Origin: Bacteroidales bacterium
GTDB lineage: Bacteria; Bacteroidota; Bacteroidia; Bacteroidales; UBA932
Reading direction: 5' to 3'
NCBI GenBank assembly: GCA_017430365.1
Contig: JAFRNC010000005.1
Location: 124,001-188,000 of the forward strand
DNA: 64,000 nt
Positions 1-64,000 of this stretch are shown here, piece by piece. How positions within the stretch are numbered: position 1 is the first letter of the stretch; each line of letters opens with the position of its first letter. A program made the position numbers and the translations under genes. The notes under the pieces are model-generated. The model was not told where the DNA came from, did no database searches, and saw only the letters and a program-made list of their open reading frames with translations.

Positions 1-1742
1 AAAAGCTCGTCCATCTGGATGTCGTCGATCCTGGAAGGAGCGTCGAGCATCACGTCGCGGCCCATGTTGTTCTTCGGGAAGGCGATGTAATCGCGGATGG
101 TCTCCTGTCCGCCGAAAAGGGCGCATACACGGTCGAAACCGAATGCGAGGCCTCCGTGAGGCGGGGCACCGAACTTGAAGGCGTTGATGATGAAACCGAA
201 CTTGTAGTCAGCGTCCTCCTTCGAGATTCCGAGAACCTCGAACATCCTCTGCTGCACGTCGGCTTCGTGGATACGGATAGATCCGCCTCCAAGCTCGACA
301 CCGTTGAGCACGAAGTCGTAGGCGTTGGCGCATACACGCTCCAGATCTTCCTTCTTATTGCTGTAGAAGAGGTCGAGATGCTCAGGCTTGGGCGCCGTGA
401 AAGGATGGTGCATGGCGTAGAAACGCTGCGTCTCGTCATCCCACTCGAGAAGCGGGAAATCGACAACCCATAGCGGAGCGTATTCGTGGGGGTTGCGGAG
501 GCCGAGCCTGTTCCCCATCTCGATACGGAGCACGCCGAGCATCGTCTGGGCCTTGCGCTTTGCGCCGCAAAGCACCAGCACCAGGTCGCCTTTCTGCGCA
601 CCGGCGGCAGAAACCACAGCCTGAAGTTCTCCGGCCGAATAGAACTTGTCGACCGAAGACTTGATGGAACCGTCTTCGTTGACCTTGATGTAAACGAGGC
701 CCTTGGCGCCCACCTGGGGACGCTTCACCCATTCGGTGAGTTCATCGGTCTGCTTGCGGGTATAGCCGGCGGCACCGGGAACAGCGATCGCGCCCACGTA
801 TTCGACGCTGTCGAATACGCTGAAGCCATGTCCCTGAACCAGGGATGTGATCTCATGGATCTTCATTCCGAAACGGATGTCGGGCTTGTCGCTGCCATAG
901 TTGTCCATGGCGTCGTACCAGCTCATGCGGGGAATCTTCGGGGCGATTTCGACACCGATCACTTCCTTGAAGAGGTGGCGCATCATGCCTTCGAACACCT
1001 CGAGGACGTCTTCCTGCTCCACGAAGCTCATCTCGCAGTCGATCTGCGTGAACTCTGGCTGCCGGTCGGCGCGGAGGTCTTCGTCACGGAAGCAGCGTAC
1101 GATCTGGAAATAGCGGTCGTAGCCCGCGACCATAAGGAGCTGCTTGAAAGTCTGGGGGCTCTGCGGAAGGGCATAGAACTCGCCGGGATTCATACGGCTG
1201 GGGACCACGAAATCACGGGCGCCCTCAGGAGTGGATTTGATGAGGAAAGGGGTTTCGATTTCAAGGAATCCCTTGCCGTCAAGATAGTTGCGGACCTCGT
1301 GGGCCATGCGGTGCCGGAGCATCAGGGCACGCTTGAGCGGACCGCGGCGAAGATCGAGATAACGGTACTTGGCACGGATGTCCTCGCCGCCGTCAGATTC
1401 GTCCTCGATGGTGAAAGGAGGGGTCTGGGAAGCGTTGAGAACCTTAAGGCCGGTAAGCCTGATCTCTATGTCCCCGGTAGGGATCTTTGAATTCTTGCTC
1501 TGGCGTTCCTCGACGACACCGGTCGCCTGGATGACGAACTCGCGGCCGAGCTTGGAGACGGCTTCGCTGACCTTGGGGTCGGTCGTCTCGTCCACCCTGA
1601 GCTGGGTAATGCCGTAACGGTCGCGGATATCCACGAAACTCATTCCGCCCATGCGGCGGCTTTTCTGGACCCAGCCGGCCAGAGTCACTGTCTGGCCCGC
1701 GTTGCCAAGTCGCAATTCTCCACAAGTATGTGTGCGATACAT
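1..1742 (-). CDS. aspS: Aspartyl-tRNA synthetase, 3' end cut by window edge
   Basis: This class IIb synthetase charges tRNA-Asp with aspartate in the cytoplasm. The reading frame on the minus strand opens with [16 protein letters not shown], the usual N-terminal anticodon-binding OB fold. It contains the motif 2 stretch [16 protein letters not shown] and the motif 3 stretch [16 protein letters not shown]. About 580 codons are visible, close to the usual bacterial length of 580-590, so only the last few residues lie outside the window. The frame runs off the edge without a stop. The start lies 7 bases after the stop of the SGNH lipoprotein gene, so it is probably the last gene of the ychF operon. 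Identity is secure; I translated it by hand. Confidence 0.96.
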
Positions 1743-1749
1743 ATCCTTA

Positions 1750-3069
1750 TTATTTGACTTTGAACTGAAGCATCATTCGGTTTCCCTTGGCCAGTTCGGC
1801 CGCCCAGACAAAATAGCCATCAGCGGAAAGGTGGATACCGTCGGTGGTGTAATCATCATTCAGGTCGCCCTTCTCGTCGGAAAGCAGGCTGGCGATATCG
1901 AGGTAGAAGTATCCATAGCGTCCTGCCGCTGCGGAGAGGAGTTTGTTGATCTCGGCGGCACGGGCGTTGAAACTGTCATGGTACTTCGATTTGGGATTGA
2001 GGGGCAGTATGCTCTGTACATAGAGCTGGGTGTCGGGGAACTCCCTGGTGATCGTTGCGATGAGATTCTCATAGCGGCCGAAAACGGCGAGAGCGGTCTC
2101 GTCGGGATTGTTCACCAGGTCGTTGGTACCCGTGATCAGGAAAATCTTGTCAGGGTTGTCGCCCTTGATCTCGTCCAGACGCTGGCAGACACCGTCGATC
2201 ACGTCACCGCTGATACCGCGGTTAATGATATAGCCCATGGGGAAGAGCTCGCTCCAAAGACCGTTGTTGATCAGGCTGTTGCCCAACATGACGATCTTTT
2301 CCTCCGTTTCGGGAAGGGAACGGAACACGGAAACGCGGTGCTTGTAATAGTCCGATACTTCGAGGGGATACTCGATCTCATCCGGGTGATTGAGATGCAT
2401 CTTGCCGACCTGGCGTTCGATGGTCCTGGCAAGGGCTTCATAACCGGCTCCGTTGAGGAGTTTGCCGCCGTCCCAGGAGAACGTGCCGTCTGCCAGACCT
2501 TCCTCAAGCTCGGCGTTGACATCGATAAATTCGAAGTTGTACTTGGCCGCCTGGCTCCTTACCGCTTCATTGATGGCGGAAGCGGCTTCGGCCTGCTTCT
2601 CGTTGAAAGCGGGGATGGAAACGATGTCCATGTAGTAGAGCTTCGTCATAGGAGATATCTCGGCGACTTTCCTGAAGATTTCCGTCACGTTCGCAACGAC
2701 GGTTTCGTTGCGGGTGCCGTGAAGGACGTCGTTGAGTCCGACGCTCAGGAACAGTTTCAGGGGTTTGCAGGAAGCGATGCCTTCGATGCGGGAAAGAACG
2801 TGCTCGGTCGCGTCATAGGTGATACCGCGGTTCTTGATTGCGGTATCGCCGAAGAACTCGTTCCAGAGACCGCGGTCGATATAATCGTCTCCAACCATAA
2901 CTATATTGCCGGGGCTCAGGGGCATCTCCTCATACATCCCGTTTTTCTCCTGGAAATAGGAGGGGTTTGTGTACCATTGTGGTTCCGTGACGGACGGGCG
3001 CTTGCTGCAGCCGGCCAGGCAGGCCACGAGAGCGGCCGCGACTGTCACAAAATAAAGAATCTTTTTCAT
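1750..3069 (-). CDS. Lipoprotein with two SGNH/GDSL hydrolase domains, first one degenerate
   Basis: A 439-residue lipoprotein. The signal peptide [20 protein letters not shown] is followed by lipobox Cys21, which fixes this start over an upstream in-frame Met. Two SGNH-hydrolase domains follow (about 50-220 and 255-435). The second has a full set of signatures: GNSL with nucleophile Ser265, NRGISGD, GTND, and D410-G-I-H412 near the C-terminus. The first keeps the fold signatures NRGI and GLND, but the nucleophile position is Asp62 (GDDY) and the His position is Lys203, so it should be catalytically dead. SGNH enzymes of this type usually remove acyl groups from sugars or lipids; the substrate here is unknown. 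It sits 16 bases after ychF and 7 before aspS, so it is probably co-transcribed. Confidence 0.88.
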
Positions 3070-3085
3070 TATCAGATAATTAATA

Positions 3086-4189
3086 CTATACATTGAACAG
3101 GAAGTGCATGATGTCCCCATCCTGCACCACATACTCCTTGCCCTCGCTGGCCAGCTTGCCTGCCGCACGGCAGGCCGCTTCGCTGCGGAGCGATACGAAA
3201 TCTTCATACTTGATCACCTCGGCGCGGATGAAACCCTTCTCGAAGTCGGTATGGATGACGCCGGCGGCCTGTGGAGCCTTGTCTCCGCAGTGAATCGTCC
3301 AGGCCCGGCATTCGTCTGCGCCCGCCGTGAAGAAGGTCTGCAGGTTGAGCAGGGCATAAGCCGCCTGTATCAGCCTCACGACGCCCGACTCAGCGAGTCC
3401 TATCTCCCCGAGGAACATCTCCCGCTCTTCCGGATCTTCAAGCTCCGCAATCTCCGACTCGATCTTGGCCGAAATCACGAGGATCTGCGCATCTTCTCCC
3501 TCGACCGCCTTGCGTACGGCCTCCACATAGGCGTTTCCAGCAGCGGCAGCCGCCTCGTCCACATTGCAGACATACATGACGGGTTTGTTGGTCAGGAGGC
3601 AGAACTCCCTGGCGATCCGGCGCTCTTCGGCATTGTCAAGGACGACCTCCCTGGCATTGCGGCCCTGTTCGAGCACTTCCTTGTAGCGGAGAAGGACGTC
3701 CACGGCCTTTTTGGCCTGCTTGTCCCCGCCGGTCTGAGCCTGTTTCTGAAGTTTGGAAAGCCTGTTGCCGACGGTTTCAAGGTCTTTGATCTGCAGTTCC
3801 ATGTCGATAATCTCCTTGTCACGGACCGGATCTACCGAACCGTCGACATGGGTTACATTATCGTCGTCGAAGCAACGCAGGACGTGCAGGATAGCGTCGG
3901 TCTCGCGGATATTGGCCAGGAACTGGTTGCCCAGTCCTTCGCCCCGGCTCGCCCCCTTTACCAGGCCGGCGATGTCGACTATCTCGACCGTGGCGGGAAT
4001 CGTCCGCTTCGGGTGGCATATCTCAGTGAGCACATTGAGGCGCTTGTCCGGCACGGTGGTCGAGCCCACATTGGGTTCGATCGTGCAGAAGGGAAAATTC
4101 GCCGCCTGCGCCCTTGAGGAGCTGATGCAGTTGAAGAGGGTCGATTTACCGACATTGGGCAATCCTACGATTCCGCATTTCAGAGCCAT
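3086..4189 (-). CDS. ychF: Redox-regulated ATPase YchF (Obg family)
   Basis: A universally conserved cytoplasmic P-loop protein that binds ribosomes and hydrolyses ATP rather than GTP. At 367 residues it matches the family. Visible motifs are G1 GLPNVGKST (residues 8-16), G3 DIAGLVKGAS, the altered G4 NVDE that goes with ATP specificity, and a C-terminal TGS domain ending EYVVQDGDIMHFLFNV. It is the first gene of a leftward operon with the SGNH lipoprotein and aspS. A TAnnTTTG box at 4216-4223 lies 26 bases upstream of the start. The adjacent C69 peptidase gene diverges from the same intergenic region. Confidence 0.97.
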   Translation of the reverse strand: MALKCGIVGLPNVGKSTLFNCISSSRAQAANFPFCTIEPNVGSTTVPDKRLNVLTEICHPKRTIPATVEIVDIAGLVKGASRGEGLGNQFLANIRETDAILHVLRCFDDDNVTHVDGSVDPVRDKEIIDMELQIKDLETVGNRLSKLQKQAQTGGDKQAKKAVDVLLRYKEVLEQGRNAREVVLDNAEERRIAREFCLLTNKPVMYVCNVDEAAAAAGNAYVEAVRKAVEGEDAQILVISAKIESEIAELEDPEEREMFLGEIGLAESGVVRLIQAAYALLNLQTFFTAGADECRAWTIHCGDKAPQAAGVIHTDFEKGFIRAEVIKYEDFVSLRSEAACRAAGKLASEGKEYVVQDGDIMHFLFNV

Positions 4190-4215
4190 ATTTGACCTTT
4201 TTGAATTTTAACTTG

Positions 4216-4223
4216 CAAAGATA
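4216..4223 (-). promoter_or_regulatory. Promoter -7 box of ychF
   Basis: TATCTTTG on the minus strand matches the Bacteroidetes TAnnTTTG box, 26 bases before the ychF start. I see no clear TTTG -33 element. Confidence 0.6.
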
Positions 4224-4248
4224 GCAAAAATGTAATTGATATTTTTAC

Positions 4249-4256
4249 TAACTTTG
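4249..4256 (+). promoter_or_regulatory. Promoter -7 box of the C69 peptidase gene
   Basis: TAACTTTG matches TAnnTTTG and ends only 5 bases before the ATG at 4262. The transcript would have almost no 5' leader. Confidence 0.6.
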
Positions 4257-4261
4257 GCTGC

Positions 4262-5503
4262 ATGAAAAAGATCCTATTGTCCATCGCCATCCTGACAGGC
4301 TGCCTGACCTTCGTCGCAGCTCAGGATTATAACTGCTTTTCCGTAATCGCAGGCCGCCAGGCGACAGTCGACGGCTCGGTACTCATGGCCCACAATGAGG
4401 ATGACGGCGGCGAACAGATGCTCAACATCTACGTCGCTCCCGCCACCGACAGGTCCCTGAGATACATCTGGTGCGAATTCCCCGGAATGGAAGTGTCTGA
4501 CGTGTTCATGAACCAGTTCGGCGTATCCGTCGCTTCGAACGGATGCCCTTCCCGCGAGGACAAGGGAGAGATACTGGGCGAAGGCGTGCTCTACGAGATA
4601 CGCGTATCCGTCGCCAAGTATGCCCGCACCGCGCGTGAGGCGGTCGCCATCATCGGTTCCATGGTCGAGACGTTCGGCTACAAGGGCAGCGGACGTTCCT
4701 ATATCGTGGCCGACCCTACAGAAGGTTGGGTTATCTCGGTTGTCAAGGGCCGCCACTGGGTAGCCCAGAGGGTGCCCGACGACAAGGTGATGACAATTCC
4801 CAACTACTATGTGATCGGAGCCGTCGACCTTGACGATGAGAATAATTTCGCAGGATCGGACGACCTTGTCGAATACGCGATATCCAGAGGCTGGTACGAC
4901 CCGGCCAAGGACGGAGAGTTCTCATTCGCAGAAGCCTACGCTTCCCGCGAATCGCTCGCCTCTGCCAACAACAGGATCCGTCACCGTGAAGCGTGGACCT
5001 ACTTCTTCGGATCCGAGCGGCACGGAGAATTCGCATCCGTCCCCAGGAAGAAAGTTTCGCTCCGCGACATGATGAACGTCCTTTCTCTCCACGAAACCGT
5101 GGATGCCGAAGGCCACTTGGTCAACAGCATCTGCAACGACAGGACCGTCCTCTCGTCGATCTTCCAGCTCAGGCCCTGGATCGAATTCGACACCGGATGC
5201 GTGATGTGGAATGCGATGGGACACCCCTGCTGCCAGACCTTCGTGCCCTGGTATGCCGGCATCACCGAGGCGCCCGCAGGCCTGGGACGTTTCAAGACCG
5301 TGCAGGAAGCGGAGAAGAAGCATTTCTCCGACGCCAAGGACAAGCGCAAGAACTATCCCAACCATTTCTACTGGAAATACGTCGACGGCTGGGATGTCAC
5401 GCACGACCCTTCCGCCGAGCAGCGTGAGATCCTGAAAGAACGCAAAGAGTTCGAGAAGGCATCCAAAAAGGACTACAACGCCTTCATCAGGAAGTTCTAC
5501 TAG
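4262..5503 (+). CDS. Secreted C69-family dipeptidase (Ntn hydrolase)
   Basis: A 413-residue exported protein. The signal peptide MKKILLSIAILTGCLTFVAA is followed by Cys25 in the block CFSVIAGRQATVDGSVLMAH. This matches the N-terminal nucleophile block of C69 dipeptidases (PepD type), where the catalytic Cys becomes the N-terminus after processing. The family cleaves dipeptides; here the site of action would be the periplasm or cell surface. The gene diverges from ychF and is tail-to-tail with the next minus-strand gene. The two stop codons share the four bases CTAG at 5500-5503. The exact substrate cannot be read from the sequence. Confidence 0.85.
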   Translation: MKKILLSIAILTGCLTFVAAQDYNCFSVIAGRQATVDGSVLMAHNEDDGGEQMLNIYVAPATDRSLRYIWCEFPGMEVSDVFMNQFGVSVASNGCPSREDKGEILGEGVLYEIRVSVAKYARTAREAVAIIGSMVETFGYKGSGRSYIVADPTEGWVISVVKGRHWVAQRVPDDKVMTIPNYYVIGAVDLDDENNFAGSDDLVEYAISRGWYDPAKDGEFSFAEAYASRESLASANNRIRHREAWTYFFGSERHGEFASVPRKKVSLRDMMNVLSLHETVDAEGHLVNSICNDRTVLSSIFQLRPWIEFDTGCVMWNAMGHPCCQTFVPWYAGITEAPAGLGRFKTVQEAEKKHFSDAKDKRKNYPNHFYWKYVDGWDVTHDPSAEQREILKERKEFEKASKKDYNAFIRKFY

Positions 5504-6024
5504 CGCAATCTCTTGATATAAGTGCTTAGTGTGATCACGCTGTCGGACTTGGCAGCGTAATAGCCGTGTTTCTGCTTCCTCCCGAGACCCTCGACGATGG
5601 CTGCCAGCGGCGTGGAGCCAAGGGTTTCGTTGTAGCGGCTGATTTCATCGGTCTGATAGGTGTTGACCGCATCCCAGAGACCTGCGAGCGAGGGAATCTC
5701 TTCCATCTCGTCGCGGTTCCAGCGGTTGTGTGAAGCAAGGTACTCTACGCCCTGGGCGATCTGCTGCTTGGAGAGGGATGAGACAGGTTCCGTCTCAGCT
5801 TCCTCCGCAACCTCGGGGACGACTATGGCGGTATCGGGCAAGGCATACATCGAATCAAGTACGGGAAAAGCCGCCAGGGTCATCACCGGCGGATTCCTGC
5901 GGCTCTTGTCACCTGCACGCAAACCGAGTACGAAACCGACAAGAATGGCACAACCCAGCGCAAGGGCGCTGAGCAGCATACGTCCGAAACCGGGTTCCTT
6001 CAGTCTGTTCCTGTCAAGGTTCAT
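5500..6024 (-). CDS. Membrane-anchored protein of unknown function, directly behind tRNA-Pro
   Basis: A 174-residue protein I do not recognise. It begins MNLDRNRLKEPGFGR, followed by one transmembrane segment (LLSALALGCAILVGFVLGL), a Pro- and acid-rich linker, and a soluble C-terminal domain rich in polar helices ending STYIKRLR. The start was placed at 6024 because the in-frame Met at 6066 lies inside the tRNA-Pro gene. The ATG begins one base after the tRNA discriminator base, and no promoter fits between them, so it is probably made from the tRNA transcript. The stop overlaps that of the C69 peptidase gene. The membrane topology suggests a periplasmic domain. Confidence 0.65.
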   Translation of the reverse strand: MNLDRNRLKEPGFGRMLLSALALGCAILVGFVLGLRAGDKSRRNPPVMTLAAFPVLDSMYALPDTAIVVPEVAEEAETEPVSSLSKQQIAQGVEYLASHNRWNRDEMEEIPSLAGLWDAVNTYQTDEISRYNETLGSTPLAAIVEGLGRKQKHGYYAAKSDSVITLSTYIKRLR

Positions 6025-6025
6025 G

Positions 6026-6098
6026 TCGGGATGACACGACTCGAACGTGCGACTCCTTGGTCCCAAACCAAGTGCGCTACCAACTGCGCCACATCCCG
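6026..6098 (-). tRNA. tRNA-Pro (anticodon UGG)
   Basis: On the minus strand, acceptor arm CGGGATG (6092-6098) pairs with CATCCCG (6027-6033), and the discriminator A is at 6026. The anticodon stem is CTTGG/CCAAG with loop TTTGGGA, giving anticodon TGG. The T arm contains GTTCGAGTC. The gene is 73 bases and CCA is not encoded. Confidence 0.95.
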
Positions 6099-6106
6099 AT
6101 AGGTCG

Positions 6107-6114
6107 CAAAGGTA
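6107..6114 (-). promoter_or_regulatory. Promoter -7 box of tRNA-Pro
   Basis: TACCTTTG on the minus strand matches TAnnTTTG and ends 8 bases before the tRNA 5' end, so transcription would start near the mature 5' end. Confidence 0.65.
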
Positions 6115-6123
6115 TGAAAAAAA

Positions 6124-6155
6124 TTTGGCTTATTTCAGAAAACCCTCTATCTTTG
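6124..6155 (+). promoter_or_regulatory. Promoter reading toward tRNA-Ser
   Basis: TTTG (6124-6127), a 20-base spacer and TATCTTTG (6148-6155) form a full Bacteroidetes promoter. It lies about 145 bases before tRNA-Ser with no convincing gene between, so the tRNA precursor would have a long 5' leader. Confidence 0.6.
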
Positions 6156-6302
6156 CATTCCCTATCGCCATGAAGATGGTTTCCCATCGATGCCAACAAA
6201 TGGCAACAGCGGCATCAGCCGCTAGCGAAGACCGGGCAGCGTTGGCATTGTGGGACAGCAAGGTCGTAGCGGCAGGGTTTGGGGCCAGGCCCCAGTGAAT
6301 AA

Positions 6303-6390
6303 GGTGAGGTGGGTGAGTGGCTTAAACCACCAGTTTGCTAAACTGACGTACGGGATTACCGTACCGGGGGTTCGAATCCCCCCCTCACCG
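6303..6390 (+). tRNA. tRNA-Ser (anticodon GCU)
   Basis: Acceptor GGTGAGG (6303-6309) pairs with CCTCACC (6383-6389), and the discriminator G is at 6390. The anticodon loop TTGCTAA gives anticodon GCT. A long variable arm (ACGTACGGG...CCGTACC) and T arm GGGGGTTCGAATCCCCC complete a class II tRNA of 88 bases. CCA is not encoded. Confidence 0.95.
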
Positions 6391-6404
6391 CAAAGCGGAA
6401 TAAA

Positions 6405-6440
6405 AACAGCGCGACGAGCTTGCTCGGTCGCGCTATTTTT
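6405..6440 (+). terminator. Rho-independent terminator after tRNA-Ser
   Basis: AGCGCGAC (6408-6415) pairs with GTCGCGCT (6427-6434), with GAGC/GCTC continuing the stem. It is flanked by A-run and T-run, so it could work on both strands. Confidence 0.75.
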
Positions 6441-6917
6441 ATGACGGTTTGCAAAGCCCGCCGCAGGCGGGCAGGGATGTCGGAGCGAAGCGACGAAATC
6501 CCGTGGTGAGGGAGAGATAAAAGCAGGTCTGCGAAGCCATTCCGGCCTTGCAAGGGCCCCGCGGCGAGCGGTCAGGGACCTGAGACCCTTGGGCCGAAAG
6601 CAGCGACCGCAGGAAGCTAATGCGCAGCCCGCCAGGGCGAGCAGAATCCCCATTGGCCTCGGGCACAAAAACCCTGTTAAACGTGCCCGACTCCACGAAT
6701 TTCTGCACCCGGGGCACGTTTTGGCACTGTTTTGTGCCCGCCGACCACCACTGCCCCATCGGCGAAGACCCCGAACATGCGTACCCTCCGGCTCATCCCC
6801 AATCCATCCATAAACAAGGCCAAGATTATGGACAAACCCTATCATTCGCTCGCATCCATCAAGTTGTTCAAGGATTCCGCTCCGCCGGCCTTGGTGGCGA
6901 TGCGATGCGACATGGAT
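6441..6917. other. Gene-free stretch with GTGCCCG inverted repeats
   Basis: No convincing gene is seen; the open frames here have low-complexity, Arg- and Pro-rich translations. The stretch contains a GCCCGCC/GGCGGGC hairpin near 6455 and alternating half-sites: CGGGCAC at 6660-6666, GTGCCCG at 6683-6689, a GGGGCACG near 6712 and GTGCCCG at 6734-6740. It could hold a small RNA or be relic DNA. Confidence 0.4.
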
Positions 6918-7625
6918 TTAGTCTTCTGGCGTTGCTCGTCGATCCCGTTGAGCCAGCCGGCCACAGGTATAAGGCGTGCGCTCGATATGAATGTGCTCGT
7001 GCTCGGAGTCTTTTGAATTGCCCTCATCGTCAACGAGAGTCTGGTTGATCTGGACATTCATTCCGATCGGCTCCTGATAGAAAGACTCCCGCTCGGAGAG
7101 AATGATTATTTCGGCCATCACCTCATCCAGACTGCCGATACCGGCCGCGGCATCAGTGACAGGATCCACACCATCGCCGAAAATAAATTTTTCGTCGATG
7201 TAAGCCTTTTGACGGGCAGTCTCGACGACAATCAATCGGGCGATGAACGTCAACAGGTCGCGACCCGTCGGGGTCTCAATGGCCAGGAATCCGCTGCGGC
7301 GCAGCATGTCGGCAATATCTCCGATCGATTCATCGCTGACCGTGGACATATCACTGCCCTTGACCAGGGCCATCATCGTATTGTCTCCCATAACAGAGGT
7401 AGCGGTTTCCAGACGCTTGGTCAGGGCTGCACCGGTCGATTTATCGGCAAAACTACTCAAAACAGCCGTCGGCAAATCGGTTGACACCCGGATGCCAAGC
7501 AAGTCTACCGTGGGCGGAACGATTATCTCGGGCGGGGTCAAACTTTGATGTTCCTGAGCGGGTCCGGTCTGTTCACAAGAAGCGACAAAAAGCAGCATGC
7601 CGCAAAGGGCTGCCAAGACCGTCAA
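6918..7625 (-). CDS. Putative lipoprotein, start disrupted by a stop at codon 2
   Basis: An open frame of 235 residues that I do not recognise. Read from TTG at 7625 it gives MTVLAALCGMLLFVASC, a lipobox but with no basic N-region. Eight codons further upstream lies ATG (7649), followed directly by TAA and then ACA CGA CTT TTC CGA CAC in the same frame. If the TAA were AAA, the gene would start MKTRLFRHLTVLAALCGMLL, a standard lipoprotein signal. The body is acidic and helical; the C-terminus is Arg-rich and looks unnatural. A different frame at 6842-6960 reads more like protein, so a frameshift near the end is also possible. It is either a decaying gene, a TTG start, or a base error. A divergent promoter box supports past or present expression. 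Confidence 0.5.
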   Translation of the reverse strand: MTVLAALCGMLLFVASCEQTGPAQEHQSLTPPEIIVPPTVDLLGIRVSTDLPTAVLSSFADKSTGAALTKRLETATSVMGDNTMMALVKGSDMSTVSDESIGDIADMLRRSGFLAIETPTGRDLLTFIARLIVVETARQKAYIDEKFIFGDGVDPVTDAAAGIGSLDEVMAEIIILSERESFYQEPIGMNVQINQTLVDDEGNSKDSEHEHIHIERTPYTCGRLAQRDRRATPED

Positions 7626-7671
7626 GTGTCGGAAAAGTCGTGTTTACATGGGATAGTAAATTAATCAATTA

Positions 7672-7679
7672 CAAATATA
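7672..7679 (-). promoter_or_regulatory. Promoter -7 box of the 7649/7625 lipoprotein gene
   Basis: TATATTTG on the minus strand matches TAnnTTTG and ends 22 bases before the ATG at 7649. It supports 7649 as the ancestral start. Confidence 0.55.
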
Positions 7680-7722
7680 TGAATAATTACAAAAAAAGAA
7701 ACAGACTGCGCAATCAGTTGCG

Positions 7723-7730
7723 TATATTTG
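7723..7730 (+). promoter_or_regulatory. Promoter -7 box of the 7756 gene
   Basis: TATATTTG matches TAnnTTTG, 25 bases before the ATG at 7756. It forms a divergent pair with the minus-strand box at 7672-7679. Confidence 0.6.
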
Positions 7731-7755
7731 TAATTGTATCAATAACCTCCCTGAA

Positions 7756-8493
7756 ATGAAAAAGATCATTAGAATTGTCATAGTCCTGGCCGTCATTCTC
7801 CTGGCCGTGAAGTTCTGCTCAGACCGTTTTGGCAGTATAATCTCCCTCCCGGGAAGCTCCGACGGTGATAACACCGAAGAATCCGGCGGCTGGCTCCGGC
7901 CTAAAGAGAAAACCGAAGAAAAGTCCCTGGACAAAACTATCTCGAGTGAAGAGATCAAGGAACTGGAAAGAGAGCTTGGCATAGGGACAGGCAAACCATC
8001 TTCATCGTCATCCGACAAATCGTCAACCACGACTGCGCCAACTCCGTCCGTATCATCTTCCCTTTCCTTCAAGGGAATTCCCATGGCCGGCACTCTTTCA
8101 TCATTCGGGGCCGAACTGGTGAAAGCCGGATTCAGGAGAAACGGTGACGGCAGTTATACCGGCGATTTTGCAGGATACGGCGGCTGCAGGATAACTCCCT
8201 CAGGGAGCAATTCCGTACAGGAAGTACGCGTGGACTTCCCTGTGATTTCCGATTGGGATGCACTGGAAAAGGCCTATGATTCACTGAAGGACGCCCTGGC
8301 CAGGAAGTACGGCAAGGAACCGGAGACTTCGTCTGACAACAATATCGCTGTATATGAGCTCCCCAACGGAACCATCACCCTTGATGCCGACGTAACTGAC
8401 CGTTCATCCTGGCATGTGATCCTGACATATGCGAACGGACAGACGACTCCCGTGAACACTACCTCTGGAAGGAATCCCTTCGACGACCTCTAG
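7756..8493 (+). CDS. Membrane-anchored protein with Ser-rich linker, unknown function
   Basis: A 245-residue protein. It has an N-terminal hydrophobic anchor (IIRIVIVLAVILLAVKF), an acidic stretch, and a Ser/Thr/Pro linker (about 80-100). A folded C-terminal domain begins FKGIPMAGTLSSFGAELVKAGF and has alternating beta and helix patterns. From memory, small Bacteroidales proteins of unknown function carry similar FKGxPxxGTLxxF blocks. The linker places this domain outside the inner membrane. The stop is 2 bases from a palindromic repeat, and the next gene (glyS) converges on it. No catalytic residues are evident. Confidence 0.75.
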   Translation: MKKIIRIVIVLAVILLAVKFCSDRFGSIISLPGSSDGDNTEESGGWLRPKEKTEEKSLDKTISSEEIKELERELGIGTGKPSSSSSDKSSTTTAPTPSVSSSLSFKGIPMAGTLSSFGAELVKAGFRRNGDGSYTGDFAGYGGCRITPSGSNSVQEVRVDFPVISDWDALEKAYDSLKDALARKYGKEPETSSDNNIAVYELPNGTITLDADVTDRSSWHVILTYANGQTTPVNTTSGRNPFDDL

Positions 8494-8495
8494 AA

Positions 8496-8616
8496 TTTTC
8501 CGCTGCAACGGACGCATCAGTAAATCAACGCATTATGCAAAGTGATCCCCCTCAAAACGAGGGGGATCACTTTGCATAAACGCCTGTCAGTCAACTGCGT
8601 ACATTGCAGCGGAAAA
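8496..8616. repeat. Palindromic repeat element, copy 1
   Basis: The outer arms are 21-base near-inverted repeats (8496-8516 and 8596-8616, two mismatches) containing CGCTGCAACGGACGCA or a variant. An inner perfect inverted repeat has 21-base arms (8533-8553 and 8559-8579) around the loop AAAAC, with the core GTGATCCCCCTC. A diverged copy lies at 53653-53763. This copy sits between convergent genes, so it may also act as a terminator. Confidence 0.85.
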
Positions 8617-8671
8617 GTGGGGGGCAGCAAAAAACGCGGTTGCCGCTAATAAATCGCAACGTCCTGCCAGT

Positions 8672-10219
8672 CTAGACCTTGTGGATCTGCCTGAAGAGCG
8701 GCTTCATGCTCACGCGCTCTTCCACGATGTCGCGAAGACGCTCGATCGGAATGCGTTCCTGGGCCATGGTGTCGCGGTCACGCAGCGTCACGCAGCCGTC
8801 CTGCAGGGTATCGTGGTCGATGGTGATGCAGTACGGCGTGCCGATAGCGTCCTGGCGGCGGTAGCGTTTGCCGATGGAGTCTTTCTCGTCGTACTGGCAG
8901 TTGAAGTCGAAGCGCAGGCCGTCAAGGATCTCGCGGGCCTTCTCGGGCAGGCCGTCCTTCTTGACGAGGGGCAGTACGGCCAACTTGACCGGTGCCAGGC
9001 AGGCGGGAAGGCGGAGCACCACACGCGTCTCGCCGCCTTCAAGGGCTTCCTCGCAGTATGAAGACGAGAGGACGGCAAGGAAGGTGCGGTCGAGACCGAT
9101 GGACGTTTCGATGACATAGGGAGTATAGCTCTCGTTGGTCTCGGGATCGAAATACTGGATCTTGCGGCCGCTGAACTTCTGGTGCTGGGACAGGTCGAAG
9201 TCGGTGCGGCTGTGGATACCTTCAAGTTCCTTGAATCCGAAGGGGAACTCGAATTCGATGTCAGTGGCGGCGTTGGCGTAGTGAGCCAGCTTCTCGTGGT
9301 CGTGGAAGCGGTATTTCTCGTCGCCCAGGCCGAGGGCCTTGTGCCAGGCCAAACGCGTCTGTTTCCACTGGTTGAACCACTTCATCTCCTCGCCGGGACG
9401 GACGAAGAACTGCATCTCCATCTGCTCGAACTCGCGCATCCGGAAGATGAACTGACGCGCCACGATCTCGTTGCGGAAGGCCTTGCCGATCTGCGCGATA
9501 CCGAAAGGCACCTTCATGCGGCCGGTCTTCTGTACATTCAGGAAATTGACGAAGATACCCTGTGCGGTCTCGGGACGCAGGTAGATGGTTCCAACGCCTC
9601 CGTCCACATTGCCCAGCTGGGTGCTGAACATAAGGTTGAACTGACGCACGTCCGTCCAGTTCTTGGTGCCGGAAATAGGGCAGGCTATCTCGCAGTCGAC
9701 GATGATCTGGCGGAGTTCCTTCAGGTCATTCTCATTCAGGGCCCTGGTCATGCGGGCGTGGACTTCGTCGTATTTGGTCTTGCTGCGCAGGACGTTGGGA
9801 TTGGTTGCCCTGAACTGTTCCTCATTGAAAGCTTCGCCGAATTTGCGGCGGCCCTTCTCGACCTCCTTGTTCATCTTCTCCTCGAGTTTCGCGAGATAAT
9901 CCTCGATAAGCACGTCGGCGCGGTAGCGCTTCTTGGAATCCTTGTTGTCGATCAGTGGGTCATTGAAGGCTCCGACGTGGCCCGAGGCCTCCCAGATGCG
10001 GGGATGCATGAAGATGGCCGAGTCGATGCCCACGATGTTGTCGTTGAGGTGCACCATCGCCTCCCACCAGTATTTCTTGATGTTGTTCTTCATCTCGACG
10101 CCCATCTGGCCGTAGTCGTAAACCGCGCTCAGTCCGTCATAGATCTCACTCGACTGAAAGATGAAACCATATTCCTTTGCATGCGCGACAAGCGTCTTGA
10201 AAACTTCTTCCTGTGTCAT
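8672..10219 (-). CDS. glyS: Glycyl-tRNA synthetase, homodimeric type
   Basis: A 515-residue class II synthetase that charges tRNA-Gly in the cytoplasm. It is the single-chain alpha2 type (also called glyQS), not the alpha/beta tetramer. Motifs visible include YDYGQMGVEMKNNIKKYWW near the N-terminus, RPETAQGIFVNF, the motif 2 region FRNEIVARQFIFRMREFEQME, and SIGLDRTFLAVLSS in motif 3. It is the last gene of the sufS, sufE-sufT, folK, glyS operon; its start is one base from the folK stop. Downstream it converges on the palindromic repeat. Confidence 0.96.
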   Translation of the reverse strand: MTQEEVFKTLVAHAKEYGFIFQSSEIYDGLSAVYDYGQMGVEMKNNIKKYWWEAMVHLNDNIVGIDSAIFMHPRIWEASGHVGAFNDPLIDNKDSKKRYRADVLIEDYLAKLEEKMNKEVEKGRRKFGEAFNEEQFRATNPNVLRSKTKYDEVHARMTRALNENDLKELRQIIVDCEIACPISGTKNWTDVRQFNLMFSTQLGNVDGGVGTIYLRPETAQGIFVNFLNVQKTGRMKVPFGIAQIGKAFRNEIVARQFIFRMREFEQMEMQFFVRPGEEMKWFNQWKQTRLAWHKALGLGDEKYRFHDHEKLAHYANAATDIEFEFPFGFKELEGIHSRTDFDLSQHQKFSGRKIQYFDPETNESYTPYVIETSIGLDRTFLAVLSSSYCEEALEGGETRVVLRLPACLAPVKLAVLPLVKKDGLPEKAREILDGLRFDFNCQYDEKDSIGKRYRRQDAIGTPYCITIDHDTLQDGCVTLRDRDTMAQERIPIERLRDIVEERVSMKPLFRQIHKV

Positions 10220-10220
10220 A

Positions 10221-10637
10221 TTATAGTGTTATATCGTTTAATAATTCCTGTACGAAAGGCCGCTCCTTCACCTGGGGATGGGGAATGACGAGCCGGTCGG
10301 TGCGTATATCCTCCCCGTTGTATGTCAGGATATCGATGTCGATGGTACGGTTGCGGTAGATGCGGCGGCCGGACGCGTCGTATTCCGCAGTGTGCCGGGG
10401 ACGGCCCAGGGCTACTTCGATTTCCTGGCATATGTCAAGCAGGGTCTCGGGGGGCACGTCGCTCTCGAAACAGACCGCCTGGTTGAGGAAAGCCGGACCG
10501 TCGAAGCCCACGGCCTCCGTCTCCATCACGTCAGAACAGAGCATATCCACCTTCAGTTCCCCCGCAAGCATGGCTTTCGCCCGCTCAAGGTTCCACTCCC
10601 GGTCTCCCAGATTCGATCCAAGCAGCAGGCAGATCAT
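10221..10637 (-). CDS. folK: 2-amino-4-hydroxy-6-hydroxymethyldihydropteridine diphosphokinase
   Basis: HPPK transfers pyrophosphate from ATP to the pterin in folate synthesis. The protein is 138 residues from MICLLLGSNLGDREWNLERA. The family signatures GSNLGDR, RNRTIDIDIL (metal-binding Asp pair) and LVIPHPQVKERPFV are all present. The start is set at 10637 because ATGA overlaps the stop of the upstream sufE-sufT gene; a longer in-frame version would run into that gene. glyS follows after one base. Its place in a suf operon looks like simple co-transcription; thyA and folA lie 45 kb away. Confidence 0.95.
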   Translation of the reverse strand: MICLLLGSNLGDREWNLERAKAMLAGELKVDMLCSDVMETEAVGFDGPAFLNQAVCFESDVPPETLLDICQEIEVALGRPRHTAEYDASGRRIYRNRTIDIDILTYNGEDIRTDRLVIPHPQVKERPFVQELLNDITL

Positions 10638-11374
10638 AGCATCCCCAGTTCCAGTTTGGCCTCTTCGCTCATGAGGTCGGTCGTCCATTCCGGTTCGAAT
10701 ACGAGATCCACCTGCACGTCCCTGACGCCCGGCACATCGGCCACGGCTTCACGGACCTGCGCCACCACATCGTCAGCGATGGGGCAATTGGGAGCGGTCA
10801 GCGTCATTTTTATGAAAACCTGGCCGTCCGCATCGGCCTGTATGTCGTAGATAAGGCCCAGGTCGTAGATGTTGACCGGAATTTCCGGATCATACACCTG
10901 CCTGAGAGCCAATACTATATCTTCATCGATGCTCCGCCCGGAAGCGGGAGCTGCGGACGAGGCCTTCGCAGCGGCGGCATGGGCCTTGATGGTCTGGATC
11001 ATCGACACCAGTCCGTTCGCCCGGGTCGGGGATAGATTCTCCCTGAGGCCGATCTTCTCGATGAACTCCTCGTCGGCGGCGAGGATGTCGGCAGGGGTCT
11101 GGCCGTCATAGACTTTAAGGAGCAAAGAGATGATACCCTTGGTGATGATGGCATCGCTGTCGGCGGCGAAATGCAGCCGGCCATCCTCCTCGCGGCACGA
11201 GAGCCATACCCGCGACTGGCAGCCGCGGATCAGGTTCGCCTCAGTCTTGTCCTTCTCATCGATAAGGGGCATGCCCTTGCCAAGGTCGATGAGGTATTCG
11301 TATTTGTCCATCCAGTCCGTAAAGACCGAGAACTCTTCAACTATGTCGGATTGTATCTCCTGTATCGTTTTCAT
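10634..11374 (-). CDS. SufE-SufT (MIP18-family) fusion protein for Fe-S cluster assembly
   Basis: A 246-residue two-domain protein. Residues 1-135 are SufE: the sulfur-acceptor Cys52 sits in IRGCQSRVWL, which takes persulfide from SufS. After an Ala/Ser linker (about 132-148), residues 149-246 form a SufT/MIP18 (DUF59) domain with DPEIPVNIYDLGLIYDI and Cys197 in TLTAPNCPIADDV. SufT-like proteins help in Fe-S maturation. The two are usually separate genes, so here acceptor and maturation factor are joined. The gene follows sufS by one base and overlaps folK by four. Confidence 0.93.
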   Translation of the reverse strand: MKTIQEIQSDIVEEFSVFTDWMDKYEYLIDLGKGMPLIDEKDKTEANLIRGCQSRVWLSCREEDGRLHFAADSDAIITKGIISLLLKVYDGQTPADILAADEEFIEKIGLRENLSPTRANGLVSMIQTIKAHAAAAKASSAAPASGRSIDEDIVLALRQVYDPEIPVNIYDLGLIYDIQADADGQVFIKMTLTAPNCPIADDVVAQVREAVADVPGVRDVQVDLVFEPEWTTDLMSEEAKLELGML

Positions 11375-11375
11375 T

Positions 11376-12602
11376 TCATCTCAACATTTTGACAGCCCTG
11401 CGGAGCGCGGCGATGAAAGTTTCGCATTCCGCGAGGGTATTGTAAGGAGCAAGGGAGGCCCTGAGCATCGACGTCTGTCCATAGCGGCGCAGGAGGGGCT
11501 CGGCACACATGTGACCCGAGCGGACCGCGATTCCCATCTTGTCCAGGATCTGTGCCAGGTCGGCCGGGAAAGCGCCCTCAACGGTGAAGGAAAAGAGCGC
11601 TATCTTCTTTTCCGGATCGCGGGGACGGCCATAAACACGGAGACCTTCGATTTTATCCAATTCCACCAGCAAGTAATCACGCATAGAGCGGAGATTATCC
11701 TGAACTTCAGCATCTTCCGCCATCTCTTTGGCCAGTTCAAGCGCCGGGGCCATGCAGGCTGCAGCGGTGAAATTCTGGGTGCCGGCCTCGTATTTGAGCG
11801 GCAGGGGGGCGTATGTGGTCTTTTCGAACGACACGGTGTCTATCATCTCGCCGCCACCCATGTAAGGAGGCATCTCCCCGAGGTAACGGCTCTTGCCGTA
11901 AAGCACGCCTATTCCCGTCGGGGCGTATATCTTGTGGCCGGAAAAAGCGTAGAAATCGCAATCCAGATCCTGGACGTCGACCGGGGCGTGCACCGCTCCC
12001 TGCGCTCCGTCGACCAGCACGGGAACGCCGTGCCTGTGGGCCGCGGAAACCGCTTCCTTCACGGGATTGACTATGCCGAGGATGTTCGAGATATGGGTCA
12101 TGGCCACGAGCTTGATACGGCCTCCAGCGGCAGCCAGCCGACTGTCCAACTCATCTACCGATATCTCCCCCGCCTCATCGACCGGCAGCACCTCGATTCC
12201 GCAGCCGCAGCGGGCGCAGGCGAGCTGCCATGGAACTATGTCGCTGTGATGTTCCGCTTCCGTGATGAGGACCTTGTCGCCGGGAGACATGTATCTCTGA
12301 GTGAAACAGTCGGCCACAAGATTTATGGAAGCGGTCGTGCCGCTGGTGAAGACTACATTCTCCCGCGCAGGGGCGTTCAGGTAGCGGCGGACCGCCTCGC
12401 GGCCGGCCTCGTAGAGGTCGGTGGCATCGGAACTGAGCTTATGGATAGCCCTGTGGATGTTGGCGTTGGCCTCTACCGAGATTTTCCGCTGGAAATCGAG
12501 CACAGCCTGCGGCCGCTGCGCCGTGGCCGCATTGTCGAAATAAATCAGCGGTTTTCCGTAAATCTGCCGGTCCAATGCCGGAAAAAGGCTCCTCATATCC
12601 AT
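11376..12602 (-). CDS. sufS: Cysteine desulfurase SufS
   Basis: A PLP enzyme, 408 residues, that converts cysteine to alanine and passes the sulfur as a persulfide to SufE. The PLP Lys224 is in FSGHKIYAPTG, the catalytic Cys366 is in RSGHMCAEPLL, and EAEHHSDIVPWQ is the group II (SufS) signature. It is the first gene of the operon with the sufE-sufT fusion. A TAAATTTG box ends 8 bases before the start codon, so the mRNA is likely leaderless. The sufBCD genes are not in the window. Confidence 0.97.
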   Translation of the reverse strand: MDMRSLFPALDRQIYGKPLIYFDNAATAQRPQAVLDFQRKISVEANANIHRAIHKLSSDATDLYEAGREAVRRYLNAPARENVVFTSGTTASINLVADCFTQRYMSPGDKVLITEAEHHSDIVPWQLACARCGCGIEVLPVDEAGEISVDELDSRLAAAGGRIKLVAMTHISNILGIVNPVKEAVSAAHRHGVPVLVDGAQGAVHAPVDVQDLDCDFYAFSGHKIYAPTGIGVLYGKSRYLGEMPPYMGGGEMIDTVSFEKTTYAPLPLKYEAGTQNFTAAACMAPALELAKEMAEDAEVQDNLRSMRDYLLVELDKIEGLRVYGRPRDPEKKIALFSFTVEGAFPADLAQILDKMGIAVRSGHMCAEPLLRRYGQTSMLRASLAPYNTLAECETFIAALRRAVKMLR

Positions 12603-12609
12603 AATCTTG

Positions 12610-12617
12610 CAAATTTA
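12610..12617 (-). promoter_or_regulatory. Promoter -7 box of sufS
   Basis: TAAATTTG on the minus strand matches TAnnTTTG and ends 7 bases before the sufS ATG, predicting a leaderless or nearly leaderless transcript. Confidence 0.6.
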
Positions 12618-12653
12618 ACTAATTTTACAGAAAATTATCGAAAACCGACTGCC

Positions 12654-13244
12654 ATGTACGAATATATCACCGGACGACTCGAAGAAATCACCCCCACCGA
12701 CGCCATCGTGGAGGCCTGCGGCGTAGGATACGACCTTATCATCTCGCTGAGTACTTTCTCAAAGATTCAGGGAATGCAGGGCCGGAATGTAAAGCTCTAT
12801 ACCTGCCATCAGGTGAGGGAAGACGACGAGTCTCTCTTCGGATTCGCAGACAAAGCCGAGCGGAGCGTGTTCGTCCAGCTTATCTCGGTCAGCGGCGTCG
12901 GCCCCGGATCAGCAAGGATGATACTCTCGGCCATGACTGCCGATGAAGTCAAGGAAGCCGTGCTCAAGGGCGATGTGAACAGATTCAAGGCTGTCAAGGG
13001 CATAGGTCTGAAGACCGCACAGCGTATCATCATAGACCTGAAGGACAAGATAGGCAAGGGAGGGGAAGATCTCTCGTTCGACACGGCCCCCGCTTCGTCA
13101 CCTGTACGCGAAGAAGCCCTCGGCGCCCTTACCATGCTCGGCTTCGCCAAGCCCGCCGTCGAGAAGACACTCGACAAACTCCTCAAGGAGGATTCATCCT
13201 ATTCCCTTGAGGAGCTCATCAAGAAAGCACTCAAGATGCTGTAG
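12654..13244 (+). CDS. ruvA: Holliday junction DNA helicase subunit RuvA
   Basis: RuvA binds four-way junctions and loads the RuvB motor for branch migration. The protein is 196 residues, the usual length, from MYEYITGRLEEITPTDAIV. It shows an N-terminal OB fold, two helix-hairpin-helix motifs (ISVSGVGPGSARMIL and VKGIGLKTAQRIIIDL) and a short C-terminal RuvB-binding domain (about 150-196). The long open frame upstream of this ATG is antisense to sufS and sufE-sufT and was discarded. ruvB is 20 kb away at 32442. It diverges from sufS and converges on the M64 gene. Confidence 0.96.
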   Translation: MYEYITGRLEEITPTDAIVEACGVGYDLIISLSTFSKIQGMQGRNVKLYTCHQVREDDESLFGFADKAERSVFVQLISVSGVGPGSARMILSAMTADEVKEAVLKGDVNRFKAVKGIGLKTAQRIIIDLKDKIGKGGEDLSFDTAPASSPVREEALGALTMLGFAKPAVEKTLDKLLKEDSSYSLEELIKKALKML

Positions 13245-13264
13245 CGGCACGCACCGCCCGGCCG

Positions 13265-16246
13265 TCATCTGGCCTCGCGGTATGCCTCTTTCCAGGTTTT
13301 TCCCACGGCCACCGGCGGGTGGGTATAAAGTACGGCACTCTGCCGTGACTGAGCGGAATAGCTGACAGAACTCGTCGGCTTGGTCTTGCGGTTGACTGCG
13401 TCGTATTTCACGAAGTCTTCGTAATTATAGGTCCAGCTGTCTCCGTAAGCCAGCTTATGGAGACGGTACCATATGGCTTCGCGTGAAGGGGCGTTGAATC
13501 CTCCCGTATTGTCACGCATGATACTGTTAACGGTCGGACGCCATGCTCCTCTCGTGTAGGTGCAGGCACCTTCGAATACTCCCAGTCCGTCATATTTATA
13601 ACGGTCGTCCGTAAGGAACTTCGCCCACTTCACCTTGGACGGATCACCGGTGAAATCGACATTCTTCCACCAGCCCCATTTTTCCTTCTGGTGATGTATA
13701 TCTATTTCAGGGTTGGGAATAGCTGACTCGGTATTTGTATACTCGTCCGCCAGTTTTGCAAAGCCGTGTCCGCCCGCTTCATGGTGCAGAGAAGAGGCAA
13801 GGGTCTCGTCATTCCCTCCGGCGGTAAAGTATGCTATAGCGAAGCCGCAGCCATAATCGTTATTGCCCGAAGCGGGATCGAAAAAATAACAGGTTCCGCC
13901 GAACCGCCAGGCCTCATTCATGGCCACGATGATAAGCGTATTGTCCATCTTCTCCTGCGGTACAGCCTTCAGCGCATACTCCATGCACTGGGTATTGGAG
14001 CCTCCCACCATTGTGACGCCTCCGAAAAAGGTCCCGAGAGCCTGGCCGGCATTCTCATAGCCTTCTGTGGCAGAGACCACGTTTATCGCATAGACATTGA
14101 ACATTTTCCGATAGGTTTTGTACGGCTCCTCGGAGAAGAAGGCGTCTGCCATTTTCTTCATCACGGTCGCATAGGTCCCGTCTGCAACCTGACGGTCGGA
14201 GTATCCGTCGCCCATCAGGACGATGTCGATACCGTTGCCTTCAGTTGCCTTCTGCAGCACGGTCACTTCTCCGTCCTTGCTGTAGTCCTTGGACATATAG
14301 TAATCCGGAGCGGGGAGGTCATTGTAATGGAACCCCTTGACATGATCGGCATATTTCGACCAGGCATAGGATTTCTTATACAAGCTTTCCATGCCTTCCG
14401 GCACCAGGATGGTCAAACCTTCCAGATCCAGGGATTCGTCTTCCTCATAAGCCGGAGGGGTATAGGTACGGAACATGATCGTATCCAATTTCTTGTCTCC
14501 CTGGAATGCGTTGCTCCTCAGATTTGACAATTTTGCGGACAGACGGATCGTCCTCAGGGACTCCATTCCAATAAAAGCGGCATCATAAAGGCTTGCCACA
14601 TTATCCTGCAGCGTCAGGCGTTCCGTGGTCTTGTTGCCTTCGAAAACACGCCAGAATATATTGGTGACCTCCGCAGGCAAAGTATAATCGACAGGAAGGT
14701 CCGGGACGACGCCGACAAGGAAATTGCCATAAAGAAGCAGGCAGCGATGGTCTTCGGATGCCAGCGGACCATAGAAGGCTTCCAATTGATCACACCCTAA
14801 CAACCAGTTCGTATAAAAGGTTTCGCACGAACGGGGTATCGTCAGGCTGCGCAGGGTTTTATTGTTCCTGAACGCGTCGCCAGAAATGGAGATTACACCG
14901 TCCGGAACCACACACTCGGCGGCACCGTAACCTGCAAATGCAATCAGCCGGTTATCAGGGTCTATGTACATGCGCCCGTCTTTGACATACTTGCAGTCGC
15001 CCTTGAATTCCCGCAATGCGGAACACATCTCGAAAACATAATCGCCAAGGGTTTTCAAACTCGCGGGGAAAGTTACGGTTTCCAAATTCTCGTTATATGT
15101 GAAACACCTGTCCCCTATCGTGACCAGACCTTCCGGAAGTATCACGTCCTTGATCTTTGTCTGTGCCCGGAACAACTGTTGGGGCAATGACTTCACGCCG
15201 TTCGGAACTACCAGTGTCCCATCCTTGGGAAGGGATGCGGCCGCATATGCGATCAATTCCCCGTCAAGGACAAGGAACTTCTCATCGGCGGTGGCGCACT
15301 TTCCATACAGCCGTTTCAACTCGTTGTTAAAGGCAAATATGCCGAATCCGACGGATTTCAGGTTATCCGGGGCACGGAAAGAAGTAAAGCGGCTGAATAT
15401 GAATGCCTGGTTCCCAATCCTCTCTACAGTGTTGGGCAGATGGATTTCGGTAATCCCCTCACCGAATACCGGGTCGAATCCATTGCCGCCGACACGGGTA
15501 AGGGGACCGTCAAAAACGATCACCCACTTGCCGTTCTTGTATGTATGGGAAATTATGCTCCTGTCAAAATCCGAGGGATTGACCGGGGCCTGTGTGTTGT
15601 TTGCGGTGGCATACCATATCTGGTCGGACGGAACATTGTCCGGATCGCTTTCCTGGACAACCTTGACAAGAGTCTCTCCGATGGCGGTCTTGAAGGTCAA
15701 ATTGCCCTCGCGGGACGATGTCCCGGTGTTCGGACTCACCTTGATCCCCACTTTTTCAGTTGTGAGCCCCTTTGTGCCGGTTATGGTTATCCATCCTTTG
15801 GCGTCATCGCTCACGGCAACGGTATATGCCACGTTGTGCTGCACCGTAATTTCATATTCACCACCTTCGAACGGTACGTCTACCTGCAACGGCGAAACAA
15901 TGACTCCGGAGTTTTCAGACTGGGTGACATTGACCGTAGCGGTCAGCTCTTCACAGGTGAAGGTGATCGAACAGGAGCGGGAATCATATGTATCATTGGG
16001 TTCGCATGTGACCGAAATGCTCATGTTGCTGTCGGATCCGTTTCCCGATGGGTTCGAGACTTTGCACCAGGACTGGCCGGATCTGGCCGTCCACGCCTTG
16101 TTCGCAAAAAGCGATACGGTCTGGCTGCCGCCTTTGTTGTCGAAGGTCAGAGATGCCGGACTCACGGACAATTCCGTTTTCTTGGCACAGGAGGTGACGA
16201 AAAGGCAAAATACGATGCCCGTCAGGAGGAATAATGCTTTTTTCAT
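13265..16246 (-). CDS. Lipoprotein with BACON, BspA-like LRR and M64 metallopeptidase domains
   Basis: A 993-residue surface lipoprotein with signal MKKALFLLTGIVFCLFVTSC and Cys20 as the lipid anchor. Two BACON domains follow (about 28-112 and 115-200), a module usually linked to carbohydrate or mucin binding. About 235-640 is a BspA-like leucine-rich region with repeats such as LKSVGFGIFAFNNELKRLYG. The C-terminal part (about 665-960) is an M64 (IgA-peptidase-like) metallopeptidase with H822-E-A-G-G-H827-GF and LADEY. The spacing is HExxxH rather than HExxH. It probably cleaves host or dietary glycoproteins at the cell surface; this is inference. The start is set by the signal peptide. Confidence 0.9.
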   Translation of the reverse strand: MKKALFLLTGIVFCLFVTSCAKKTELSVSPASLTFDNKGGSQTVSLFANKAWTARSGQSWCKVSNPSGNGSDSNMSISVTCEPNDTYDSRSCSITFTCEELTATVNVTQSENSGVIVSPLQVDVPFEGGEYEITVQHNVAYTVAVSDDAKGWITITGTKGLTTEKVGIKVSPNTGTSSREGNLTFKTAIGETLVKVVQESDPDNVPSDQIWYATANNTQAPVNPSDFDRSIISHTYKNGKWVIVFDGPLTRVGGNGFDPVFGEGITEIHLPNTVERIGNQAFIFSRFTSFRAPDNLKSVGFGIFAFNNELKRLYGKCATADEKFLVLDGELIAYAAASLPKDGTLVVPNGVKSLPQQLFRAQTKIKDVILPEGLVTIGDRCFTYNENLETVTFPASLKTLGDYVFEMCSALREFKGDCKYVKDGRMYIDPDNRLIAFAGYGAAECVVPDGVISISGDAFRNNKTLRSLTIPRSCETFYTNWLLGCDQLEAFYGPLASEDHRCLLLYGNFLVGVVPDLPVDYTLPAEVTNIFWRVFEGNKTTERLTLQDNVASLYDAAFIGMESLRTIRLSAKLSNLRSNAFQGDKKLDTIMFRTYTPPAYEEDESLDLEGLTILVPEGMESLYKKSYAWSKYADHVKGFHYNDLPAPDYYMSKDYSKDGEVTVLQKATEGNGIDIVLMGDGYSDRQVADGTYATVMKKMADAFFSEEPYKTYRKMFNVYAINVVSATEGYENAGQALGTFFGGVTMVGGSNTQCMEYALKAVPQEKMDNTLIIVAMNEAWRFGGTCYFFDPASGNNDYGCGFAIAYFTAGGNDETLASSLHHEAGGHGFAKLADEYTNTESAIPNPEIDIHHQKEKWGWWKNVDFTGDPSKVKWAKFLTDDRYKYDGLGVFEGACTYTRGAWRPTVNSIMRDNTGGFNAPSREAIWYRLHKLAYGDSWTYNYEDFVKYDAVNRKTKPTSSVSYSAQSRQSAVLYTHPPVAVGKTWKEAYREAR

Positions 16247-16318
16247 CTGAAACTACTTAGATTTAAGACCAGGGGATACAATATGCTGCAATTTACTACT
16301 TTTTTCGCATAAAATAAC

Positions 16319-16343
16319 CAAGGGGGCCTTGCGGGCCCCCTTG
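16319..16343 (-). terminator. Terminator after gcvH
   Basis: CAAGGGGGCC (16319-16328) pairs with GGCCCCCTTG (16334-16343), loop TTGCG, followed on the minus strand by a T-rich tract. It lies 30 bases past the gcvH stop. Confidence 0.75.
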
Positions 16344-16372
16344 AACACATCACATTTTTGATTTTTTACAAA

Positions 16373-16747
16373 TCAGATTATTTCCTCATACTGCGCAGCA
16401 GAAAGGAGAGTATCAAATTCCGAAGGATCGGAAAATTTGATCTTGATCATCCATCCCTCTCCGTAAGGATCGGAATTTACCAATTCGGGGGCGCCTTCGA
16501 GTGCGGGGTTTACCTCGGCAACTTCGCCGGAAACCGGCATGAAAGCGTCAGCTACGGTCTTGACGGCCTCGATGGTACCGAAGACCTCTTCCTTTGCGAG
16601 GGTTTCGCCCTCGGTCTGGATGTCAACGAAAACGATGTCGCCCAGTTCGCTCTGTGCGAAATCGGTAATGCCTACGATGGCCTCGTCGCCTTCGACGCGG
16701 ACCCATTCGTGATCTTTCGTGTATTTAAGTTCAGCAGGAATATTCAT
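16373..16747 (-). CDS. gcvH: Glycine cleavage system H protein
   Basis: The lipoyl carrier of the glycine cleavage complex, 124 residues. Lys63 in [15 protein letters not shown] is the lipoylation site. The N-terminal [25 protein letters not shown] and the [13 protein letters not shown] region are family signatures. It stands alone: gcvT and gcvP are not in the window. It has its own promoter (TATATTTG at 16776-16783), a good Shine-Dalgarno (AGGAG, unusual in this phylum) 5 bases before ATG, and a terminator. Confidence 0.97.
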
Positions 16748-16775
16748 AATTCTCCTAAATAATGGTATTGGTGTG

Positions 16776-16783
16776 CAAATATA
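16776..16783 (-). promoter_or_regulatory. Promoter -7 box of gcvH
   Basis: TATATTTG on the minus strand, 28 bases before the gcvH ATG. AGGAG lies between it and the start. Confidence 0.65.
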
Positions 16784-16826
16784 AATAAAACTTTAATGAT
16801 TTACAAATACTTCCGCTTTTTTTCTT

Positions 16827-17927
16827 TTATTTCACGTAGAACGACCCGCCGGCTCCGACGCCATAGGCATGGAGGCCGCCGTAATTGCCGCCGCCCTGAT
16901 GATCTTCGGCCCAGGAGACACGCGTGGCCATCTTACCGTTAGGGGTATTGACGATGGAATAGCCGAAAATGACGCGGCGGATCGGCTGCCCGGCCGCATT
17001 GCGGTCGATCTGCCAGGAATCACTGGTAATGACCACGTCCACCACATCCTTGGAGACGCTCTTTTCAATGGCAAGCACTTTGGCTTTCATCGAAGCGTGC
17101 ATTCCACCGGCTTTCGGAATCGGCTTGAATGTCATTTTATCGGGCGTATTGTTGGCCATGGCCTCATCGAAAGCCTGCAGATAGAAAAAGGCCAACTGCT
17201 GATAAAGACGGAATCTTTCATAATAATCCGAACCGGGAGTAAATACCTGGACCGGATATCCTGCAAAGAGCACCGCTACGTTCCAGGCCAGATTGCGGTC
17301 CCGCTTGGCAACCTCCAGCTCTTCTCCGGTGACGATGACGGGTATCAGCTCGGACGGTGCAGGGTCGTTACTCAGAATATAGCCGAATCGGAAGGGTCTC
17401 TTGCCATTGTTCAAAGAGATCAGGTGACCCTTGTTTTCCAGCGAGTGGCCATTGACGTCGACCTGGCTTTCAGGAACGCCGGCAACCCAATGTCCCGTAG
17501 TGATTTCGGGAAAGGCCTCCTCGATATACCATTGCCCCTGGTCGTTGTGTTTGAGGTTGATCCGGCAAAAATTCTGGTGAAAACGTTCGCCGACTTTCAG
17601 ATAGAAATAGATCCAGTTCTGCGTTTCCTTCATATATTGGTCATACAGCTTCTGGTCCTTCGTCCGGATCCCTTTGTCCATATCGTCCGTCACCTTGTCA
17701 ATCCATTTCAGCCGGGCAGTAAGTTGGTCTGCCAGGATTTGGGTTTCTTCAGGCGTGGCATCGCGCAAGCCCCAGAAGACCTTTTCCGTGTAGCCATCCA
17801 ATTCATTTCCGGCCTGAAAAGCGGGCAATGCCATTATTTTCGGAACCGGGGGCTCCTGTTGCGCCCGGACGGGAGCCGCCACCAGCATCGCGCACAGGAG
17901 AAGCTGTGCAAAACAAATCCGTTTCAT
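16827..17927 (-). CDS. Secreted protein of unknown function, paralogue of its upstream neighbour
   Basis: A 366-residue exported protein with signal peptide MKRICFAQLLLCAMLVAAPVRAQ. I do not recognise a known family. Its C-terminal 90 residues resemble the C-terminus of the upstream gene product: shared features are a W-x2-D-x-NA-x-GQ block, an R-x-V-like beta pattern and a GGG-x-Y/F-G turn near the end. The N-terminal parts differ; here there is a helical region (about 60-120) and a beta-rich region with KGHLISLNNGKRPFRFGY. It lies 27 bases after the upstream stop and probably shares its transcript. The location is periplasmic or outer surface. Confidence 0.75.
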   Translation of the reverse strand: MKRICFAQLLLCAMLVAAPVRAQQEPPVPKIMALPAFQAGNELDGYTEKVFWGLRDATPEETQILADQLTARLKWIDKVTDDMDKGIRTKDQKLYDQYMKETQNWIYFYLKVGERFHQNFCRINLKHNDQGQWYIEEAFPEITTGHWVAGVPESQVDVNGHSLENKGHLISLNNGKRPFRFGYILSNDPAPSELIPVIVTGEELEVAKRDRNLAWNVAVLFAGYPVQVFTPGSDYYERFRLYQQLAFFYLQAFDEAMANNTPDKMTFKPIPKAGGMHASMKAKVLAIEKSVSKDVVDVVITSDSWQIDRNAAGQPIRRVIFGYSIVNTPNGKMATRVSWAEDHQGGGNYGGLHAYGVGAGGSFYVK

Positions 17928-17954
17928 CGTGGTAATCGTTTTATGGTGTCTTCG

Positions 17955-19235
17955 TTATTTCCAGTCGACAATCGTCAATGCGTCGGTCCCGGTACCGCGG
18001 TACTGCCAGCTGCCGAAAGAGCCGCCGCCCGTAGCATCCTGTTTGAAACTGTAGGTCGACATGACGGTCTTTCCTTCCGCAGTCGTACGGACGACCCAGG
18101 CGTTCTTATAACGGTCTACGACCTGGCCGAGCGCATTCTTGTCGTAATTCCAGCCGGCATCCTTGATGATGATCTGCTTGACATCGCTGCCGGGGAGAAG
18201 CTGCTTTGCGATCTTCATCATGGCAGACTCCATGTTGGCGTCGCGCATCGCGGCCTTGGGCATCTGCGCCATTGTAATCTGCGTGGCCTTATCCTTTGCG
18301 GCAGCTCCGTTGGAAATATAGAACTCCATCTTCTTGGCCTGAATCTCCTCATTCTGGGACATATGCTTCTTTGCCAGTGCCTGGCAGCGCTCCTGCTCCT
18401 TCGCGTCTCCGCTTGACAGGGCCGAGTGGGCGGCCATCAAGGCACATGTCTCCATATATTCGACAGCATCGATATAGAAGAATTTGCCCTCCTTCTGACG
18501 GTCCTGATATCTCGACCAGATCCAGTCGGCCATGAATACCAAGAGGTCGAAGGGAGACTCCTTCACAATAACCGATTCCGCAAGGGCTTTCATACGCCGG
18601 TTACGTGCGAGTTGGTCACTCACGGTTTCGATCATATCATACACTTTGCCGTCATTATATCTGATGACCTTTTCCGTAGCGTTATACGGTCCCCCATATG
18701 ACACTGCCGATTCGGAAGAGATATCCAGGATGGTACATGCGTGAAGGAAGTGGTTGAAAGGATTACTCGATCCCGGATCGGCGATTACCTCTGCAAATCC
18801 GGCATGCATCGCGTGCTCCCCATACAGGACATATTGCCCGTTATGGCCGGGAGTCCCGCCGATAAATGTACCGACACGGGTCCAGCCAACGCCGTATTCA
18901 TCCTGCGCCTTGTACATAAACCATTTGTAACATTGGTCATTGAACTCCTTTGGAGAATTGTTGGCAGTGGGGTCCGCTTCGACATAATAGAAGTAACGGT
19001 TATCCCCCAGATAGTAAGGCTTATAGATGAAAAGCGACGGATCCAGCTGTTCGTACATCGCCCGGATATGCGAGGTAGGTTTGCTGTAACCGTCCCTGAC
19101 GGTCTGGTCGGAAGCGCCGGGATCGGCTGCGACAGCCGCGGCGGAGGGTTTCAGTACATCGGTCTGCTGGGCGAAGACGGGAACGGCGGCCAGCAGCGCG
19201 CACATGAGAAAGAGGGCGGTTTGAATCCGTTTCAT
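17955..19235 (-). CDS. Secreted protein of unknown function with shared C-terminal domain
   Basis: A 426-residue exported protein with signal peptide MKRIQTALFLMCALLAAVPVFAQ. No known family is evident. A middle helical region (about 215-330) is Met- and Lys-rich with several Cys. The C-terminal domain (about 335-426) contains W-x2-D-K-NA-L-GQ and GGGSFGSW and is similar to that of the next gene. It starts 12 bases after the stop of the acyl-CoA synthetase gene, so it belongs to that leftward transcript. Both proteins appear to come from an ancestral duplication with different N-terminal modules. Confidence 0.75.
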   Translation of the reverse strand: MKRIQTALFLMCALLAAVPVFAQQTDVLKPSAAAVAADPGASDQTVRDGYSKPTSHIRAMYEQLDPSLFIYKPYYLGDNRYFYYVEADPTANNSPKEFNDQCYKWFMYKAQDEYGVGWTRVGTFIGGTPGHNGQYVLYGEHAMHAGFAEVIADPGSSNPFNHFLHACTILDISSESAVSYGGPYNATEKVIRYNDGKVYDMIETVSDQLARNRRMKALAESVIVKESPFDLLVFMADWIWSRYQDRQKEGKFFYIDAVEYMETCALMAAHSALSSGDAKEQERCQALAKKHMSQNEEIQAKKMEFYISNGAAAKDKATQITMAQMPKAAMRDANMESAMMKIAKQLLPGSDVKQIIIKDAGWNYDKNALGQVVDRYKNAWVVRTTAEGKTVMSTYSFKQDATGGGSFGSWQYRGTGTDALTIVDWK

Positions 19236-19247
19236 GTCTTTGTTGGT

Positions 19248-21023
19248 TTAAGCGGGCGTTTTATAGGTGGTTGCAATGATCTCGGCGTAGCGCTTGTTGA
19301 GGTTGCGGCGTTTGGGCTTCAGGGTCTGCGAAAGCATGCCGTTGTCAGGCGACCATTCGTCGAAGACAAAGTGGGCTTTCTTGACATTCTCATGGTCGGC
19401 CACCTTGGTGTTCACGGTGGCGACTTCCTTGTTCAGCAGGGCTATAATGTCCTTGTTTTCAAGAAGTTGATCCTTGTCGTCAGCTTTGATACCCTTTCCG
19501 TCTGCATACTCCTTCAACTTGGCGAAGGCGGGAATGATTACTGCCGACGCGAATTTTTCATTTGCACCGAAGACAAAGGCGTTCTCAATAAACGGACTTT
19601 CGCGAAGCAGCGTTTCCAGAACCTGCGGGGCGATATACTTGCCGGACGACAACTTGAATATCTCTTTCTTGCGGTCGGTGATCTTGAGATATTTCCCGTC
19701 CTGGAGATATCCGATATCACCCGTATGGAGCCAGCCGTCCGCGTCGATCATCTCCTTCGTCGCCTCGGGATTCTTGTAATATCCCAGCATAACGTGAGGG
19801 CCGCGGGTCAGGATTTCGCCGTCCTCGGCGAAGGAGAGTTCGGTGCCGTCCATAGCCTTGCCGACCGTGCCGATTACGTTGTATTTATCTGCCGGCGAGT
19901 TGACAGCTATAACCGGAGAAGTCTCGGTAAGTCCATATCCTTCAAAGATATATAGCTTTGCTGCATTGAAACAGCGTACAATCTTGGCTTGAATCGAAGA
20001 GCCACCGCTCACCACGAGCATTTCGTGTCCGCCGAGATTCTCGCGCCACTTGCTGTAGACGAGCTTGTCGAACAGTTTCTGTTTCTGAAGATAGAACCAG
20101 CCCGTGTTTTCGTTGTCGAAATTGTTGGCATAGTTCCATGCGGCATCGTAGATCTTGCGCTTGAATCCGGTCAGTTTCTTGCCGGCATCTTCCAGCTTGC
20201 CGTACATGAGTTCGAGGACGCGCGGAACGGCGCAGAATCCGTCGGCATGGCAATCCTTGAGATCAGAAGCGATGGTCGCGAGGCTCTCGGCATAATAAAT
20301 GCTGATGGCAAGTTCCTGATACTCGTAGTTCATGGTACGCTCGTACATGTGGCACAGCGGCAGGAAACTGACCATGCGGTGGCTGTAATTCTTCGTCTGG
20401 CGGATGGCATGGCCATGCGAGTTGAACATCATATTGCGGTGCGAAAGCATCACGCCCTTGGGCAGTCCGGTCGTACCGGAAGTATATACGATACTTGCGC
20501 AGTCATCGGGGCTGATTTCTTTTTTATTCTCTTCCACGACAGGTGCGAAACGCTCCTTGTTCTCGCGTCCCAACTCGTAGAGCTTGGCAAGGGACATCAC
20601 TTCGTCGGAATCGTCCATCATCATGATACGGATCTCCCGGTCGATCTCGGCGGCAATGGGAGCCACTTTCTTGTAAAGGGCGGGAGTTCCGACCACGATA
20701 ATCTCGGCGTCGGAATGGTTGAAGATATGGATATAATCGTCATGGCTGAGAGTGCTGTAGACGGGGACGTGGATCATCCGGGCCAGATTGATGCCCATAT
20801 CCATGAAATTCCATTCCGGCCGGTTGTTCGTGATGGTGATGACCTTGGTTCCGGGCTTGTAACCCAGCGCGAGCAGACCATAAGCAACGTTGTGGGAGAT
20901 TTCGTAATACTGGTCAATACTGTACTTGATCCATTTTCCGCGTGTACGGCGGGCTAAAATGTCATCCTTTGCAGGATAGGTTTTCAGGTTTTCGAGCAAA
21001 TCGAAAGTGCGGCGTATTTCCAT
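19248..21023 (-). CDS. Long-chain acyl-CoA synthetase (AMP-forming)
   Basis: An ANL-superfamily ligase, 591 residues, that activates fatty acids to acyl-CoA by way of an acyl-AMP. The P-loop-like motif YTSGTTGLPKGVMLSH, FEGYGLTETSP and WLHTGDIGYLQDGKYLKITDRKKE are all visible. It is FadD15-like in layout. The start is taken at MEIRRTFDLLENLKTYPAKD (21023), since the longer open frame extends over a promoter box. That box (TAACTTTG, 21044-21051) and the ACGTGG palindrome at 21060-21075 lie directly upstream. It is followed after 12 bases by a secreted protein gene. The exact chain-length preference is unknown. Confidence 0.92.
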   Translation of the reverse strand: MEIRRTFDLLENLKTYPAKDDILARRTRGKWIKYSIDQYYEISHNVAYGLLALGYKPGTKVITITNNRPEWNFMDMGINLARMIHVPVYSTLSHDDYIHIFNHSDAEIIVVGTPALYKKVAPIAAEIDREIRIMMMDDSDEVMSLAKLYELGRENKERFAPVVEENKKEISPDDCASIVYTSGTTGLPKGVMLSHRNMMFNSHGHAIRQTKNYSHRMVSFLPLCHMYERTMNYEYQELAISIYYAESLATIASDLKDCHADGFCAVPRVLELMYGKLEDAGKKLTGFKRKIYDAAWNYANNFDNENTGWFYLQKQKLFDKLVYSKWRENLGGHEMLVVSGGSSIQAKIVRCFNAAKLYIFEGYGLTETSPVIAVNSPADKYNVIGTVGKAMDGTELSFAEDGEILTRGPHVMLGYYKNPEATKEMIDADGWLHTGDIGYLQDGKYLKITDRKKEIFKLSSGKYIAPQVLETLLRESPFIENAFVFGANEKFASAVIIPAFAKLKEYADGKGIKADDKDQLLENKDIIALLNKEVATVNTKVADHENVKKAHFVFDEWSPDNGMLSQTLKPKRRNLNKRYAEIIATTYKTPA

Positions 21024-21043
21024 ATCTAAAGATTTAGTGATAA

Positions 21044-21051
21044 CAAAGTTA
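21044..21051 (-). promoter_or_regulatory. Promoter -7 box of the acyl-CoA synthetase gene
   Basis: TAACTTTG on the minus strand, 20 bases before the start. The parS-like palindrome at 21060-21075 covers the upstream half of this promoter. Confidence 0.55.
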
Positions 21052-21059
21052 CAAAATAC

Positions 21060-21075
21060 TGTTCTACGTGGAACA
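21060..21075. promoter_or_regulatory. Imperfect parS-like palindrome (or operator)
   Basis: TGTTCTACGTGGAACA differs from a perfect palindrome at one pair. It sits between the mnmG stop and the promoter of the acyl-CoA synthetase gene. It resembles the ParB site consensus TGTTnCACGTGnAACA with one change in the core. Confidence 0.5.
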
Positions 21076-21076
21076 G

Positions 21077-23080
21077 TCAACGGCCAAAATATACAAGAAG
21101 GACGGAAATGTCCGCGGGAGAGACCCCGGAGATACGGGAAGCCTGGGCTATCGTCCGGGGACGGTAGCGTTCAAGCTTGATACGGCATTCCATCGAGAGG
21201 GCGGTCAGGCGCTGAAAATCGAAATCGTCAGGAATTTCCAGATCTTCAAGGCGTAGTATCTTTTCGGCGAGGCGGCGCTCCCGGTCTATATACCCTGCAT
21301 ACTTGATCCGGATTTCAGCCGCATCGAGGATTTCTTTTTCGTCGTATCGTATCTCCGCCGGGACTTCCCTGCCGGACCAGGGGAAACGAAGTGCGATAGA
21401 TTCTGCTCGAAGCGCAGATTCCAGTCTTTGGTCGCAATAAGTCGCCATCAGGCGACCGCCGGAGGCCGGGTCAACACATGTTCCACGTGGAACATCAGGC
21501 AGATAATCGAGTATCCCGGAGATGGAGACCATCGGGCGGACAAGAAGTTCGGCAGCCCTCTTCGACGTCTCAATCGGCGAGGAGCCGACTGATTCCAGAT
21601 AAGGGTTGATGACTTCCGGCTTCAGCGAAGCGGCCTGCAGAGTCTCGAGTAACAGGTCTATACGTTTATACTTATTTATAAACGTTTCACAACGGAAATC
21701 ATCGACTAGTCCAAGATCGCGTCCGAGAGGAGTCAGACGGGCATCTGCATCATCCTGGCGGAGAAGGATCCGATACTCCGCCCTTGAAGTGAACATCCTG
21801 TAGGGCTCGTCAACACCTTTAGTAATAAGGTCGTCGATAAGGACACCTATATATGCCTGGTCGCGCTTGAGTATGAAAGGCTCCCTGCCCGCCAGCTTCA
21901 AGTGGGCGTTTATCCCGGCCATGAGTCCCTGCGCGGCAGCCTCCTCATATCCCGTAGTGCCGTTGACCTGACCTGCAAGATAGAGACCGGGCAACACTTT
22001 AGATTCAAGGGTAGCCTGAAGCTGCGTGGGATCGAAGTAGTCATACTCCACCGCATAGGCAGGACGGAAAATCGTAACATTCTCAAGTCCTTCTATGGCG
22101 TGAAGCGCCTCTATCTGGGTCTCAAGAGGCAGGGAAGAAGAGAAGCCCTGAAGATAATATTCATGGGTATTCCAACCCTCCGGTTCGAGAAACAGCAGAT
22201 GGGAATCCTTCCCGGCGAAAGTGCGGAGCTTGTCTTCTATCGAAGGACAGTAACGGGGACCTACGCCGTGAATCTTACCGGTAAAAAGAGGGGAACGGTC
22301 GAAACCGGTACGCAGAATGTCATGGACCCGTTCATTGGTATGCACCTCGTAACAACTCTTCTGTCCCCTGCCCTGCTGGATCGCGCTCGGCACCGGAAGA
22401 TATGAGAAACGCTCGGGCTTCGCGTCGCCATCCTGCCTCGGAAGGCGGGAAAGGTCGACAGAGCGGACATCTATCCGAGGAGGCGTTCCGGTTTTCATAC
22501 GCCCGACGGAGAGGCCGAGTGAAGCCAGTTGGGAAGAGAGTCCTTTCGATGGCAACTCCCCCAGCCTTCCGCCTTCACTCATCTCGGTACCCACGAACAA
22601 CCGCCCTTCCAGGAACGTTCCGGCCGTCAGAATGACCGCTTTGGCGCCAAATTCCGCGCCCATCCCCAGGCGTACCCCCGAAATTTTCGATTCTCGGAGC
22701 GTTATCGAGGTGACAGAACCCTGCCAAATGTCTAAGCCACAGGTATTTTCGAGAACATAACGCCAGTTCAGCGAAAAGTTCAGTTTATCGCACTGTGCGC
22801 GGGGACTCCACATCGCCGGGCCCTTGGAACGGTTGAGCATCCTGAACTGGATGGTGGAAGCGTCGGTTACGATTCCCGAACATCCACCGAGCGCGTCGAT
22901 CTCACGGACAAGCTGTCCTTTCGCTATTCCGCCCATTGCCGGATTGCACGACATCTGGGCGATTTTGTTCATGTCCTGGGTCACCAGCAGGACACGGGAG
23001 CCCAGACGGGCCGCCGAGACAGCCGCCTCACATCCGGCATGGCCGGCTCCGATGACAATTATATCATACGAGGCGACCAT
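21077..23080 (-). CDS. mnmG: tRNA uridine-5-carboxymethylaminomethyl modification enzyme MnmG (GidA)
   Basis: An FAD enzyme that with MnmE modifies U34 of several tRNAs. The protein is 667 residues. The FAD motif [12 protein letters not shown] is at the N-terminus; [22 protein letters not shown] and [16 protein letters not shown] are family signatures. It is about 35-40 residues longer than usual. The extra length appears to lie around residues 525-565, between LDYLPDVP and [12 protein letters not shown], and a perfect parS-like palindrome encodes part of it. It overlaps the end of ybeY by 22 bases and follows its promoter. MnmE is not in the window. Confidence 0.96.
21479..21494. promoter_or_regulatory. 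Perfect parS-like palindrome inside mnmG
   Basis: TGTTCCACGTGGAACA is a perfect 16-base palindrome fitting the ParB (Spo0J) binding-site consensus TGTTnCACGTGnAACA. It is read as D-V-P-R-G-T-C in MnmG. Confidence 0.7.
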
Positions 23081-23541
23081 GGTTCAGCTCGCTCCCCTGC
23101 CCTCATCGAATCGAAAAGCTTCAGCGCACGGTTCTCTGCCGCGCGCATGCGCCGCTGCTTCCATTCGGTCACGTCGTCATAACCGATGAGATGGAGAAGC
23201 CCGTGTACTATCACGCGATGCAATTCCCGGTCGAAGCCTTCGCCGTAAACCTCGGCGTTTGCACGGACCGTATCCACGCTGATATAGATGTCGGCGCTGA
23301 CACCCTTGCGGCCCTTTTCGAGCAGATAGTCCTCGGAATTGTCGAATGTGATGATGTCAGTATAGTAGTCATGGTCCAGAAATTGCTGGTTTATGGCCAG
23401 TAGGTACGGATCGGAGCAGAAAATGTAGTTCAACTCGCCCACCGCATATCCGCGATCCCGTGCGATCTGCTGCAACCATTTGCTGATCAACCGTTTTCCC
23501 TTGAGGGAGAATGTGGTGTCTTCTGTGAAATACCGAATCAT
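23059..23541 (-). CDS. ybeY: Endoribonuclease YbeY (16S rRNA maturation)
   Basis: A metal-dependent endoribonuclease needed for 16S rRNA 3' processing and ribosome quality control. The protein is 160 residues. The zinc motif [11 protein letters not shown] is visible (the third ligand position of the usual HxxxHxxGYDH reads Asp), and [11 protein letters not shown] precedes it as in the family. The start follows a full promoter by 30 bases. It overlaps mnmG by 22 bases, so the two are translationally coupled. mdh diverges from the same intergenic region. Confidence 0.93.
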
Positions 23542-23550
23542 AAAAATTTA

Positions 23551-23558
23551 TATCTTTG
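23551..23558 (+). promoter_or_regulatory. Promoter -7 box of mdh
   Basis: TATCTTTG matches TAnnTTTG, 55 bases before the mdh start. No clear -33 element. Confidence 0.55.
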
Positions 23559-23571
23559 TGGATTGAACTGA

Positions 23572-23602
23572 CAAATTTACACAAAAACAAAAACTACTCA
23601 AA
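23572..23602 (-). promoter_or_regulatory. Promoter of ybeY-mnmG
   Basis: On the minus strand TTTG (23602-23599), a 19-base spacer and TAAATTTG (23579-23572) make an exact Bacteroidetes promoter. Confidence 0.7.
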
Positions 23603-23613
23603 CAAATATCACT

Positions 23614-24561
23614 ATGTCTAAAGTAACTGTCATCGGCGCCGGTAACGTGGGCGCTACCTGTGCTAACGCCATTGCACATATGAAAGTATGTTCGGAACTC
23701 GTTCTTCTCGACATCAAGGAAGGTCTCTCCGAAGGCAAAGCAATCGATATGATGCAAACCGCCAAGATGTATGGCTTCAATACCCGCATCAAGGGCGTCA
23801 CCAACGACTACGCCGCAACCCGCAACTCCGACGTCATCGTGGTCACTTCCGGTATCCCCCGCAAACCCGGCATGACCCGTGAGGAACTGATCGGCGTCAA
23901 CGCCGGCATCGTCAACGGTGTGGTGAGCAACGCTCTCAAATATTCCCCCAAGGCGATTTTCATCATCATCTCCAACCCTATGGACACGATGACCTACCTG
24001 ACCCTCAAGGCCACCGGACTCCCGAAGAACCGTGTCATCGGCATGGGCGGCCAGCTTGACAGCAACCGTTTCTGCTACTATTTGAGCCAGGCCCTCAAGG
24101 CTGCTCCGAGCGATGTGGAAGGCATCGTGATCGGCGGACACGGCGACACCACCATGATCCCGCTCCTGAGCAAAGCCACCTGCAAGAGCATGCCCGTCAC
24201 CAAACTGCTGACCAAACCGGCCGGCCAGAAGGTCGTTGCTGCGACGATGGTTGGCGGCGCAACCCTCACCAAACTCCTCGGAACCTCCGCCTGGTATGCT
24301 CCCGGTGCATCCTGCGCAGCAATGGTCAAATCCATCCTGCTCGACGAGAAGAAGGTATTCCCCTGCTGCTGCTATCTTGAAGGCGAATATGGCCAGGAAG
24401 ACCTCTGCATCGGCGTTCCCGCCGTCATCGGAAAGCGTGGCTGCGAGAAGATCCTTGCCTACGATCTGACCGCCGACGAGAAGGCCGCATTCGAAAAGAG
24501 CGCCGCCGCCGTGAAGCATGTTAATAACGTGCTCTACGAGAGCAATATCTTATCTCGCTAA
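23614..24561 (+). CDS. mdh: Malate dehydrogenase
   Basis: A cytoplasmic NAD-dependent enzyme, 315 residues, of the LDH-like MDH type. It interconverts malate and oxaloacetate, which feeds the reductive succinate branch served by sdhA-sdhB in this window. The Rossmann motif VIGAGNVGATCA and Asp33 (NAD preference) are at the N-terminus. Substrate-binding Arg83 and Arg89 lie in IPRKPGMTREE, Arg152 follows, and the catalytic His176 is in IGGHGDT. It diverges from ybeY; tonB follows with its own promoter. Confidence 0.95.
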   Translation: MSKVTVIGAGNVGATCANAIAHMKVCSELVLLDIKEGLSEGKAIDMMQTAKMYGFNTRIKGVTNDYAATRNSDVIVVTSGIPRKPGMTREELIGVNAGIVNGVVSNALKYSPKAIFIIISNPMDTMTYLTLKATGLPKNRVIGMGGQLDSNRFCYYLSQALKAAPSDVEGIVIGGHGDTTMIPLLSKATCKSMPVTKLLTKPAGQKVVAATMVGGATLTKLLGTSAWYAPGASCAAMVKSILLDEKKVFPCCCYLEGEYGQEDLCIGVPAVIGKRGCEKILAYDLTADEKAAFEKSAAAVKHVNNVLYESNILSR

Positions 24562-24618
24562 CTAATAGCCGATTAGCGGTTTTCTCAAAAAAGTTGTCAA
24601 CAATTTTTTTGAAGAAAA

Positions 24619-24651
24619 ATTGCGTAAAATGATTTTTTCTTCTTAATTTTG
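24619..24651 (+). promoter_or_regulatory. Promoter of tonB
   Basis: ATTG (24619-24622), 21 bases, then TAATTTTG (24644-24651). The 5' leader would be about 55 bases. Confidence 0.55.
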
Positions 24652-24712
24652 GGTACTCTAGCGTCCGAAGTGGCGCGAAAGTTGAAAAAGAAACAATAAA
24701 AAACGTAACGAT

Positions 24713-25405
24713 ATGGAAAGCAAAATCACTCCAAAAGCTGATCTTCAAAAGAAGAACTTGATGTTCCTCGAGATAGGCCTGATTGCCGCTCTGGGTATCT
24801 GCCTGCTCGCTTTCGAATGGTCAAGTTCCGAGAAGGTCGAAACGATGGACCTGACCGCACAGGCACAGACCATCGAGGAAGAACAGATCATCAACACGCA
24901 GGAACAGCAGGAAGTCCCTCCGGAGATGCCTAAGGTTCCGGTGCTTTCTGACATCATCGACATCGTGGACGACGATATTCAGGTCAATGATGACCTCTTC
25001 ATCGACATGGAGGACAACGCAAACCTCGGCGTCGAGATCATGGACTACCATGCAGCAGTCGAAGAGGAAGTCGTGGAAGAGGAAGCTATCCCGTTCGCAT
25101 TGGTTGAGGAGAAACCGAAGTTCCAGGGCGGTGACGCAAACACCTTCTCCGCCTGGGTGAACAAGAATCTCCAGTATCCTGAAATCGCCAAGGAAAACGG
25201 TGTGCAGGGTCGTGTGACGCTTCAGTTCACGGTCAACACCGACGGTTCCGTCAGCGACGTGAAGGTGCTCCGCGGCGTGGACTCCTCGCTCGACAAGGAA
25301 GCTGTACGTATCGTTTCGATGTCTCCCAAGTGGACGCCGGGCAAACAGAGAGAAAGGCCGGTGAAAGTTGTCTACAACTTCCCCGTCGTGTTCCAGCTCC
25401 GCTAA
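24713..25405 (+). CDS. tonB: TonB family energy transducer
   Basis: An inner-membrane protein, 230 residues, that passes proton-motive energy to outer-membrane receptors. It has a short cytoplasmic N-terminus, one transmembrane segment (about 17-35, IGLIAALGICLLAFEW), a long acidic and Pro-containing periplasmic linker, and a C-terminal TonB domain (about 145-230). That domain shows FQGGDANTFSAWV, YPEIAKENGVQGRVTLQF and SPKWTPGKQRERPVKV. This is the usual Bacteroidetes form. exbB and exbD are not adjacent. A strong terminator follows. Confidence 0.92.
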   Translation: MESKITPKADLQKKNLMFLEIGLIAALGICLLAFEWSSSEKVETMDLTAQAQTIEEEQIINTQEQQEVPPEMPKVPVLSDIIDIVDDDIQVNDDLFIDMEDNANLGVEIMDYHAAVEEEVVEEEAIPFALVEEKPKFQGGDANTFSAWVNKNLQYPEIAKENGVQGRVTLQFTVNTDGSVSDVKVLRGVDSSLDKEAVRIVSMSPKWTPGKQRERPVKVVYNFPVVFQLR

Positions 25406-25426
25406 GACAGGCTTTTTACACTACGA

Positions 25427-25455
25427 ACGGCCGCCTTTCGGGGCGGCCGTTTTTT
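25427..25455 (+). terminator. Rho-independent terminator of tonB
   Basis: ACGGCCGCC (25427-25435) pairs with GGCGGCCGT (25442-25450), followed by six T. Confidence 0.9.
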
Positions 25456-25469
25456 ATATCTGTATTTCT

Positions 25470-25513
25470 GGCTCACAGTAATTGCCTTGGAACCAAGGCA
25501 ATTATTGCGAGCC
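25470..25513 (-). terminator. Long hairpin after the P1 peptidase gene
   Basis: Two 21-base arms with two mismatches around the two-base centre AA; the inner 11 bases AATTGCCTTGG/CCAAGGCAATT are perfect. It lies between convergent genes, 6 bases past the P1 peptidase stop, and may terminate that gene. Confidence 0.6.
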
Positions 25514-25518
25514 TAATG

Positions 25519-26652
25519 CTACTTCCGCATAACCTGAAGGACGGATTCGATGGGGAGGGCGGGAATCACGAGGCCGCCGCGGCCTTTCATGTCGGTTGCC
25601 ATGAACATGGAATTCCAGAGGGCCTCCGCAGTCGCCTCGATGGTTGCTTCGAACAGCGGGCTCATGTCATCGTTATGAAGCAGTGTGGGGTAGTACTTGT
25701 CAGTGGACTCGTCGATAAGATTGTCCGGATAGACGCTGACTGCAATCACATAGTCGCCGCTTCCGTTGGAAGCGATACCGCCGGTCTTGGCCATGCCCAT
25801 CATCGCCCTCTTCGCCATACGTTCGAGATTTCGGGCGTCCAGGGGAGCGTCAGTGATCACCACCATCATGCATGAACCGTCGGGAGAAAGCATGTAATCA
25901 GGGTTCTCGACACTGCTCTTGAAACTGTACTGGCCCAGGCGGCGGCCGACAGGGGCTCCGTCAATCTCCAGTATACCACCGTAGTTGCTCTGGATGAGAA
26001 CACCGACCGTGTATCCGCCGAGGTCCGCCGGAAGGACACGCGAAGAAGTTCCTATACCGCCTTTCCAGCCGAAACATATCGTTCCGGTTCCGGCTCCGAC
26101 ACATCCCTCTTCAACGGGTCCGCCTTTGGCGCTCAAGATTGCCTTGACGACATCGTCGGCTTTAACGTGACGTCCGCGGATATCGTTCAGCTGGCCGTCA
26201 TTCGTTTCGCCGACAATTGCGTTGACACTGCGTACATTCTCGTTCCCCTTGACATTCAGCGTATAGGAGAGGACGCCTTCTATGCCCTGGGCCACGGAAA
26301 GGGTATTGGTCAATACGATCGGGGTCTCTATATTTCCCAGCTCGCGAACCTGAGTCACTCCGGCGAGTTTGCCGAAACCGTTGCCCGCATATATGGCGGC
26401 AGGACATTTTTTCCTGAAGATATTGCCGTCGTGAGGGACAATCGCGGTCACTCCGGTGCGGATATCATCGCCTTCGATGATGGTAACCTGGCCGACCTTT
26501 ACTCCGGGAACGTCAGTGATGGCATTATAGGTTCCTGTCTTGAAAACACCGGGCTCGATGCCGAAATCACGGATGCGGCCACGCTGAGGCTGCTGTGCAA
26601 ACGAGAGAAGGCAGAAGCTTGCCAGCAGGCACGAAAACACGATTCTCTTCAT
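25519..26652 (-). CDS. Secreted P1-family peptidase (DmpA/BapA type)
   Basis: A self-cleaving Ntn-type aminopeptidase, 377 residues with signal peptide MKRIVFSCLLASFCLLSFAQ. The block SPDGSCMMVVITDAPL carries the Gly259-Ser260 autoprocessing site; Ser260 becomes the N-terminal nucleophile. IEPGVFKTGTYNAITDVPGVKVGQ near the N-terminus and CVGAGTGTICFGWKGGIGTSSR are family features. Members release N-terminal D- or beta-amino acids or act as L-aminopeptidases; the substrate here is unknown. The protein is probably periplasmic. It diverges from hflX, and the two have facing promoter boxes. Confidence 0.9.
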   Translation of the reverse strand: MKRIVFSCLLASFCLLSFAQQPQRGRIRDFGIEPGVFKTGTYNAITDVPGVKVGQVTIIEGDDIRTGVTAIVPHDGNIFRKKCPAAIYAGNGFGKLAGVTQVRELGNIETPIVLTNTLSVAQGIEGVLSYTLNVKGNENVRSVNAIVGETNDGQLNDIRGRHVKADDVVKAILSAKGGPVEEGCVGAGTGTICFGWKGGIGTSSRVLPADLGGYTVGVLIQSNYGGILEIDGAPVGRRLGQYSFKSSVENPDYMLSPDGSCMMVVITDAPLDARNLERMAKRAMMGMAKTGGIASNGSGDYVIAVSVYPDNLIDESTDKYYPTLLHNDDMSPLFEATIEATAEALWNSMFMATDMKGRGGLVIPALPIESVLQVMRK

Positions 26653-26669
26653 GATAAATCCATTTTTTA

Positions 26670-26677
26670 CAAATATA
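26670..26677 (-). promoter_or_regulatory. Promoter -7 box of the P1 peptidase gene
   Basis: TATATTTG on the minus strand, 17 bases before the start codon. Confidence 0.6.
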
Positions 26678-26680
26678 GTG

Positions 26681-26688
26681 TATTTTTG
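26681..26688 (+). promoter_or_regulatory. Promoter -7 box of hflX
   Basis: TATTTTTG matches TAnnTTTG, 29 bases before the hflX ATG. It is only 3 bases from the opposing box at 26670-26677, so the two promoters may compete. Confidence 0.55.
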
Positions 26689-26717
26689 CGTCTTAATGGG
26701 CGCAGCCCCGACACAGA

Positions 26718-27935
26718 ATGTACGAGACTACAGACAACAGCATCGTTACGGCCGTATTCGTGGCCGTGATCACTCAGCAGCAGGATGAATCCCAGGTAAA
26801 GGAGTACCTGGACGAACTTCAGTTCCTCGCCCTGACGGCGGGAGTGGTGGGGGAGAAGCGTTTCACCCAGCGCCTCGACCATCCCAGTCCCAGGACTTAT
26901 GTGGGTTCGGGCAAACTGCAGGAAATCAAGGATTACGTGCGGGCCAACGAGATAGACTACGTCCTCTTCGACGATGAACTGACCCCGTCCCAGATGCGCA
27001 ACGTCGAGCGCGAAATCAACGAACATTGGCAGGACCATCACTGCAGCGTCGTCGACCGCACCGGTCTTATACTCGACATTTTCGCAGACAGGGCGCAGAC
27101 CGCCTATGCGAAGACCCAGGTGGAACTCGCACAGTATCAGTATCTTTATCCGCGCCTTACAGGTATGTGGACGCACCTCGAAAGGCAGAGGGGCGGCAAG
27201 GGAGGCCTCAACATGCGAGGCCCGGGCGAAAGCCAGCTGGAGACAGACAGGCGCATCGTACTCGACAAGATCACAAAGCTCAAGGAGCAGCTGAAAAAGA
27301 TAGACCGGCAGATGGCTTCGCAGCGATCGAACCGCGGCCATATGGTCCGCATCTCACTGGTAGGCTATACGAACGTTGGCAAGAGCACGATAATGAACCT
27401 TCTGGCCAAAAGCGACGTTTTCGCCGAAAACAAACTCTTCGCCACACTTGACACCACGGTAAGGAAAGTTGTCATTGAAAACGTTCCGTTCCTTCTCAGC
27501 GACACCGTGGGATTCATACGCAAACTCCCCACGCAGCTTGTGGAATCTTTCAAGAGCACTCTCGACGAGGTCCGCGAGGCTGACATACTGATGCACGTCG
27601 TGGATATCTCACATCCGAATTTCGAAGACCAGATCCGTGTCGTTACCCAGACACTCAAGGATATAGGTGCGCAGGACAAGCCTGTCTACATGGTCTTCAA
27701 CAAGATCGACGCTTACAGGTACGAGCCCTATGACGAATTCTCCCTTCAGGAGAAGCAGATGAAGAACTACACCCTCGAAGAGATGAAAAACACATGGATT
27801 TCGAGGGAACACACGCCCTGTATTTTCCTGTCGGCACTGGAGAAGACCGGAGTTGAAAAACTCCGCGACGATCTGTACAAGATGGTCGCGGAGATACATG
27901 CAGGACGCTACCCTTTCAACAATTTCCTCTGGTAA
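26718..27935 (+). CDS. hflX: Ribosome-associated GTPase HflX
   Basis: A ribosome-splitting GTPase active in stress recovery, 405 residues. The N-terminal HflX domain shows HPSPRTYVGSGKLQEIK and the glycine-rich GGKGGLNMRGPGESQLETDRR. The G domain has G1 LVGYTNVGKSTIMN, G3 LSDTVGFIRKLP, G4 NKID and G5 SALEKTG. The C-terminus ends in RYPFNNFLW. Its last 20 bases overlap, tail to tail, the end of the alpha/beta hydrolase gene. Confidence 0.95.
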   Translation: MYETTDNSIVTAVFVAVITQQQDESQVKEYLDELQFLALTAGVVGEKRFTQRLDHPSPRTYVGSGKLQEIKDYVRANEIDYVLFDDELTPSQMRNVEREINEHWQDHHCSVVDRTGLILDIFADRAQTAYAKTQVELAQYQYLYPRLTGMWTHLERQRGGKGGLNMRGPGESQLETDRRIVLDKITKLKEQLKKIDRQMASQRSNRGHMVRISLVGYTNVGKSTIMNLLAKSDVFAENKLFATLDTTVRKVVIENVPFLLSDTVGFIRKLPTQLVESFKSTLDEVREADILMHVVDISHPNFEDQIRVVTQTLKDIGAQDKPVYMVFNKIDAYRYEPYDEFSLQEKQMKNYTLEEMKNTWISREHTPCIFLSALEKTGVEKLRDDLYKMVAEIHAGRYPFNNFLW

Positions 27936-28746
27936 CGGCCTCTAAAGCCTTCCTGAATTCTTCAGGACTCTCTATGAACGAGTTATGTCCAGTCCCCGGT
28001 ATCGGCAGATAGTGCACTTCCGGGAAGAGTTCCTTCATTGAAGCCACCCTTTCCAGGGGAAGGAAATTGTCGTGGTCGCCGTGGATGAGATATAGCGGCA
28101 CGGGAGGATGTTTCATTATCTCCTGCTGGTCGGGCCGGGTCATCAGGCCGTCGATGGAACTGATGATACCCTCGGGATCGTGTGTCTCGCAGAGTTCTAC
28201 TGTTTCGCGTATCTTCTCGTCGCAGCTGCGGAGATTCTCCTCGTAGTACATCTTGGGAATGGAGGCACCTGCCAGCGTATGGAGTTTTCCGGCTTCTATC
28301 AGAGCCTTCTCCCTCGCCCTGTCGCCTGCTCTCTCAGGATCGTCCGGGAACGGGTGTGAATGGATCAGTACAGCGGCTTCCAAAGCCTCGGGAATGCTCC
28401 TGAGTGCCTGCAGGGTCATGTATCCACCCATGGAATGACCTGCGAGAACAACTTTGGAGACACCGCATTTTTCCATGACTCCCGAAACGACCCTGACTCC
28501 GAATTCCATGGAATTCACGCGTTTGCCTGTGGGGTCTGCGGGCGCGGAATCGGTAAGTCCGTGTCCGGGAAGGTCTATGACTATGAAGCGGTAACGGTCC
28601 TTAAGATCCTCCACCAGTTCGCTGAAGATATACATCGTCTCCAGATAGCCGTGCAGGAGGAAAATGCAGGGACCGTCATTGTGTTTTTCATCCCTGGTAT
28701 CCCATACATGGACGGATATGCCGGCCGCAGTAGTGAAAAATTCCAT
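27916..28746 (-). CDS. Alpha/beta-fold hydrolase
   Basis: A cytoplasmic enzyme of 276 residues with no signal peptide. The oxyanion region LLHGYLET, nucleophile elbow GHSMGGY, acid HGDHDNFLP and catalytic His in GTGHNSFIE are all in the expected order. The family covers esterases, lipases and dehalogenase-like hydrolases; specificity cannot be inferred. It follows the DUF4251 lipoprotein gene by 6 bases and is probably co-transcribed with it. Its 3' end overlaps hflX. Confidence 0.85.
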   Translation of the reverse strand: MEFFTTAAGISVHVWDTRDEKHNDGPCIFLLHGYLETMYIFSELVEDLKDRYRFIVIDLPGHGLTDSAPADPTGKRVNSMEFGVRVVSGVMEKCGVSKVVLAGHSMGGYMTLQALRSIPEALEAAVLIHSHPFPDDPERAGDRAREKALIEAGKLHTLAGASIPKMYYEENLRSCDEKIRETVELCETHDPEGIISSIDGLMTRPDQQEIMKHPPVPLYLIHGDHDNFLPLERVASMKELFPEVHYLPIPGTGHNSFIESPEEFRKALEAVTRGNC

Positions 28747-28752
28747 GTCTTT

Positions 28753-29286
28753 TTATTTCGTTTCAGATTCAGGTTCCGGGATGAGGATGTCGGCAATGAA
28801 ACTCATATAGCGTCCGCCGCTGCTGGTACAGCCTATATGGGCCTTTCCGTTGTCATAGAGCTGAAGTATGACGGTCCATTTCTCAATGCCCTTACCTCCT
28901 TTGAACATGTAACGGTATTCACCTTTTGAGGCGTCCGACCAGTCGCGCTGCAGGGAAACCTTCTCTTTTTCGAAAACTATGGAAATCTCCTCTCCTCCTA
29001 GTGTCGCCGTGCGTGCTTCACCGAAGTAGGGAAGGCGGGTGGTGACAACGTTGTCCTTCAGTCTGAGGGCGTATTCACCAGTCGATGTCCGGGAAGGGAA
29101 TCCCCGGGGAATTATCTGCTTGATATCAAGTACGAAATCTCCCTTTTCTATTGCTTCAGTCATTTGTGCTTTCATAGCCCTTTCCTCGGCCTGTCGCTGG
29201 GCCCTTGAAGCCTGGGAAAGAGAGCCGCACGAAACGAGCGGCAGACAGGCAATGAGCAGAATGATGGTGTTTATTAACGTTTTCAT
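28753..29286 (-). CDS. DUF4251 lipoprotein
   Basis: A 177-residue lipoprotein with signal MKTLINTIILLIACLPLVSC (Cys20). A coiled N-terminal stretch (AQRQAEERAMKAQM) leads into a DUF4251 beta domain with IKQIIPRGFPSRTSTGEY, RLPYFGEA and a GGRYMSFIA end. Function is unknown; the family is common in Bacteroidales. The start at 29286 was preferred over the upstream in-frame Met (29388) because only this one gives a proper lipoprotein signal. sdhA diverges 104 bases away. I see no perfect TAnnTTTG box in the gap. Confidence 0.85.
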   Translation of the reverse strand: MKTLINTIILLIACLPLVSCGSLSQASRAQRQAEERAMKAQMTEAIEKGDFVLDIKQIIPRGFPSRTSTGEYALRLKDNVVTTRLPYFGEARTATLGGEEISIVFEKEKVSLQRDWSDASKGEYRYMFKGGKGIEKWTVILQLYDNGKAHIGCTSSGGRYMSFIADILIPEPESETK

Positions 29287-29390
29287 CGCATTTGTCCTGA
29301 AAATTTCATCAGTAAAGATACAAATAATTGCAAATATCTGCGATTTTTGCGACATTTGTATGTTTTTGAAACACTTAAATATGATCATAT

Positions 29391-31334
29391 ATGACTGAAT
29401 TGATTTCTAAGGTTCCGGAAGGACCGCTCGAACTGAAATGGTCGAAGCACAAGGCCGACATCAAGGTAGTGAGTCCTGCCAATAAGAGAAAAATGGAGAT
29501 CATCGTGATCGGTACCGGTCTCGGTGGTGCTTCCGCAGCCGCTTCCCTCGGAGAACTCGGTTACAACGTCAAGGTGTTCTGCATCAGCGACTCCCCCCGC
29601 CGCGCGCACTCCATCGCAGCACAGGGAGGTATCAATGCCGCCAAAAACTACCAGAACGACAACGACTCGATCTACCGCCTCTTCTACGACACCATCAAGG
29701 GCGGCGACTACCGCAGCCGCGAAGCCAATGTCTACCGTCTGGCAGAGGTGAGCAACAACATCATCGACCAGTGCGTCGCTCAGGGCGTTCCCTTCGCCCG
29801 CGACTACGGCGGACTGCTCGACAACCGCTCCTTCGGAGGCGCCCAGGTCTCGCGTACTTTCTACGCTCGCGGACAGACCGGTCAGCAGCTGCTTCTCGGA
29901 GCCTACGCGGCCCTCAACCGCGCCGTGGCCAACGGCCATGTGAAATCATATCCCCGTCATGAAATGCTTGACCTGGTCATCATCAACGGAGAGGCCAAGG
30001 GTATCATCGCCCGCAACCTGACCAACGGCAAGATCGAACGCTTCGGCGCGCACGCCGTAGTCCTGGCTTCCGGCGGTTATGGCAACACCTACTTCCTCAG
30101 CACCAACGCCATGAACTCCAACGGCTCCGCAGCATGGCAGTGCTACAAGAAGGGTGCATTCTTCGCAAATCCCTGCTTCGCACAGATCCATCCCACCTGC
30201 ATCCCTATCCACGGCGACCAGCAGTCCAAACTTACCCTGATGTCCGAATCGCTCCGCAACGACGGCCGCATCTGGGTTCCCAAGAAACTCGAAGACGCCA
30301 AGAAACTCCAGGAAGGCAAGATCAAGGGTTCGCAGATTCCGGAAGAAGACCGCGATTATTACCTCGAGCGCCGCTACCCGGCCTTCGGCAACCTCGTCCC
30401 GCGTGACGTGGCTTCCCGTGCCGCCAAGGAGCGTTGCGATGCCGGTTATGGTGTCAACAACACCGGAAAGGCCGTATTCCTGGATTTCAAAGACGCCATC
30501 AAGCGACTCGGACGCGAAGTAGTCGATGCCCGCTACGGAAACCTCTTCGACATGTACAAGGAGATTACCGACGTGGATCCCCATGACGAGCCGATGATGA
30601 TCTATCCCGCCATCCACTACACCATGGGCGGCCTCTGGGTCGACTACAACCTGATGACCACCATCCCCGGCCTTTATGCCATCGGTGAAGCCAACTTCTC
30701 CGACCACGGCGGCAACCGCCTCGGAGCGTCCGCTCTGATGCAGGGTTTGGCCGACGGCTATTTCATCCTTCCCTACACAATCGGCGACTATCTGGCAAGC
30801 AAGTTCAAGGAGCCCAAGACCGACACCAACGCTCCCGAATTCGAAGCTGCTGAGAAGGCTGTCCAGGCCAAGATCGACAAACTGATGAATATCAAGGGCA
30901 AGAAGACAGTCGACGCATTCCACAAGGAACTCGGACACATCATGTGGGAATATGTTGGCATGGCGCGCAACGAAGCCGGACTGAAGAAAGCTATCGAACT
31001 CATCCAGAAACTGAAGAAGGAATTCTGGAGCAATGTCTATGTAGCCGGTGAGACCGGAGTCTTCAACCAGGAGCTCGAAAAAGCCCTCCGAGTAGCTGAC
31101 TTCCTTGAAATCGGTGAACTGATGGCACGCGACGCCCTCAACCGCAACGAATCCTGCGGCGGTCACTTCCGCGAGGAGATGCAGACCGAAGAAGGCGAGA
31201 CCAAGCGCGACGACGTCAATTACATGTATGTGGCGGCATGGGAATACAAGGGCGAAGACAAGACCCCTGAACTCCACAAGGAACCGCTGAAATTCGAATT
31301 CGCACACGTAGCCACCCGTAACTACAAAGACTAA
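29391..31334 (+). CDS. sdhA: Succinate dehydrogenase/fumarate reductase flavoprotein subunit
   Basis: The FAD subunit of complex II/QFR, 647 residues, which interconverts succinate and fumarate. It shows the FAD-binding [20 protein letters not shown], the covalent-FAD region with [15 protein letters not shown], active-site stretches HPTC and [16 protein letters not shown], and [18 protein letters not shown] near the C-terminus. It is of the Bacteroidetes/epsilon type with separate A and B. In related genomes a cytochrome b gene (sdhC/frdC) precedes it; here the upstream gene is divergent and is a DUF4251 lipoprotein. sdhB follows after 18 bases. The gene is probably highly expressed. Confidence 0.96.
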
Positions 31335-31352
31335 TCTTAAGAAAGAAGTGAT

Positions 31353-32138
31353 ATGAATTTTACATTGAAAGTTTGGCGTCAGAGAGACGCGAAAAGCAAA
31401 GGACACTTTGAGACCTATCAGGTGAAAGACATCTCGGAAGGCACTTCTTTCCTTGAGATGATGGATATACTCAACGAACAACTGATCGGTGAGAAGATCG
31501 ACCCTGTCGCCTTCGACGCCGGTTGCCACGGCAAGCAGAGCGGTCCTGTCTCGTTCGACCACGATTGCCGCGAAGGTATATGCGGAGCATGCTCGCTCTA
31601 TATCAACGGCCGTGCCCACGGACCTGAAAGCGGAGTAACTACCTGCCAGCTCTACATGCGCAAGTTCAAGGATGGCAGCACCATCACTATCGAGCCCTGG
31701 CGCAGCCGCGGCTTCCCGGTAATCAAGGACCTCGTGGTAGACCGCGGAGCTTATGACAAGATCCTGCAGGCCGGAGGCTTCATCAGCGTGAATACCGGTG
31801 GTGTTCCTGATGCCAACGCCATTCCCATTCCGAAGAAGGATGCAGACGAAAGCATGGATGCAGCTTCCTGTGTAGGATGCGGTGCATGCGCAGCCACCTG
31901 CAAGAACGGTTCGGCAATGCTGTTCGTCGCAGCACGCGTAAGTTCGCTGGCACTCCTGCCCCAGGGCAAGATCGAAGGAGCCCGCAGGGCGAAGGCCATG
32001 GTGGCAAAAATGGATGAACTCGGATTCGGAGCATGCACGAACACCCGCGCCTGCGAGATGGAGTGCCCGAAGCACATCACCGTCAGCCACATCGCCCGCC
32101 TCAACCGCGAATTCCTCAAGGCGAAGTTCAAAGATTAG
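31353..32138 (+). CDS. sdhB: Succinate dehydrogenase/fumarate reductase iron-sulfur subunit
   Basis: The Fe-S subunit of complex II/QFR, 261 residues. It carries a plant-type [2Fe-2S] motif with Cys in [16 protein letters not shown] and a later Cys in TTCQLYM. The [4Fe-4S]/[3Fe-4S] region follows with [15 protein letters not shown] and [10 protein letters not shown]. It carries electrons between SdhA and the quinone-binding cytochrome b, which is not encoded next to it. A hairpin terminator lies about 125 bases past the stop. Confidence 0.96.
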
Positions 32139-32263
32139 TGTAAAACAGCGGGCCGGTGTTGATAAAATACACCTGTGTTGATAAGCACAATACTTGTCAA
32201 TAATAATCAAGAAGCTTTTCAACAGCCGGTTTTTCAACACAAGTCCGGAATTCCGCAATCAAC

Positions 32264-32312
32264 AAAACCAGCACCCATTTCATCTCAGACGTGAAATGGG
32301 TGTTGGTTTTAT
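32264..32312 (+). terminator. Terminator hairpin after sdhB
   Basis: 19-base arms (32264-32282 and 32292-32310) with one mismatch; the core is CACCCATTTCA/TGAAATGGGTG, loop of 9, ending in TTTT. Confidence 0.75.
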
Positions 32313-32408
32313 GTTGAAATATCTTTTGATAACTTTCCGGAAGATTTTTTTCAACACAATCAACAGGCTAAGAAATAACCGGAAAAGATTTTTAAAAATT
32401 TTATTTAT

Positions 32409-32416
32409 TAATTTTG
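32409..32416 (+). promoter_or_regulatory. Promoter -7 box of ruvB
   Basis: TAATTTTG matches TAnnTTTG, 25 bases before the ruvB ATG. The upstream half is AT-rich without a clear TTTG. Confidence 0.5.
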
Positions 32417-32441
32417 TGTTGTTGACAAAGTTTGCGCTTAA

Positions 32442-33464
32442 ATGGCTGAAGACTTCAATCCAAGGACGGAGGTATCTTTCAGGGAGAGTGATTTCGACAA
32501 GGTGATCCGCCCCCAGAACTTCGAACAGTTCGCTGGCCAGGAAAAGGAACTCGATAATCTGAAGGTTTTCGTGAAGGCCGCCCTGCTTCGTGGCGAAGCG
32601 CTGGACCATGTCCTTTTCCACGGCCCTCCCGGCCTTGGCAAGACCACCCTGGCACATATAGTGGCCTCTGAACTCGGCGTCAATCTTAAAATGACTTCCG
32701 GACCGATACTGGACAAGCCCGGAGACCTTGCAGGGCTTCTGACTTCCCTTGAATCGGGTGACGTACTGTTCATTGATGAAATACACAGGCTGAGTCCCAT
32801 AGTGGAGGAATATCTGTATTCCGCCATGGAAGACTACCGGATTGACATAATGATAGACAAGGGACCCGGTGCACGGAGCGTTCAGATCTCTCTGAATCCA
32901 TTTACGCTTATAGGCGCCACAACCCGCAGCGGTCTGCTTACCGCTCCCCTCAGGGCCCGTTTCGGAATAAAGTGCCATCTCGAGTATTATGATGCTCCGG
33001 TATTGGAAGGTATTGTGAGGCGCAGTGCAGGTATACTCGATATCGAAATAGATGATGATGCGGCACGTGAGATTGCCCTTCGCAGCCGCGGCACGCCCCG
33101 TATCGCCAATTCCCTGCTCCGCAGGGTGAGGGATTTCGCCCAGGTGAGAGGCAACGGTACGATAGATCTCGAAATAGCGAGATATGCCCTCAATGCGCTG
33201 AATATAGACAAGCGAGGTCTCGATGCCATTGACAACAAGATACTCAATACCATAATCGACAAGTTCGGAGGAGGTCCGGTCGGTGCCGGAACGATAGCCA
33301 CTGCCATAAGCGAGGATGCCGGAACCCTGGAAGAGGTTTATGAGCCCTTCCTGATAAAAGAGGGGTTCATCGCACGTACTCCCCGCGGACGTGTAGTGAC
33401 AGAACTTGCATACAAACATCTCGGAAAATTCAATCCTAATCATGAAAAAGATCTTTTCTCTTAG
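32442..33464 (+). CDS. ruvB: Holliday junction DNA helicase subunit RuvB
   Basis: The hexameric AAA+ motor that drives branch migration with RuvA. The protein is 340 residues, the usual length. Walker A is [13 protein letters not shown], Walker B is LFIDEIHRL, sensor 1 is [10 protein letters not shown], the arginine finger is in PLRARFG, and the winged-helix C-terminus ends with [15 protein letters not shown]. The last 23 bases overlap the next gene. It starts at the right edge of the candidate origin region. Confidence 0.97.
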
Positions 33465-34656
33465 TCTTCTGCTGGCGGTCTGCCTTATTGCGGCATTTGA
33501 TTCCGACGCCTGCACGTCCGCGATTTTCACCGGCAAGGCCACTCCCGACGGCCGTCCGCTTCTCTGGAAGCATCGCGATACGGGTGAACTCGACAACAGG
33601 ATGGAGTATTTTCCCGCCGGTAACGGCAGGAAGTACGGTTTTCTCGGACTTGTCAACAGTGAAGTCAAGGACGGGGAAGTCTGGACCGGAACCAATGAGG
33701 TCGGTTTCTCTATCATGAATACTGCTTCTTATAATCTCCAGAGCGAAGCCGCCGATTTCGAAGATCAGGAAGGTGTATTGATGTATCAGGCACTCGGCAG
33801 CTGCAAGACGCTCAAAGACTTTGAAAAGTTCCTCGACAAGATGAAGAAACCCCGTGGGGTCGAGGCTAATTTCGGTGTGATCGACGCTGAAGGCGGAGCC
33901 GCATATTATGAGGTCAACAATACCGAATGGATCAAGATAGATGTAACGGACCCTAAGATCGCTCCGGAAGGATTCCTTATCTATACGAATCATTCCTATA
34001 CCGGACGGAAGGACGATGGAATGGGTTATGTACGCTACAATACGGCCAACGAGATATTCCACAAGGGTTGGATACGCGGCGTTGAATTCACTCCCCAGTG
34101 GATTTTCAACAATCTCTCTCGCAGCTATTACAATTCCCTGCTCGGCATAGATCTCAACAAGAATCCAGAACTGGCTCCGGGAGGATGGTTCGTGGACCAG
34201 GATTTCATTCCCCGCCGCAGCACAAGCGCTTCCATAGTCATTAAAGGTGTCAAACCCGGTGAAAATCCCGATCTTACCGTAATGTGGACCGTACTTGGCT
34301 ATCCGCCTTGCGGTGTTGCCGTTCCTTTGTTCGCCGCCATGAAGGAAAATCAGCCTTCTTTCATGTGCAATAGCAAGGAGAGCGACAATTCCAGTATGTG
34401 TGACGCTGTCCTGAAGAGCAGGGGTAAAGTATTCCCGCTCAGCCGCGGCAACGGCAAGAACTACTTCAATGTGGGTCTTGCCCGGCAATATATCAAATGG
34501 CTTGCCCCGCTCGAAGAAAGGATTTTCATTGTCATGAACGGGGAAATGGAGAGAATGTACGGCAAAGGATCTTTCGATGCTTCCGCTTGCAGGCAGTTCT
34601 ATGATGAATTCACCCCTGTGATCGACATTTATCTTACCCAGGCTCCCGGTAAATGA
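33442..34656 (+). CDS. Secreted C45-like Ntn hydrolase (acyltransferase/amidohydrolase family)
   Basis: A 404-residue exported protein with signal peptide [20 protein letters not shown]. The next residues are SDA and then Cys24 in [24 protein letters not shown], the nucleophile block of the C45 (acyl-CoA:6-aminopenicillanate acyltransferase-like) Ntn family. Signal-peptide cleavage after Ala23 would itself expose Cys24. Further support is the block [24 protein letters not shown]. The amide bond it cleaves is unknown. It overlaps ruvB by 23 bases and mfd by 4, so it is likely translated from the same mRNA. The in-frame ATG upstream lies deep in ruvB and was rejected. Confidence 0.85.
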
Positions 34657-37600
34657 TCCTTTCTTCAAAAGCGGTCTACATAGCAAATGCAGTGAAGCGC
34701 GCCGCTGAAGGTGCGCTTCACGTCGTGATTGCAGGCACTAAGAAAGAGGCTTACTATGTAGCTTCCGACCTGGACAATTTCTTCTGCCAGGAAAACCTGT
34801 TTTACTTTCCTTCCACTCAGGAGAAATCGGAATACAAGAAAAATACAGCGCTTCTGCAGAGGACCGCGGCGCTTTCAGCCATAACACGATGGGAGAAGAG
34901 TCCTGAAGTTCCGAAAGATGGTAGTTATGTCATTTCAAAGGAGTTGTGGACCAAAGTTCCTGTCCGGTCTACGATTGTGGTGACATATACCGAAGCGGCT
35001 GCTGAACGGGTGCTACGTCCCAGGAAGATACGTGAATCTATCCTCACTTTGAGGAAAGGGGAATCGCTGTCGCATGAAGTCATCAGCGAAGTCCTCTTTG
35101 AAGAAGGATTCCGCAAAGCTGATTTTGTGACTGAACCCGGAGAATTCGCGCTGCGCGGTTCCCTCGTGGACATTTTTTCGTTTGCCGATGAAAAGCCTAT
35201 AAGAATAGACTTTTTCGGGGACGAGATAGAGTCGGTGCGTCATTTCAATCCCGACAACCAACTGTCCTACGGGGAGGCGATGGACACTGTTTCAATATAT
35301 CCGAATCTCGACGGCATAGGGGATGAGAAAGAATATGCTGCGTTCAACGACATATTGCCCGAAGGAACGACGGTCTGGGACATCAGGGACGATCTTCTGC
35401 AGAAAGAAGAGGGCAATATAATGCCCCAGCCTGCTTTCGCGAAGAATTTCGAGATGCTTTCCGATGACATAGTCCACAGGCAGATAGAAGGATACGAAGT
35501 AACCATCCTGTCTCCTAACGAAAGCCAGACACGCCGGCTCAGGGAAATACTCCGGAACGTGAAGCCCCATTTCCTTCCCGTTTCGCTCCATGAAGGATAT
35601 ATCGACAAGGATTCGAAGAAATGCTATTATACCGACCACCAGATATTCGAGCGTTATCACAAGCTGAACATACGCCGTCAGGTGGAAAGGTCCGAGCAGA
35701 TGACCATCAACGACCTGAATGCACTCAGGATAGGTGATTATGTGGTACATATCGACCATGGTGTAGGGCAGTACGGCGGATTGGTCAAGACTCATGTGGG
35801 AGACAGGACCCAGGAAGCTGTCAAACTGATCTACAAGGACGGTGACGTGGTCTTCGTCTCGATTCATTCCCTTCACAGGATATCGAAGTTCAAGTCGCGT
35901 GACGGAGAACCCCCGAAGATTTACAGGCTGGGAAGCAAGGCATGGGAAAACCTGAAACGAAATACGAAGTCGAAGGTCAAGGATATAGCCGAAGATCTGA
36001 TCAAACTCTATTCGGAGCGGCAGCAGGCCCGTGGATTCGCATTTTCACATGATTCCTTCATGCAGCACGAACTTGAATCGTCATTCATGTTCGAGGATAC
36101 TCCTGACCAGGCATCGGCTACCGAGGCGGTAAAAGCCGACATGGAGAGTCTCCATCCCATGGACCGTCTTGTGTGCGGCGACGTAGGCTTCGGAAAGACT
36201 GAAGTGGCGATAAGGGCCGCTTTCAAAGCCGTATGCGACAGCAAACAGGTGGCGGTCCTGGTTCCCACCACCATTCTTGCGCTGCAGCATTACCAGACTT
36301 TTTGTTCACGCCTGAAAGATTTCCCGGTTAATATCGATTATATAAGCCGTCTCCGTACGGCTAAGGATATCAAGAGGATAGGTGATAATCTCGCATCCGG
36401 AAAAACCGACATAGTGATCGGTACGCACAGGCTTCTCGGATCCGGCATCAGTTTCAAGGACCTGGGCCTTCTGATAATAGACGAGGAACAGAAGTTCGGA
36501 GTGGCCGCCAAGGAAAAGATACGGCAGATGAAGAGTTCCGTGGATACCCTTACGCTTACGGCGACTCCAATACCGCGCACCCTGCAGTTCTCGCTTCTGG
36601 GTGCCCGCGACCTTTCCATAATAAACACGCCTCCGCCGAACAGGATACCTGTGACCACGGAAGTCATCCGTTTCGACGAAGAGTATCTTTCCGACATCCT
36701 TTCCCGCGAACTGGAAAGGGGAGGACAGGTTTATTTCGTTCACAACAGGGTCGACGACATCATGGCTGTACGGGATATGCTTCACAGGATCTGCCCCAAG
36801 GCGGAGATCTGCGTCGCCCACGGCCAGATGGAACCGCGCGAACTCGAGGGGAAGGTACTCAAGTTCATCAATGGTGACTACGATATCCTCCTCTCCACGA
36901 CCATCATTGAAAACGGAATCGACATACCGAACGCAAACACCATGATAGTCGACCGCGCCCACCGTTTCGGACTGAGCGACCTCCATCAGCTCAGGGGCAG
37001 GGTGGGACGCAGCAACGTGAAGGCATACTGTTATCTCATAGTGCCTGAAGAAGAGACCCTTACCGACGATGCAAGGCGCAGGATACGTGCGCTCGAGGCT
37101 TTCAGCGACCTTGGAAGCGGATTCAATATCGCCATGCAGGACCTCGACATACGGGGTGCGGGCAACCTGCTGGGAGCCGAGCAGTCCGGTTTCATGGCGG
37201 AGATGGGATTCGAGACATACATGCGTATCCTTAAGGAGGCCATGAACGAACTTGCCCTCTCCAGGCCTGCCGGAGAGGACGAAAACCTTCCTCCGATCAA
37301 TTACGAACTCGATACGCAGGTGGACACCGACCTTGAACTTATGATTCCCGACAGCTATGTGAATGTTCCGAGCGAAAAGATCAGGCTTTACAAAGAACTG
37401 GACGGCATAAAGTCGGAGGACCTGCTGAAGCGTTTCACGGCAAATATTGCAGACAGGTTCGGATCTCCCGTGCCCAGACCGGTACTTGAACTCATAGATG
37501 TCGTGAGACTCAGGATGATGGCCGGAAAGATCGGTATAGAGAGGATAGTACTCAAGAACGGCATCATGCTTGCCTGGTTCATAGCAGAAAGGAATCACCC

Positions 37601-37760
37601 CTTCTTCCAGTCCGACCGCTTCGGGTCGCTGCTCCAGCAGATAGCCGCTCGGAAGTCCGGCATAAGCCTCCTCGAAAACAACGGAAAACTCTATTTCAAG
37701 GTTCCGGGCATAGATTCGGTCCAGGCCGCGACCAAGGTTATAGCATCGTTTTTGGTATAA
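34653..37760 (+). CDS. mfd: Transcription-repair coupling factor Mfd
   Basis: An SF2 translocase that removes stalled RNA polymerase and recruits UvrA. The protein is 1035 residues, about 75-110 shorter than usual, the shortfall being at the N-terminus. Visible in order are the UvrB-like N-terminal region, the RNA-polymerase-interacting domain RIGDYVVHIDHGVGQYGG (about 365), Walker A GDVGFGKTEVAIRAAF (about 508), DEEQKFGV, LTATPIPRTLQFSL, the helicase C motifs TTIIENGIDIPNANT and QLRGRVGRS, and a C-terminal TRCF domain. The ATG overlaps the previous stop (ATGA). Confidence 0.96.
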   Translation: MILSSKAVYIANAVKRAAEGALHVVIAGTKKEAYYVASDLDNFFCQENLFYFPSTQEKSEYKKNTALLQRTAALSAITRWEKSPEVPKDGSYVISKELWTKVPVRSTIVVTYTEAAAERVLRPRKIRESILTLRKGESLSHEVISEVLFEEGFRKADFVTEPGEFALRGSLVDIFSFADEKPIRIDFFGDEIESVRHFNPDNQLSYGEAMDTVSIYPNLDGIGDEKEYAAFNDILPEGTTVWDIRDDLLQKEEGNIMPQPAFAKNFEMLSDDIVHRQIEGYEVTILSPNESQTRRLREILRNVKPHFLPVSLHEGYIDKDSKKCYYTDHQIFERYHKLNIRRQVERSEQMTINDLNALRIGDYVVHIDHGVGQYGGLVKTHVGDRTQEAVKLIYKDGDVVFVSIHSLHRISKFKSRDGEPPKIYRLGSKAWENLKRNTKSKVKDIAEDLIKLYSERQQARGFAFSHDSFMQHELESSFMFEDTPDQASATEAVKADMESLHPMDRLVCGDVGFGKTEVAIRAAFKAVCDSKQVAVLVPTTILALQHYQTFCSRLKDFPVNIDYISRLRTAKDIKRIGDNLASGKTDIVIGTHRLLGSGISFKDLGLLIIDEEQKFGVAAKEKIRQMKSSVDTLTLTATPIPRTLQFSLLGARDLSIINTPPPNRIPVTTEVIRFDEEYLSDILSRELERGGQVYFVHNRVDDIMAVRDMLHRICPKAEICVAHGQMEPRELEGKVLKFINGDYDILLSTTIIENGIDIPNANTMIVDRAHRFGLSDLHQLRGRVGRSNVKAYCYLIVPEEETLTDDARRRIRALEAFSDLGSGFNIAMQDLDIRGAGNLLGAEQSGFMAEMGFETYMRILKEAMNELALSRPAGEDENLPPINYELDTQVDTDLELMIPDSYVNVPSEKIRLYKELDGIKSEDLLKRFTANIADRFGSPVPRPVLELIDVVRLRMMAGKIGIERIVLKNGIMLAWFIAERNHPFFQSDRFGSLLQQIAARKSGISLLENNGKLYFKVPGIDSVQAATKVIASFLV

Positions 37761-37782
37761 TCTTTGATTTTTGCTACATTTG
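37751..37782 (+). promoter_or_regulatory. Promoter of the envelope cluster
   Basis: TTTG (37751-37754), 20 bases, TACATTTG (37775-37782). The -33 element overlaps the end of mfd. Confidence 0.7.
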
Positions 37783-37803
37783 CAGTTCATGCATCGAAAG
37801 GCA

Positions 37804-39141
37804 ATGGTGAAAAAGATAACCCTGGCGACAGTAGCATTTCTTCTGATGGCGGTTTCGGCACTGCCTGCGGCAGCGCAGGACATACTTGCCGGAAACGGCT
37901 ATTCCCCGTATTCGCTCTTCGGTTTCGGGGATCCGGTTCGTCAGGGGAACGCATACAACCAGTCGATGGGCGGAATAGGGATCGGCGACCGCAACGTGCG
38001 CTATATCAATCTGCTCAATCCCGCCGCCATTACGGCACGCGAAGTCAAATCCTTCATGATGGATTTCGGCCTGGAGAACCGCAACACCCTCTATGAAGGC
38101 AATGCTGCCGCATCGATGGCCCAGAGCGCAAAGGGCGAACTCCGCTCAGCGAGCAACACTTTCAACATGCACCACATAGCCGCCACTCTTCCTATAGGTA
38201 CAATCGGTGCTTTCAAACTCGCAGTGATGCCTTACAGCACGGTATCCTACGATTTCCAGGCCGACGAAACATCGGATGAACTCATCGTAGAGGCGGGTGA
38301 TATCCGTTATTCCAAAAAGGGAAGGGGAGGTGTCTACCAGGCCGTACTTGGCACGGGCTTCACATTGTGGCGCAGGCTCAGCCTGGGAGCTGACCTGGAT
38401 TACTATTTCGGCAAGATAGACCGTTACTCCAGCGCTACGTTCACCACTAAATCTTCCTACCGTACAATCGAATCCGGATGGGCCGAAAATATCAGCTGTT
38501 TCGGTGGAAAGCTCGGAATCCAGTATACCCAGCCGATCACAAACGCGCTCAGCGCCGTCGCGGGGGCAACATACGGTTTCAGCAGCCGCCTGAAGGGCGG
38601 TCAGATCCGCTATGCTTTCGGAGAGACAAGCTCTTCCAAAGATACGGTCATCTACAACCGCAGCAGCCTTGAAAACTATCGCGTCCCCTCCGAAATCGGC
38701 GCCGGCATCAGCCTCCGCTATGCCGACGTATGGATGGCCGGGTTCGATTATGTCCGTCAGGACTGGAGCGGTACCGGGATGTCGGGCGCTCCGGGCGGGG
38801 AATACATTTTACAGACAGGAGTTGCACAGCAGTTCCGCGCCGGGTTCGAAGTAACGCCCAACCGTTACGATGTCAGGCACTGGCTCCGTACCCTCACTTA
38901 CCGTGCTGGTGCATACCATGAGCAGTCGCATCTGACGATAGGCGGTTCCCGCGTCACCTCAACCGGTTTCACGCTTGGTGTCGGCATACCTGTATACCGG
39001 TATTACAATAGCATAAACCTCGGTATCGATGTCGGCCAGAGAGGCACCCTGACCAATAATCTTATCAGGGAGCGTTATTTTTTATTCACGATTTCGTTCA
39101 ATTTGCACGATATTTGGTTCATCCCTACATTGTACAACTAA
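37804..39141 (+). CDS. Outer-membrane beta-barrel protein, unknown function
   Basis: A 445-residue exported protein with signal peptide MVKKITLATVAFLLMAVSALPAAAQ. After NGYSPYSLFGFGDPVRQGNAY, the chain shows many amphipathic beta strands with aromatic girdles and ends in an aromatic strand (RYFLFTISFNLHDIWFIP), as expected for an outer-membrane barrel. It looks like the barrel protein that, as I recall, sits upstream of lptC in many Bacteroidetes. The start at 37804 was chosen for the signal peptide; ATG at 37789 would add five residues. It heads a run with a TPR protein, lptC and a PpiD-like gene. Confidence 0.8.
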   Translation: MVKKITLATVAFLLMAVSALPAAAQDILAGNGYSPYSLFGFGDPVRQGNAYNQSMGGIGIGDRNVRYINLLNPAAITAREVKSFMMDFGLENRNTLYEGNAAASMAQSAKGELRSASNTFNMHHIAATLPIGTIGAFKLAVMPYSTVSYDFQADETSDELIVEAGDIRYSKKGRGGVYQAVLGTGFTLWRRLSLGADLDYYFGKIDRYSSATFTTKSSYRTIESGWAENISCFGGKLGIQYTQPITNALSAVAGATYGFSSRLKGGQIRYAFGETSSSKDTVIYNRSSLENYRVPSEIGAGISLRYADVWMAGFDYVRQDWSGTGMSGAPGGEYILQTGVAQQFRAGFEVTPNRYDVRHWLRTLTYRAGAYHEQSHLTIGGSRVTSTGFTLGVGIPVYRYYNSINLGIDVGQRGTLTNNLIRERYFLFTISFNLHDIWFIPTLYN

Positions 39142-39147
39142 AATTGC

Positions 39148-39155
39148 TAAATTTG
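39148..39155 (+). promoter_or_regulatory. Promoter -7 box before the TPR gene
   Basis: TAAATTTG lies 19 bases before the ATG at 39175. No TTTG at the expected distance, so this may be an internal promoter. Confidence 0.5.
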
Positions 39156-39174
39156 CCATTAAACTGAATAAACG

Positions 39175-40485
39175 ATGAAAAAGATTGCCATCATTCTGCT
39201 TACCCTGGTGTTTGCCATTCCCACCTTCGCCCAGGGACGTTACGGAAAGGACAGCGCCGAGTGCGTGAAATACCTTTCCTACTATTCCGAACTCGTGAAG
39301 CAAAAGAATTTGGCGGACGCGGCACCGTTCTGGCGCCAGGCCTTCAGCCTCTGCCCTCCGACGGCGAACCAGAACATGCTTATCAACGGCCAGTCGATAA
39401 TGCGTTACGAAATTTCGAAGAACAAGAAGGATCCCGCCCGCGTCAAGGAGCTTGTGGATACGCTTCTGATGCTGAGTGATATCCGTGCGCAGTATTATCC
39501 GAAGTATGCCGTCAAGAGCATGGACAACAAGGCGATCGACGTGGTCAACTACCTTGGAAACGACTATGAGGCCCAGTACAAGCAGCTGACCGACATCCTC
39601 AACAATATCAAGGGCGAGGCGAGCCCGGCTGCATTCGTGACCCAGATGAAGGCCGCGGTCGAAATGTACCGCAACCAGAAACTCGGTCCCGAAGAGGTGA
39701 TGAACAACTACACCACCATGGCCGAATACCTCGACCAGAAGATCGATTCGAGCAACGATCCCGAATACCGCAGCGCGAAGCAGGATGTAGAGAGCCTATT
39801 CATCGACAGCGGCGTGGCTTCCTGCGACAACCTGGTCGCCCTCTATACCCCCCGCTTCCAGGCCAGCCCCAACGACGAGGCGCTCCTGACCAACATGGTC
39901 AAGATGCTTTCCAAGAGCGAATGCATGAACACCGACCTCTTCCTGCAGTCGATCGTAGCCCTCAACGAGATCAATCCTACCGCCAGCTCGGTCTACGGCC
40001 TCTACAAGCTGTATTCCTCCAAGGACGAGAACACGAAGGCCGCCGAATCCCTTGAAAGGGCCATCAGCCTCCTCAATCCGGAAGATGTCCAGACCAAGGC
40101 CGACTACACCTTCGAGCTCGCCACCTACTACTTCAAGAAGTGCGGCAAGGCCGCTTCCGCAGTAGCCAAGGCAAAGGAAGCCGCCGAGATGAACGAGACT
40201 TACCGCGGCAAGGCCAACCTCCTCATCGGAACGATCTGGGGTTCGCAGAAATGCGGTGGCGACGAAGTCAGCAGCAGGGCACACTTCTGGGTGGCTGTCG
40301 ACTACCTGCAGAGGGCTGCATCCGATCCTTCCGTGGCAGAAGAAGCCAACAGCCTGGCAGCACAGTACCGCCGCTACTTCCCGAAGACCGAGGACGCATT
40401 CTTCCTTGACATCACCGACGGCAGCAGCTATACCGTCAGCTGCGGCGGCATGACCGAACGCACTACAGTCCGCACCAACAAATAA
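39175..40485 (+). CDS. Periplasmic TPR-repeat protein
   Basis: A 436-residue exported protein with signal peptide MKKIAIILLTLVFAIPTFAQ. The remainder is all-helical with TPR-like units, for example TAKAAESLERAISLLNPED with TFELATYYFKKCGKAASAVA and AKEAAEMNETYRGKANLLIG. It probably scaffolds protein contacts in the periplasm. It sits between the barrel protein (33 bases upstream) and lptC, which starts directly after its stop. The partner is not known. Confidence 0.82.
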   Translation: MKKIAIILLTLVFAIPTFAQGRYGKDSAECVKYLSYYSELVKQKNLADAAPFWRQAFSLCPPTANQNMLINGQSIMRYEISKNKKDPARVKELVDTLLMLSDIRAQYYPKYAVKSMDNKAIDVVNYLGNDYEAQYKQLTDILNNIKGEASPAAFVTQMKAAVEMYRNQKLGPEEVMNNYTTMAEYLDQKIDSSNDPEYRSAKQDVESLFIDSGVASCDNLVALYTPRFQASPNDEALLTNMVKMLSKSECMNTDLFLQSIVALNEINPTASSVYGLYKLYSSKDENTKAAESLERAISLLNPEDVQTKADYTFELATYYFKKCGKAASAVAKAKEAAEMNETYRGKANLLIGTIWGSQKCGGDEVSSRAHFWVAVDYLQRAASDPSVAEEANSLAAQYRRYFPKTEDAFFLDITDGSSYTVSCGGMTERTTVRTNK

Positions 40486-41121
40486 TTGAGCCGGACGCTT
40501 CATACGACACTCATGTGGGTGGCCGCCGTATTTGCGGCGGCCACCTTCTCTTTTTCCTGCAAGGAACCGGAATCGCCTGAATTCGACTTCGAGAAGACCC
40601 CCGTACAGGTTGTCCATGACATGCAGATACTGCAGACGGACAAGGGTGAGGCCGAGATGAGGATGCATGCGCCGCTCATGGAGCGGTACTCTTTTTTCAA
40701 GGATTCCGTCCAGCAGTCATACGAGCTTTACAGCGACGGCTTCTTCGTCGACGCCTATACTCCAAACGGCGAGCTCGAAACCACCATCACGGCCGAGCAG
40801 GCCAAACATGTGACCACGGTTGACCGGGAATCATGGAGCGCTTTCGGAAACGTGGTGATAATCAATCATATAAAGGGTGAAAAAATGGAGACGGACACCC
40901 TTTACTGGAACAAAGCCGAACATCAGATATACACCGACTGCTATGTACGTCTGACTTCCGACAGCGGCCAGCTCCAGGGATTCGGGATGACCTCCGATGA
41001 ACGTGCGCGCAACTCGGTCATTCTCCGTCCTTTCGACTGGTACACGGTCGAACGCGATTCCACTTACAGGTATGTCGATACCGTCAACGTGATGGGACCG
41101 CAGAAAATTGTGAAAAAATAG
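40486..41121 (+). CDS. lptC: LPS export protein LptC (lipoprotein form)
   Basis: LptC links the LptB2FG pump to the LptA bridge in lipopolysaccharide export. The protein is 211 residues. The block ITAEQAKHVTTVDRESWSAFGNVVIINHIKGEKMETDTLYWNK is typical of the LptC/OstA fold. A lipobox (FSFSC) follows the hydrophobic segment, as in Bacteroidetes. The start is taken as TTG at 40486, directly after the upstream TAA, which supplies Arg in the n-region; ATG at 40513 is the alternative. A stem-forming T-rich tract and a new promoter follow. Confidence 0.85.
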   Translation: MSRTLHTTLMWVAAVFAAATFSFSCKEPESPEFDFEKTPVQVVHDMQILQTDKGEAEMRMHAPLMERYSFFKDSVQQSYELYSDGFFVDAYTPNGELETTITAEQAKHVTTVDRESWSAFGNVVIINHIKGEKMETDTLYWNKAEHQIYTDCYVRLTSDSGQLQGFGMTSDERARNSVILRPFDWYTVERDSTYRYVDTVNVMGPQKIVKK

Positions 41122-41159
41122 CTTTTTTTCACTTTTCGGACGCAACGTTTTACCCCCCT

Positions 41160-41193
41160 TTTGCATCTATTATCTGATTTTTGTGTACTTTTG
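41160..41193 (+). promoter_or_regulatory. Promoter of the PpiD-like gene
   Basis: TTTG (41160-41163), 22 bases, TACTTTTG (41186-41193). The leader would be about 65 bases. Confidence 0.55.
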
Positions 41194-41261
41194 CAGTTCC
41201 TTCCGCAGAAGGGCTGATTTGAAAATTACACAAAGATTAATAACTAAAAACTAAACGTAAA

Positions 41262-43319
41262 ATGGCGGTATTAGAGAAAATTCGCGTCAAATTCGGTATT
41301 TTGATCACGGTTCTCGTCGCGCTGGCCCTGTTGTCGTTCATACTTGATCCCCAGACACTTCGTTCAGCCGCCGACCGGTTCTCTTCAGATAACAAAGTAG
41401 GTTCCATGAACGGAAAGTCCATTTCCTACAGGGAGTACTACGAACAGCTCAACAACATGACCGAGCTTGCAAAGCTCATGGGTCAGAACCCCTCTTCGGA
41501 GGAGCAGCAGGCGCAGCTGCGCGATGCGGCCTGGCATTCCATTTACGAAAACGAAGTATTCATTCCCAAGGCGACCGCCGCGGGTCTCTATGTAGGTGAA
41601 GACGAGATGATCGACCTGACCCAGGGTTCGAACATTTCCCCCGTGCTGATGCAGCAGCCCATGTTCCTCGATGCCAACGGCAATTTCAGCCGTGAGGCGC
41701 TCGTCAGTTTCGTGCAGTCGATCGACGCCGACCAGAGCGGTTCATACTCGGCATACTGGTCTTTCCTCGAGGAGAGCGTCTACCGCGAACAGCTCCTCGC
41801 CAAATACGCCTCGCTCGTCCAGAACAGCGATTTCCTCACCGATCTTGAGAAAGAGCGCCTCGTAGCCGAAGGCAACGTGACCGCCGACGTGGATTTCGTC
41901 TTCGTTCCCGTTTCCTTCCTTCAGGACAGCACCGTAACTGTAAGTGACGAAGAGATCCGTTCCTACTATAACGAGCACAAGGAAGGTTTCCGCCAGCCGG
42001 ACAACCGCGACATCGAATATGTGATGTGGGAAGTCGTTCCTTCGGATTTCGACCTTTCCGACGCCCGCGCTGAATTCGACGAACTTTACAAGGAGTTTGC
42101 AACCGACGACAATCTCAAGGCTTTCGTCACCCTTCATTCCGACAGCAAGTGGAATCCCTACTACTATACTGAAGACCAGCTCGCAGCCAATCCCGAATTC
42201 CAGGAGACGGCGTTCCACGCTCCCATGGGTACTGTCAGCCCCGTCGTCACTGAAAACAATACTATCGGAGCCGTACGTGTCACCGATGTCCGCAACATGG
42301 CTGATTCCGCCCATGTTTTCTACAAGGTCTTCGCGATTGACAAGGAGCAGGAGGCCGACGAATTCCTCGCACAGCAGTCCCGCAGGGTCGAAGAGTCCGA
42401 ATTCACCGAAATGGGCTGGCTGACCCAGGAAATCATCCTGAGCAACGGCCTTTCAGACTTCAGCCCCGTGTTCGACACCGACCGCAAGGTCATCAAGGTA
42501 AAGAGCACCGCAAATCAGGCGGTCTTCGTGCTTTATGTTCCCGAGAAGACCCGTCCTGTCAAGAAAGTCCAGCTCGCGACTCTGCTCAAGAACGTCCTTC
42601 CTTCCGACGAGACCTACCGCGACTTCCAGATGAAGGCCGTGGAGTTCGCCGACGCCTGCGACGGCAAGTACGACAAGTTCCAGAAGCTGGCCCTCGAGCA
42701 GAACCTGCCCGTCATACCTATTAATAATATGGTGCAGTCCAACCGCCGCATCGGCCCGGCCGATAATGCCAGGGAAGTGGTCTCATGGGTATTCGACAAG
42801 AAGACGAAAGCGGGTGACGTTTCGGACCTTAAGATAGTTGACAACAAGTATTACTTCGTTACCGCCGTGACGAAGACCCGCAAAGAAGGCTACGTCGACG
42901 TCAAGGAGGTTGCCTCCCAGATAAAGACCATACTCTCGGCCCGTAAGTCCGTCGAGAAGAAGAAAGCCGAGGTGGAGAAACAGATTGCAGGCCTTACGGA
43001 TCTCGAGCAGATCGCCGAGACCCTCGGAACGACCGTAAGCCATTATCCCGGCCTCTCGTTCGCCTCGTCCCAGCTGAACCAGACCGATCCCGCCCTGTCG
43101 GGAGCCGTAGCCGTTGCCGATGAAGGGAAAATCGGTGTCGTCGGAGGCAATCTGGGCGTATATGTCTATGACGTGACCGCGCGCAATACCGGCACCTTCT
43201 TCTCCGAAGCTGACGCACAGACGCAGCTGGCGCGTAACGCATCGTACCACAACTCGATCCTGCAAAGTGTAATTGCCAATGAAGCAGAAATAAAGGACAA
43301 CAGGGCCAGATTTTTTTAA
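41262..43319 (+). CDS. PpiD/SurA-like periplasmic chaperone (peptidyl-prolyl isomerase family)
   Basis: A 685-residue protein anchored by one N-terminal transmembrane segment (FGILITVLVALALLSFIL) with the body in the periplasm. Residues 45-220 match the SurA N-terminal chaperone fold (NGKSISYREYYEQLNNMTE, AWHSIYENEVFIPKA). Parvulin-like segments follow (about 340-460, with DEFLAQQSRRVEESEFTEMGWLTQE), then a C-terminal part. It should assist folding of outer-membrane proteins. The isomerase signature is weak, so enzyme activity is uncertain. It follows lptC in the envelope cluster but has its own promoter. Confidence 0.87.
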   Translation: MAVLEKIRVKFGILITVLVALALLSFILDPQTLRSAADRFSSDNKVGSMNGKSISYREYYEQLNNMTELAKLMGQNPSSEEQQAQLRDAAWHSIYENEVFIPKATAAGLYVGEDEMIDLTQGSNISPVLMQQPMFLDANGNFSREALVSFVQSIDADQSGSYSAYWSFLEESVYREQLLAKYASLVQNSDFLTDLEKERLVAEGNVTADVDFVFVPVSFLQDSTVTVSDEEIRSYYNEHKEGFRQPDNRDIEYVMWEVVPSDFDLSDARAEFDELYKEFATDDNLKAFVTLHSDSKWNPYYYTEDQLAANPEFQETAFHAPMGTVSPVVTENNTIGAVRVTDVRNMADSAHVFYKVFAIDKEQEADEFLAQQSRRVEESEFTEMGWLTQEIILSNGLSDFSPVFDTDRKVIKVKSTANQAVFVLYVPEKTRPVKKVQLATLLKNVLPSDETYRDFQMKAVEFADACDGKYDKFQKLALEQNLPVIPINNMVQSNRRIGPADNAREVVSWVFDKKTKAGDVSDLKIVDNKYYFVTAVTKTRKEGYVDVKEVASQIKTILSARKSVEKKKAEVEKQIAGLTDLEQIAETLGTTVSHYPGLSFASSQLNQTDPALSGAVAVADEGKIGVVGGNLGVYVYDVTARNTGTFFSEADAQTQLARNASYHNSILQSVIANEAEIKDNRARFF

Positions 43320-43356
43320 CATTTTATCAACAACCCGTTGAAAAAAAGCCCGAAAA

Positions 43357-43388
43357 TTTGGACAATCAAAATATATTGCCTAATTTTG
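43357..43388 (+). promoter_or_regulatory. Promoter of the coiled-coil lipoprotein gene
   Basis: TTTG (43357-43360), 20 bases, TAATTTTG (43381-43388), an exact Bacteroidetes promoter with a leader of about 60 AT-rich bases. Confidence 0.7.
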
Positions 43389-43454
43389 AGGCGATAAACT
43401 GTGTCGATATTTTTATGTTTAACCAAAAATAAACACACTTAACAAAATTTTTTT

Positions 43455-46400
43455 ATGAAAAAGATTATTTACGCACTGGTGATTATGATTGCTGCCGGCA
43501 GTCTTTTCACTTCCTGTATTGAGCAGGTAGAGCCGGATGGTATCAAGAACCTCCGCGACGCCAAGGCCCAGTACTACCTGGCACTCGCCAAACTGCGTGC
43601 TGCTGACGAAGCCTACCGTCAGGCTGAGGCTCTTGTCAAGCAGGCAGAAGCCCGCTACGAAGACGCTCTGACCGCTGCCAAGAATGCGGAAACTGAACGT
43701 CTGAACAAGATGGCCGAACTCGACCGCGAACTCAAGGCCCTCCAGAATCAGGCCTACTCCATGGAGATGGAACTCCGTGCCGCCCAGATCGCCCAGCAGA
43801 TCGACGCTATCGCGAAACAGATGGAGCTCGCCGAGAAACAGCATGAGATCGACCTGATCGATAAGCAGAAGGACCTCGCCCAGGCTAACGAAGCTCTCCG
43901 CGTCGCCCTCCGCGAAATCGCCCTCGCCGCCCAGGATCTGACCACCGACGAGAAGAACGCCGTGATCGCCGCTGCCGAAGCTTACTACACTATCTTCGAC
44001 AAGGTCCAGGCTCAGAAGATCAAGGTCATGGAAGCTGAACTCGCTCTCGCAAAGGCAAAGAAGGAGAAAGAGATTGGCCAGTACAATCCCGACTATACCT
44101 GGGACAGCGACTCCCACGCCTACATTACCATGAAGGAAGCTTATGAGAATCAGATCGCTTTCGACGAATTCATGATTGCCTACTATCAGGCTCAGATCGC
44201 CGCTATCCCTGAGTTCACCGACCTCAAGGAGTGGGAGAAGATCATCAACGGCCTCCAGGCAGAAGCTGACGAGCTCGAATACAGCCGTCACGAAATCGTT
44301 GAGGAAGTCTCCGCTTACTGGGCATCGACCGTACACGATGGCATCAAGGCTTACAATGACGCCGTTGACGCTTGGGTAGAAGCCAACAAGAAACCCGCCG
44401 CTTCCAGCGAGCAACCTAAGTGGAAGGATGGCCAGACCTCTTATACCCTTCTGAACGACATCAAGAAGGACGTTATCGACGAGAAGGAGCACAAAGCCGG
44501 CGAGACCTTCGGTGTCGCTGACGACGCCGCTGTCGCCAAGATCCCTACGCTCGAGTATAAGTACACTCCTGCTTACCAGAAGTTCTCTTTCCTCATCAAT
44601 TCTTACCGCTTCCTGAAATCTCCGGCTGATGATACCAAAGATATCGTTTACTGGGATGGCAGCGATATTGCTGTTGCAGCAAGCTATGACATGAAGGAAT
44701 TCCTCCTCGGTGACGAGAACGGTGCTGAAGGAACCCAGAAGTTCAAGAATGACGATTTCGATCTTACCGCTGACTATGGTCTCTATGGCGCAGTTTCCGT
44801 GCTGAAACGCGACAAGGTCCTCAACCCTGATAAGCCCGCCGATACCGCAAAGGCCCGCAAGGCTGCCCAGGCTGCCAAGGATCTGTGGCAGGCTGACCAT
44901 GACACCCTCGCTGCAGGTCTGCTGAAGTACAAACCGTACGTAGACGCTAAAGCTGCTCTCGACTCGATCCTGGATGACCTCAAGACCAACCGTGGCACTA
45001 TGGCCAACGCTGTCGACAAGCTGTTCGAATCATTGCGTTCCAACAACTCCACCGGTCTTTCCAAGAACGACTCCACCGAGATCATGAAGGCCTTCGCCGC
45101 TTTCGCCGACGCCCGTATCAAACTCCTCGGCTCCGAGAATGAATTCGACGGCAAGGTCGAGTATGACACTCCGAAACTTGATCCGGACCTCTACTACTGG
45201 GCTTCCGCACTCGTGGACGGCAAGTGGCAGCGTTCCAACATGAAGTTCACGGACCTCACCTACCAGCTCCTCAAGGACAAGACCTATTTCGGCCGTCAGG
45301 TCAAGGAAAGCGTTGTCGGTATGTACTTCTCTGGTTACTACAGTGGTATCGCCCACATGGCTTACCAGCTCCTCAACCCGACGATTGCTGATATGATCCG
45401 CAGCGACTACAACCCGAAGAACTGGGTATTCAACGAGACCGATATCAACGCTGACGCCCACAAGGCTCTCTACGGCAAGTTCGAGTATCACCCGAAGGCC
45501 GGCAAGAAGGATGCTTACATCTCCCTGATCGGCGAGACCGAGGAATTCGTTCCTAAGACTGTCACCGACGCACAGGATGCCATCACCGCCGCTATCAACG
45601 ACTACATCAAGGTCTACGAGCGCTACTGGAATGACACCTATCCTGCAACCATCACCTGGGATATGGACGAGAAGGCTATCAAGGCTGAACTCAAGGCTCA
45701 CCCTGAAAATGACCTCACCGTCTACACCCTCGACACCTGGACCGAGCCGTTCTTCATTGTCACCTTCTCTGGTAAGAACAAATGGGATGCGACCAACGCC
45801 GTTGGTGCAATCCTCGGTTCTGTGGATAAGAATGCTGTTGACGCCAACGCTACCAATATCCTCGCCGGTATTTCTGAGTCCGTGGTTCTTGGTACCGCTG
45901 CCAAGCCGACCGACCTCAACAACTACCTCTATGCAGAGTATGCTTATCAGCTCGCTCTCAAGCCGGCTACCGGTGACATCGCCGTCATCGAAGCTTGGGT
46001 GAAGGCCGTCGAGAAGGCTCTCAACGACAGCCACGCTAACTCCGGTGAAAAAGCTCGCAAGGCATTCGAGGCTGATAGCGCCGTCTGGGCCGCCAGCAAG
46101 AAGAAGAACGATGACTACGACAAGGCTCTGAAGGAATTCACCGGCACTGACAGCAAGGGCAATGCCAACGGTATCAAGAAGATCACCGGCACCTATGACG
46201 CTGTCTCCGACATCCAGTACGGTTTCGAATTCGTTGACGTCAAGGTTGGCGAATGGATCAAGTCCCTCGGTGGCAAGCAGCTCGAACTCGCTGAGCAGTA
46301 TCTCGGCAAGGACTTCCCGACCATGCTGAAGGATTGGAAGGATCGCAACGATCAGCTGAGCGAGCAGATCTTCCATAACCAGCAGGTGATGGCCGCCCTT

Positions 46401-46781
46401 AAGCCCGCTTACTACGCAGCCGCCAAGGCTTCCGGCGATGCCGAATTCCTCGAGGCAGGTGACTACGACGAGCTGATGAAGAACTACAAGCAGTATGTCA
46501 AGGATGCCAAGAAGTCCTTCAACAATGCAATCGCAGCGTTCGAGGATGATATCGACGCTTGCCTGAAGGCTATCGAAGACTTCGAGAGCAACGTCCCTGT
46601 GGCTGACATCAACATCGCCAAGGCTCAGGCTGATCTTGAGAAAGAGCAGCTCCGCCTCAACGGCCTCGAAGAGGTCCTGAAGGGCGCCAAGGAGAACCTT
46701 GACCGTATCCTCCAGTACATCATGACCCTCGATGCGAACTTCGTGATCCCCACGGGTCTTGACTATACCCCTGTAGCCTAA
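43455..46781 (+). CDS. Giant coiled-coil lipoprotein, unknown function
   Basis: A 1108-residue lipoprotein with signal MKKIIYALVIMIAAGSLFTS and lipid-anchor Cys21. Residues about 32-215 form an Ala/Glu/Lys-rich coiled coil (ALAKLRAADEAYRQAEALVK, LRAAQIAQQIDAIAKQMELA). A large central region (about 220-940) is mixed, rich in Tyr, Trp, Lys and Asp. A second coiled coil spans about 950-1095, ending in GLEEVLKGAKENLDRILQYI. The two coils could pair antiparallel and hold the centre at one end. Third codon positions are strongly biased to C and T, as in highly expressed genes. The strong promoter and adjacent barrel gene (42 bases downstream) point to an envelope complex. No known family is certain. 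Confidence 0.82.
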   Translation: MKKIIYALVIMIAAGSLFTSCIEQVEPDGIKNLRDAKAQYYLALAKLRAADEAYRQAEALVKQAEARYEDALTAAKNAETERLNKMAELDRELKALQNQAYSMEMELRAAQIAQQIDAIAKQMELAEKQHEIDLIDKQKDLAQANEALRVALREIALAAQDLTTDEKNAVIAAAEAYYTIFDKVQAQKIKVMEAELALAKAKKEKEIGQYNPDYTWDSDSHAYITMKEAYENQIAFDEFMIAYYQAQIAAIPEFTDLKEWEKIINGLQAEADELEYSRHEIVEEVSAYWASTVHDGIKAYNDAVDAWVEANKKPAASSEQPKWKDGQTSYTLLNDIKKDVIDEKEHKAGETFGVADDAAVAKIPTLEYKYTPAYQKFSFLINSYRFLKSPADDTKDIVYWDGSDIAVAASYDMKEFLLGDENGAEGTQKFKNDDFDLTADYGLYGAVSVLKRDKVLNPDKPADTAKARKAAQAAKDLWQADHDTLAAGLLKYKPYVDAKAALDSILDDLKTNRGTMANAVDKLFESLRSNNSTGLSKNDSTEIMKAFAAFADARIKLLGSENEFDGKVEYDTPKLDPDLYYWASALVDGKWQRSNMKFTDLTYQLLKDKTYFGRQVKESVVGMYFSGYYSGIAHMAYQLLNPTIADMIRSDYNPKNWVFNETDINADAHKALYGKFEYHPKAGKKDAYISLIGETEEFVPKTVTDAQDAITAAINDYIKVYERYWNDTYPATITWDMDEKAIKAELKAHPENDLTVYTLDTWTEPFFIVTFSGKNKWDATNAVGAILGSVDKNAVDANATNILAGISESVVLGTAAKPTDLNNYLYAEYAYQLALKPATGDIAVIEAWVKAVEKALNDSHANSGEKARKAFEADSAVWAASKKKNDDYDKALKEFTGTDSKGNANGIKKITGTYDAVSDIQYGFEFVDVKVGEWIKSLGGKQLELAEQYLGKDFPTMLKDWKDRNDQLSEQIFHNQQVMAALKPAYYAAAKASGDAEFLEAGDYDELMKNYKQYVKDAKKSFNNAIAAFEDDIDACLKAIEDFESNVPVADINIAKAQADLEKEQLRLNGLEEVLKGAKENLDRILQYIMTLDANFVIPTGLDYTPVA

Positions 46782-46822
46782 TAATCTTAAACTCAACGTA
46801 ACACGTTTCTAAAACGGCCCAT

Positions 46823-47812
46823 ATGTTGAAAAGATTAAGCATACTTATCATGACTTTCCTCCTGGTTGTGCCTGCAATGGCACAACCGCAGGAGGGTTGT
46901 GAGTGTGTGTTTGGACCGAAGGCGGGCCAGTGGCAGTTCAACCTGAACGTCGGACCGGGTCAGTTCTTCAACGACTTCACGGGACTTTACTACATGCTCC
47001 CCGATGAAGACGGAAGTGCAATCGGCCTCGGCCTCGATACCAATGCCGGAGACGTATTCTATGGTCTCGGCAACAGCAATATCAGCGGCGATCTGTCAAC
47101 CCTCCTTGTAAACACCGGAAGTTTGAACTATGCGTTCAAGAATCTTTCGGTGGGTGCCAAGTATTTCATTACCGATCACATCAACATCAACCTCAGCGGT
47201 GCATACATCATGAACCTTCAGCCCAGCAAGGACTTCATTGAAGGTGAATCGTTCCCGCTGCTCAAGGAGCTGAATCACATCGATCCCAGCGTTACTCCTT
47301 CGACGGTTGGTGTAGAGGATATTTATGCCTCCAAGGCGATTCTCGGTGCAGTCACCAATCGCCTGATGGTGCAGCTCGGCAGTGAATATTACTTCAATAC
47401 GAGGAACCAGCGTATCTTCCCGTACCTTGGAATTTTCGGACAGTTCAAGATGGCCCGCATCGAAAGCTACTATCCTTATACGGGTATGTACATGCCTAAC
47501 GATGTCCTCGCGAACGATCCGACGATTGCAACCCCGCCGGCTACTGCCTACGAGCACGAAGTCGCAAACGAGGAAGTTGACGTATGGCTCGTAAACCGTG
47601 GAAGCCAGGCTCTTGGCTTCGGCGCCGGCATCAACTTCGGTATCGAATACGCTTTGCTGGAAGGTCTGTTCATCGGTGCGGAGGTAGCTCCCGTTTGCTA
47701 CCAGTACACGCTTCTCCACATGGAGATTGCGGGTCAGGATCCGTACTATGCGACCAACCACAACCTTCGCGCATTCGCATTTCCACAGCTCACAATTGGT
47801 GTAAGATTCTAA
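46823..47812 (+). CDS. Outer-membrane beta-barrel protein, partner of the coiled-coil lipoprotein
   Basis: A 329-residue exported protein with signal peptide MLKRLSILIMTFLLVVPAMAQ. The mature chain starts with two Cys and FGPKAGQWQFNLNVGPGQFF. It continues as amphipathic strands (LSVGAKYFITDHININLSGAY, RLMVQLGSEYYFNTR, GLFIGAEVAPVCYQY) and ends with LTIGVRF, whose C-terminal Phe is typical of barrels inserted by BamA. It resembles BT1926-like barrel proteins, but I am not certain. It lies 42 bases after the lipoprotein gene with no promoter between, followed by a terminator, so the two form a two-gene operon. Confidence 0.8.
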   Translation: MLKRLSILIMTFLLVVPAMAQPQEGCECVFGPKAGQWQFNLNVGPGQFFNDFTGLYYMLPDEDGSAIGLGLDTNAGDVFYGLGNSNISGDLSTLLVNTGSLNYAFKNLSVGAKYFITDHININLSGAYIMNLQPSKDFIEGESFPLLKELNHIDPSVTPSTVGVEDIYASKAILGAVTNRLMVQLGSEYYFNTRNQRIFPYLGIFGQFKMARIESYYPYTGMYMPNDVLANDPTIATPPATAYEHEVANEEVDVWLVNRGSQALGFGAGINFGIEYALLEGLFIGAEVAPVCYQYTLLHMEIAGQDPYYATNHNLRAFAFPQLTIGVRF

Positions 47813-47840
47813 TACCTGCTTAAGCAGTACGATATTGAAC

Positions 47841-47873
47841 AAGGGCGGTTAAAGCAACCGCCCTTATTTTTTA
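47841..47873 (+). terminator. Rho-independent terminator
   Basis: AAGGGCGGTT (47841-47850) pairs with AACCGCCCTT (47856-47865), followed by a T-rich run. It ends the lipoprotein/barrel operon. Confidence 0.9.
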
Positions 47874-49010
47874 TCCCTTTTCCATTGCCTCCCGGGGAGG
47901 CATTATAGCCGCCTTCCTTGCCGGTGCGAGTCCTGCGGCTATTCCCGTCGCTATGGCTATTGCCAGTCCGGTCAATGCTCGACCGCCTGTCATTGATAGC
48001 GCCAGGTCCGGTGACAGGATATTCACTGTTGCCGCCAGTACAGCAGTCAGTACTATCCCTGCCAACCCTCCTGCACCTGAAAGTAAAGCCGCTTCGCCCA
48101 CGAATTGTCGGGTCACATCTTTGCGTGTGGCTCCTACAGCCCTGCATATACCCGTCTGCCGCCGCCTTTCCTCTACCGATACGTACATCATATTCGCAAT
48201 CCCGAATCCTCCAACCAGAAGAGAGAAGAAGCCCATAATCCAGCCCATTCTGGCCGTAAGGTCCAATATCTCCCCGATTTCATCAAGCAATCCCGAAAGA
48301 CGGTTTATCGCAAAATTATCCTTTTCTCCCGGTGGCAGGCGCCTGAGCTCCCTCATAATCCTCCTTATCTCTTCCGGATCGGCATCAGCGAGGGCGATCG
48401 AGCTTCTGACCGCTGAGCTTCGCATCGCCCTGTATGGAATAAGCATTGCACGGTCCACGTCAACTGGCGAAACGGTGTTCATGCCGCTTTTCGAGAACTT
48501 GCCTATAACTTCACATAAGGCCCCTTCCACTCTTATCCAGTCGCCGCATCGTGCATCCACTTCAGCTCCAACTACAGTGACAGGGGAGCCTTGTTCCAAT
48601 TCTTTGTACGTGAACTCCCTTCCTGAGGAAAGAGATTGCCGTACAAGAAGTCTCCACTCCCCGGCGACACCTGTGCCATCAGAACCATATGCTGCAAAGG
48701 CCGATCTGCCGTAAATTGCGGACAGATGACGGTATTCATCCCAGTTTACCTGTGGCCGTGAAACATATTCCCACCATTTGAAGGTTCCGTCCTCGTCGAG
48801 ATCAGGCTCGAGCGGCTCCCTTTCCACATAGATTACATCGCTGCCGTAGGCTTCGAAACCCTCTTTGACCGTGTGTTTGAGCGAATCGACAAGAGTCAGG
48901 GCCGAAACAACTGAAAAGGTGCCTATCGCCACGCCTGACAGGGAGAGAAGCGTACGGAAGCGGTCGGCCTTCAGTTCCCTGAAGGCCAGCATCCTCAATT
49001 CCATCATCAC
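47871..49010 (-). CDS. MacB-like ABC transporter permease
   Basis: A 379-residue inner-membrane protein of the MacB/FtsX type. It has an N-terminal transmembrane helix after ELRMLAFRELKADRFRTLLSL, a large periplasmic domain (about 45-250), and three C-terminal helices (IMGFFSLLVGGFGIANMMYV, LSGAGGLAGIVLTAVLAATV, LTGLAIAIATGIAAGLAP). The conserved RRQTGICRAVGATRKDV loop lies between the first two. Such proteins usually transmit ATP-driven motion to move lipoproteins, antibiotics or peptides. The ATPase gene is not adjacent. It lies 15 bases after mutS and is probably co-transcribed. Confidence 0.88.
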   Translation of the reverse strand: MMMELRMLAFRELKADRFRTLLSLSGVAIGTFSVVSALTLVDSLKHTVKEGFEAYGSDVIYVEREPLEPDLDEDGTFKWWEYVSRPQVNWDEYRHLSAIYGRSAFAAYGSDGTGVAGEWRLLVRQSLSSGREFTYKELEQGSPVTVVGAEVDARCGDWIRVEGALCEVIGKFSKSGMNTVSPVDVDRAMLIPYRAMRSSAVRSSIALADADPEEIRRIMRELRRLPPGEKDNFAINRLSGLLDEIGEILDLTARMGWIMGFFSLLVGGFGIANMMYVSVEERRRQTGICRAVGATRKDVTRQFVGEAALLSGAGGLAGIVLTAVLAATVNILSPDLALSMTGGRALTGLAIAIATGIAAGLAPARKAAIMPPREAMEKG

Positions 49011-49025
49011 AAATCCGTCTCTGTA

Positions 49026-51614
49026 CTAAAGTCCGATTTTCTTTTTAAGTCCCCTCAGGGCGTCGAAGGCGTCGAGCGGGGACATCTTGTTGATGTCGAT
49101 ACGGGCGAGTTCATCTTTGATATCCAACAGCAGGGGATCGTCCAGCTGGTAGAGCGAAAGCTGTACTCCCTGCGATGCCGCAGCGGTACGTTCGCCGGAG
49201 AGGTCGGGTGCGGACGCCTCCAGCTCGCGCAGTTTCTTCCCTGCGCGGTATACTACGTCAGAAGGCATTCCCGCCAGTCTTGCCACGTGGATGCCGAAAC
49301 TGTGGGCGGTTCCTCCTGGGCAGAACTTGCGGAGGAAAATAACCTTGCCGTCCACTTCCTTGACTGAGATATGGAAATTGCGTACCCTGGGATAACGGTT
49401 CTCCAGCTCGTTGAGTTCATGGTAATGGGTGGCGAACAAGGTTTTGGCCCTGGATCGCGAATGAATGTACTCGACGATCGCCCAGGCGATGGACATGCCG
49501 TCGAAGGTACTGGTTCCCCGTCCGATCTCGTCGAGCAGGATCAGCGAGCGGTCGGAGAGGTTGTTCAGGATGGTGGCGGTCTCCAGCATTTCCACCATGA
49601 ATGTCGATTCTCCCCGCGAAATATTGTCGGATGCACCCACGCGGGTGAATATCTTGTCCACAATGCCCGTTTTCAGGCTTTTTGCCGGCACGAAACAACC
49701 GGTCTGGGCAAGGAGGCATATCAGGGCGGTCTGCCGCAGGAAAGCCGATTTTCCGGCCATATTCGGCCCTGTCAGGATTATTATCTGCTGACCGGTGGAG
49801 TCGAGGTGGAGGTCGTTGGCGACATACTCTTCACCGTCGGCCATCATCTGCTCGATGACGGGATGCCGCCCACCCTTGATTTCAAGGGTGAGGCTGTCGT
49901 CGAGCACCGGACGGGTATAGTGCCATTCGTCCGCAAGGAATGCGAAACCGGCGAGCACGTCGAGCCGCGCGAGGGTGTCGGCATTGTGCTGTATGGCCGG
50001 AATTTCTTTCCGGATGGCGGCGACGAGCTCTCCATAGAGATCCGTCTCGAGGGTGAGGATGCGTTCCTCGGCTCCGAGTATGGTCTCCTCGTACTTTTTC
50101 AGTTCGGCGGTGATGTATCGCTCCGCGCCGACCAGGGTCTGTTTCCTGATCCATTCGGCAGGGACTTTCTCCTTGAAACTGTTGCGTACTTCCAGATAAT
50201 ATCCGAAGACGTTGTTATAACCCACTTTCAGCGACGCTATCCCGGTCGACTCGCGTTCCCTCTCCTGGATGTCCTGCAGGATTTTCCGCCCGTTGTGCAG
50301 CGTGTCGCGCAGAGTGTCCAGCTCTTGGGAAACCCCCGAGGCGATCACGTCGCCCTTGCCCAGGGCGGCTGCGGTTTCCGGCAGTATGGTTGCGGCAATC
50401 CTGTCGGCGATGGCGGCGCAGTCCTCCAGCGCTTCGCACCATGAAGCCAGCGCGGGCACGGCCATCGCGCTCCTGATGGTCGCGCTGCCTTTCAAAGCCC
50501 TGGAAAGCTGCAAGGCTTCGCGGGGAAGCAGTTTTCCGGCCGCGGCTTTCGCCACGATCCTCTCCAGGTCACCGACCCGGGAAAGTTCGTCCCGTACCGC
50601 GGAGAGCATCTCCTTGTCTGAAAGGAATGCATCCACGGTGTCGTAGCGGGCGTTAAGGGCCGGAATGTCCTTGAGGGGGAGGGAAAGCCACTCGCGCAGC
50701 CGCCTGTTCCCCATGGGGGTGCAGCAGCGACCGACAGCTTCGATGAGCGAACGCCCCTGGTTTCCGGCCAGGGACTGGAAGACCTCGAGGTTCCTGACGG
50801 TGAAGCTGTCCATCCAGACATATCTGCTCCCGTCTATGCGCGAGATGGAGCGTATGTGCCCCAGAGCGTCGTGACGGGTCATCTCCATGTAGAACAGGAT
50901 CGCTCCAGCGGCAGTGACGCCGAGAGTCATCTCTCCGACCCCGAATCCTTTGAGCGAACCGGTTTCCAGCTGGTTGCACACTTTCCGGAATCCCGCTTCC
51001 GGAACGAATGCCCACGGGTCGAGCGGTGTTATGCAGCAACGCTCTCCGAAGCGGTTGCGGAAGCCTTCGAGATAGGACCGTTCCACCAGTATCTCACGGG
51101 GAGCCATTGTGCCCAGAAGCATTTCCGCATAATCGAGGGAACCTTGCGCGGCCTTGAATGTGCCTGTCGAGATGTCGAGGAAAGCCAGACCCGCTTCCTT
51201 CCCGCCGAATGCGATAGCCGCCAGCCAGTTATTCTCGCCTGAAGAGAGCAGGTTGTCGTTGTATGACACGCCGGGGGTGATCAGTTCGGTGACACCGCGT
51301 TTCACCAGTTTCTTGGTGAAACGAGGATCTTCAAGCTGGTCGCATACGGCCACTTTGCATCCGGCCTGCACCAGTTTGGGAAGATAGTTGTCTATTGCGT
51401 GGTGCGGGATACCCGCCATCTCGATGAAACTGCCGCCTCCGGAGCCCTTGCGCGTGAGGACTATGCCGAGTATGCGGCTTGCCGTGAGGGCGTCTTCTCC
51501 GTAGGTTTCGTAGAAGTCGCCGACGCGGTACAGCAGTATGGCTTCGGGATATTGTGCCTTTATCTCGAAGAACTGCTTCAGCATCGGGGTCACCGGTTTG
51601 TTTTTCTCGTTCAT
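49026..51614 (-). CDS. mutS: DNA mismatch repair protein MutS
   Basis: Recognises mispaired bases and recruits MutL. The protein is 862 residues from MNEKNKPVTPMLKQFFEIKA. The mismatch-binding N-terminal motif VGDFYETYGEDA supplies the wedge Phe-x-Glu. The C-terminal ABC ATPase has Walker A GPNMAGKSAFLRQ (about 612), the Q/signature region RGESTFMVEM, Walker B LILLDEIGRGTSTFDG and ATHYHEL. The start is ATG at 51614; the frame can be extended to TTG at 51623, but this would overlap the promoter box. The mRNA is probably leaderless. The ABC permease follows. Confidence 0.97.
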   Translation of the reverse strand: MNEKNKPVTPMLKQFFEIKAQYPEAILLYRVGDFYETYGEDALTASRILGIVLTRKGSGGGSFIEMAGIPHHAIDNYLPKLVQAGCKVAVCDQLEDPRFTKKLVKRGVTELITPGVSYNDNLLSSGENNWLAAIAFGGKEAGLAFLDISTGTFKAAQGSLDYAEMLLGTMAPREILVERSYLEGFRNRFGERCCITPLDPWAFVPEAGFRKVCNQLETGSLKGFGVGEMTLGVTAAGAILFYMEMTRHDALGHIRSISRIDGSRYVWMDSFTVRNLEVFQSLAGNQGRSLIEAVGRCCTPMGNRRLREWLSLPLKDIPALNARYDTVDAFLSDKEMLSAVRDELSRVGDLERIVAKAAAGKLLPREALQLSRALKGSATIRSAMAVPALASWCEALEDCAAIADRIAATILPETAAALGKGDVIASGVSQELDTLRDTLHNGRKILQDIQERERESTGIASLKVGYNNVFGYYLEVRNSFKEKVPAEWIRKQTLVGAERYITAELKKYEETILGAEERILTLETDLYGELVAAIRKEIPAIQHNADTLARLDVLAGFAFLADEWHYTRPVLDDSLTLEIKGGRHPVIEQMMADGEEYVANDLHLDSTGQQIIILTGPNMAGKSAFLRQTALICLLAQTGCFVPAKSLKTGIVDKIFTRVGASDNISRGESTFMVEMLETATILNNLSDRSLILLDEIGRGTSTFDGMSIAWAIVEYIHSRSRAKTLFATHYHELNELENRYPRVRNFHISVKEVDGKVIFLRKFCPGGTAHSFGIHVARLAGMPSDVVYRAGKKLRELEASAPDLSGERTAAASQGVQLSLYQLDDPLLLDIKDELARIDINKMSPLDAFDALRGLKKKIGL

Positions 51615-51620
51615 CCCGGG

Positions 51621-51628
51621 CAAAAATA
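51621..51628 (-). promoter_or_regulatory. Promoter -7 box of mutS
   Basis: TATTTTTG on the minus strand ends 6 bases before the mutS ATG, predicting a leaderless transcript. Confidence 0.55.
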
Positions 51629-51651
51629 CCGAAAAAATCGACTCAGAATGC

Positions 51652-51659
51652 TATCTTTG
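51652..51659 (+). promoter_or_regulatory. Promoter -7 box of the serine hydrolase gene
   Basis: TATCTTTG matches TAnnTTTG, 65 bases before the ATG at 51724. Divergent from the mutS promoter. Confidence 0.6.
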
Positions 51660-51723
51660 CAATAGAAAATACGGGAGCAGTTCCGTTTTTGTCCAGAACA
51701 GGATCGTAAAAATCGAAATAATT

Positions 51724-52866
51724 ATGAAAAAACTGTTGATGGCGGCCGGCATTGTCGCCGTTATGCTGTTCCAGGGCTGTAAATCGCCCAATGCTGAATT
51801 TGAAAAAGAGATGGGCGCATTCCTTGACGAAATCGAAGCGGTCGGCGTAAGCTGCGCCGTCGTCAGGGACAACAAGATCGTCTATAACCACAATTTCGGG
51901 GTGAAGGATCTTGAAACCGGCGAGCCGGTGGATGACAAAACCATCTTCCGCATCGCCTCGATTTCCAAGTCTTTCACCGCGACGAGCCTTCTGCAGATGG
52001 TGGAGCAGGGGAAGGTCTCCCTTTCTGACGACGTCAGCGACCTGCTCGGCTTCACGGTTCGCAATCCCAAGTTCCCGGACATCCCCATTACGCTGGAGAT
52101 GCTGCTGTCGCATACCTCGAGCATCAATGACAGCCAGGGTTACTGGACAACCATCGATATCATCAATCCCGACCTGAACCCCACGTCGGATCTCTGCTAT
52201 AACGACTATGCTCCGGGCAGCGGGGGATATGAATACTGCAACCTCAACCTGAACCTTGCAGGAACGATACTGGAACGCGTTTCCGGCGAAAGGTTCGACC
52301 AGTATGTCGTGAACCATGTCCTCACTCCGCTTGGCCTCTACGGCGGCTACTGCGTCGACCTGCTCGACAAGAGCCGTTTCGCCCACCTCTACGACTGGGA
52401 CGCCGAGACCGGCGGATATGTCGACAATTACGACGAGGCCTATGCTCCCCGCACGGAGAAGGTGGCGGCATATGTCATGGGCCACGACGCCCTCATATTC
52501 TCTCCCACGGGAGGTATGAAGATATCGGCGCTCGACCTTGCCCGCTACATGACCATGCACATGAATTACGGTACGACCCCCGACGGTGTAAGGATCATCT
52601 CGGAGGAGAGCTCCCGCAACATGCAGGTTCCCCGCTCGGAGCCTGAGCACTACGGCCTCAATCTCTGGCTCGCCGACGACTATATCCCGGATGTGACGCT
52701 TGTCGGACATACCGGAGGGGCCTACGGACTCCGCAGCGCCATGTTCTTCGATCCCGGGAAGAAATACGGTTTCGTGATTATCTGCAGCGGTTCCCACGAA
52801 CCCGAAGAATCCCCCGACATCCTTCACGGAGGAATCGCCCTTATGTACAAGCATTTCATAGAGTAA
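51724..52866 (+). CDS. Class C beta-lactamase-like serine hydrolase lipoprotein
   Basis: A 380-residue lipoprotein with signal MKKLLMAAGIVAVMLFQG and anchor Cys19. The beta-lactamase/D-peptidase fold shows S79-I-S-K82 (SxxK), Y171-C-N173 (YxN) and a C-terminal HTGG. Members include AmpC lactamases, esterases and D-aminopeptidases; this sequence alone does not prove antibiotic resistance. It would act in the periplasm or on the cell surface. The start was chosen for the signal peptide; the longer frame overlaps mutS. Its stop overlaps the start of rsmA by one base. Confidence 0.87.
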   Translation: MKKLLMAAGIVAVMLFQGCKSPNAEFEKEMGAFLDEIEAVGVSCAVVRDNKIVYNHNFGVKDLETGEPVDDKTIFRIASISKSFTATSLLQMVEQGKVSLSDDVSDLLGFTVRNPKFPDIPITLEMLLSHTSSINDSQGYWTTIDIINPDLNPTSDLCYNDYAPGSGGYEYCNLNLNLAGTILERVSGERFDQYVVNHVLTPLGLYGGYCVDLLDKSRFAHLYDWDAETGGYVDNYDEAYAPRTEKVAAYVMGHDALIFSPTGGMKISALDLARYMTMHMNYGTTPDGVRIISEESSRNMQVPRSEPEHYGLNLWLADDYIPDVTLVGHTGGAYGLRSAMFFDPGKKYGFVIICSGSHEPEESPDILHGGIALMYKHFIE

Positions 52867-53633
52867 TGCATCCGGTACGGCCAAAGAAGGCTCTGGGGCA
52901 GCATTTCCTGACCGACCAGGGGGTGGCCCGTTCGATCGTCTCCTCGCTCCGCAGCCGGGGAGACGTTCTCGAAGTCGGTCCCGGGACGGGAGTGCTCACT
53001 CAATATCTCCTTCAGGATAAGGACTTGAACCTGAAGGTGGTGGAAATCGACGGGGAGTCGGTACGCTACCTGCTCGAGCACTATCCGGCACTCGCCCCGG
53101 CCCTCTACGAGGCCGATTTCCTCAAGATGGACCTTGCCCGCCTTTTTCCGGGCAGTTTTGCTGTGATAGGCAATTTCCCCTACAATATCTCCTCGCAGAT
53201 TTTCTTCAAGATCCTGGACTGCCGCGACGCAGTTCCGGAAGTGGTCTGCATGATACAGAAGGAAGTGGCCGAACGGCTTGCCGCCGGGCCGGGAAGCAAG
53301 GTCTACGGCATTCTTTCGGTCTTGCTGCAGGCATGGTATGACATAGAGTATCTGTTCACTGTCGGCGAAGGGGCTTTCCTTCCGCCGCCGAAGGTCAAGA
53401 GTGCGGTTATACGTCTGACGAGGAACGGCCGCGGCCGTCTCGACTGTGACGAAGAGCTTTTCAAGAAGGTTGTCAAGACCACTTTCAACCAGCGTCGTAA
53501 GACCATACGCAACTCCCTCAAGCCGGTCCTGTCCGCCTTGCCGTCCCTGCCGGCATTCATCCCGTATCTGGACGCCCGTCCCGAACAGCTCTCGGTGGAA
53601 GAGTTCGTGGAACTCACCTCCGCGCTGCAGTAA
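52866..53633 (+). CDS. rsmA: 16S rRNA dimethyladenosine transferase RsmA (KsgA)
   Basis: Dimethylates two adjacent adenosines near the 3' end of 16S rRNA in a late step of 30S assembly. The protein is 255 residues. The SAM-binding motif VLEVGPGTGVLTQYLL and the catalytic motif NFPYNIS (NLPYN in many species) are visible; KKALGQHFLTDQGVARSIV opens the protein. It is coupled to the serine hydrolase gene by a one-base overlap. Twenty bases past its stop lies copy 2 of the palindromic repeat. Confidence 0.96.
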   Translation: MHPVRPKKALGQHFLTDQGVARSIVSSLRSRGDVLEVGPGTGVLTQYLLQDKDLNLKVVEIDGESVRYLLEHYPALAPALYEADFLKMDLARLFPGSFAVIGNFPYNISSQIFFKILDCRDAVPEVVCMIQKEVAERLAAGPGSKVYGILSVLLQAWYDIEYLFTVGEGAFLPPPKVKSAVIRLTRNGRGRLDCDEELFKKVVKTTFNQRRKTIRNSLKPVLSALPSLPAFIPYLDARPEQLSVEEFVELTSALQ

Positions 53634-53652
53634 GCGGCCCCCGCCCCCTTTT

Positions 53653-53763
53653 CGCTGCAACGGACGCATCAGCAGGTCAGATACTTACGCAAGTTGATCC
53701 CCCTCGTTTCGAGGGGGATCACTTGCTATAATCGGCTGACAGTCAAGTGCGTCCGTTGCAGCG
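53653..53763. repeat. Palindromic repeat element, copy 2
   Basis: The outer arms CGCTGCAACGGACGCA (53653-53668) and its exact reverse complement (53748-53763) are 16 bases each. The inner arms GCAAGT-GATCCCCCTC (53689-53705, one bulged base) and GAGGGGGATC-ACTTGC (53711-53726) surround the loop GTTTC. Arms and core match copy 1 (8496-8616), while the spacers differ. CT-rich and GA-rich borders extend the symmetry. Confidence 0.85.
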
Positions 53764-53798
53764 CAAAGAGGGGTGGAGCGGGAGGGGACGGAAGCGGA

Positions 53799-53831
53799 TT
53801 TGCTTTCAGGTGGCGGGAAGATGTATATTTG
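53799..53831 (+). promoter_or_regulatory. Promoter of the EEP-family gene
   Basis: TTTG (53799-53802), 21 bases, TATATTTG (53824-53831), ending 4 bases before the ATG at 53836. Confidence 0.65.
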
Positions 53832-53835
53832 CTCC

Positions 53836-54759
53836 ATGATTTGGCGTGGGATATGTGCGGCCCTGGGGGCATTCGTGGTGATGTTCTGGAACGTGGAGAA
53901 CTGTTTCGACCCGTTCGACGACCCTTTGAAAGACGATGATGAATTCACGGCCGGTGCCGAAAGGCACTGGAGCTGGCCGAGGTTTGAGGCTAAAAGGGAC
54001 GGCATCGCCCAGACGGTGATGGCGGCAGGCGACATATGGGGAGAGATGCCGGCTCTGGTCGGCATCGCGGAGGTCGAGAACCGTATGGTCGTATCGCAGC
54101 TGGTGTACAGGACGCCTCTCGGGGAGATGGGATACGGCTATGTCCACCGGGATTCTCCCGACGGCCGGGGAATCGATGTGGCGCTGCTCTACAGGAAAGA
54201 CCGGTTCCGGGTCAATTATGTCGATTCGCTTCGGATACCGGGGACGGCGACCCGTGACATACTGTATGTCAAAGGTGTGGTAATGCCCGACAGGTCGGAT
54301 ACGCTGCATGTCTTCGTAGTTCATTTTCCTTCGAAACGTGGCGGGGCGGGCGGCTCGGCCGACAGGAGGGAGGCGGCCCGGAGGGTGCTCGGCAGGGCTG
54401 TCGATTCGCTGCTGTCGGAAGATCCGCAAAAACGGATAATCGTGATGGGCGATTTCAACGATACGGATTGTTCTGTCGAAGGACTCGCGGAGCCGCCTGA
54501 TGAGGACTTCCTGACTGACAGACAGCCGACAGGCGATTATCCTGCGGGTACGATAAAATACCACGGCCGGTGGGAGAGGATCGACCGTTTTTTCCTCAGC
54601 CCGGCCGCCGATGCTGTGATGCGGATTTTCGCACCGGCATTCCTGCTCGAACCGGACAATGTGTGGCTCGGCAGCAAACCGCGCCGTACATATGCCGGAC
54701 CCCGGTACAACCGCGGCCTGTCGGACCATCTGCCGGTTATTTTGAAGTTGCTTCACTGA
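53836..54759 (+). CDS. Endonuclease/exonuclease/phosphatase-family hydrolase
   Basis: A 307-residue metal-dependent phosphoesterase of the EEP fold. It shows FWNVENCFDPFDD, the metal-ligand Glu in GIAEVENRMVV, GRGIDVALLYRKDRF, VVHFPSKRGG, the catalytic GDFNDTD and the C-terminal SDHLPVILK His. Substrates in the family range from DNA to phospholipids and phosphoinositides. A hydrophobic N-terminus (IWRGICAALGAFVVMFW) may be a weak signal or anchor. The start was set at 53836 because the two upstream in-frame Met codons lie in or before the promoter. The mRNA is nearly leaderless. Confidence 0.83.
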   Translation: MIWRGICAALGAFVVMFWNVENCFDPFDDPLKDDDEFTAGAERHWSWPRFEAKRDGIAQTVMAAGDIWGEMPALVGIAEVENRMVVSQLVYRTPLGEMGYGYVHRDSPDGRGIDVALLYRKDRFRVNYVDSLRIPGTATRDILYVKGVVMPDRSDTLHVFVVHFPSKRGGAGGSADRREAARRVLGRAVDSLLSEDPQKRIIVMGDFNDTDCSVEGLAEPPDEDFLTDRQPTGDYPAGTIKYHGRWERIDRFFLSPAADAVMRIFAPAFLLEPDNVWLGSKPRRTYAGPRYNRGLSDHLPVILKLLH

Positions 54760-54767
54760 AAAAGTGT

Positions 54768-54775
54768 TATATTTG
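54768..54775 (+). promoter_or_regulatory. Promoter -7 box of thyA
   Basis: TATATTTG ends 5 bases before the thyA ATG; another near-leaderless case. Confidence 0.6.
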
Positions 54776-54780
54776 GACTT

Positions 54781-55575
54781 ATGAAACAATATCTCGACCT
54801 GCTGCGGCATATTGAAGAGACGGGTGTAGTCAAGGGCGACCGTACCGGGACCGGCACCACCAGCGTCTTCGGATATCAGATGAGATTCGACCTCTCCAAG
54901 GGTTTCCCACTTCTGACCACGAAGAAGGTGCACCTCAAATCGATAATTTACGAATTGCTCTGGTTCATCGCCGGGGATACCAACATAAAATACCTTAAGG
55001 ATCACGGAGTCTCGATCTGGGACGAGTGGGCGGATGAAAACGGCGAACTGGGACCTGTCTACGGACACCAGTGGCGCAGCTGGCCGGCACCAGACGGAAC
55101 GACTATCGACCAGCTTTCCGGCGTCGTCGATCAGATACGTCGCAATCCCGACAGCCGCCGGCTCATCGTCTCGGCCTGGAATCCCGCCGAAGTCGATAAA
55201 ATGGCCCTCCCGCCCTGCCATACCCTCTTCCAGTTCTATGTGGCCGAAGGCCGGCTCAGCTGCCAGCTATACCAGCGCAGCGCCGACGTGTTCCTGGGTG
55301 TTCCGTTCAATATCGCTTCCTACGCCCTCCTCACCAAGATGGTGGCGCAGGTATGCGGCCTTGAACCGGGCGACTTCGTCCATACATTCGGCGATGTCCA
55401 TATCTATTCCAACCATCATGAGCAAGTGGCGCTGCAGCTTTCCCGCGAACCGCGCCCTCTGCCGCAGATGATCCTCAATCCAGAAAGGAAAAACCTGTTT
55501 GATTTCGTATACGAAGATTTCACCCTGACCGGCTACGATCCCTGGCCGGCCATCAAAGCCCCAGTAGCAGTATGA
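54781..55575 (+). CDS. thyA: Thymidylate synthase ThyA
   Basis: Makes dTMP from dUMP using methylene-tetrahydrofolate, which becomes dihydrofolate. The protein is 264 residues, the same as E. coli. Catalytic Cys146 is in [62 protein letters not shown] and [12 protein letters not shown] are conserved. folA overlaps its stop (ATGA), coupling dihydrofolate production to its reduction. Confidence 0.98.
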
Positions 55576-56081
55576 AAGACAACATCAGTCTGATCGGCGC
55601 AGCCGCCGAAAACAACGCGATAGGATACCATGGTCTGATACCGTGGCATATCCGGGAAGATTTCCAGTATTTCAAACGCATCACTATGGGCCATCCTGTT
55701 ATAATGGGCCTTGGCACATGGCGCTCGTTCAGCGAGCGCTGCCTTCCCGGCCGCCGCAACATGGTGGTGACCGACCAGCCGCTGACCGACAGCAACAGGG
55801 CCTCCGGAGCGGAATTCTTCGCTTCTCCCGACGAGGCGCTGGCCGCCGCCGCCGGCTCCCGCGAGATTTTCATCATAGGGGGAGGCATGATGTACCGACA
55901 GATGATCGAAAAAGCCGACCGGGTATATGTTACCCGCATCCATACGGTCGTGGAGCCTGCAGACGCCTTCTTCCCCGAAATCGATCCCGCCCTATGGAAG
56001 GAGACGCTGCGCAGCATACGCTATCACGACGACGCCTCAGGCCTGGATTATACTTTCCTGATGTATGAACGACGCAAGTAA
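55572..56081 (+). CDS. folA: Dihydrofolate reductase, unusual cofactor pocket
   Basis: Regenerates tetrahydrofolate after ThyA. The protein is 169 residues. [21 protein letters not shown], folate-binding Asp30 in [11 protein letters not shown], and [25 protein letters not shown] are typical. By alignment with E. coli DHFR, the residues that hold the NADPH 2'-phosphate (Arg44, His45, Ser64) correspond here to Leu47, Gly48 (VIMGLGTW) and Asp68 (NMVVTDQP). An acid at this spot usually disfavours NADPH, so NADH use is possible. The start overlaps thyA by 4 bases and the end overlaps the transporter gene by 17. Confidence 0.95.
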
Positions 56082-57435
56082 TCATCATACGCACACCGGC
56101 AGGGACTCTTTCGGCAGTTCGTTCGGCATCCTTGTCGCCCTGGCCGGGTCGGCCGTAGGGCTGGGCAATCTCTGGCGTTTCCCCTATCTGGTTGGAGAGA
56201 ACGGAGGTGCCGCTTTCATCCTGATTTACCTGGCCTTCGTGTTCCTTATAGGCATGCCCATAATGCTGTCCGAATTCGTAGTCGGACGCCGCAGCCAGTC
56301 CAGCGCCCGTGGAGCCTATCAGAAGCTCGCACCGGACGGTAAATGGGGCTTTGCCGGAAGCCTGGCCATAGTATGCTGTATCCTCATCCTGTCGTTCTAC
56401 TCCGTAGTCGGCGGCTGGGGCATCGAATACCTGTTCAAGGCGTTCCGTTTTGATTTTACGAAGGGAGACCAGGCGGCACTTTCTTCCATGTTCTCCACTT
56501 TTGCATCATCCTCATGGCAGCCGCTGATATGTCATACCCTCTTCCTTCTGGCCAGCGGAATCATTGTGATCCTGGGTGTTAAAAACGGAATAGAGAGGTT
56601 TTCAAAGGTCATGATGCCGGTCCTGTTCGTCATCATGATCGGCATCGCCATCCGCTCCCTGACCCTCCCTGGCGCCAGGGAGGGTATCGAGTACCTTTTC
56701 AAACCGGACTGGTCGGCCGTCACGGCCGACACTTTCCTCGATGCCCTGGGGCAGGCTTTCTTCTCTTTGTCCCTTGGCAGCGGGATGGTCATTACTTATG
56801 GTTCGTATGTCTCCCGGAAAGAGAACATCGTATCCCTTTCGGCCAAGACGGCCATAGCCGATACCCTGTTCGCCATGATAGCCGGCTGCGCAATCATGCC
56901 GGCCGTTTTCGCCTTCGGCATCAGCCCGGGAGAAGGTCCCGGCCTGGTTTTCATAACCCTGCCGCATATTTTCAGCCAGCTCCCTTTCGGCGGTGTGATT
57001 GCCATACTGTTTTTCGTGGCCTTGCTGTTGGCTGCCCTCACCTCGTCCATTTCCCTTCTCGAGGTGATCGTGGCCTTCTCCATTGAGGAATTCAAGATGA
57101 AACGCCGGACGGCTGTTATGCTGACCCTGGTCGTGCTTTGGGTTCTGGGATGCCTGTGCTCCCTTTCACAGGGCGTACTGAGCGACTGGAAGTTTTTCGG
57201 CAAGACCGTGTTCGACCTGTTCGATTTTGTGTCGGCCAATGTCCTGATGCTGGCCGGCGGATTGCTGGTAGTAATCTTCGCCGGATGGAAGCTTGGACGG
57301 AAAATCATTCACGACGAACTGTCCAACAGCGGGGCACTGAAGATCCCCGTCTGGTTCGTCGATACCCTGTCCTTCCTCATCCGCTTCCTGGCCCCCGTTG
57401 CCATCATCGTGATAGCGGTATTCCAGTGGATATAA
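56065..57435 (+). CDS. Neurotransmitter:sodium symporter (NSS/SNF) family transporter
   Basis: An inner-membrane Na+-coupled amino-acid transporter of LeuT type, 456 residues with about 11-12 transmembrane helices. The TM1 signature AVGLGNLWRFPYLVGENGGAAF is exact and provides Na+ and substrate contacts. LIGMPIMLSEFVVGRRSQ and ALGQAFFSLSLGSGMVITYGSY (TM6) follow. The likely substrate is an amino acid or tryptophan-like compound; this cannot be read from the sequence. The ATG lies inside folA (17-base overlap), so translation is coupled to the folate genes. Two hairpins follow. Confidence 0.93.
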   Translation: MNDASNHHTHTGRDSFGSSFGILVALAGSAVGLGNLWRFPYLVGENGGAAFILIYLAFVFLIGMPIMLSEFVVGRRSQSSARGAYQKLAPDGKWGFAGSLAIVCCILILSFYSVVGGWGIEYLFKAFRFDFTKGDQAALSSMFSTFASSSWQPLICHTLFLLASGIIVILGVKNGIERFSKVMMPVLFVIMIGIAIRSLTLPGAREGIEYLFKPDWSAVTADTFLDALGQAFFSLSLGSGMVITYGSYVSRKENIVSLSAKTAIADTLFAMIAGCAIMPAVFAFGISPGEGPGLVFITLPHIFSQLPFGGVIAILFFVALLLAALTSSISLLEVIVAFSIEEFKMKRRTAVMLTLVVLWVLGCLCSLSQGVLSDWKFFGKTVFDLFDFVSANVLMLAGGLLVVIFAGWKLGRKIIHDELSNSGALKIPVWFVDTLSFLIRFLAPVAIIVIAVFQWI

Positions 57436-57442
57436 AAACAAA

Positions 57443-57475
57443 ACCTCCGGCCGAATGGCCGGAGGTCCGTTTTCA
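57443..57475 (+). terminator. Terminator hairpin after the NSS transporter
   Basis: ACCTCCGGCC (57443-57452) pairs with GGCCGGAGGT (57457-57466), loop GAAT, then TCCGTTTT. An A-rich run precedes it, so it may also serve secDF from the other side. Confidence 0.8.
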
Positions 57476-57480
57476 GGCAT

Positions 57481-57513
57481 TGCCCGGCCATTCCGGCCGG
57501 GCATCGCTTTTTT
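57481..57513. terminator. Second hairpin between convergent genes
   Basis: TGCCCGGCC (57481-57489) pairs with GGCCGGGCA (57495-57503), loop ATTCC, followed on the plus strand by CGC and a six-T run. It stands just past the secDF stop. Confidence 0.75.
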
Positions 57514-57519
57514 ACTTGT

Positions 57520-60500
57520 TTACTTGGAAGCCTTCGCCTCCTTGGCGAGCTTCCTGCGGTTGAGGTCGTACATGATCGGAGTACCGATGAAGATCGAAGC
57601 GTAGGTACCTACGATGACGCCGAGGGCAAGGGAGACTGAGAAGCCGCGGATGCTTTCGCCGCCGAAGATCGCGATGGCGATCAACACGAGCAGGGTACTG
57701 ACGGAGGTGTTGATGGTACGTGACAGGGTCGCGTTCAGAGCCTCGTTGATGTTCTGCTCGAGCGGGCGCTTCGGATAGAGGTTCCTGTACTCACGGATAC
57801 GGTCGAAGATCACCACGTTGTCGTTGATGGAGTAACCGATGATGGTCAGCACGGCCGCGATGAAGGTCTGGTCCACGTCGAGGGTGAACGGCAGCACTCC
57901 ACTGAAGATGGAGTAGAAGCCGATGACGATGATCGAGTTGTGGATCAGCGAGCTCACGCCGCCGATACCCCAGGTCCAGTTCTTGAACCTGAATGCGATG
58001 TAGCCGAAGATGACGATCAGGGCCAGGATCACGGCGATGACGGCGTCACGCTTCATCTCGCTTGCGATGGAGGCGTCCACGCGGTCGCTGCTGATGATAC
58101 CGTTAGGGTTCTCCAGCGTAGAGGTGAAGCTTTCCAGGGTCAGGTCGTTTGCGTAGAAGCCTTTCAAAGCATTGAAGAGCTTGCCCTCGATCAGGCGGTC
58201 AGTCTCAGAGGACTTGTCACCCACCATGTATTTGGTGGTGATGCGCATCTGGGAGGCGCCACCGAACTGCTTGACCTCTGACGATTCGTTGAATTCATCG
58301 AGGAGGGCGGAACGCACCTGCTCGGGGGTCACCGGCTGGTCGAAACGGACCGTATAGGTACGGCCACCGCTGAAGTCGACGCCGAGGGAGAAGCCCTTCG
58401 TGAAGATGAAGGCGAGGCAGATTACGCAGAGAGCGGCGGAGACCAGATAAGTGATCCGGCGCTTGCCGAGGAAGTCGATGTGGGTGTTCTTCAGGAAACG
58501 GCTCGACCATTCCGATGCGAAGCTGATATTCTTGTTGCGCTTCAGACGGGCCTCGAAGATGAGGCGGGTGATGAAGATGGATGTCAGCACGGAGGTGATG
58601 ATACCGATTACCAGCACGGCCGCGAAGCCCTTGATGGTACCGCTGCCGAAGAAGTAGAGGATGATACCGGTCAGGATCGTGGTGATCTGGCCGTCAAGGA
58701 TTGCGGAGTAGGCGTTCTTATAACCGTCGCTGATGGCCAGGCGGAGAGCCTTGCCGGCTGCGAGTTCCTCCTTGACGCGCTCGTAGATGATCACGTTGGC
58801 GTCGACCGCCATACCCATGGTCAGCACGAGACCTGCGATACCGGAGAGGGTGAAGACCGTTCCGAAGGATGCGAGGGCGCCGAAGAGGAAGAGCACGTTG
58901 CAGAGCAGAGCGATATCGGCGGCCACACCGGCCTTGCGGTAGAAGATGATCATGTAGATCAGCACCAGGATGAAGGCGATGATGAACGAGATCATACCGG
59001 ACCTGATGGAAGCGCTACCGAGGGAAGGACCTACCACCTGCTCCTGGACGATGCGGGCGGGAGTGGAGAGTTTACCGGACTTGAGCACGTTGGCCAAGTC
59101 GTCGGCATCCTGCTGGGTGAAGTGACCGGAAATTGAGGAGTTGCCGCCGGAGATCTTACTCTGGACGTTAGGATAGGAATAAACCTGGTTGTCCATGACG
59201 ATGGCGATCTGCTTGCCGATGTTCTCGCCGGTGATGTTTTCCCATTCGATGGCACCCTTGCTGTTCATGGCCATGCTGACCTCGGGGGCGCCGGTCATCT
59301 GGTTGTAGTTGACCGATGCGGAGGCGATATACTTGCCGTCGAGAGCGGGACCCTTGCCGACGTGGCTCTTGAGGGCCACCAATTCATAATAGGTGTCGGG
59401 GATCAGTCCTTCGCCTTCGAATGCCTTGAAGCTCCATGCGGGAACGAAGTCACCGGGGAAGAGGGTGCGGTTCTCGGCAATCCAGGTGTTGATCTGGGCG
59501 GTGTCGCGGTAGTGGGCGATACCGAGGAGTGCGGAGTTGCCGCCGAGCATCTGGAGACGGCTGAAGAGCGGATTGAGCTTCTTCATGATGTCTTCGGAAA
59601 CTTCGTCGTTCTCCTGGTCGGCAGCCTCGAGCTCGGCTTCGATGGAGTTGTCGCTCTTCTCTACCTTGTCTGCCTTGGGCTGCTCTTCAGCTGCAGGCTC
59701 GGAAGACTCGAGGGCCTCGATCTGCTGGCGGATGGTCTCGTTGAGCTCCTGGAGATAGGGCTGGAGTTCCTGGGAAGTGTAGGTCTCCCAGAACTCAAGG
59801 GATGCGGTTCCCTGGAGGAGCTTGCGGACGCGCTCAGGTTCCTTCACGCCGGGAAGCTCGACGAGGATACGGCCGGTGCCGGCCACCTTCTGGATGTTGG
59901 GCTGGGCAACGCCGAACTGGTTGACACGGCGCTCGACGACCTGGTAGGAGTTGTCTATGGCACTCTTGGCCTCATCCTTGAGAAGGGAGATGATCTCTTC
60001 GTTGGTCGCCTTCGACTTGTTCTTGACTTCGCCGCTGAGCTTGTCGAGGTCGATATCGAATGAGAGGCGCTTGCCGGGAGCCACTTCGTCCCAAGCCTCG
60101 GCGAAGAGCGAGATGAAGTCCTCGTGGGTCTGGTCGGCACGCTCTGCGGCGAGGGCCATGGCCTTGTTGAATTCTTCAGTCGTCTTTTCGCGGGCGCAGG
60201 AACGGACGAGCTCGGCAAGGTCCAGCTGGAGGACGATGTTCATACCGCCCTTGAGGTCCAGACCGAGGTTGAGTTCCTTCTCCTTGACGTTTTTGTAAGT
60301 GTAGTTGAAATAAACCTTCTTGTTTGCTATCGAGTCGAGATAGAGCTTGTTGGCTCCGGTCCTGACTGAATCGAGAAAGAACGCGCGGTTCAGTTCCGAA
60401 ACTTCTGCAAACGAAGGGCTCTGCTGCACCTCTTCGACAGCCTTCTGGGCAGCCTTGGCAGCCTTGCTTTCCTGTATGGCGGTAGCTGCCGTGAAGGACA

Positions 60501-60564
60501 GCTGGAACACACAGGCCAAGCCGATGAGAATGGCCACAAATGTAATGGCACCTTTGCTTTGCAT
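57520..60564 (-). CDS. secDF: Fused protein translocase subunit SecDF
   Basis: A proton-driven RND-type membrane protein that pulls exported proteins across the inner membrane with SecYEG. The protein is 1014 residues with SecD and SecF in one chain, as in Bacteroidetes. The SecD part has the N-terminal helix, LGLDLKGGMNIVLQLD, a large periplasmic P1 domain with an acidic insertion (about 290-330, ESSEPAAEEQPKADKVEKSD), and helices with GMAVDANVIIYERVKEE. The SecF part starts with FTKGFSLGVDFSGGRTYTV and includes GYSINDNVVIFDRIREYRNL. Its terminators face those of the NSS transporter. Confidence 0.97.
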   Translation of the reverse strand: MQSKGAITFVAILIGLACVFQLSFTAATAIQESKAAKAAQKAVEEVQQSPSFAEVSELNRAFFLDSVRTGANKLYLDSIANKKVYFNYTYKNVKEKELNLGLDLKGGMNIVLQLDLAELVRSCAREKTTEEFNKAMALAAERADQTHEDFISLFAEAWDEVAPGKRLSFDIDLDKLSGEVKNKSKATNEEIISLLKDEAKSAIDNSYQVVERRVNQFGVAQPNIQKVAGTGRILVELPGVKEPERVRKLLQGTASLEFWETYTSQELQPYLQELNETIRQQIEALESSEPAAEEQPKADKVEKSDNSIEAELEAADQENDEVSEDIMKKLNPLFSRLQMLGGNSALLGIAHYRDTAQINTWIAENRTLFPGDFVPAWSFKAFEGEGLIPDTYYELVALKSHVGKGPALDGKYIASASVNYNQMTGAPEVSMAMNSKGAIEWENITGENIGKQIAIVMDNQVYSYPNVQSKISGGNSSISGHFTQQDADDLANVLKSGKLSTPARIVQEQVVGPSLGSASIRSGMISFIIAFILVLIYMIIFYRKAGVAADIALLCNVLFLFGALASFGTVFTLSGIAGLVLTMGMAVDANVIIYERVKEELAAGKALRLAISDGYKNAYSAILDGQITTILTGIILYFFGSGTIKGFAAVLVIGIITSVLTSIFITRLIFEARLKRNKNISFASEWSSRFLKNTHIDFLGKRRITYLVSAALCVICLAFIFTKGFSLGVDFSGGRTYTVRFDQPVTPEQVRSALLDEFNESSEVKQFGGASQMRITTKYMVGDKSSETDRLIEGKLFNALKGFYANDLTLESFTSTLENPNGIISSDRVDASIASEMKRDAVIAVILALIVIFGYIAFRFKNWTWGIGGVSSLIHNSIIVIGFYSIFSGVLPFTLDVDQTFIAAVLTIIGYSINDNVVIFDRIREYRNLYPKRPLEQNINEALNATLSRTINTSVSTLLVLIAIAIFGGESIRGFSVSLALGVIVGTYASIFIGTPIMYDLNRRKLAKEAKASK

Positions 60565-60619
60565 AAAAAACCTGTTATTTAATTAATTATCAAATACGCT
60601 TTTATTCGAAAGTAGCCTG

Positions 60620-60627
60620 CAAAATTA
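60620..60627 (-). promoter_or_regulatory. Promoter -7 box of secDF
   Basis: TAATTTTG on the minus strand, 55 bases before the secDF start. Confidence 0.55.
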
Positions 60628-60658
60628 CACTTTTTTCCTAATATCTAAAGGATTTGGC

Positions 60659-60666
60659 TAAATTTG
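60659..60666 (+). promoter_or_regulatory. Promoter -7 box of the PD40/SPOR-like gene
   Basis: TAAATTTG matches TAnnTTTG, 25 bases before the ATG at 60692. Confidence 0.55.
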
Positions 60667-60691
60667 TTGTCGAAAAAACTGCACGAACCCG

Positions 60692-61819
60692 ATGAAACGA
60701 TTGATTTTGACCTTTCTGGGGACGTTGACACTGACCGTGTTGCTTCATGCCCAGTCATATCAGGGGCGTATAGAGGCGGAAAACCGCCAGGTCCTGACCG
60801 AAAGCGCCGCCCGTCCGACTGTCGTGGCCACGAAGCGGGTGCCCCGCGGCGAATTCCATCTCTGGTACGGCCATCTGACCGGCGGAAGCTGGGCTTCCGA
60901 CGAAAACTGGTATCCGGATGAGACGCAGCGGCTCTATTTTTCCCATATCAACGAAGCAGGGGACAGGGATGTCTGCTGGAGCGTTCTGGAAGAAGGCGGT
61001 CTGTGGAGGGTACCCGAAGCTGTCAGTGCGGATGCGGTTTCCCCGGGAGACGAATGCTTCCCGATGCTGTCGCCGGACGGGAAGAGACTCTATTTCTGCT
61101 CCGACGGGCTGTTCGGGATGGGCGGTTACGACATATACGTCGCTGCCTGGGATCCCGACCGCAAGACCTGGGGCAAGGTGCGCAATATGGGCGTTCCTTT
61201 CAATTCAAAAGAGGACGACCTGCTTTTCTGCGACACTCCCGACGGCCGCTACAGCATCTTCGCATCCAACAGGGACTGCGGTGCGGATTCTGTGGTGATA
61301 TACGTGCTGAAGCAGGAGGTTCCGGTTTTTTCACGCGTTTCCCCCGAAGAGGCGGAGCGTCTTTCCCGCCTTGCCGTAACTGTCCCTGACGACGGATATC
61401 CCTTCAGGAAACTCACCCCGGGCAGGATTCCGTCGATGCCGTTCGAGACACCCGTGGAGAAGACCGACGAAAGCTTCAAGGTGGGTGGGGAAGGATCATT
61501 CGCGGCGGTCAACAGGCTTCCGTCCGGACTTGTCTATCAGATCCAGATGTTCGTATCCAGCGGAAAGCCAACCATAAGGCAACTTAAAGGGGTCAGCCCG
61601 GTGTATGTACACAAGCAGCGTTCAGGAAAGATGCTCAGCGCGGCGGGGCTGTTCCGTACGTATGCCGAAGCCGAGCAGGCCCTTTCCCAGGTGAAGAAGG
61701 TTTTCCCCACGGCCTTCGTCATCGCCTTCGAGGACGGCAGTCCCCTCTCCGTTTCCAAGGCCCGCAAAAAAGAATCCTCGGTAAAAGTAATTACCGAGGA
61801 AGTTCATATTGTCAAATAA
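60692..61819 (+). CDS. Secreted protein with PD40 beta-propeller repeats and SPOR-like C-terminus
   Basis: A 375-residue exported protein with signal peptide MKRLILTFLGTLTLTVLLHAQ. Residues about 75-210 contain PD40/TolB-like blades (CFPMLSPDGKRLYFCSDGLFGMGGYDIYVA, DLLFCDTPDGRYSIFASNRD). The C-terminal 80 residues (LVYQIQMFVSSGKPTIRQLKG, LFRTYAEAEQALSQVKKVFP) look like a SPOR domain, which binds denuded septal peptidoglycan. This suggests a cell-wall-associated role, possibly near the division site; that is inference. A hairpin inside its 3' end probably terminates the convergent gene. Confidence 0.78.
   Translation: MKRLILTFLGTLTLTVLLHAQSYQGRIEAENRQVLTESAARPTVVATKRVPRGEFHLWYGHLTGGSWASDENWYPDETQRLYFSHINEAGDRDVCWSVLEEGGLWRVPEAVSADAVSPGDECFPMLSPDGKRLYFCSDGLFGMGGYDIYVAAWDPDRKTWGKVRNMGVPFNSKEDDLLFCDTPDGRYSIFASNRDCGADSVVIYVLKQEVPVFSRVSPEEAERLSRLAVTVPDDGYPFRKLTPGRIPSMPFETPVEKTDESFKVGGEGSFAAVNRLPSGLVYQIQMFVSSGKPTIRQLKGVSPVYVHKQRSGKMLSAAGLFRTYAEAEQALSQVKKVFPTAFVIAFEDGSPLSVSKARKKESSVKVITEEVHIVK
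61764..61800 (-). terminator. Minus-strand terminator inside the 3' end of the PD40/SPOR-like gene
   Basis: TCCTCGGTAA (61775-61784) pairs with TTACCGAGGA (61791-61800). On the minus strand a TTCTTTTTTG run follows, 28 bases past the DUF2723 gene stop. Confidence 0.65.
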
Positions 61820-61827
61820 ACCAACGC

Positions 61828-64000
61828 TTATGCGTCCTTGAGCATCTGCTCGAGGCGGTCTGCGGCTTCTCTCTGGTCGTAGCGGCGGTAGAGGTCGAGC
61901 AGTACGATGAAGGTCGACGCTGAATCGTCACCCAGCTTCTTGCTGAGTACATCATCCTTGCCGGGGCCTATGGGGGTACTGTACCACAACATGTGCTGGA
62001 TCGTCTCTTCGGCCATCCTGTCTCCCACCGCAATGGCTTTTTCGGGCTTGCCCAGCCTGAAATAGGCCTCCACCATGGTCAACACCGACCATTCGTTCAT
62101 GCCCCTGAGCAGCGACACGTTGTAGGGGAAATTGCGCTGTGGCATCACGGCCACGCATTTGTCGAGCACATCTTCAGCCTTTTCTTTCTCTCCTTTGGCC
62201 AGTAGGGCGTTGGCGGCGGTGGCGAAGATGTCGCGCATGGGGACGACTGCGCTGAACGTGTAGATGTTCTGATAGTCTACGTGCATCGTCGTGTCGGCGA
62301 GCGAATCGAACCTGTAGGTATTCATTATCCTGTCGTAGAGGCCGTCGGCGTCCATCGTGGCTTCACGTTCGTCGGAGTCGTTGAGGAACGGGACCAGCTT
62401 GTAGGTGAAACCGTCGAACTGCAGCCAGGGCTCGAGTCCAAGCTTCGATTCGTGGAGCGATACGAAATAGATAGGGCGCGACCAGTCGTAGTTGGCCAGT
62501 ATGTCGAGCAGTATCAGGTCGAACTTCGTGATGGTGTTGCCGCTGATGTTCAGGAGGATGGAATCCTGGACATATTCTTCGTCCTCTTCTTTGATAATTC
62601 CGCTGCGGAGGGCGTTCTCCCTGTTGACCGGAACCACCAGTTTGTGCTGGAGGATATAGTCCTGTCCCCTGTCGGTGTAGCGGCTGTCCTTGAAAATGCG
62701 GATCGCTTCCGAGGCGGGAACCGGGCGTTCGACCTTGTCGATCACGGGGCAGAAATCGTTGGTACCGTAGAGATACTGGCTGCGCGGTATCGAAATGTTC
62801 AGCGGCTCGGAGTCGTAGAACTTGCACTTCATCTGGTCGATGTACCAGTCGGTGCCGAGCAGCGACGAATTGACGATGCGTACGTCGGTCCGGACCCCTT
62901 CCACCTCCTGGGCGTACCAGAGAGGGAAGGTGTCATTGTCTCCGTGTGTGATCAGGAGTGAGTTCGGCGCACATCCGATGAGGTGGTTGTAGGCCATGTC
63001 GCGTGCGGTGTAGCGGCCGCTGCGGTCGTGGTCGTCCCAGTTCTGGCACCCCATGAGCACGGGGACTATAAGGCCGAGGGCAACGGCGACCGCTGCGGCG
63101 GGCATGCCGTTCTCCTTGCGGGTCAGTTTCTCCAGCCAGTCCTGCAGCGCAAGGACGCCCAGACCGATCCAGAGGGCGAAGACATAGAATGATCCCGCAT
63201 AGGCATAATCGCGTTCACGTACCTGGTAAGGAGTCTGGTTGAGGTAGACGACTATGGCGAGTCCTGTCAGCAGGAACAGCAGCCCGGTCACCCAGCTGTT
63301 GCGGGGGTCGTGTTTCAGCTGAAAGAAGAAACCTATGAGTCCGAGGATAAGCGGCAGGAAGAAGTAATGGTTCTTGCTCCTGTTGTTGACAACGATGTCG
63401 GGGCCTATGCTCTGGTCGCCGAGCCTGGCGCGGTCGATGAAACCGATACCGCTTTCCCAGTTGCCGCTGGTCAGGTCGCCTGGCAGCATCGCATGGAAAT
63501 CGTTCTGCCTGCCCACGAAATTCCACATGAAATAGCGTACATACATGTGGTTGACCTGATAGTCGAAGAAGAATTTCAGGTTGTCCTTCATCGAGGGCAT
63601 CTGGAAATTGTAGGGCTGTCCGTATATAGTCGCGCGTCGCGGATTGTATTTTGTGATATAGGTTTTGTAGTATTCCTTGAACTTGTCGTCGAAACCGTTC
63701 CACATCCTCGGGAAGAGCATCTTGGTGGAAGAGGGGAAGGTCGCGTCGATATTGAGCGCCTTGAAATACTTCCCGTCAAGGGGAGTATAATATGGCTTCT
63801 CCTCCACTTCATAGGGCGAGGTGAAAGCCTGGCCGTATAGAATGGGGTTTGAACCGTACTGTTCGCGTCCGAGATAGCGTATGAGGGTGTAGGGGTTGTC
63901 GGGCTGGTATTCGTTCATCGGGGTTCCGGCGCTCGAACGGATAACCGTAACGGTGAAGAGGGAGTAACCCAGCACGATGGAGGTCACCATCAGCGTTATG
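61828..64000 (-). CDS. DUF2723 membrane protein (GT117-type), N-terminal part outside window
   Basis: A large polytopic membrane protein seen here as its C-terminal 720 or so residues; family members are around 1000-1100 residues, so the missing part is the N-terminal transmembrane block. The visible frame starts with a hydrophobic helix (MVTSIVLGYSLFTVTVIRS) and continues with helices around FLPLILGLIGFFFQLK and LLFLLTGLAIVVYLNQTP. Next is the family hallmark QVRERDYAYAGSFYVFALWIGLG and a long soluble domain with THGDNDTFPLWYAQ. The last 150 residues are helical, TPR-like (NALLAKGEKEKAEDVLDKCV). DUF2723 proteins are thought to be glycosyltransferases of the O-mannosyl type. The frame continues past the window edge. 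Confidence 0.9.
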   Translation of the reverse strand, partial: ITLMVTSIVLGYSLFTVTVIRSSAGTPMNEYQPDNPYTLIRYLGREQYGSNPILYGQAFTSPYEVEEKPYYTPLDGKYFKALNIDATFPSSTKMLFPRMWNGFDDKFKEYYKTYITKYNPRRATIYGQPYNFQMPSMKDNLKFFFDYQVNHMYVRYFMWNFVGRQNDFHAMLPGDLTSGNWESGIGFIDRARLGDQSIGPDIVVNNRSKNHYFFLPLILGLIGFFFQLKHDPRNSWVTGLLFLLTGLAIVVYLNQTPYQVRERDYAYAGSFYVFALWIGLGVLALQDWLEKLTRKENGMPAAAVAVALGLIVPVLMGCQNWDDHDRSGRYTARDMAYNHLIGCAPNSLLITHGDNDTFPLWYAQEVEGVRTDVRIVNSSLLGTDWYIDQMKCKFYDSEPLNISIPRSQYLYGTNDFCPVIDKVERPVPASEAIRIFKDSRYTDRGQDYILQHKLVVPVNRENALRSGIIKEEDEEYVQDSILLNISGNTITKFDLILLDILANYDWSRPIYFVSLHESKLGLEPWLQFDGFTYKLVPFLNDSDEREATMDADGLYDRIMNTYRFDSLADTTMHVDYQNIYTFSAVVPMRDIFATAANALLAKGEKEKAEDVLDKCVAVMPQRNFPYNVSLLRGMNEWSVLTMVEAYFRLGKPEKAIAVGDRMAEETIQHMLWYSTPIGPGKDDVLSKKLGDDSASTFIVLLDLYRRYDQREAADRLEQMLKDA

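What the first reader, a model, noticed from the sequence alone, without database searches (positions are those of the whole stretch)
32139..32441. Possible chromosomal replication origin between sdhB and ruvB
In 303 bases there are at least five 9-mers of the type TTATCAACA or TTTTCAACA (in either orientation), plus near matches, next to an AT-rich tract. These differ from the E. coli DnaA box TTATCCACA at one or two bases. Most genes left of the gap point left and most genes right of it, up to about 47.8 kb, point right, as expected around an origin. Two parS-like sites lie about 11 kb away. Against this, dnaA is not in the window, no perfect box is present, and the sdhB terminator lies inside the cluster, so part of it is transcribed.
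Basis: partly seen in the sequence, partly recalled or inferred. Interest (0 to 1): 0.7.

Follow-up and report, generated by a model that had tools for sequence, protein, structure and literature searches.

The report
Chromosome replication origin beside ruvB
The gap between two ordinary genes is very probably where this uncultured gut-type Bacteroidales bacterium starts copying its chromosome; that is an expected kind of element, though its address next to ruvB, far from dnaA, marks this bacterial family and I found no published description of it.

Summary
In detail: five exact TTWTCAACA 9-mers lie in 200 bp (32157-32356), with five more degenerate or one-mismatch slots. The whole 2.67-Mb genome has only 99 TTWTCMACA sites, and no other place has five together. 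Across 14 genomes of the genus, ten box slots are kept while the spacers between them have drifted to 45% identity. Across the family, the same words are the most enriched 8-mers upstream of ruvB; in 28 other Bacteroidales families they are mostly absent there. In two closed genomes of the family, the cumulative GC-skew minimum falls inside the ruvB upstream gap to within a few hundred bases, and skew reverses again near the antipode. parS lies 5-19 kb away in every relative that has it. A tandem box pair, a GC-rich spacer and AAG-AAA-TAA repeats (32348-32378) run into the AT-rich tract and match the published basal unwinding system; the module is unique in the 261-kb contig. This is the chromosomal oriC (about 95%). 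One weak point is the own contig: skew does go from negative to positive, but its minimum is 21 kb to the right. No replication experiment was possible. It is a new member of a known kind.

The parts
32139..32441 (.). oriC: whole sdhB-ruvB intergenic region, 303 bp, 66% AT
   Evidence: Box density; genus alignment; skew minimum at the homologous site in closed relatives
32157..32165 (-). DnaA box, slot A, TTATCAACA
   Evidence: exact in 8 of 14 genus genomes, <=2 mismatches in 13
32176..32184 (-). DnaA box, slot B, TTATCAACA
   Evidence: <=1 mismatch in 14 of 14
32216..32224 (+). DnaA box, slot C, TTTTCAACA
   Evidence: <=1 mismatch in 12 of 14
32231..32239 (+). DnaA box, slot D, TTTTCAACA
   Evidence: <=1 mismatch in 14 of 14
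32257..32265 (+). DnaA box, slot E, decayed here (CAATCAACA); exact box in 10 of 14 genus genomes, in five of them the E. coli consensus TTATCCACA
32259..32317 (+). sdhAB terminator hairpin; its outer stem uses slots E and F as inverted repeats
   Evidence: -34.6 kcal/mol, z = -8.1; stem covaries CACCCATTTC/GAAATGGGTG, CACCCGTTTC/GAAACGGGTG, CACCTGTTTC/GAAACAGGTG
32312..32320 (-). DnaA box, slot F, ATTTCAACA
   Evidence: <=1 mismatch in 13 of 14
32324..32332 (-). weak DnaA box, slot G, TTATCAAAA
   Evidence: <=2 mismatches in 12 of 14, <=1 in only 5
32348..32356 (+). DnaA box, slot H, TTTTCAACA: first box of the unwinding module
   Evidence: <=1 mismatch in 14 of 14
32357..32365 (+). DnaA box, slot I, CAATCAACA (GTTTCAACA in most relatives): second, weaker box of the unwinding module
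   Evidence: <=1 mismatch in 13 of 14
32366..32378 (+). GC-rich spacer GGCT and three DnaA-trio-like triplets AAG AAA TAA
   Evidence: Only tandem box + spacer + (NAN)x3 arrangement in the 261-kb contig; 88% pairwise identity across the genus against 45% in spacers
32383..32422 (.). AT-rich duplex-unwinding tract (90% AT over 40 bp), also carries the conserved TAnnTTTG of a probable ruvB promoter
   Evidence: 0.008% of 40-bp windows of the contig are as AT-rich; alignment
32420..32428 (-). DnaA box-like slot J, TTGTCAACA, between probable ruvB promoter and ruvB
   Evidence: Invariant in 14 of 14 genomes
21479..21494 (.). parS, exact palindrome TGTTCCACGTGGAACA, inside mnmG (gidA)
21060..21075 (.). 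second parS, TGTTCTACGTGGAACA, just past the end of mnmG
31353..32138 (+). sdhB/frdB, left flank
   Evidence: Pfam Fer2_3 and Fer4
32442..33464 (+). ruvB, right flank
   Evidence: Pfam RuvB_N, AAA_lid_4, RuvB_C

Best explanation
The 303-bp gap is the chromosomal replication origin (oriC). DnaA, encoded elsewhere (C11:236 kb), binds about ten 9-mer boxes (consensus TTWTCMACA). From the tandem pair at 32348-32365 it would pass over the GGCT spacer onto the single-stranded triplets AAG-AAA-TAA and open the AT-rich tract 32383-32422, where the helicase is loaded; forks leave in both directions and ParB at the two parS sites 11 kb away segregates the new origins. A terminator between the left boxes and the unwinding module stops sdhAB transcription before it. 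Shown: the elements, their uniqueness and conservation, skew and parS linkage in relatives. Inferred: DnaA binding, opening, helicase loading and ParB action.
For: Unique box cluster in the genome. Ten slots kept across 14 genus genomes with drifting spacers; background slots have <=1 genome with a near match. Across the family, TATCAACA, TTATCAAC, TTTCAACA, TTTTCAAC and TTATCCAC are among the top seven enriched 8-mers upstream of ruvB without prior choice, and 24 of 30 genomes have boxes within 500 bp, also where sdhB is not the neighbour. Closed relatives: skew minimum at 671,968 in G034 (boxes at 672,020 and 672,150; ruvB from about 672,425) and at 16,396 in G041 (box at 16,386; ruvB from about 16,190); sampled whole-chromosome skew changes sign there and again near the antipode. 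parS on the same contig 5-19 kb from ruvB in 11 of 12 relatives and nowhere else. C10 is the only large contig of the own genome with a sustained negative-to-positive skew change. Unwinding module unique in the contig, AT tract in the top 0.008%. DnaA has the standard box-reading helix GGKDHATVLHA.
Against: The own contig's skew minimum is at C10:177,705 (window 53,705), 21 kb to the right, also after correction for gene direction; the contig's skew is weak. No box in the window copy is the perfect E. coli word. Six of 30 family genomes have no exact box within 500 bp upstream of ruvB. No replication data.
Confidence: 0.95

Rival explanations
1. The boxes are only a regulatory region of ruvB (or sdhAB), bound by DnaA or another repressor, and the origin lies elsewhere.
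For: A TAnnTTTG element and the invariant TTGTCAACA box sit just before ruvB; dnaA's own upstream region also has a TTATCAACA (C11:237,300).
Against: ruvB in 24 of 28 other Bacteroidales families has no box upstream, so the boxes do not belong to ruvB as such. A promoter does not explain the skew minimum, the parS linkage or ten boxes. A dual role (oriC that also regulates ruvB) is not excluded.
Confidence: 0.03
2. The origin is near C10:177.7 kb (window 53.7 kb), where the own contig's cumulative GC skew is lowest.
For: Raw and gene-direction-corrected skew minimum at 177,705.
Against: No box cluster there: the contig's best 300-bp windows other than 156 kb hold at most four near matches and none of them lies there. 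In closed relatives the minimum is at ruvB. The 20 kb right of ruvB also has negative skew in G029 of the same genus, which points to local gene composition.
Confidence: 0.015
3. A chance or composition-driven cluster of AT-rich words.
For: The gap is 66% AT and intergenic.
Against: 0 of 20,000 composition-matched simulations reach five (maximum 3); slots are conserved across species.
Confidence: 0.001

Closest known systems
Predicted Bacteroidetes oriC regions far from dnaA, e.g. Prevotella intermedia OMA14 chromosome 1 (PMC4755523) and Elizabethkingia meningoseptica (PMC8994065)
   Same: Cluster of DnaA boxes in a gap away from dnaA, located with GC skew (skew on relatives here)
   Different: Boxes mostly TTWTCAACA rather than TTATCCACA; neighbour genes sdhB and ruvB; support from conserved slots across species and from parS linkage
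Basal unwinding system (BUS) of bacterial oriC, Bacillus subtilis type (PMC8287927, PMC6669920)
   Same: Tandem box pair with the upstream box the better match, GC-rich gap of 4 bp, 13 bp from the better box to the first triplet (10-13 bp is the published peak), three NAN triplets, then an AT-rich tract
   Different: Triplets are AAG-AAA-TAA, not the commonest 5'-TAG; not tested biochemically
E. coli oriC (from my own knowledge)
   Same: Boxes in both directions beside an AT-rich unwinding region, mnmG/gidA in the neighbourhood (about 10 kb here)
   Different: Not next to mnmG/mioC; a terminator inside the box array; ruvB next door

Membership tests
Bacterial chromosomal oriC (DnaA-dependent) | Cluster of DnaA boxes denser than anywhere else in the genome | tested here: met
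Bacterial chromosomal oriC (DnaA-dependent) | Position at the cumulative GC-skew minimum | tested here: inconclusive
   Met to within a few hundred bases in two closed family members; own contig changes sign as expected but its minimum is 21 kb off
Bacterial chromosomal oriC (DnaA-dependent) | AT-rich duplex-unwinding element beside the boxes | tested here: met
   90% AT over 40 bp, 0.008% of windows
Bacterial chromosomal oriC (DnaA-dependent) | DnaA with a box-reading domain is present | tested here: met
   PF00308 183 bits at C11:236 kb; GGKDHATVLHA
Bacterial chromosomal oriC (DnaA-dependent) | parS sites near the origin | tested here: met
Bacterial chromosomal oriC (DnaA-dependent) | Replication starts here in vivo | not testable with these tools
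   Needs read depth or an autonomous replication assay
Basal unwinding system (BUS) | Box (<=2 mismatches) paired with a second box (<=4), spacer <=16 bp, at least three NAN triplets | tested here: met
   32348-32378, only one in 261 kb under stricter settings; criteria from PMC8287927
Basal unwinding system (BUS) | DnaA oligomer opens the strand at the triplets | not testable with these tools
   Needs footprinting or a strand-separation assay

The most novel reading that the evidence does not exclude
The origin doubles as the control region of ruvB: the invariant box TTGTCAACA after a conserved TAnnTTTG promoter element would let DnaA repress or time ruvB, tying the supply of Holliday-junction helicase to replication initiation in this family.
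Probability: 0.25. Interest if true: 0.5.

Novelty: new member of a known kind. Interest (0 to 1): 0.35.

Why it matters
It gives a precise, conserved origin address for a large family of uncultured gut Bacteroidales in which the usual landmark, dnaA, fails. That helps peak-to-trough growth estimates from metagenomes, correct rotation of assemblies and the construction of replicating vectors. It also shows that ruvB marks the origin in this family but, on the evidence here, not in the rest of the order.

Tried and rejected
The whole genome was not available as a file, so skew was sampled from stretches. Third-position and orientation-corrected skew of the own contig did not move the minimum to the gap. 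A wider rule 'oriC beside ruvB in all Bacteroidales' was rejected: 24 of 28 other families have no box upstream of ruvB. 'oriC beside mfd' was also not seen in other families. sdhB as the landmark was rejected: outside the genus-like group, sdhB loci have no clusters. A minor group of four boxes in 1.7 kb at C7:337-338.7 kb is much looser. Literature searches for oriC with ruvB or for Cryptobacteroides found no prior report; the library is open-access only and DoriC itself could not be queried.

Full report
What is there. The gap between sdhB (31353-32138) and ruvB (32442-33464) is 303 bp long, 66% AT, and holds five exact TTWTCAACA words at 32157(-), 32176(-), 32216(+), 32231(+) and 32348(+), plus one-mismatch copies at 32312(-), 32324(-) and 32420(-). 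A Markov model of the gap itself gives 0.07 on average and at most 3 in 20,000 trials. The whole draft genome (2,669,652 bp, 11 contigs; the window is C10:124001-188000) has 99 TTWTCMACA sites and no second cluster of five.

Conservation in the genus. sdhB-gap-ruvB is kept in most sampled genomes of the genus. An alignment of 14 gaps shows ten box slots. Nine of them have a near match (<=1 mismatch) in 10-14 genomes and slot G has one in 5. Spacer columns average 45% pairwise identity, boxes mostly 77-100%. Random positions have a near match in at most one genome. Boxes change among TTATCAACA, TTTTCAACA and TTATCCACA while staying boxes, as expected if a protein reads them. The window's missing slot E (CAATCAACA at 32257) is an exact box in 10 of 14.

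Conservation in the family. With ruvB as the landmark, 24 of 30 family genomes have at least one and 20 have at least two exact boxes within 500 bp upstream, whether or not sdhB is the neighbour. An 8-mer enrichment done without naming a motif puts TATCAACA (23 of 30 genomes, 2.0 expected), TTATCAAC, TTTCAACA and TTTTCAAC on top, with TTATCCAC sixth. In 28 other families of the order the ruvB upstream region has no such enrichment, and 24 of 28 have no box at all. The signal therefore belongs to this lineage's origin, not to ruvB genes in general.

GC skew. Two relatives are single contigs. In G034 (2,229,011 bp) sampled skew is mostly negative before and positive after about 0.67-0.70 Mb, and turns back between 1.70 and 1.87 Mb; the antipode of ruvB is 1.787 Mb. 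The fine cumulative minimum over 110 kb is at 671,968, beside boxes at 672,020 and 672,150 and 0.46 kb before ruvB. In G041 (2,657,245 bp) the change back is near 1.24-1.49 Mb (antipode 1.34 Mb) and the fine minimum over 172 kb is at 16,396, on the box at 16,386, with ruvB starting near 16,190 on the other strand. In the own genome the other large contigs keep one dominant sign or are weak or mixed, C8 turns from positive to negative near its start, and C10 alone shows the sustained negative-to-positive change expected of an origin. Its minimum, however, is at 177,705, 21 kb right of the gap, and correcting for gene direction does not move it to the gap. A same-genus genome, G029, also has negative skew in the 20 kb right of ruvB, so I read this as local composition; it remains the one mismatch.

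parS. TGTTCCACGTGGAACA at 21479 is the only site within two mismatches of the classical parS in the whole genome; a one-mismatch copy is at 21060. The exact site is inside mnmG. In 11 of 12 relatives the pattern occurs once or twice, always on ruvB's contig and 5-19 kb from ruvB, on either side. Chromosomal parS sites sit near oriC (general knowledge; reviewed in PMC7022226, seen by title and abstract only).

How it should work. The most conserved stretch beside slot J is TTTCAACA-GGCTAAGAAATA. In the window it reads TTTTCAACA (32348) CAATCAACA (32357) GGCT AAG AAA TAA, running into a 40-bp, 90% AT tract (32383-32422) matched by only 0.008% of windows in the contig. This meets the criteria of the basal unwinding system as published (a box pair with the upstream one better, about 4 bp GC-rich gap, at least three NAN triplets, spacer peak 10-13 bp; PMC8287927); here the spacer is 13 bp. 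A stricter form of that search finds it once in 261 kb on both strands. The orientation of the triplets relative to the boxes was taken from my knowledge of known origins. Binding, opening and helicase loading are inferred.

Transcription. A strong hairpin (32259-32317, -34.6 kcal/mol, z -8.1) whose stem covaries between species lies between slots A-D and the unwinding module, so sdhAB transcription probably ends before the module; slots E and F form its outer arms. Just before ruvB, TAnnTTTG (the -7 element of Bacteroidetes promoters, from my knowledge) and TTGTCAACA are invariant or nearly so, so ruvB is probably transcribed from within the origin and possibly controlled by DnaA. That last point is speculation.

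Comparison. dnaA lies on another contig (C11:236 kb). This is usual: in Bacteroidetes oriC is commonly far from dnaA (PMC4755523). I found no published description of a ruvB-adjacent origin or of an origin in this group. The element is an ordinary chromosomal oriC with a lineage-specific address: a new member of a known kind.

Noticed in passing
window 21060-21494: Two parS sites 419 bp apart at and inside the 3' part of mnmG (gidA); the pair is repeated in many relatives at 300-1200 bp spacing.
   Followed up: yes
G000:C11:237300 (upstream of dnaA): A TTATCAACA box lies just upstream of the dnaA reading frame, as expected for DnaA autoregulation.
   Followed up: partly
window 34653-37760 and G041:C1 about 16,600: mfd is two genes downstream of ruvB here, but in G041 it starts divergently from the other side of the origin gap, so the gene order around the origin has been reshuffled within the family.
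   Followed up: partly
G000:C7:337025-338724: Four TTWTCAACA words in 1.7 kb, the next densest group in the genome; not examined further.
   Followed up: no
window 32442-53700: About 21 kb right of the origin has negative GC skew although most genes up to 47.8 kb point away from the origin, so the own skew minimum is displaced.
   Followed up: partly
L145 (G029, same genus): In G029 four boxes lie 866-1049 bp upstream of ruvB instead of in the adjacent 300 bp, and no sdhB was found in that genome: the origin seems to have a changed left neighbour.
   Followed up: no
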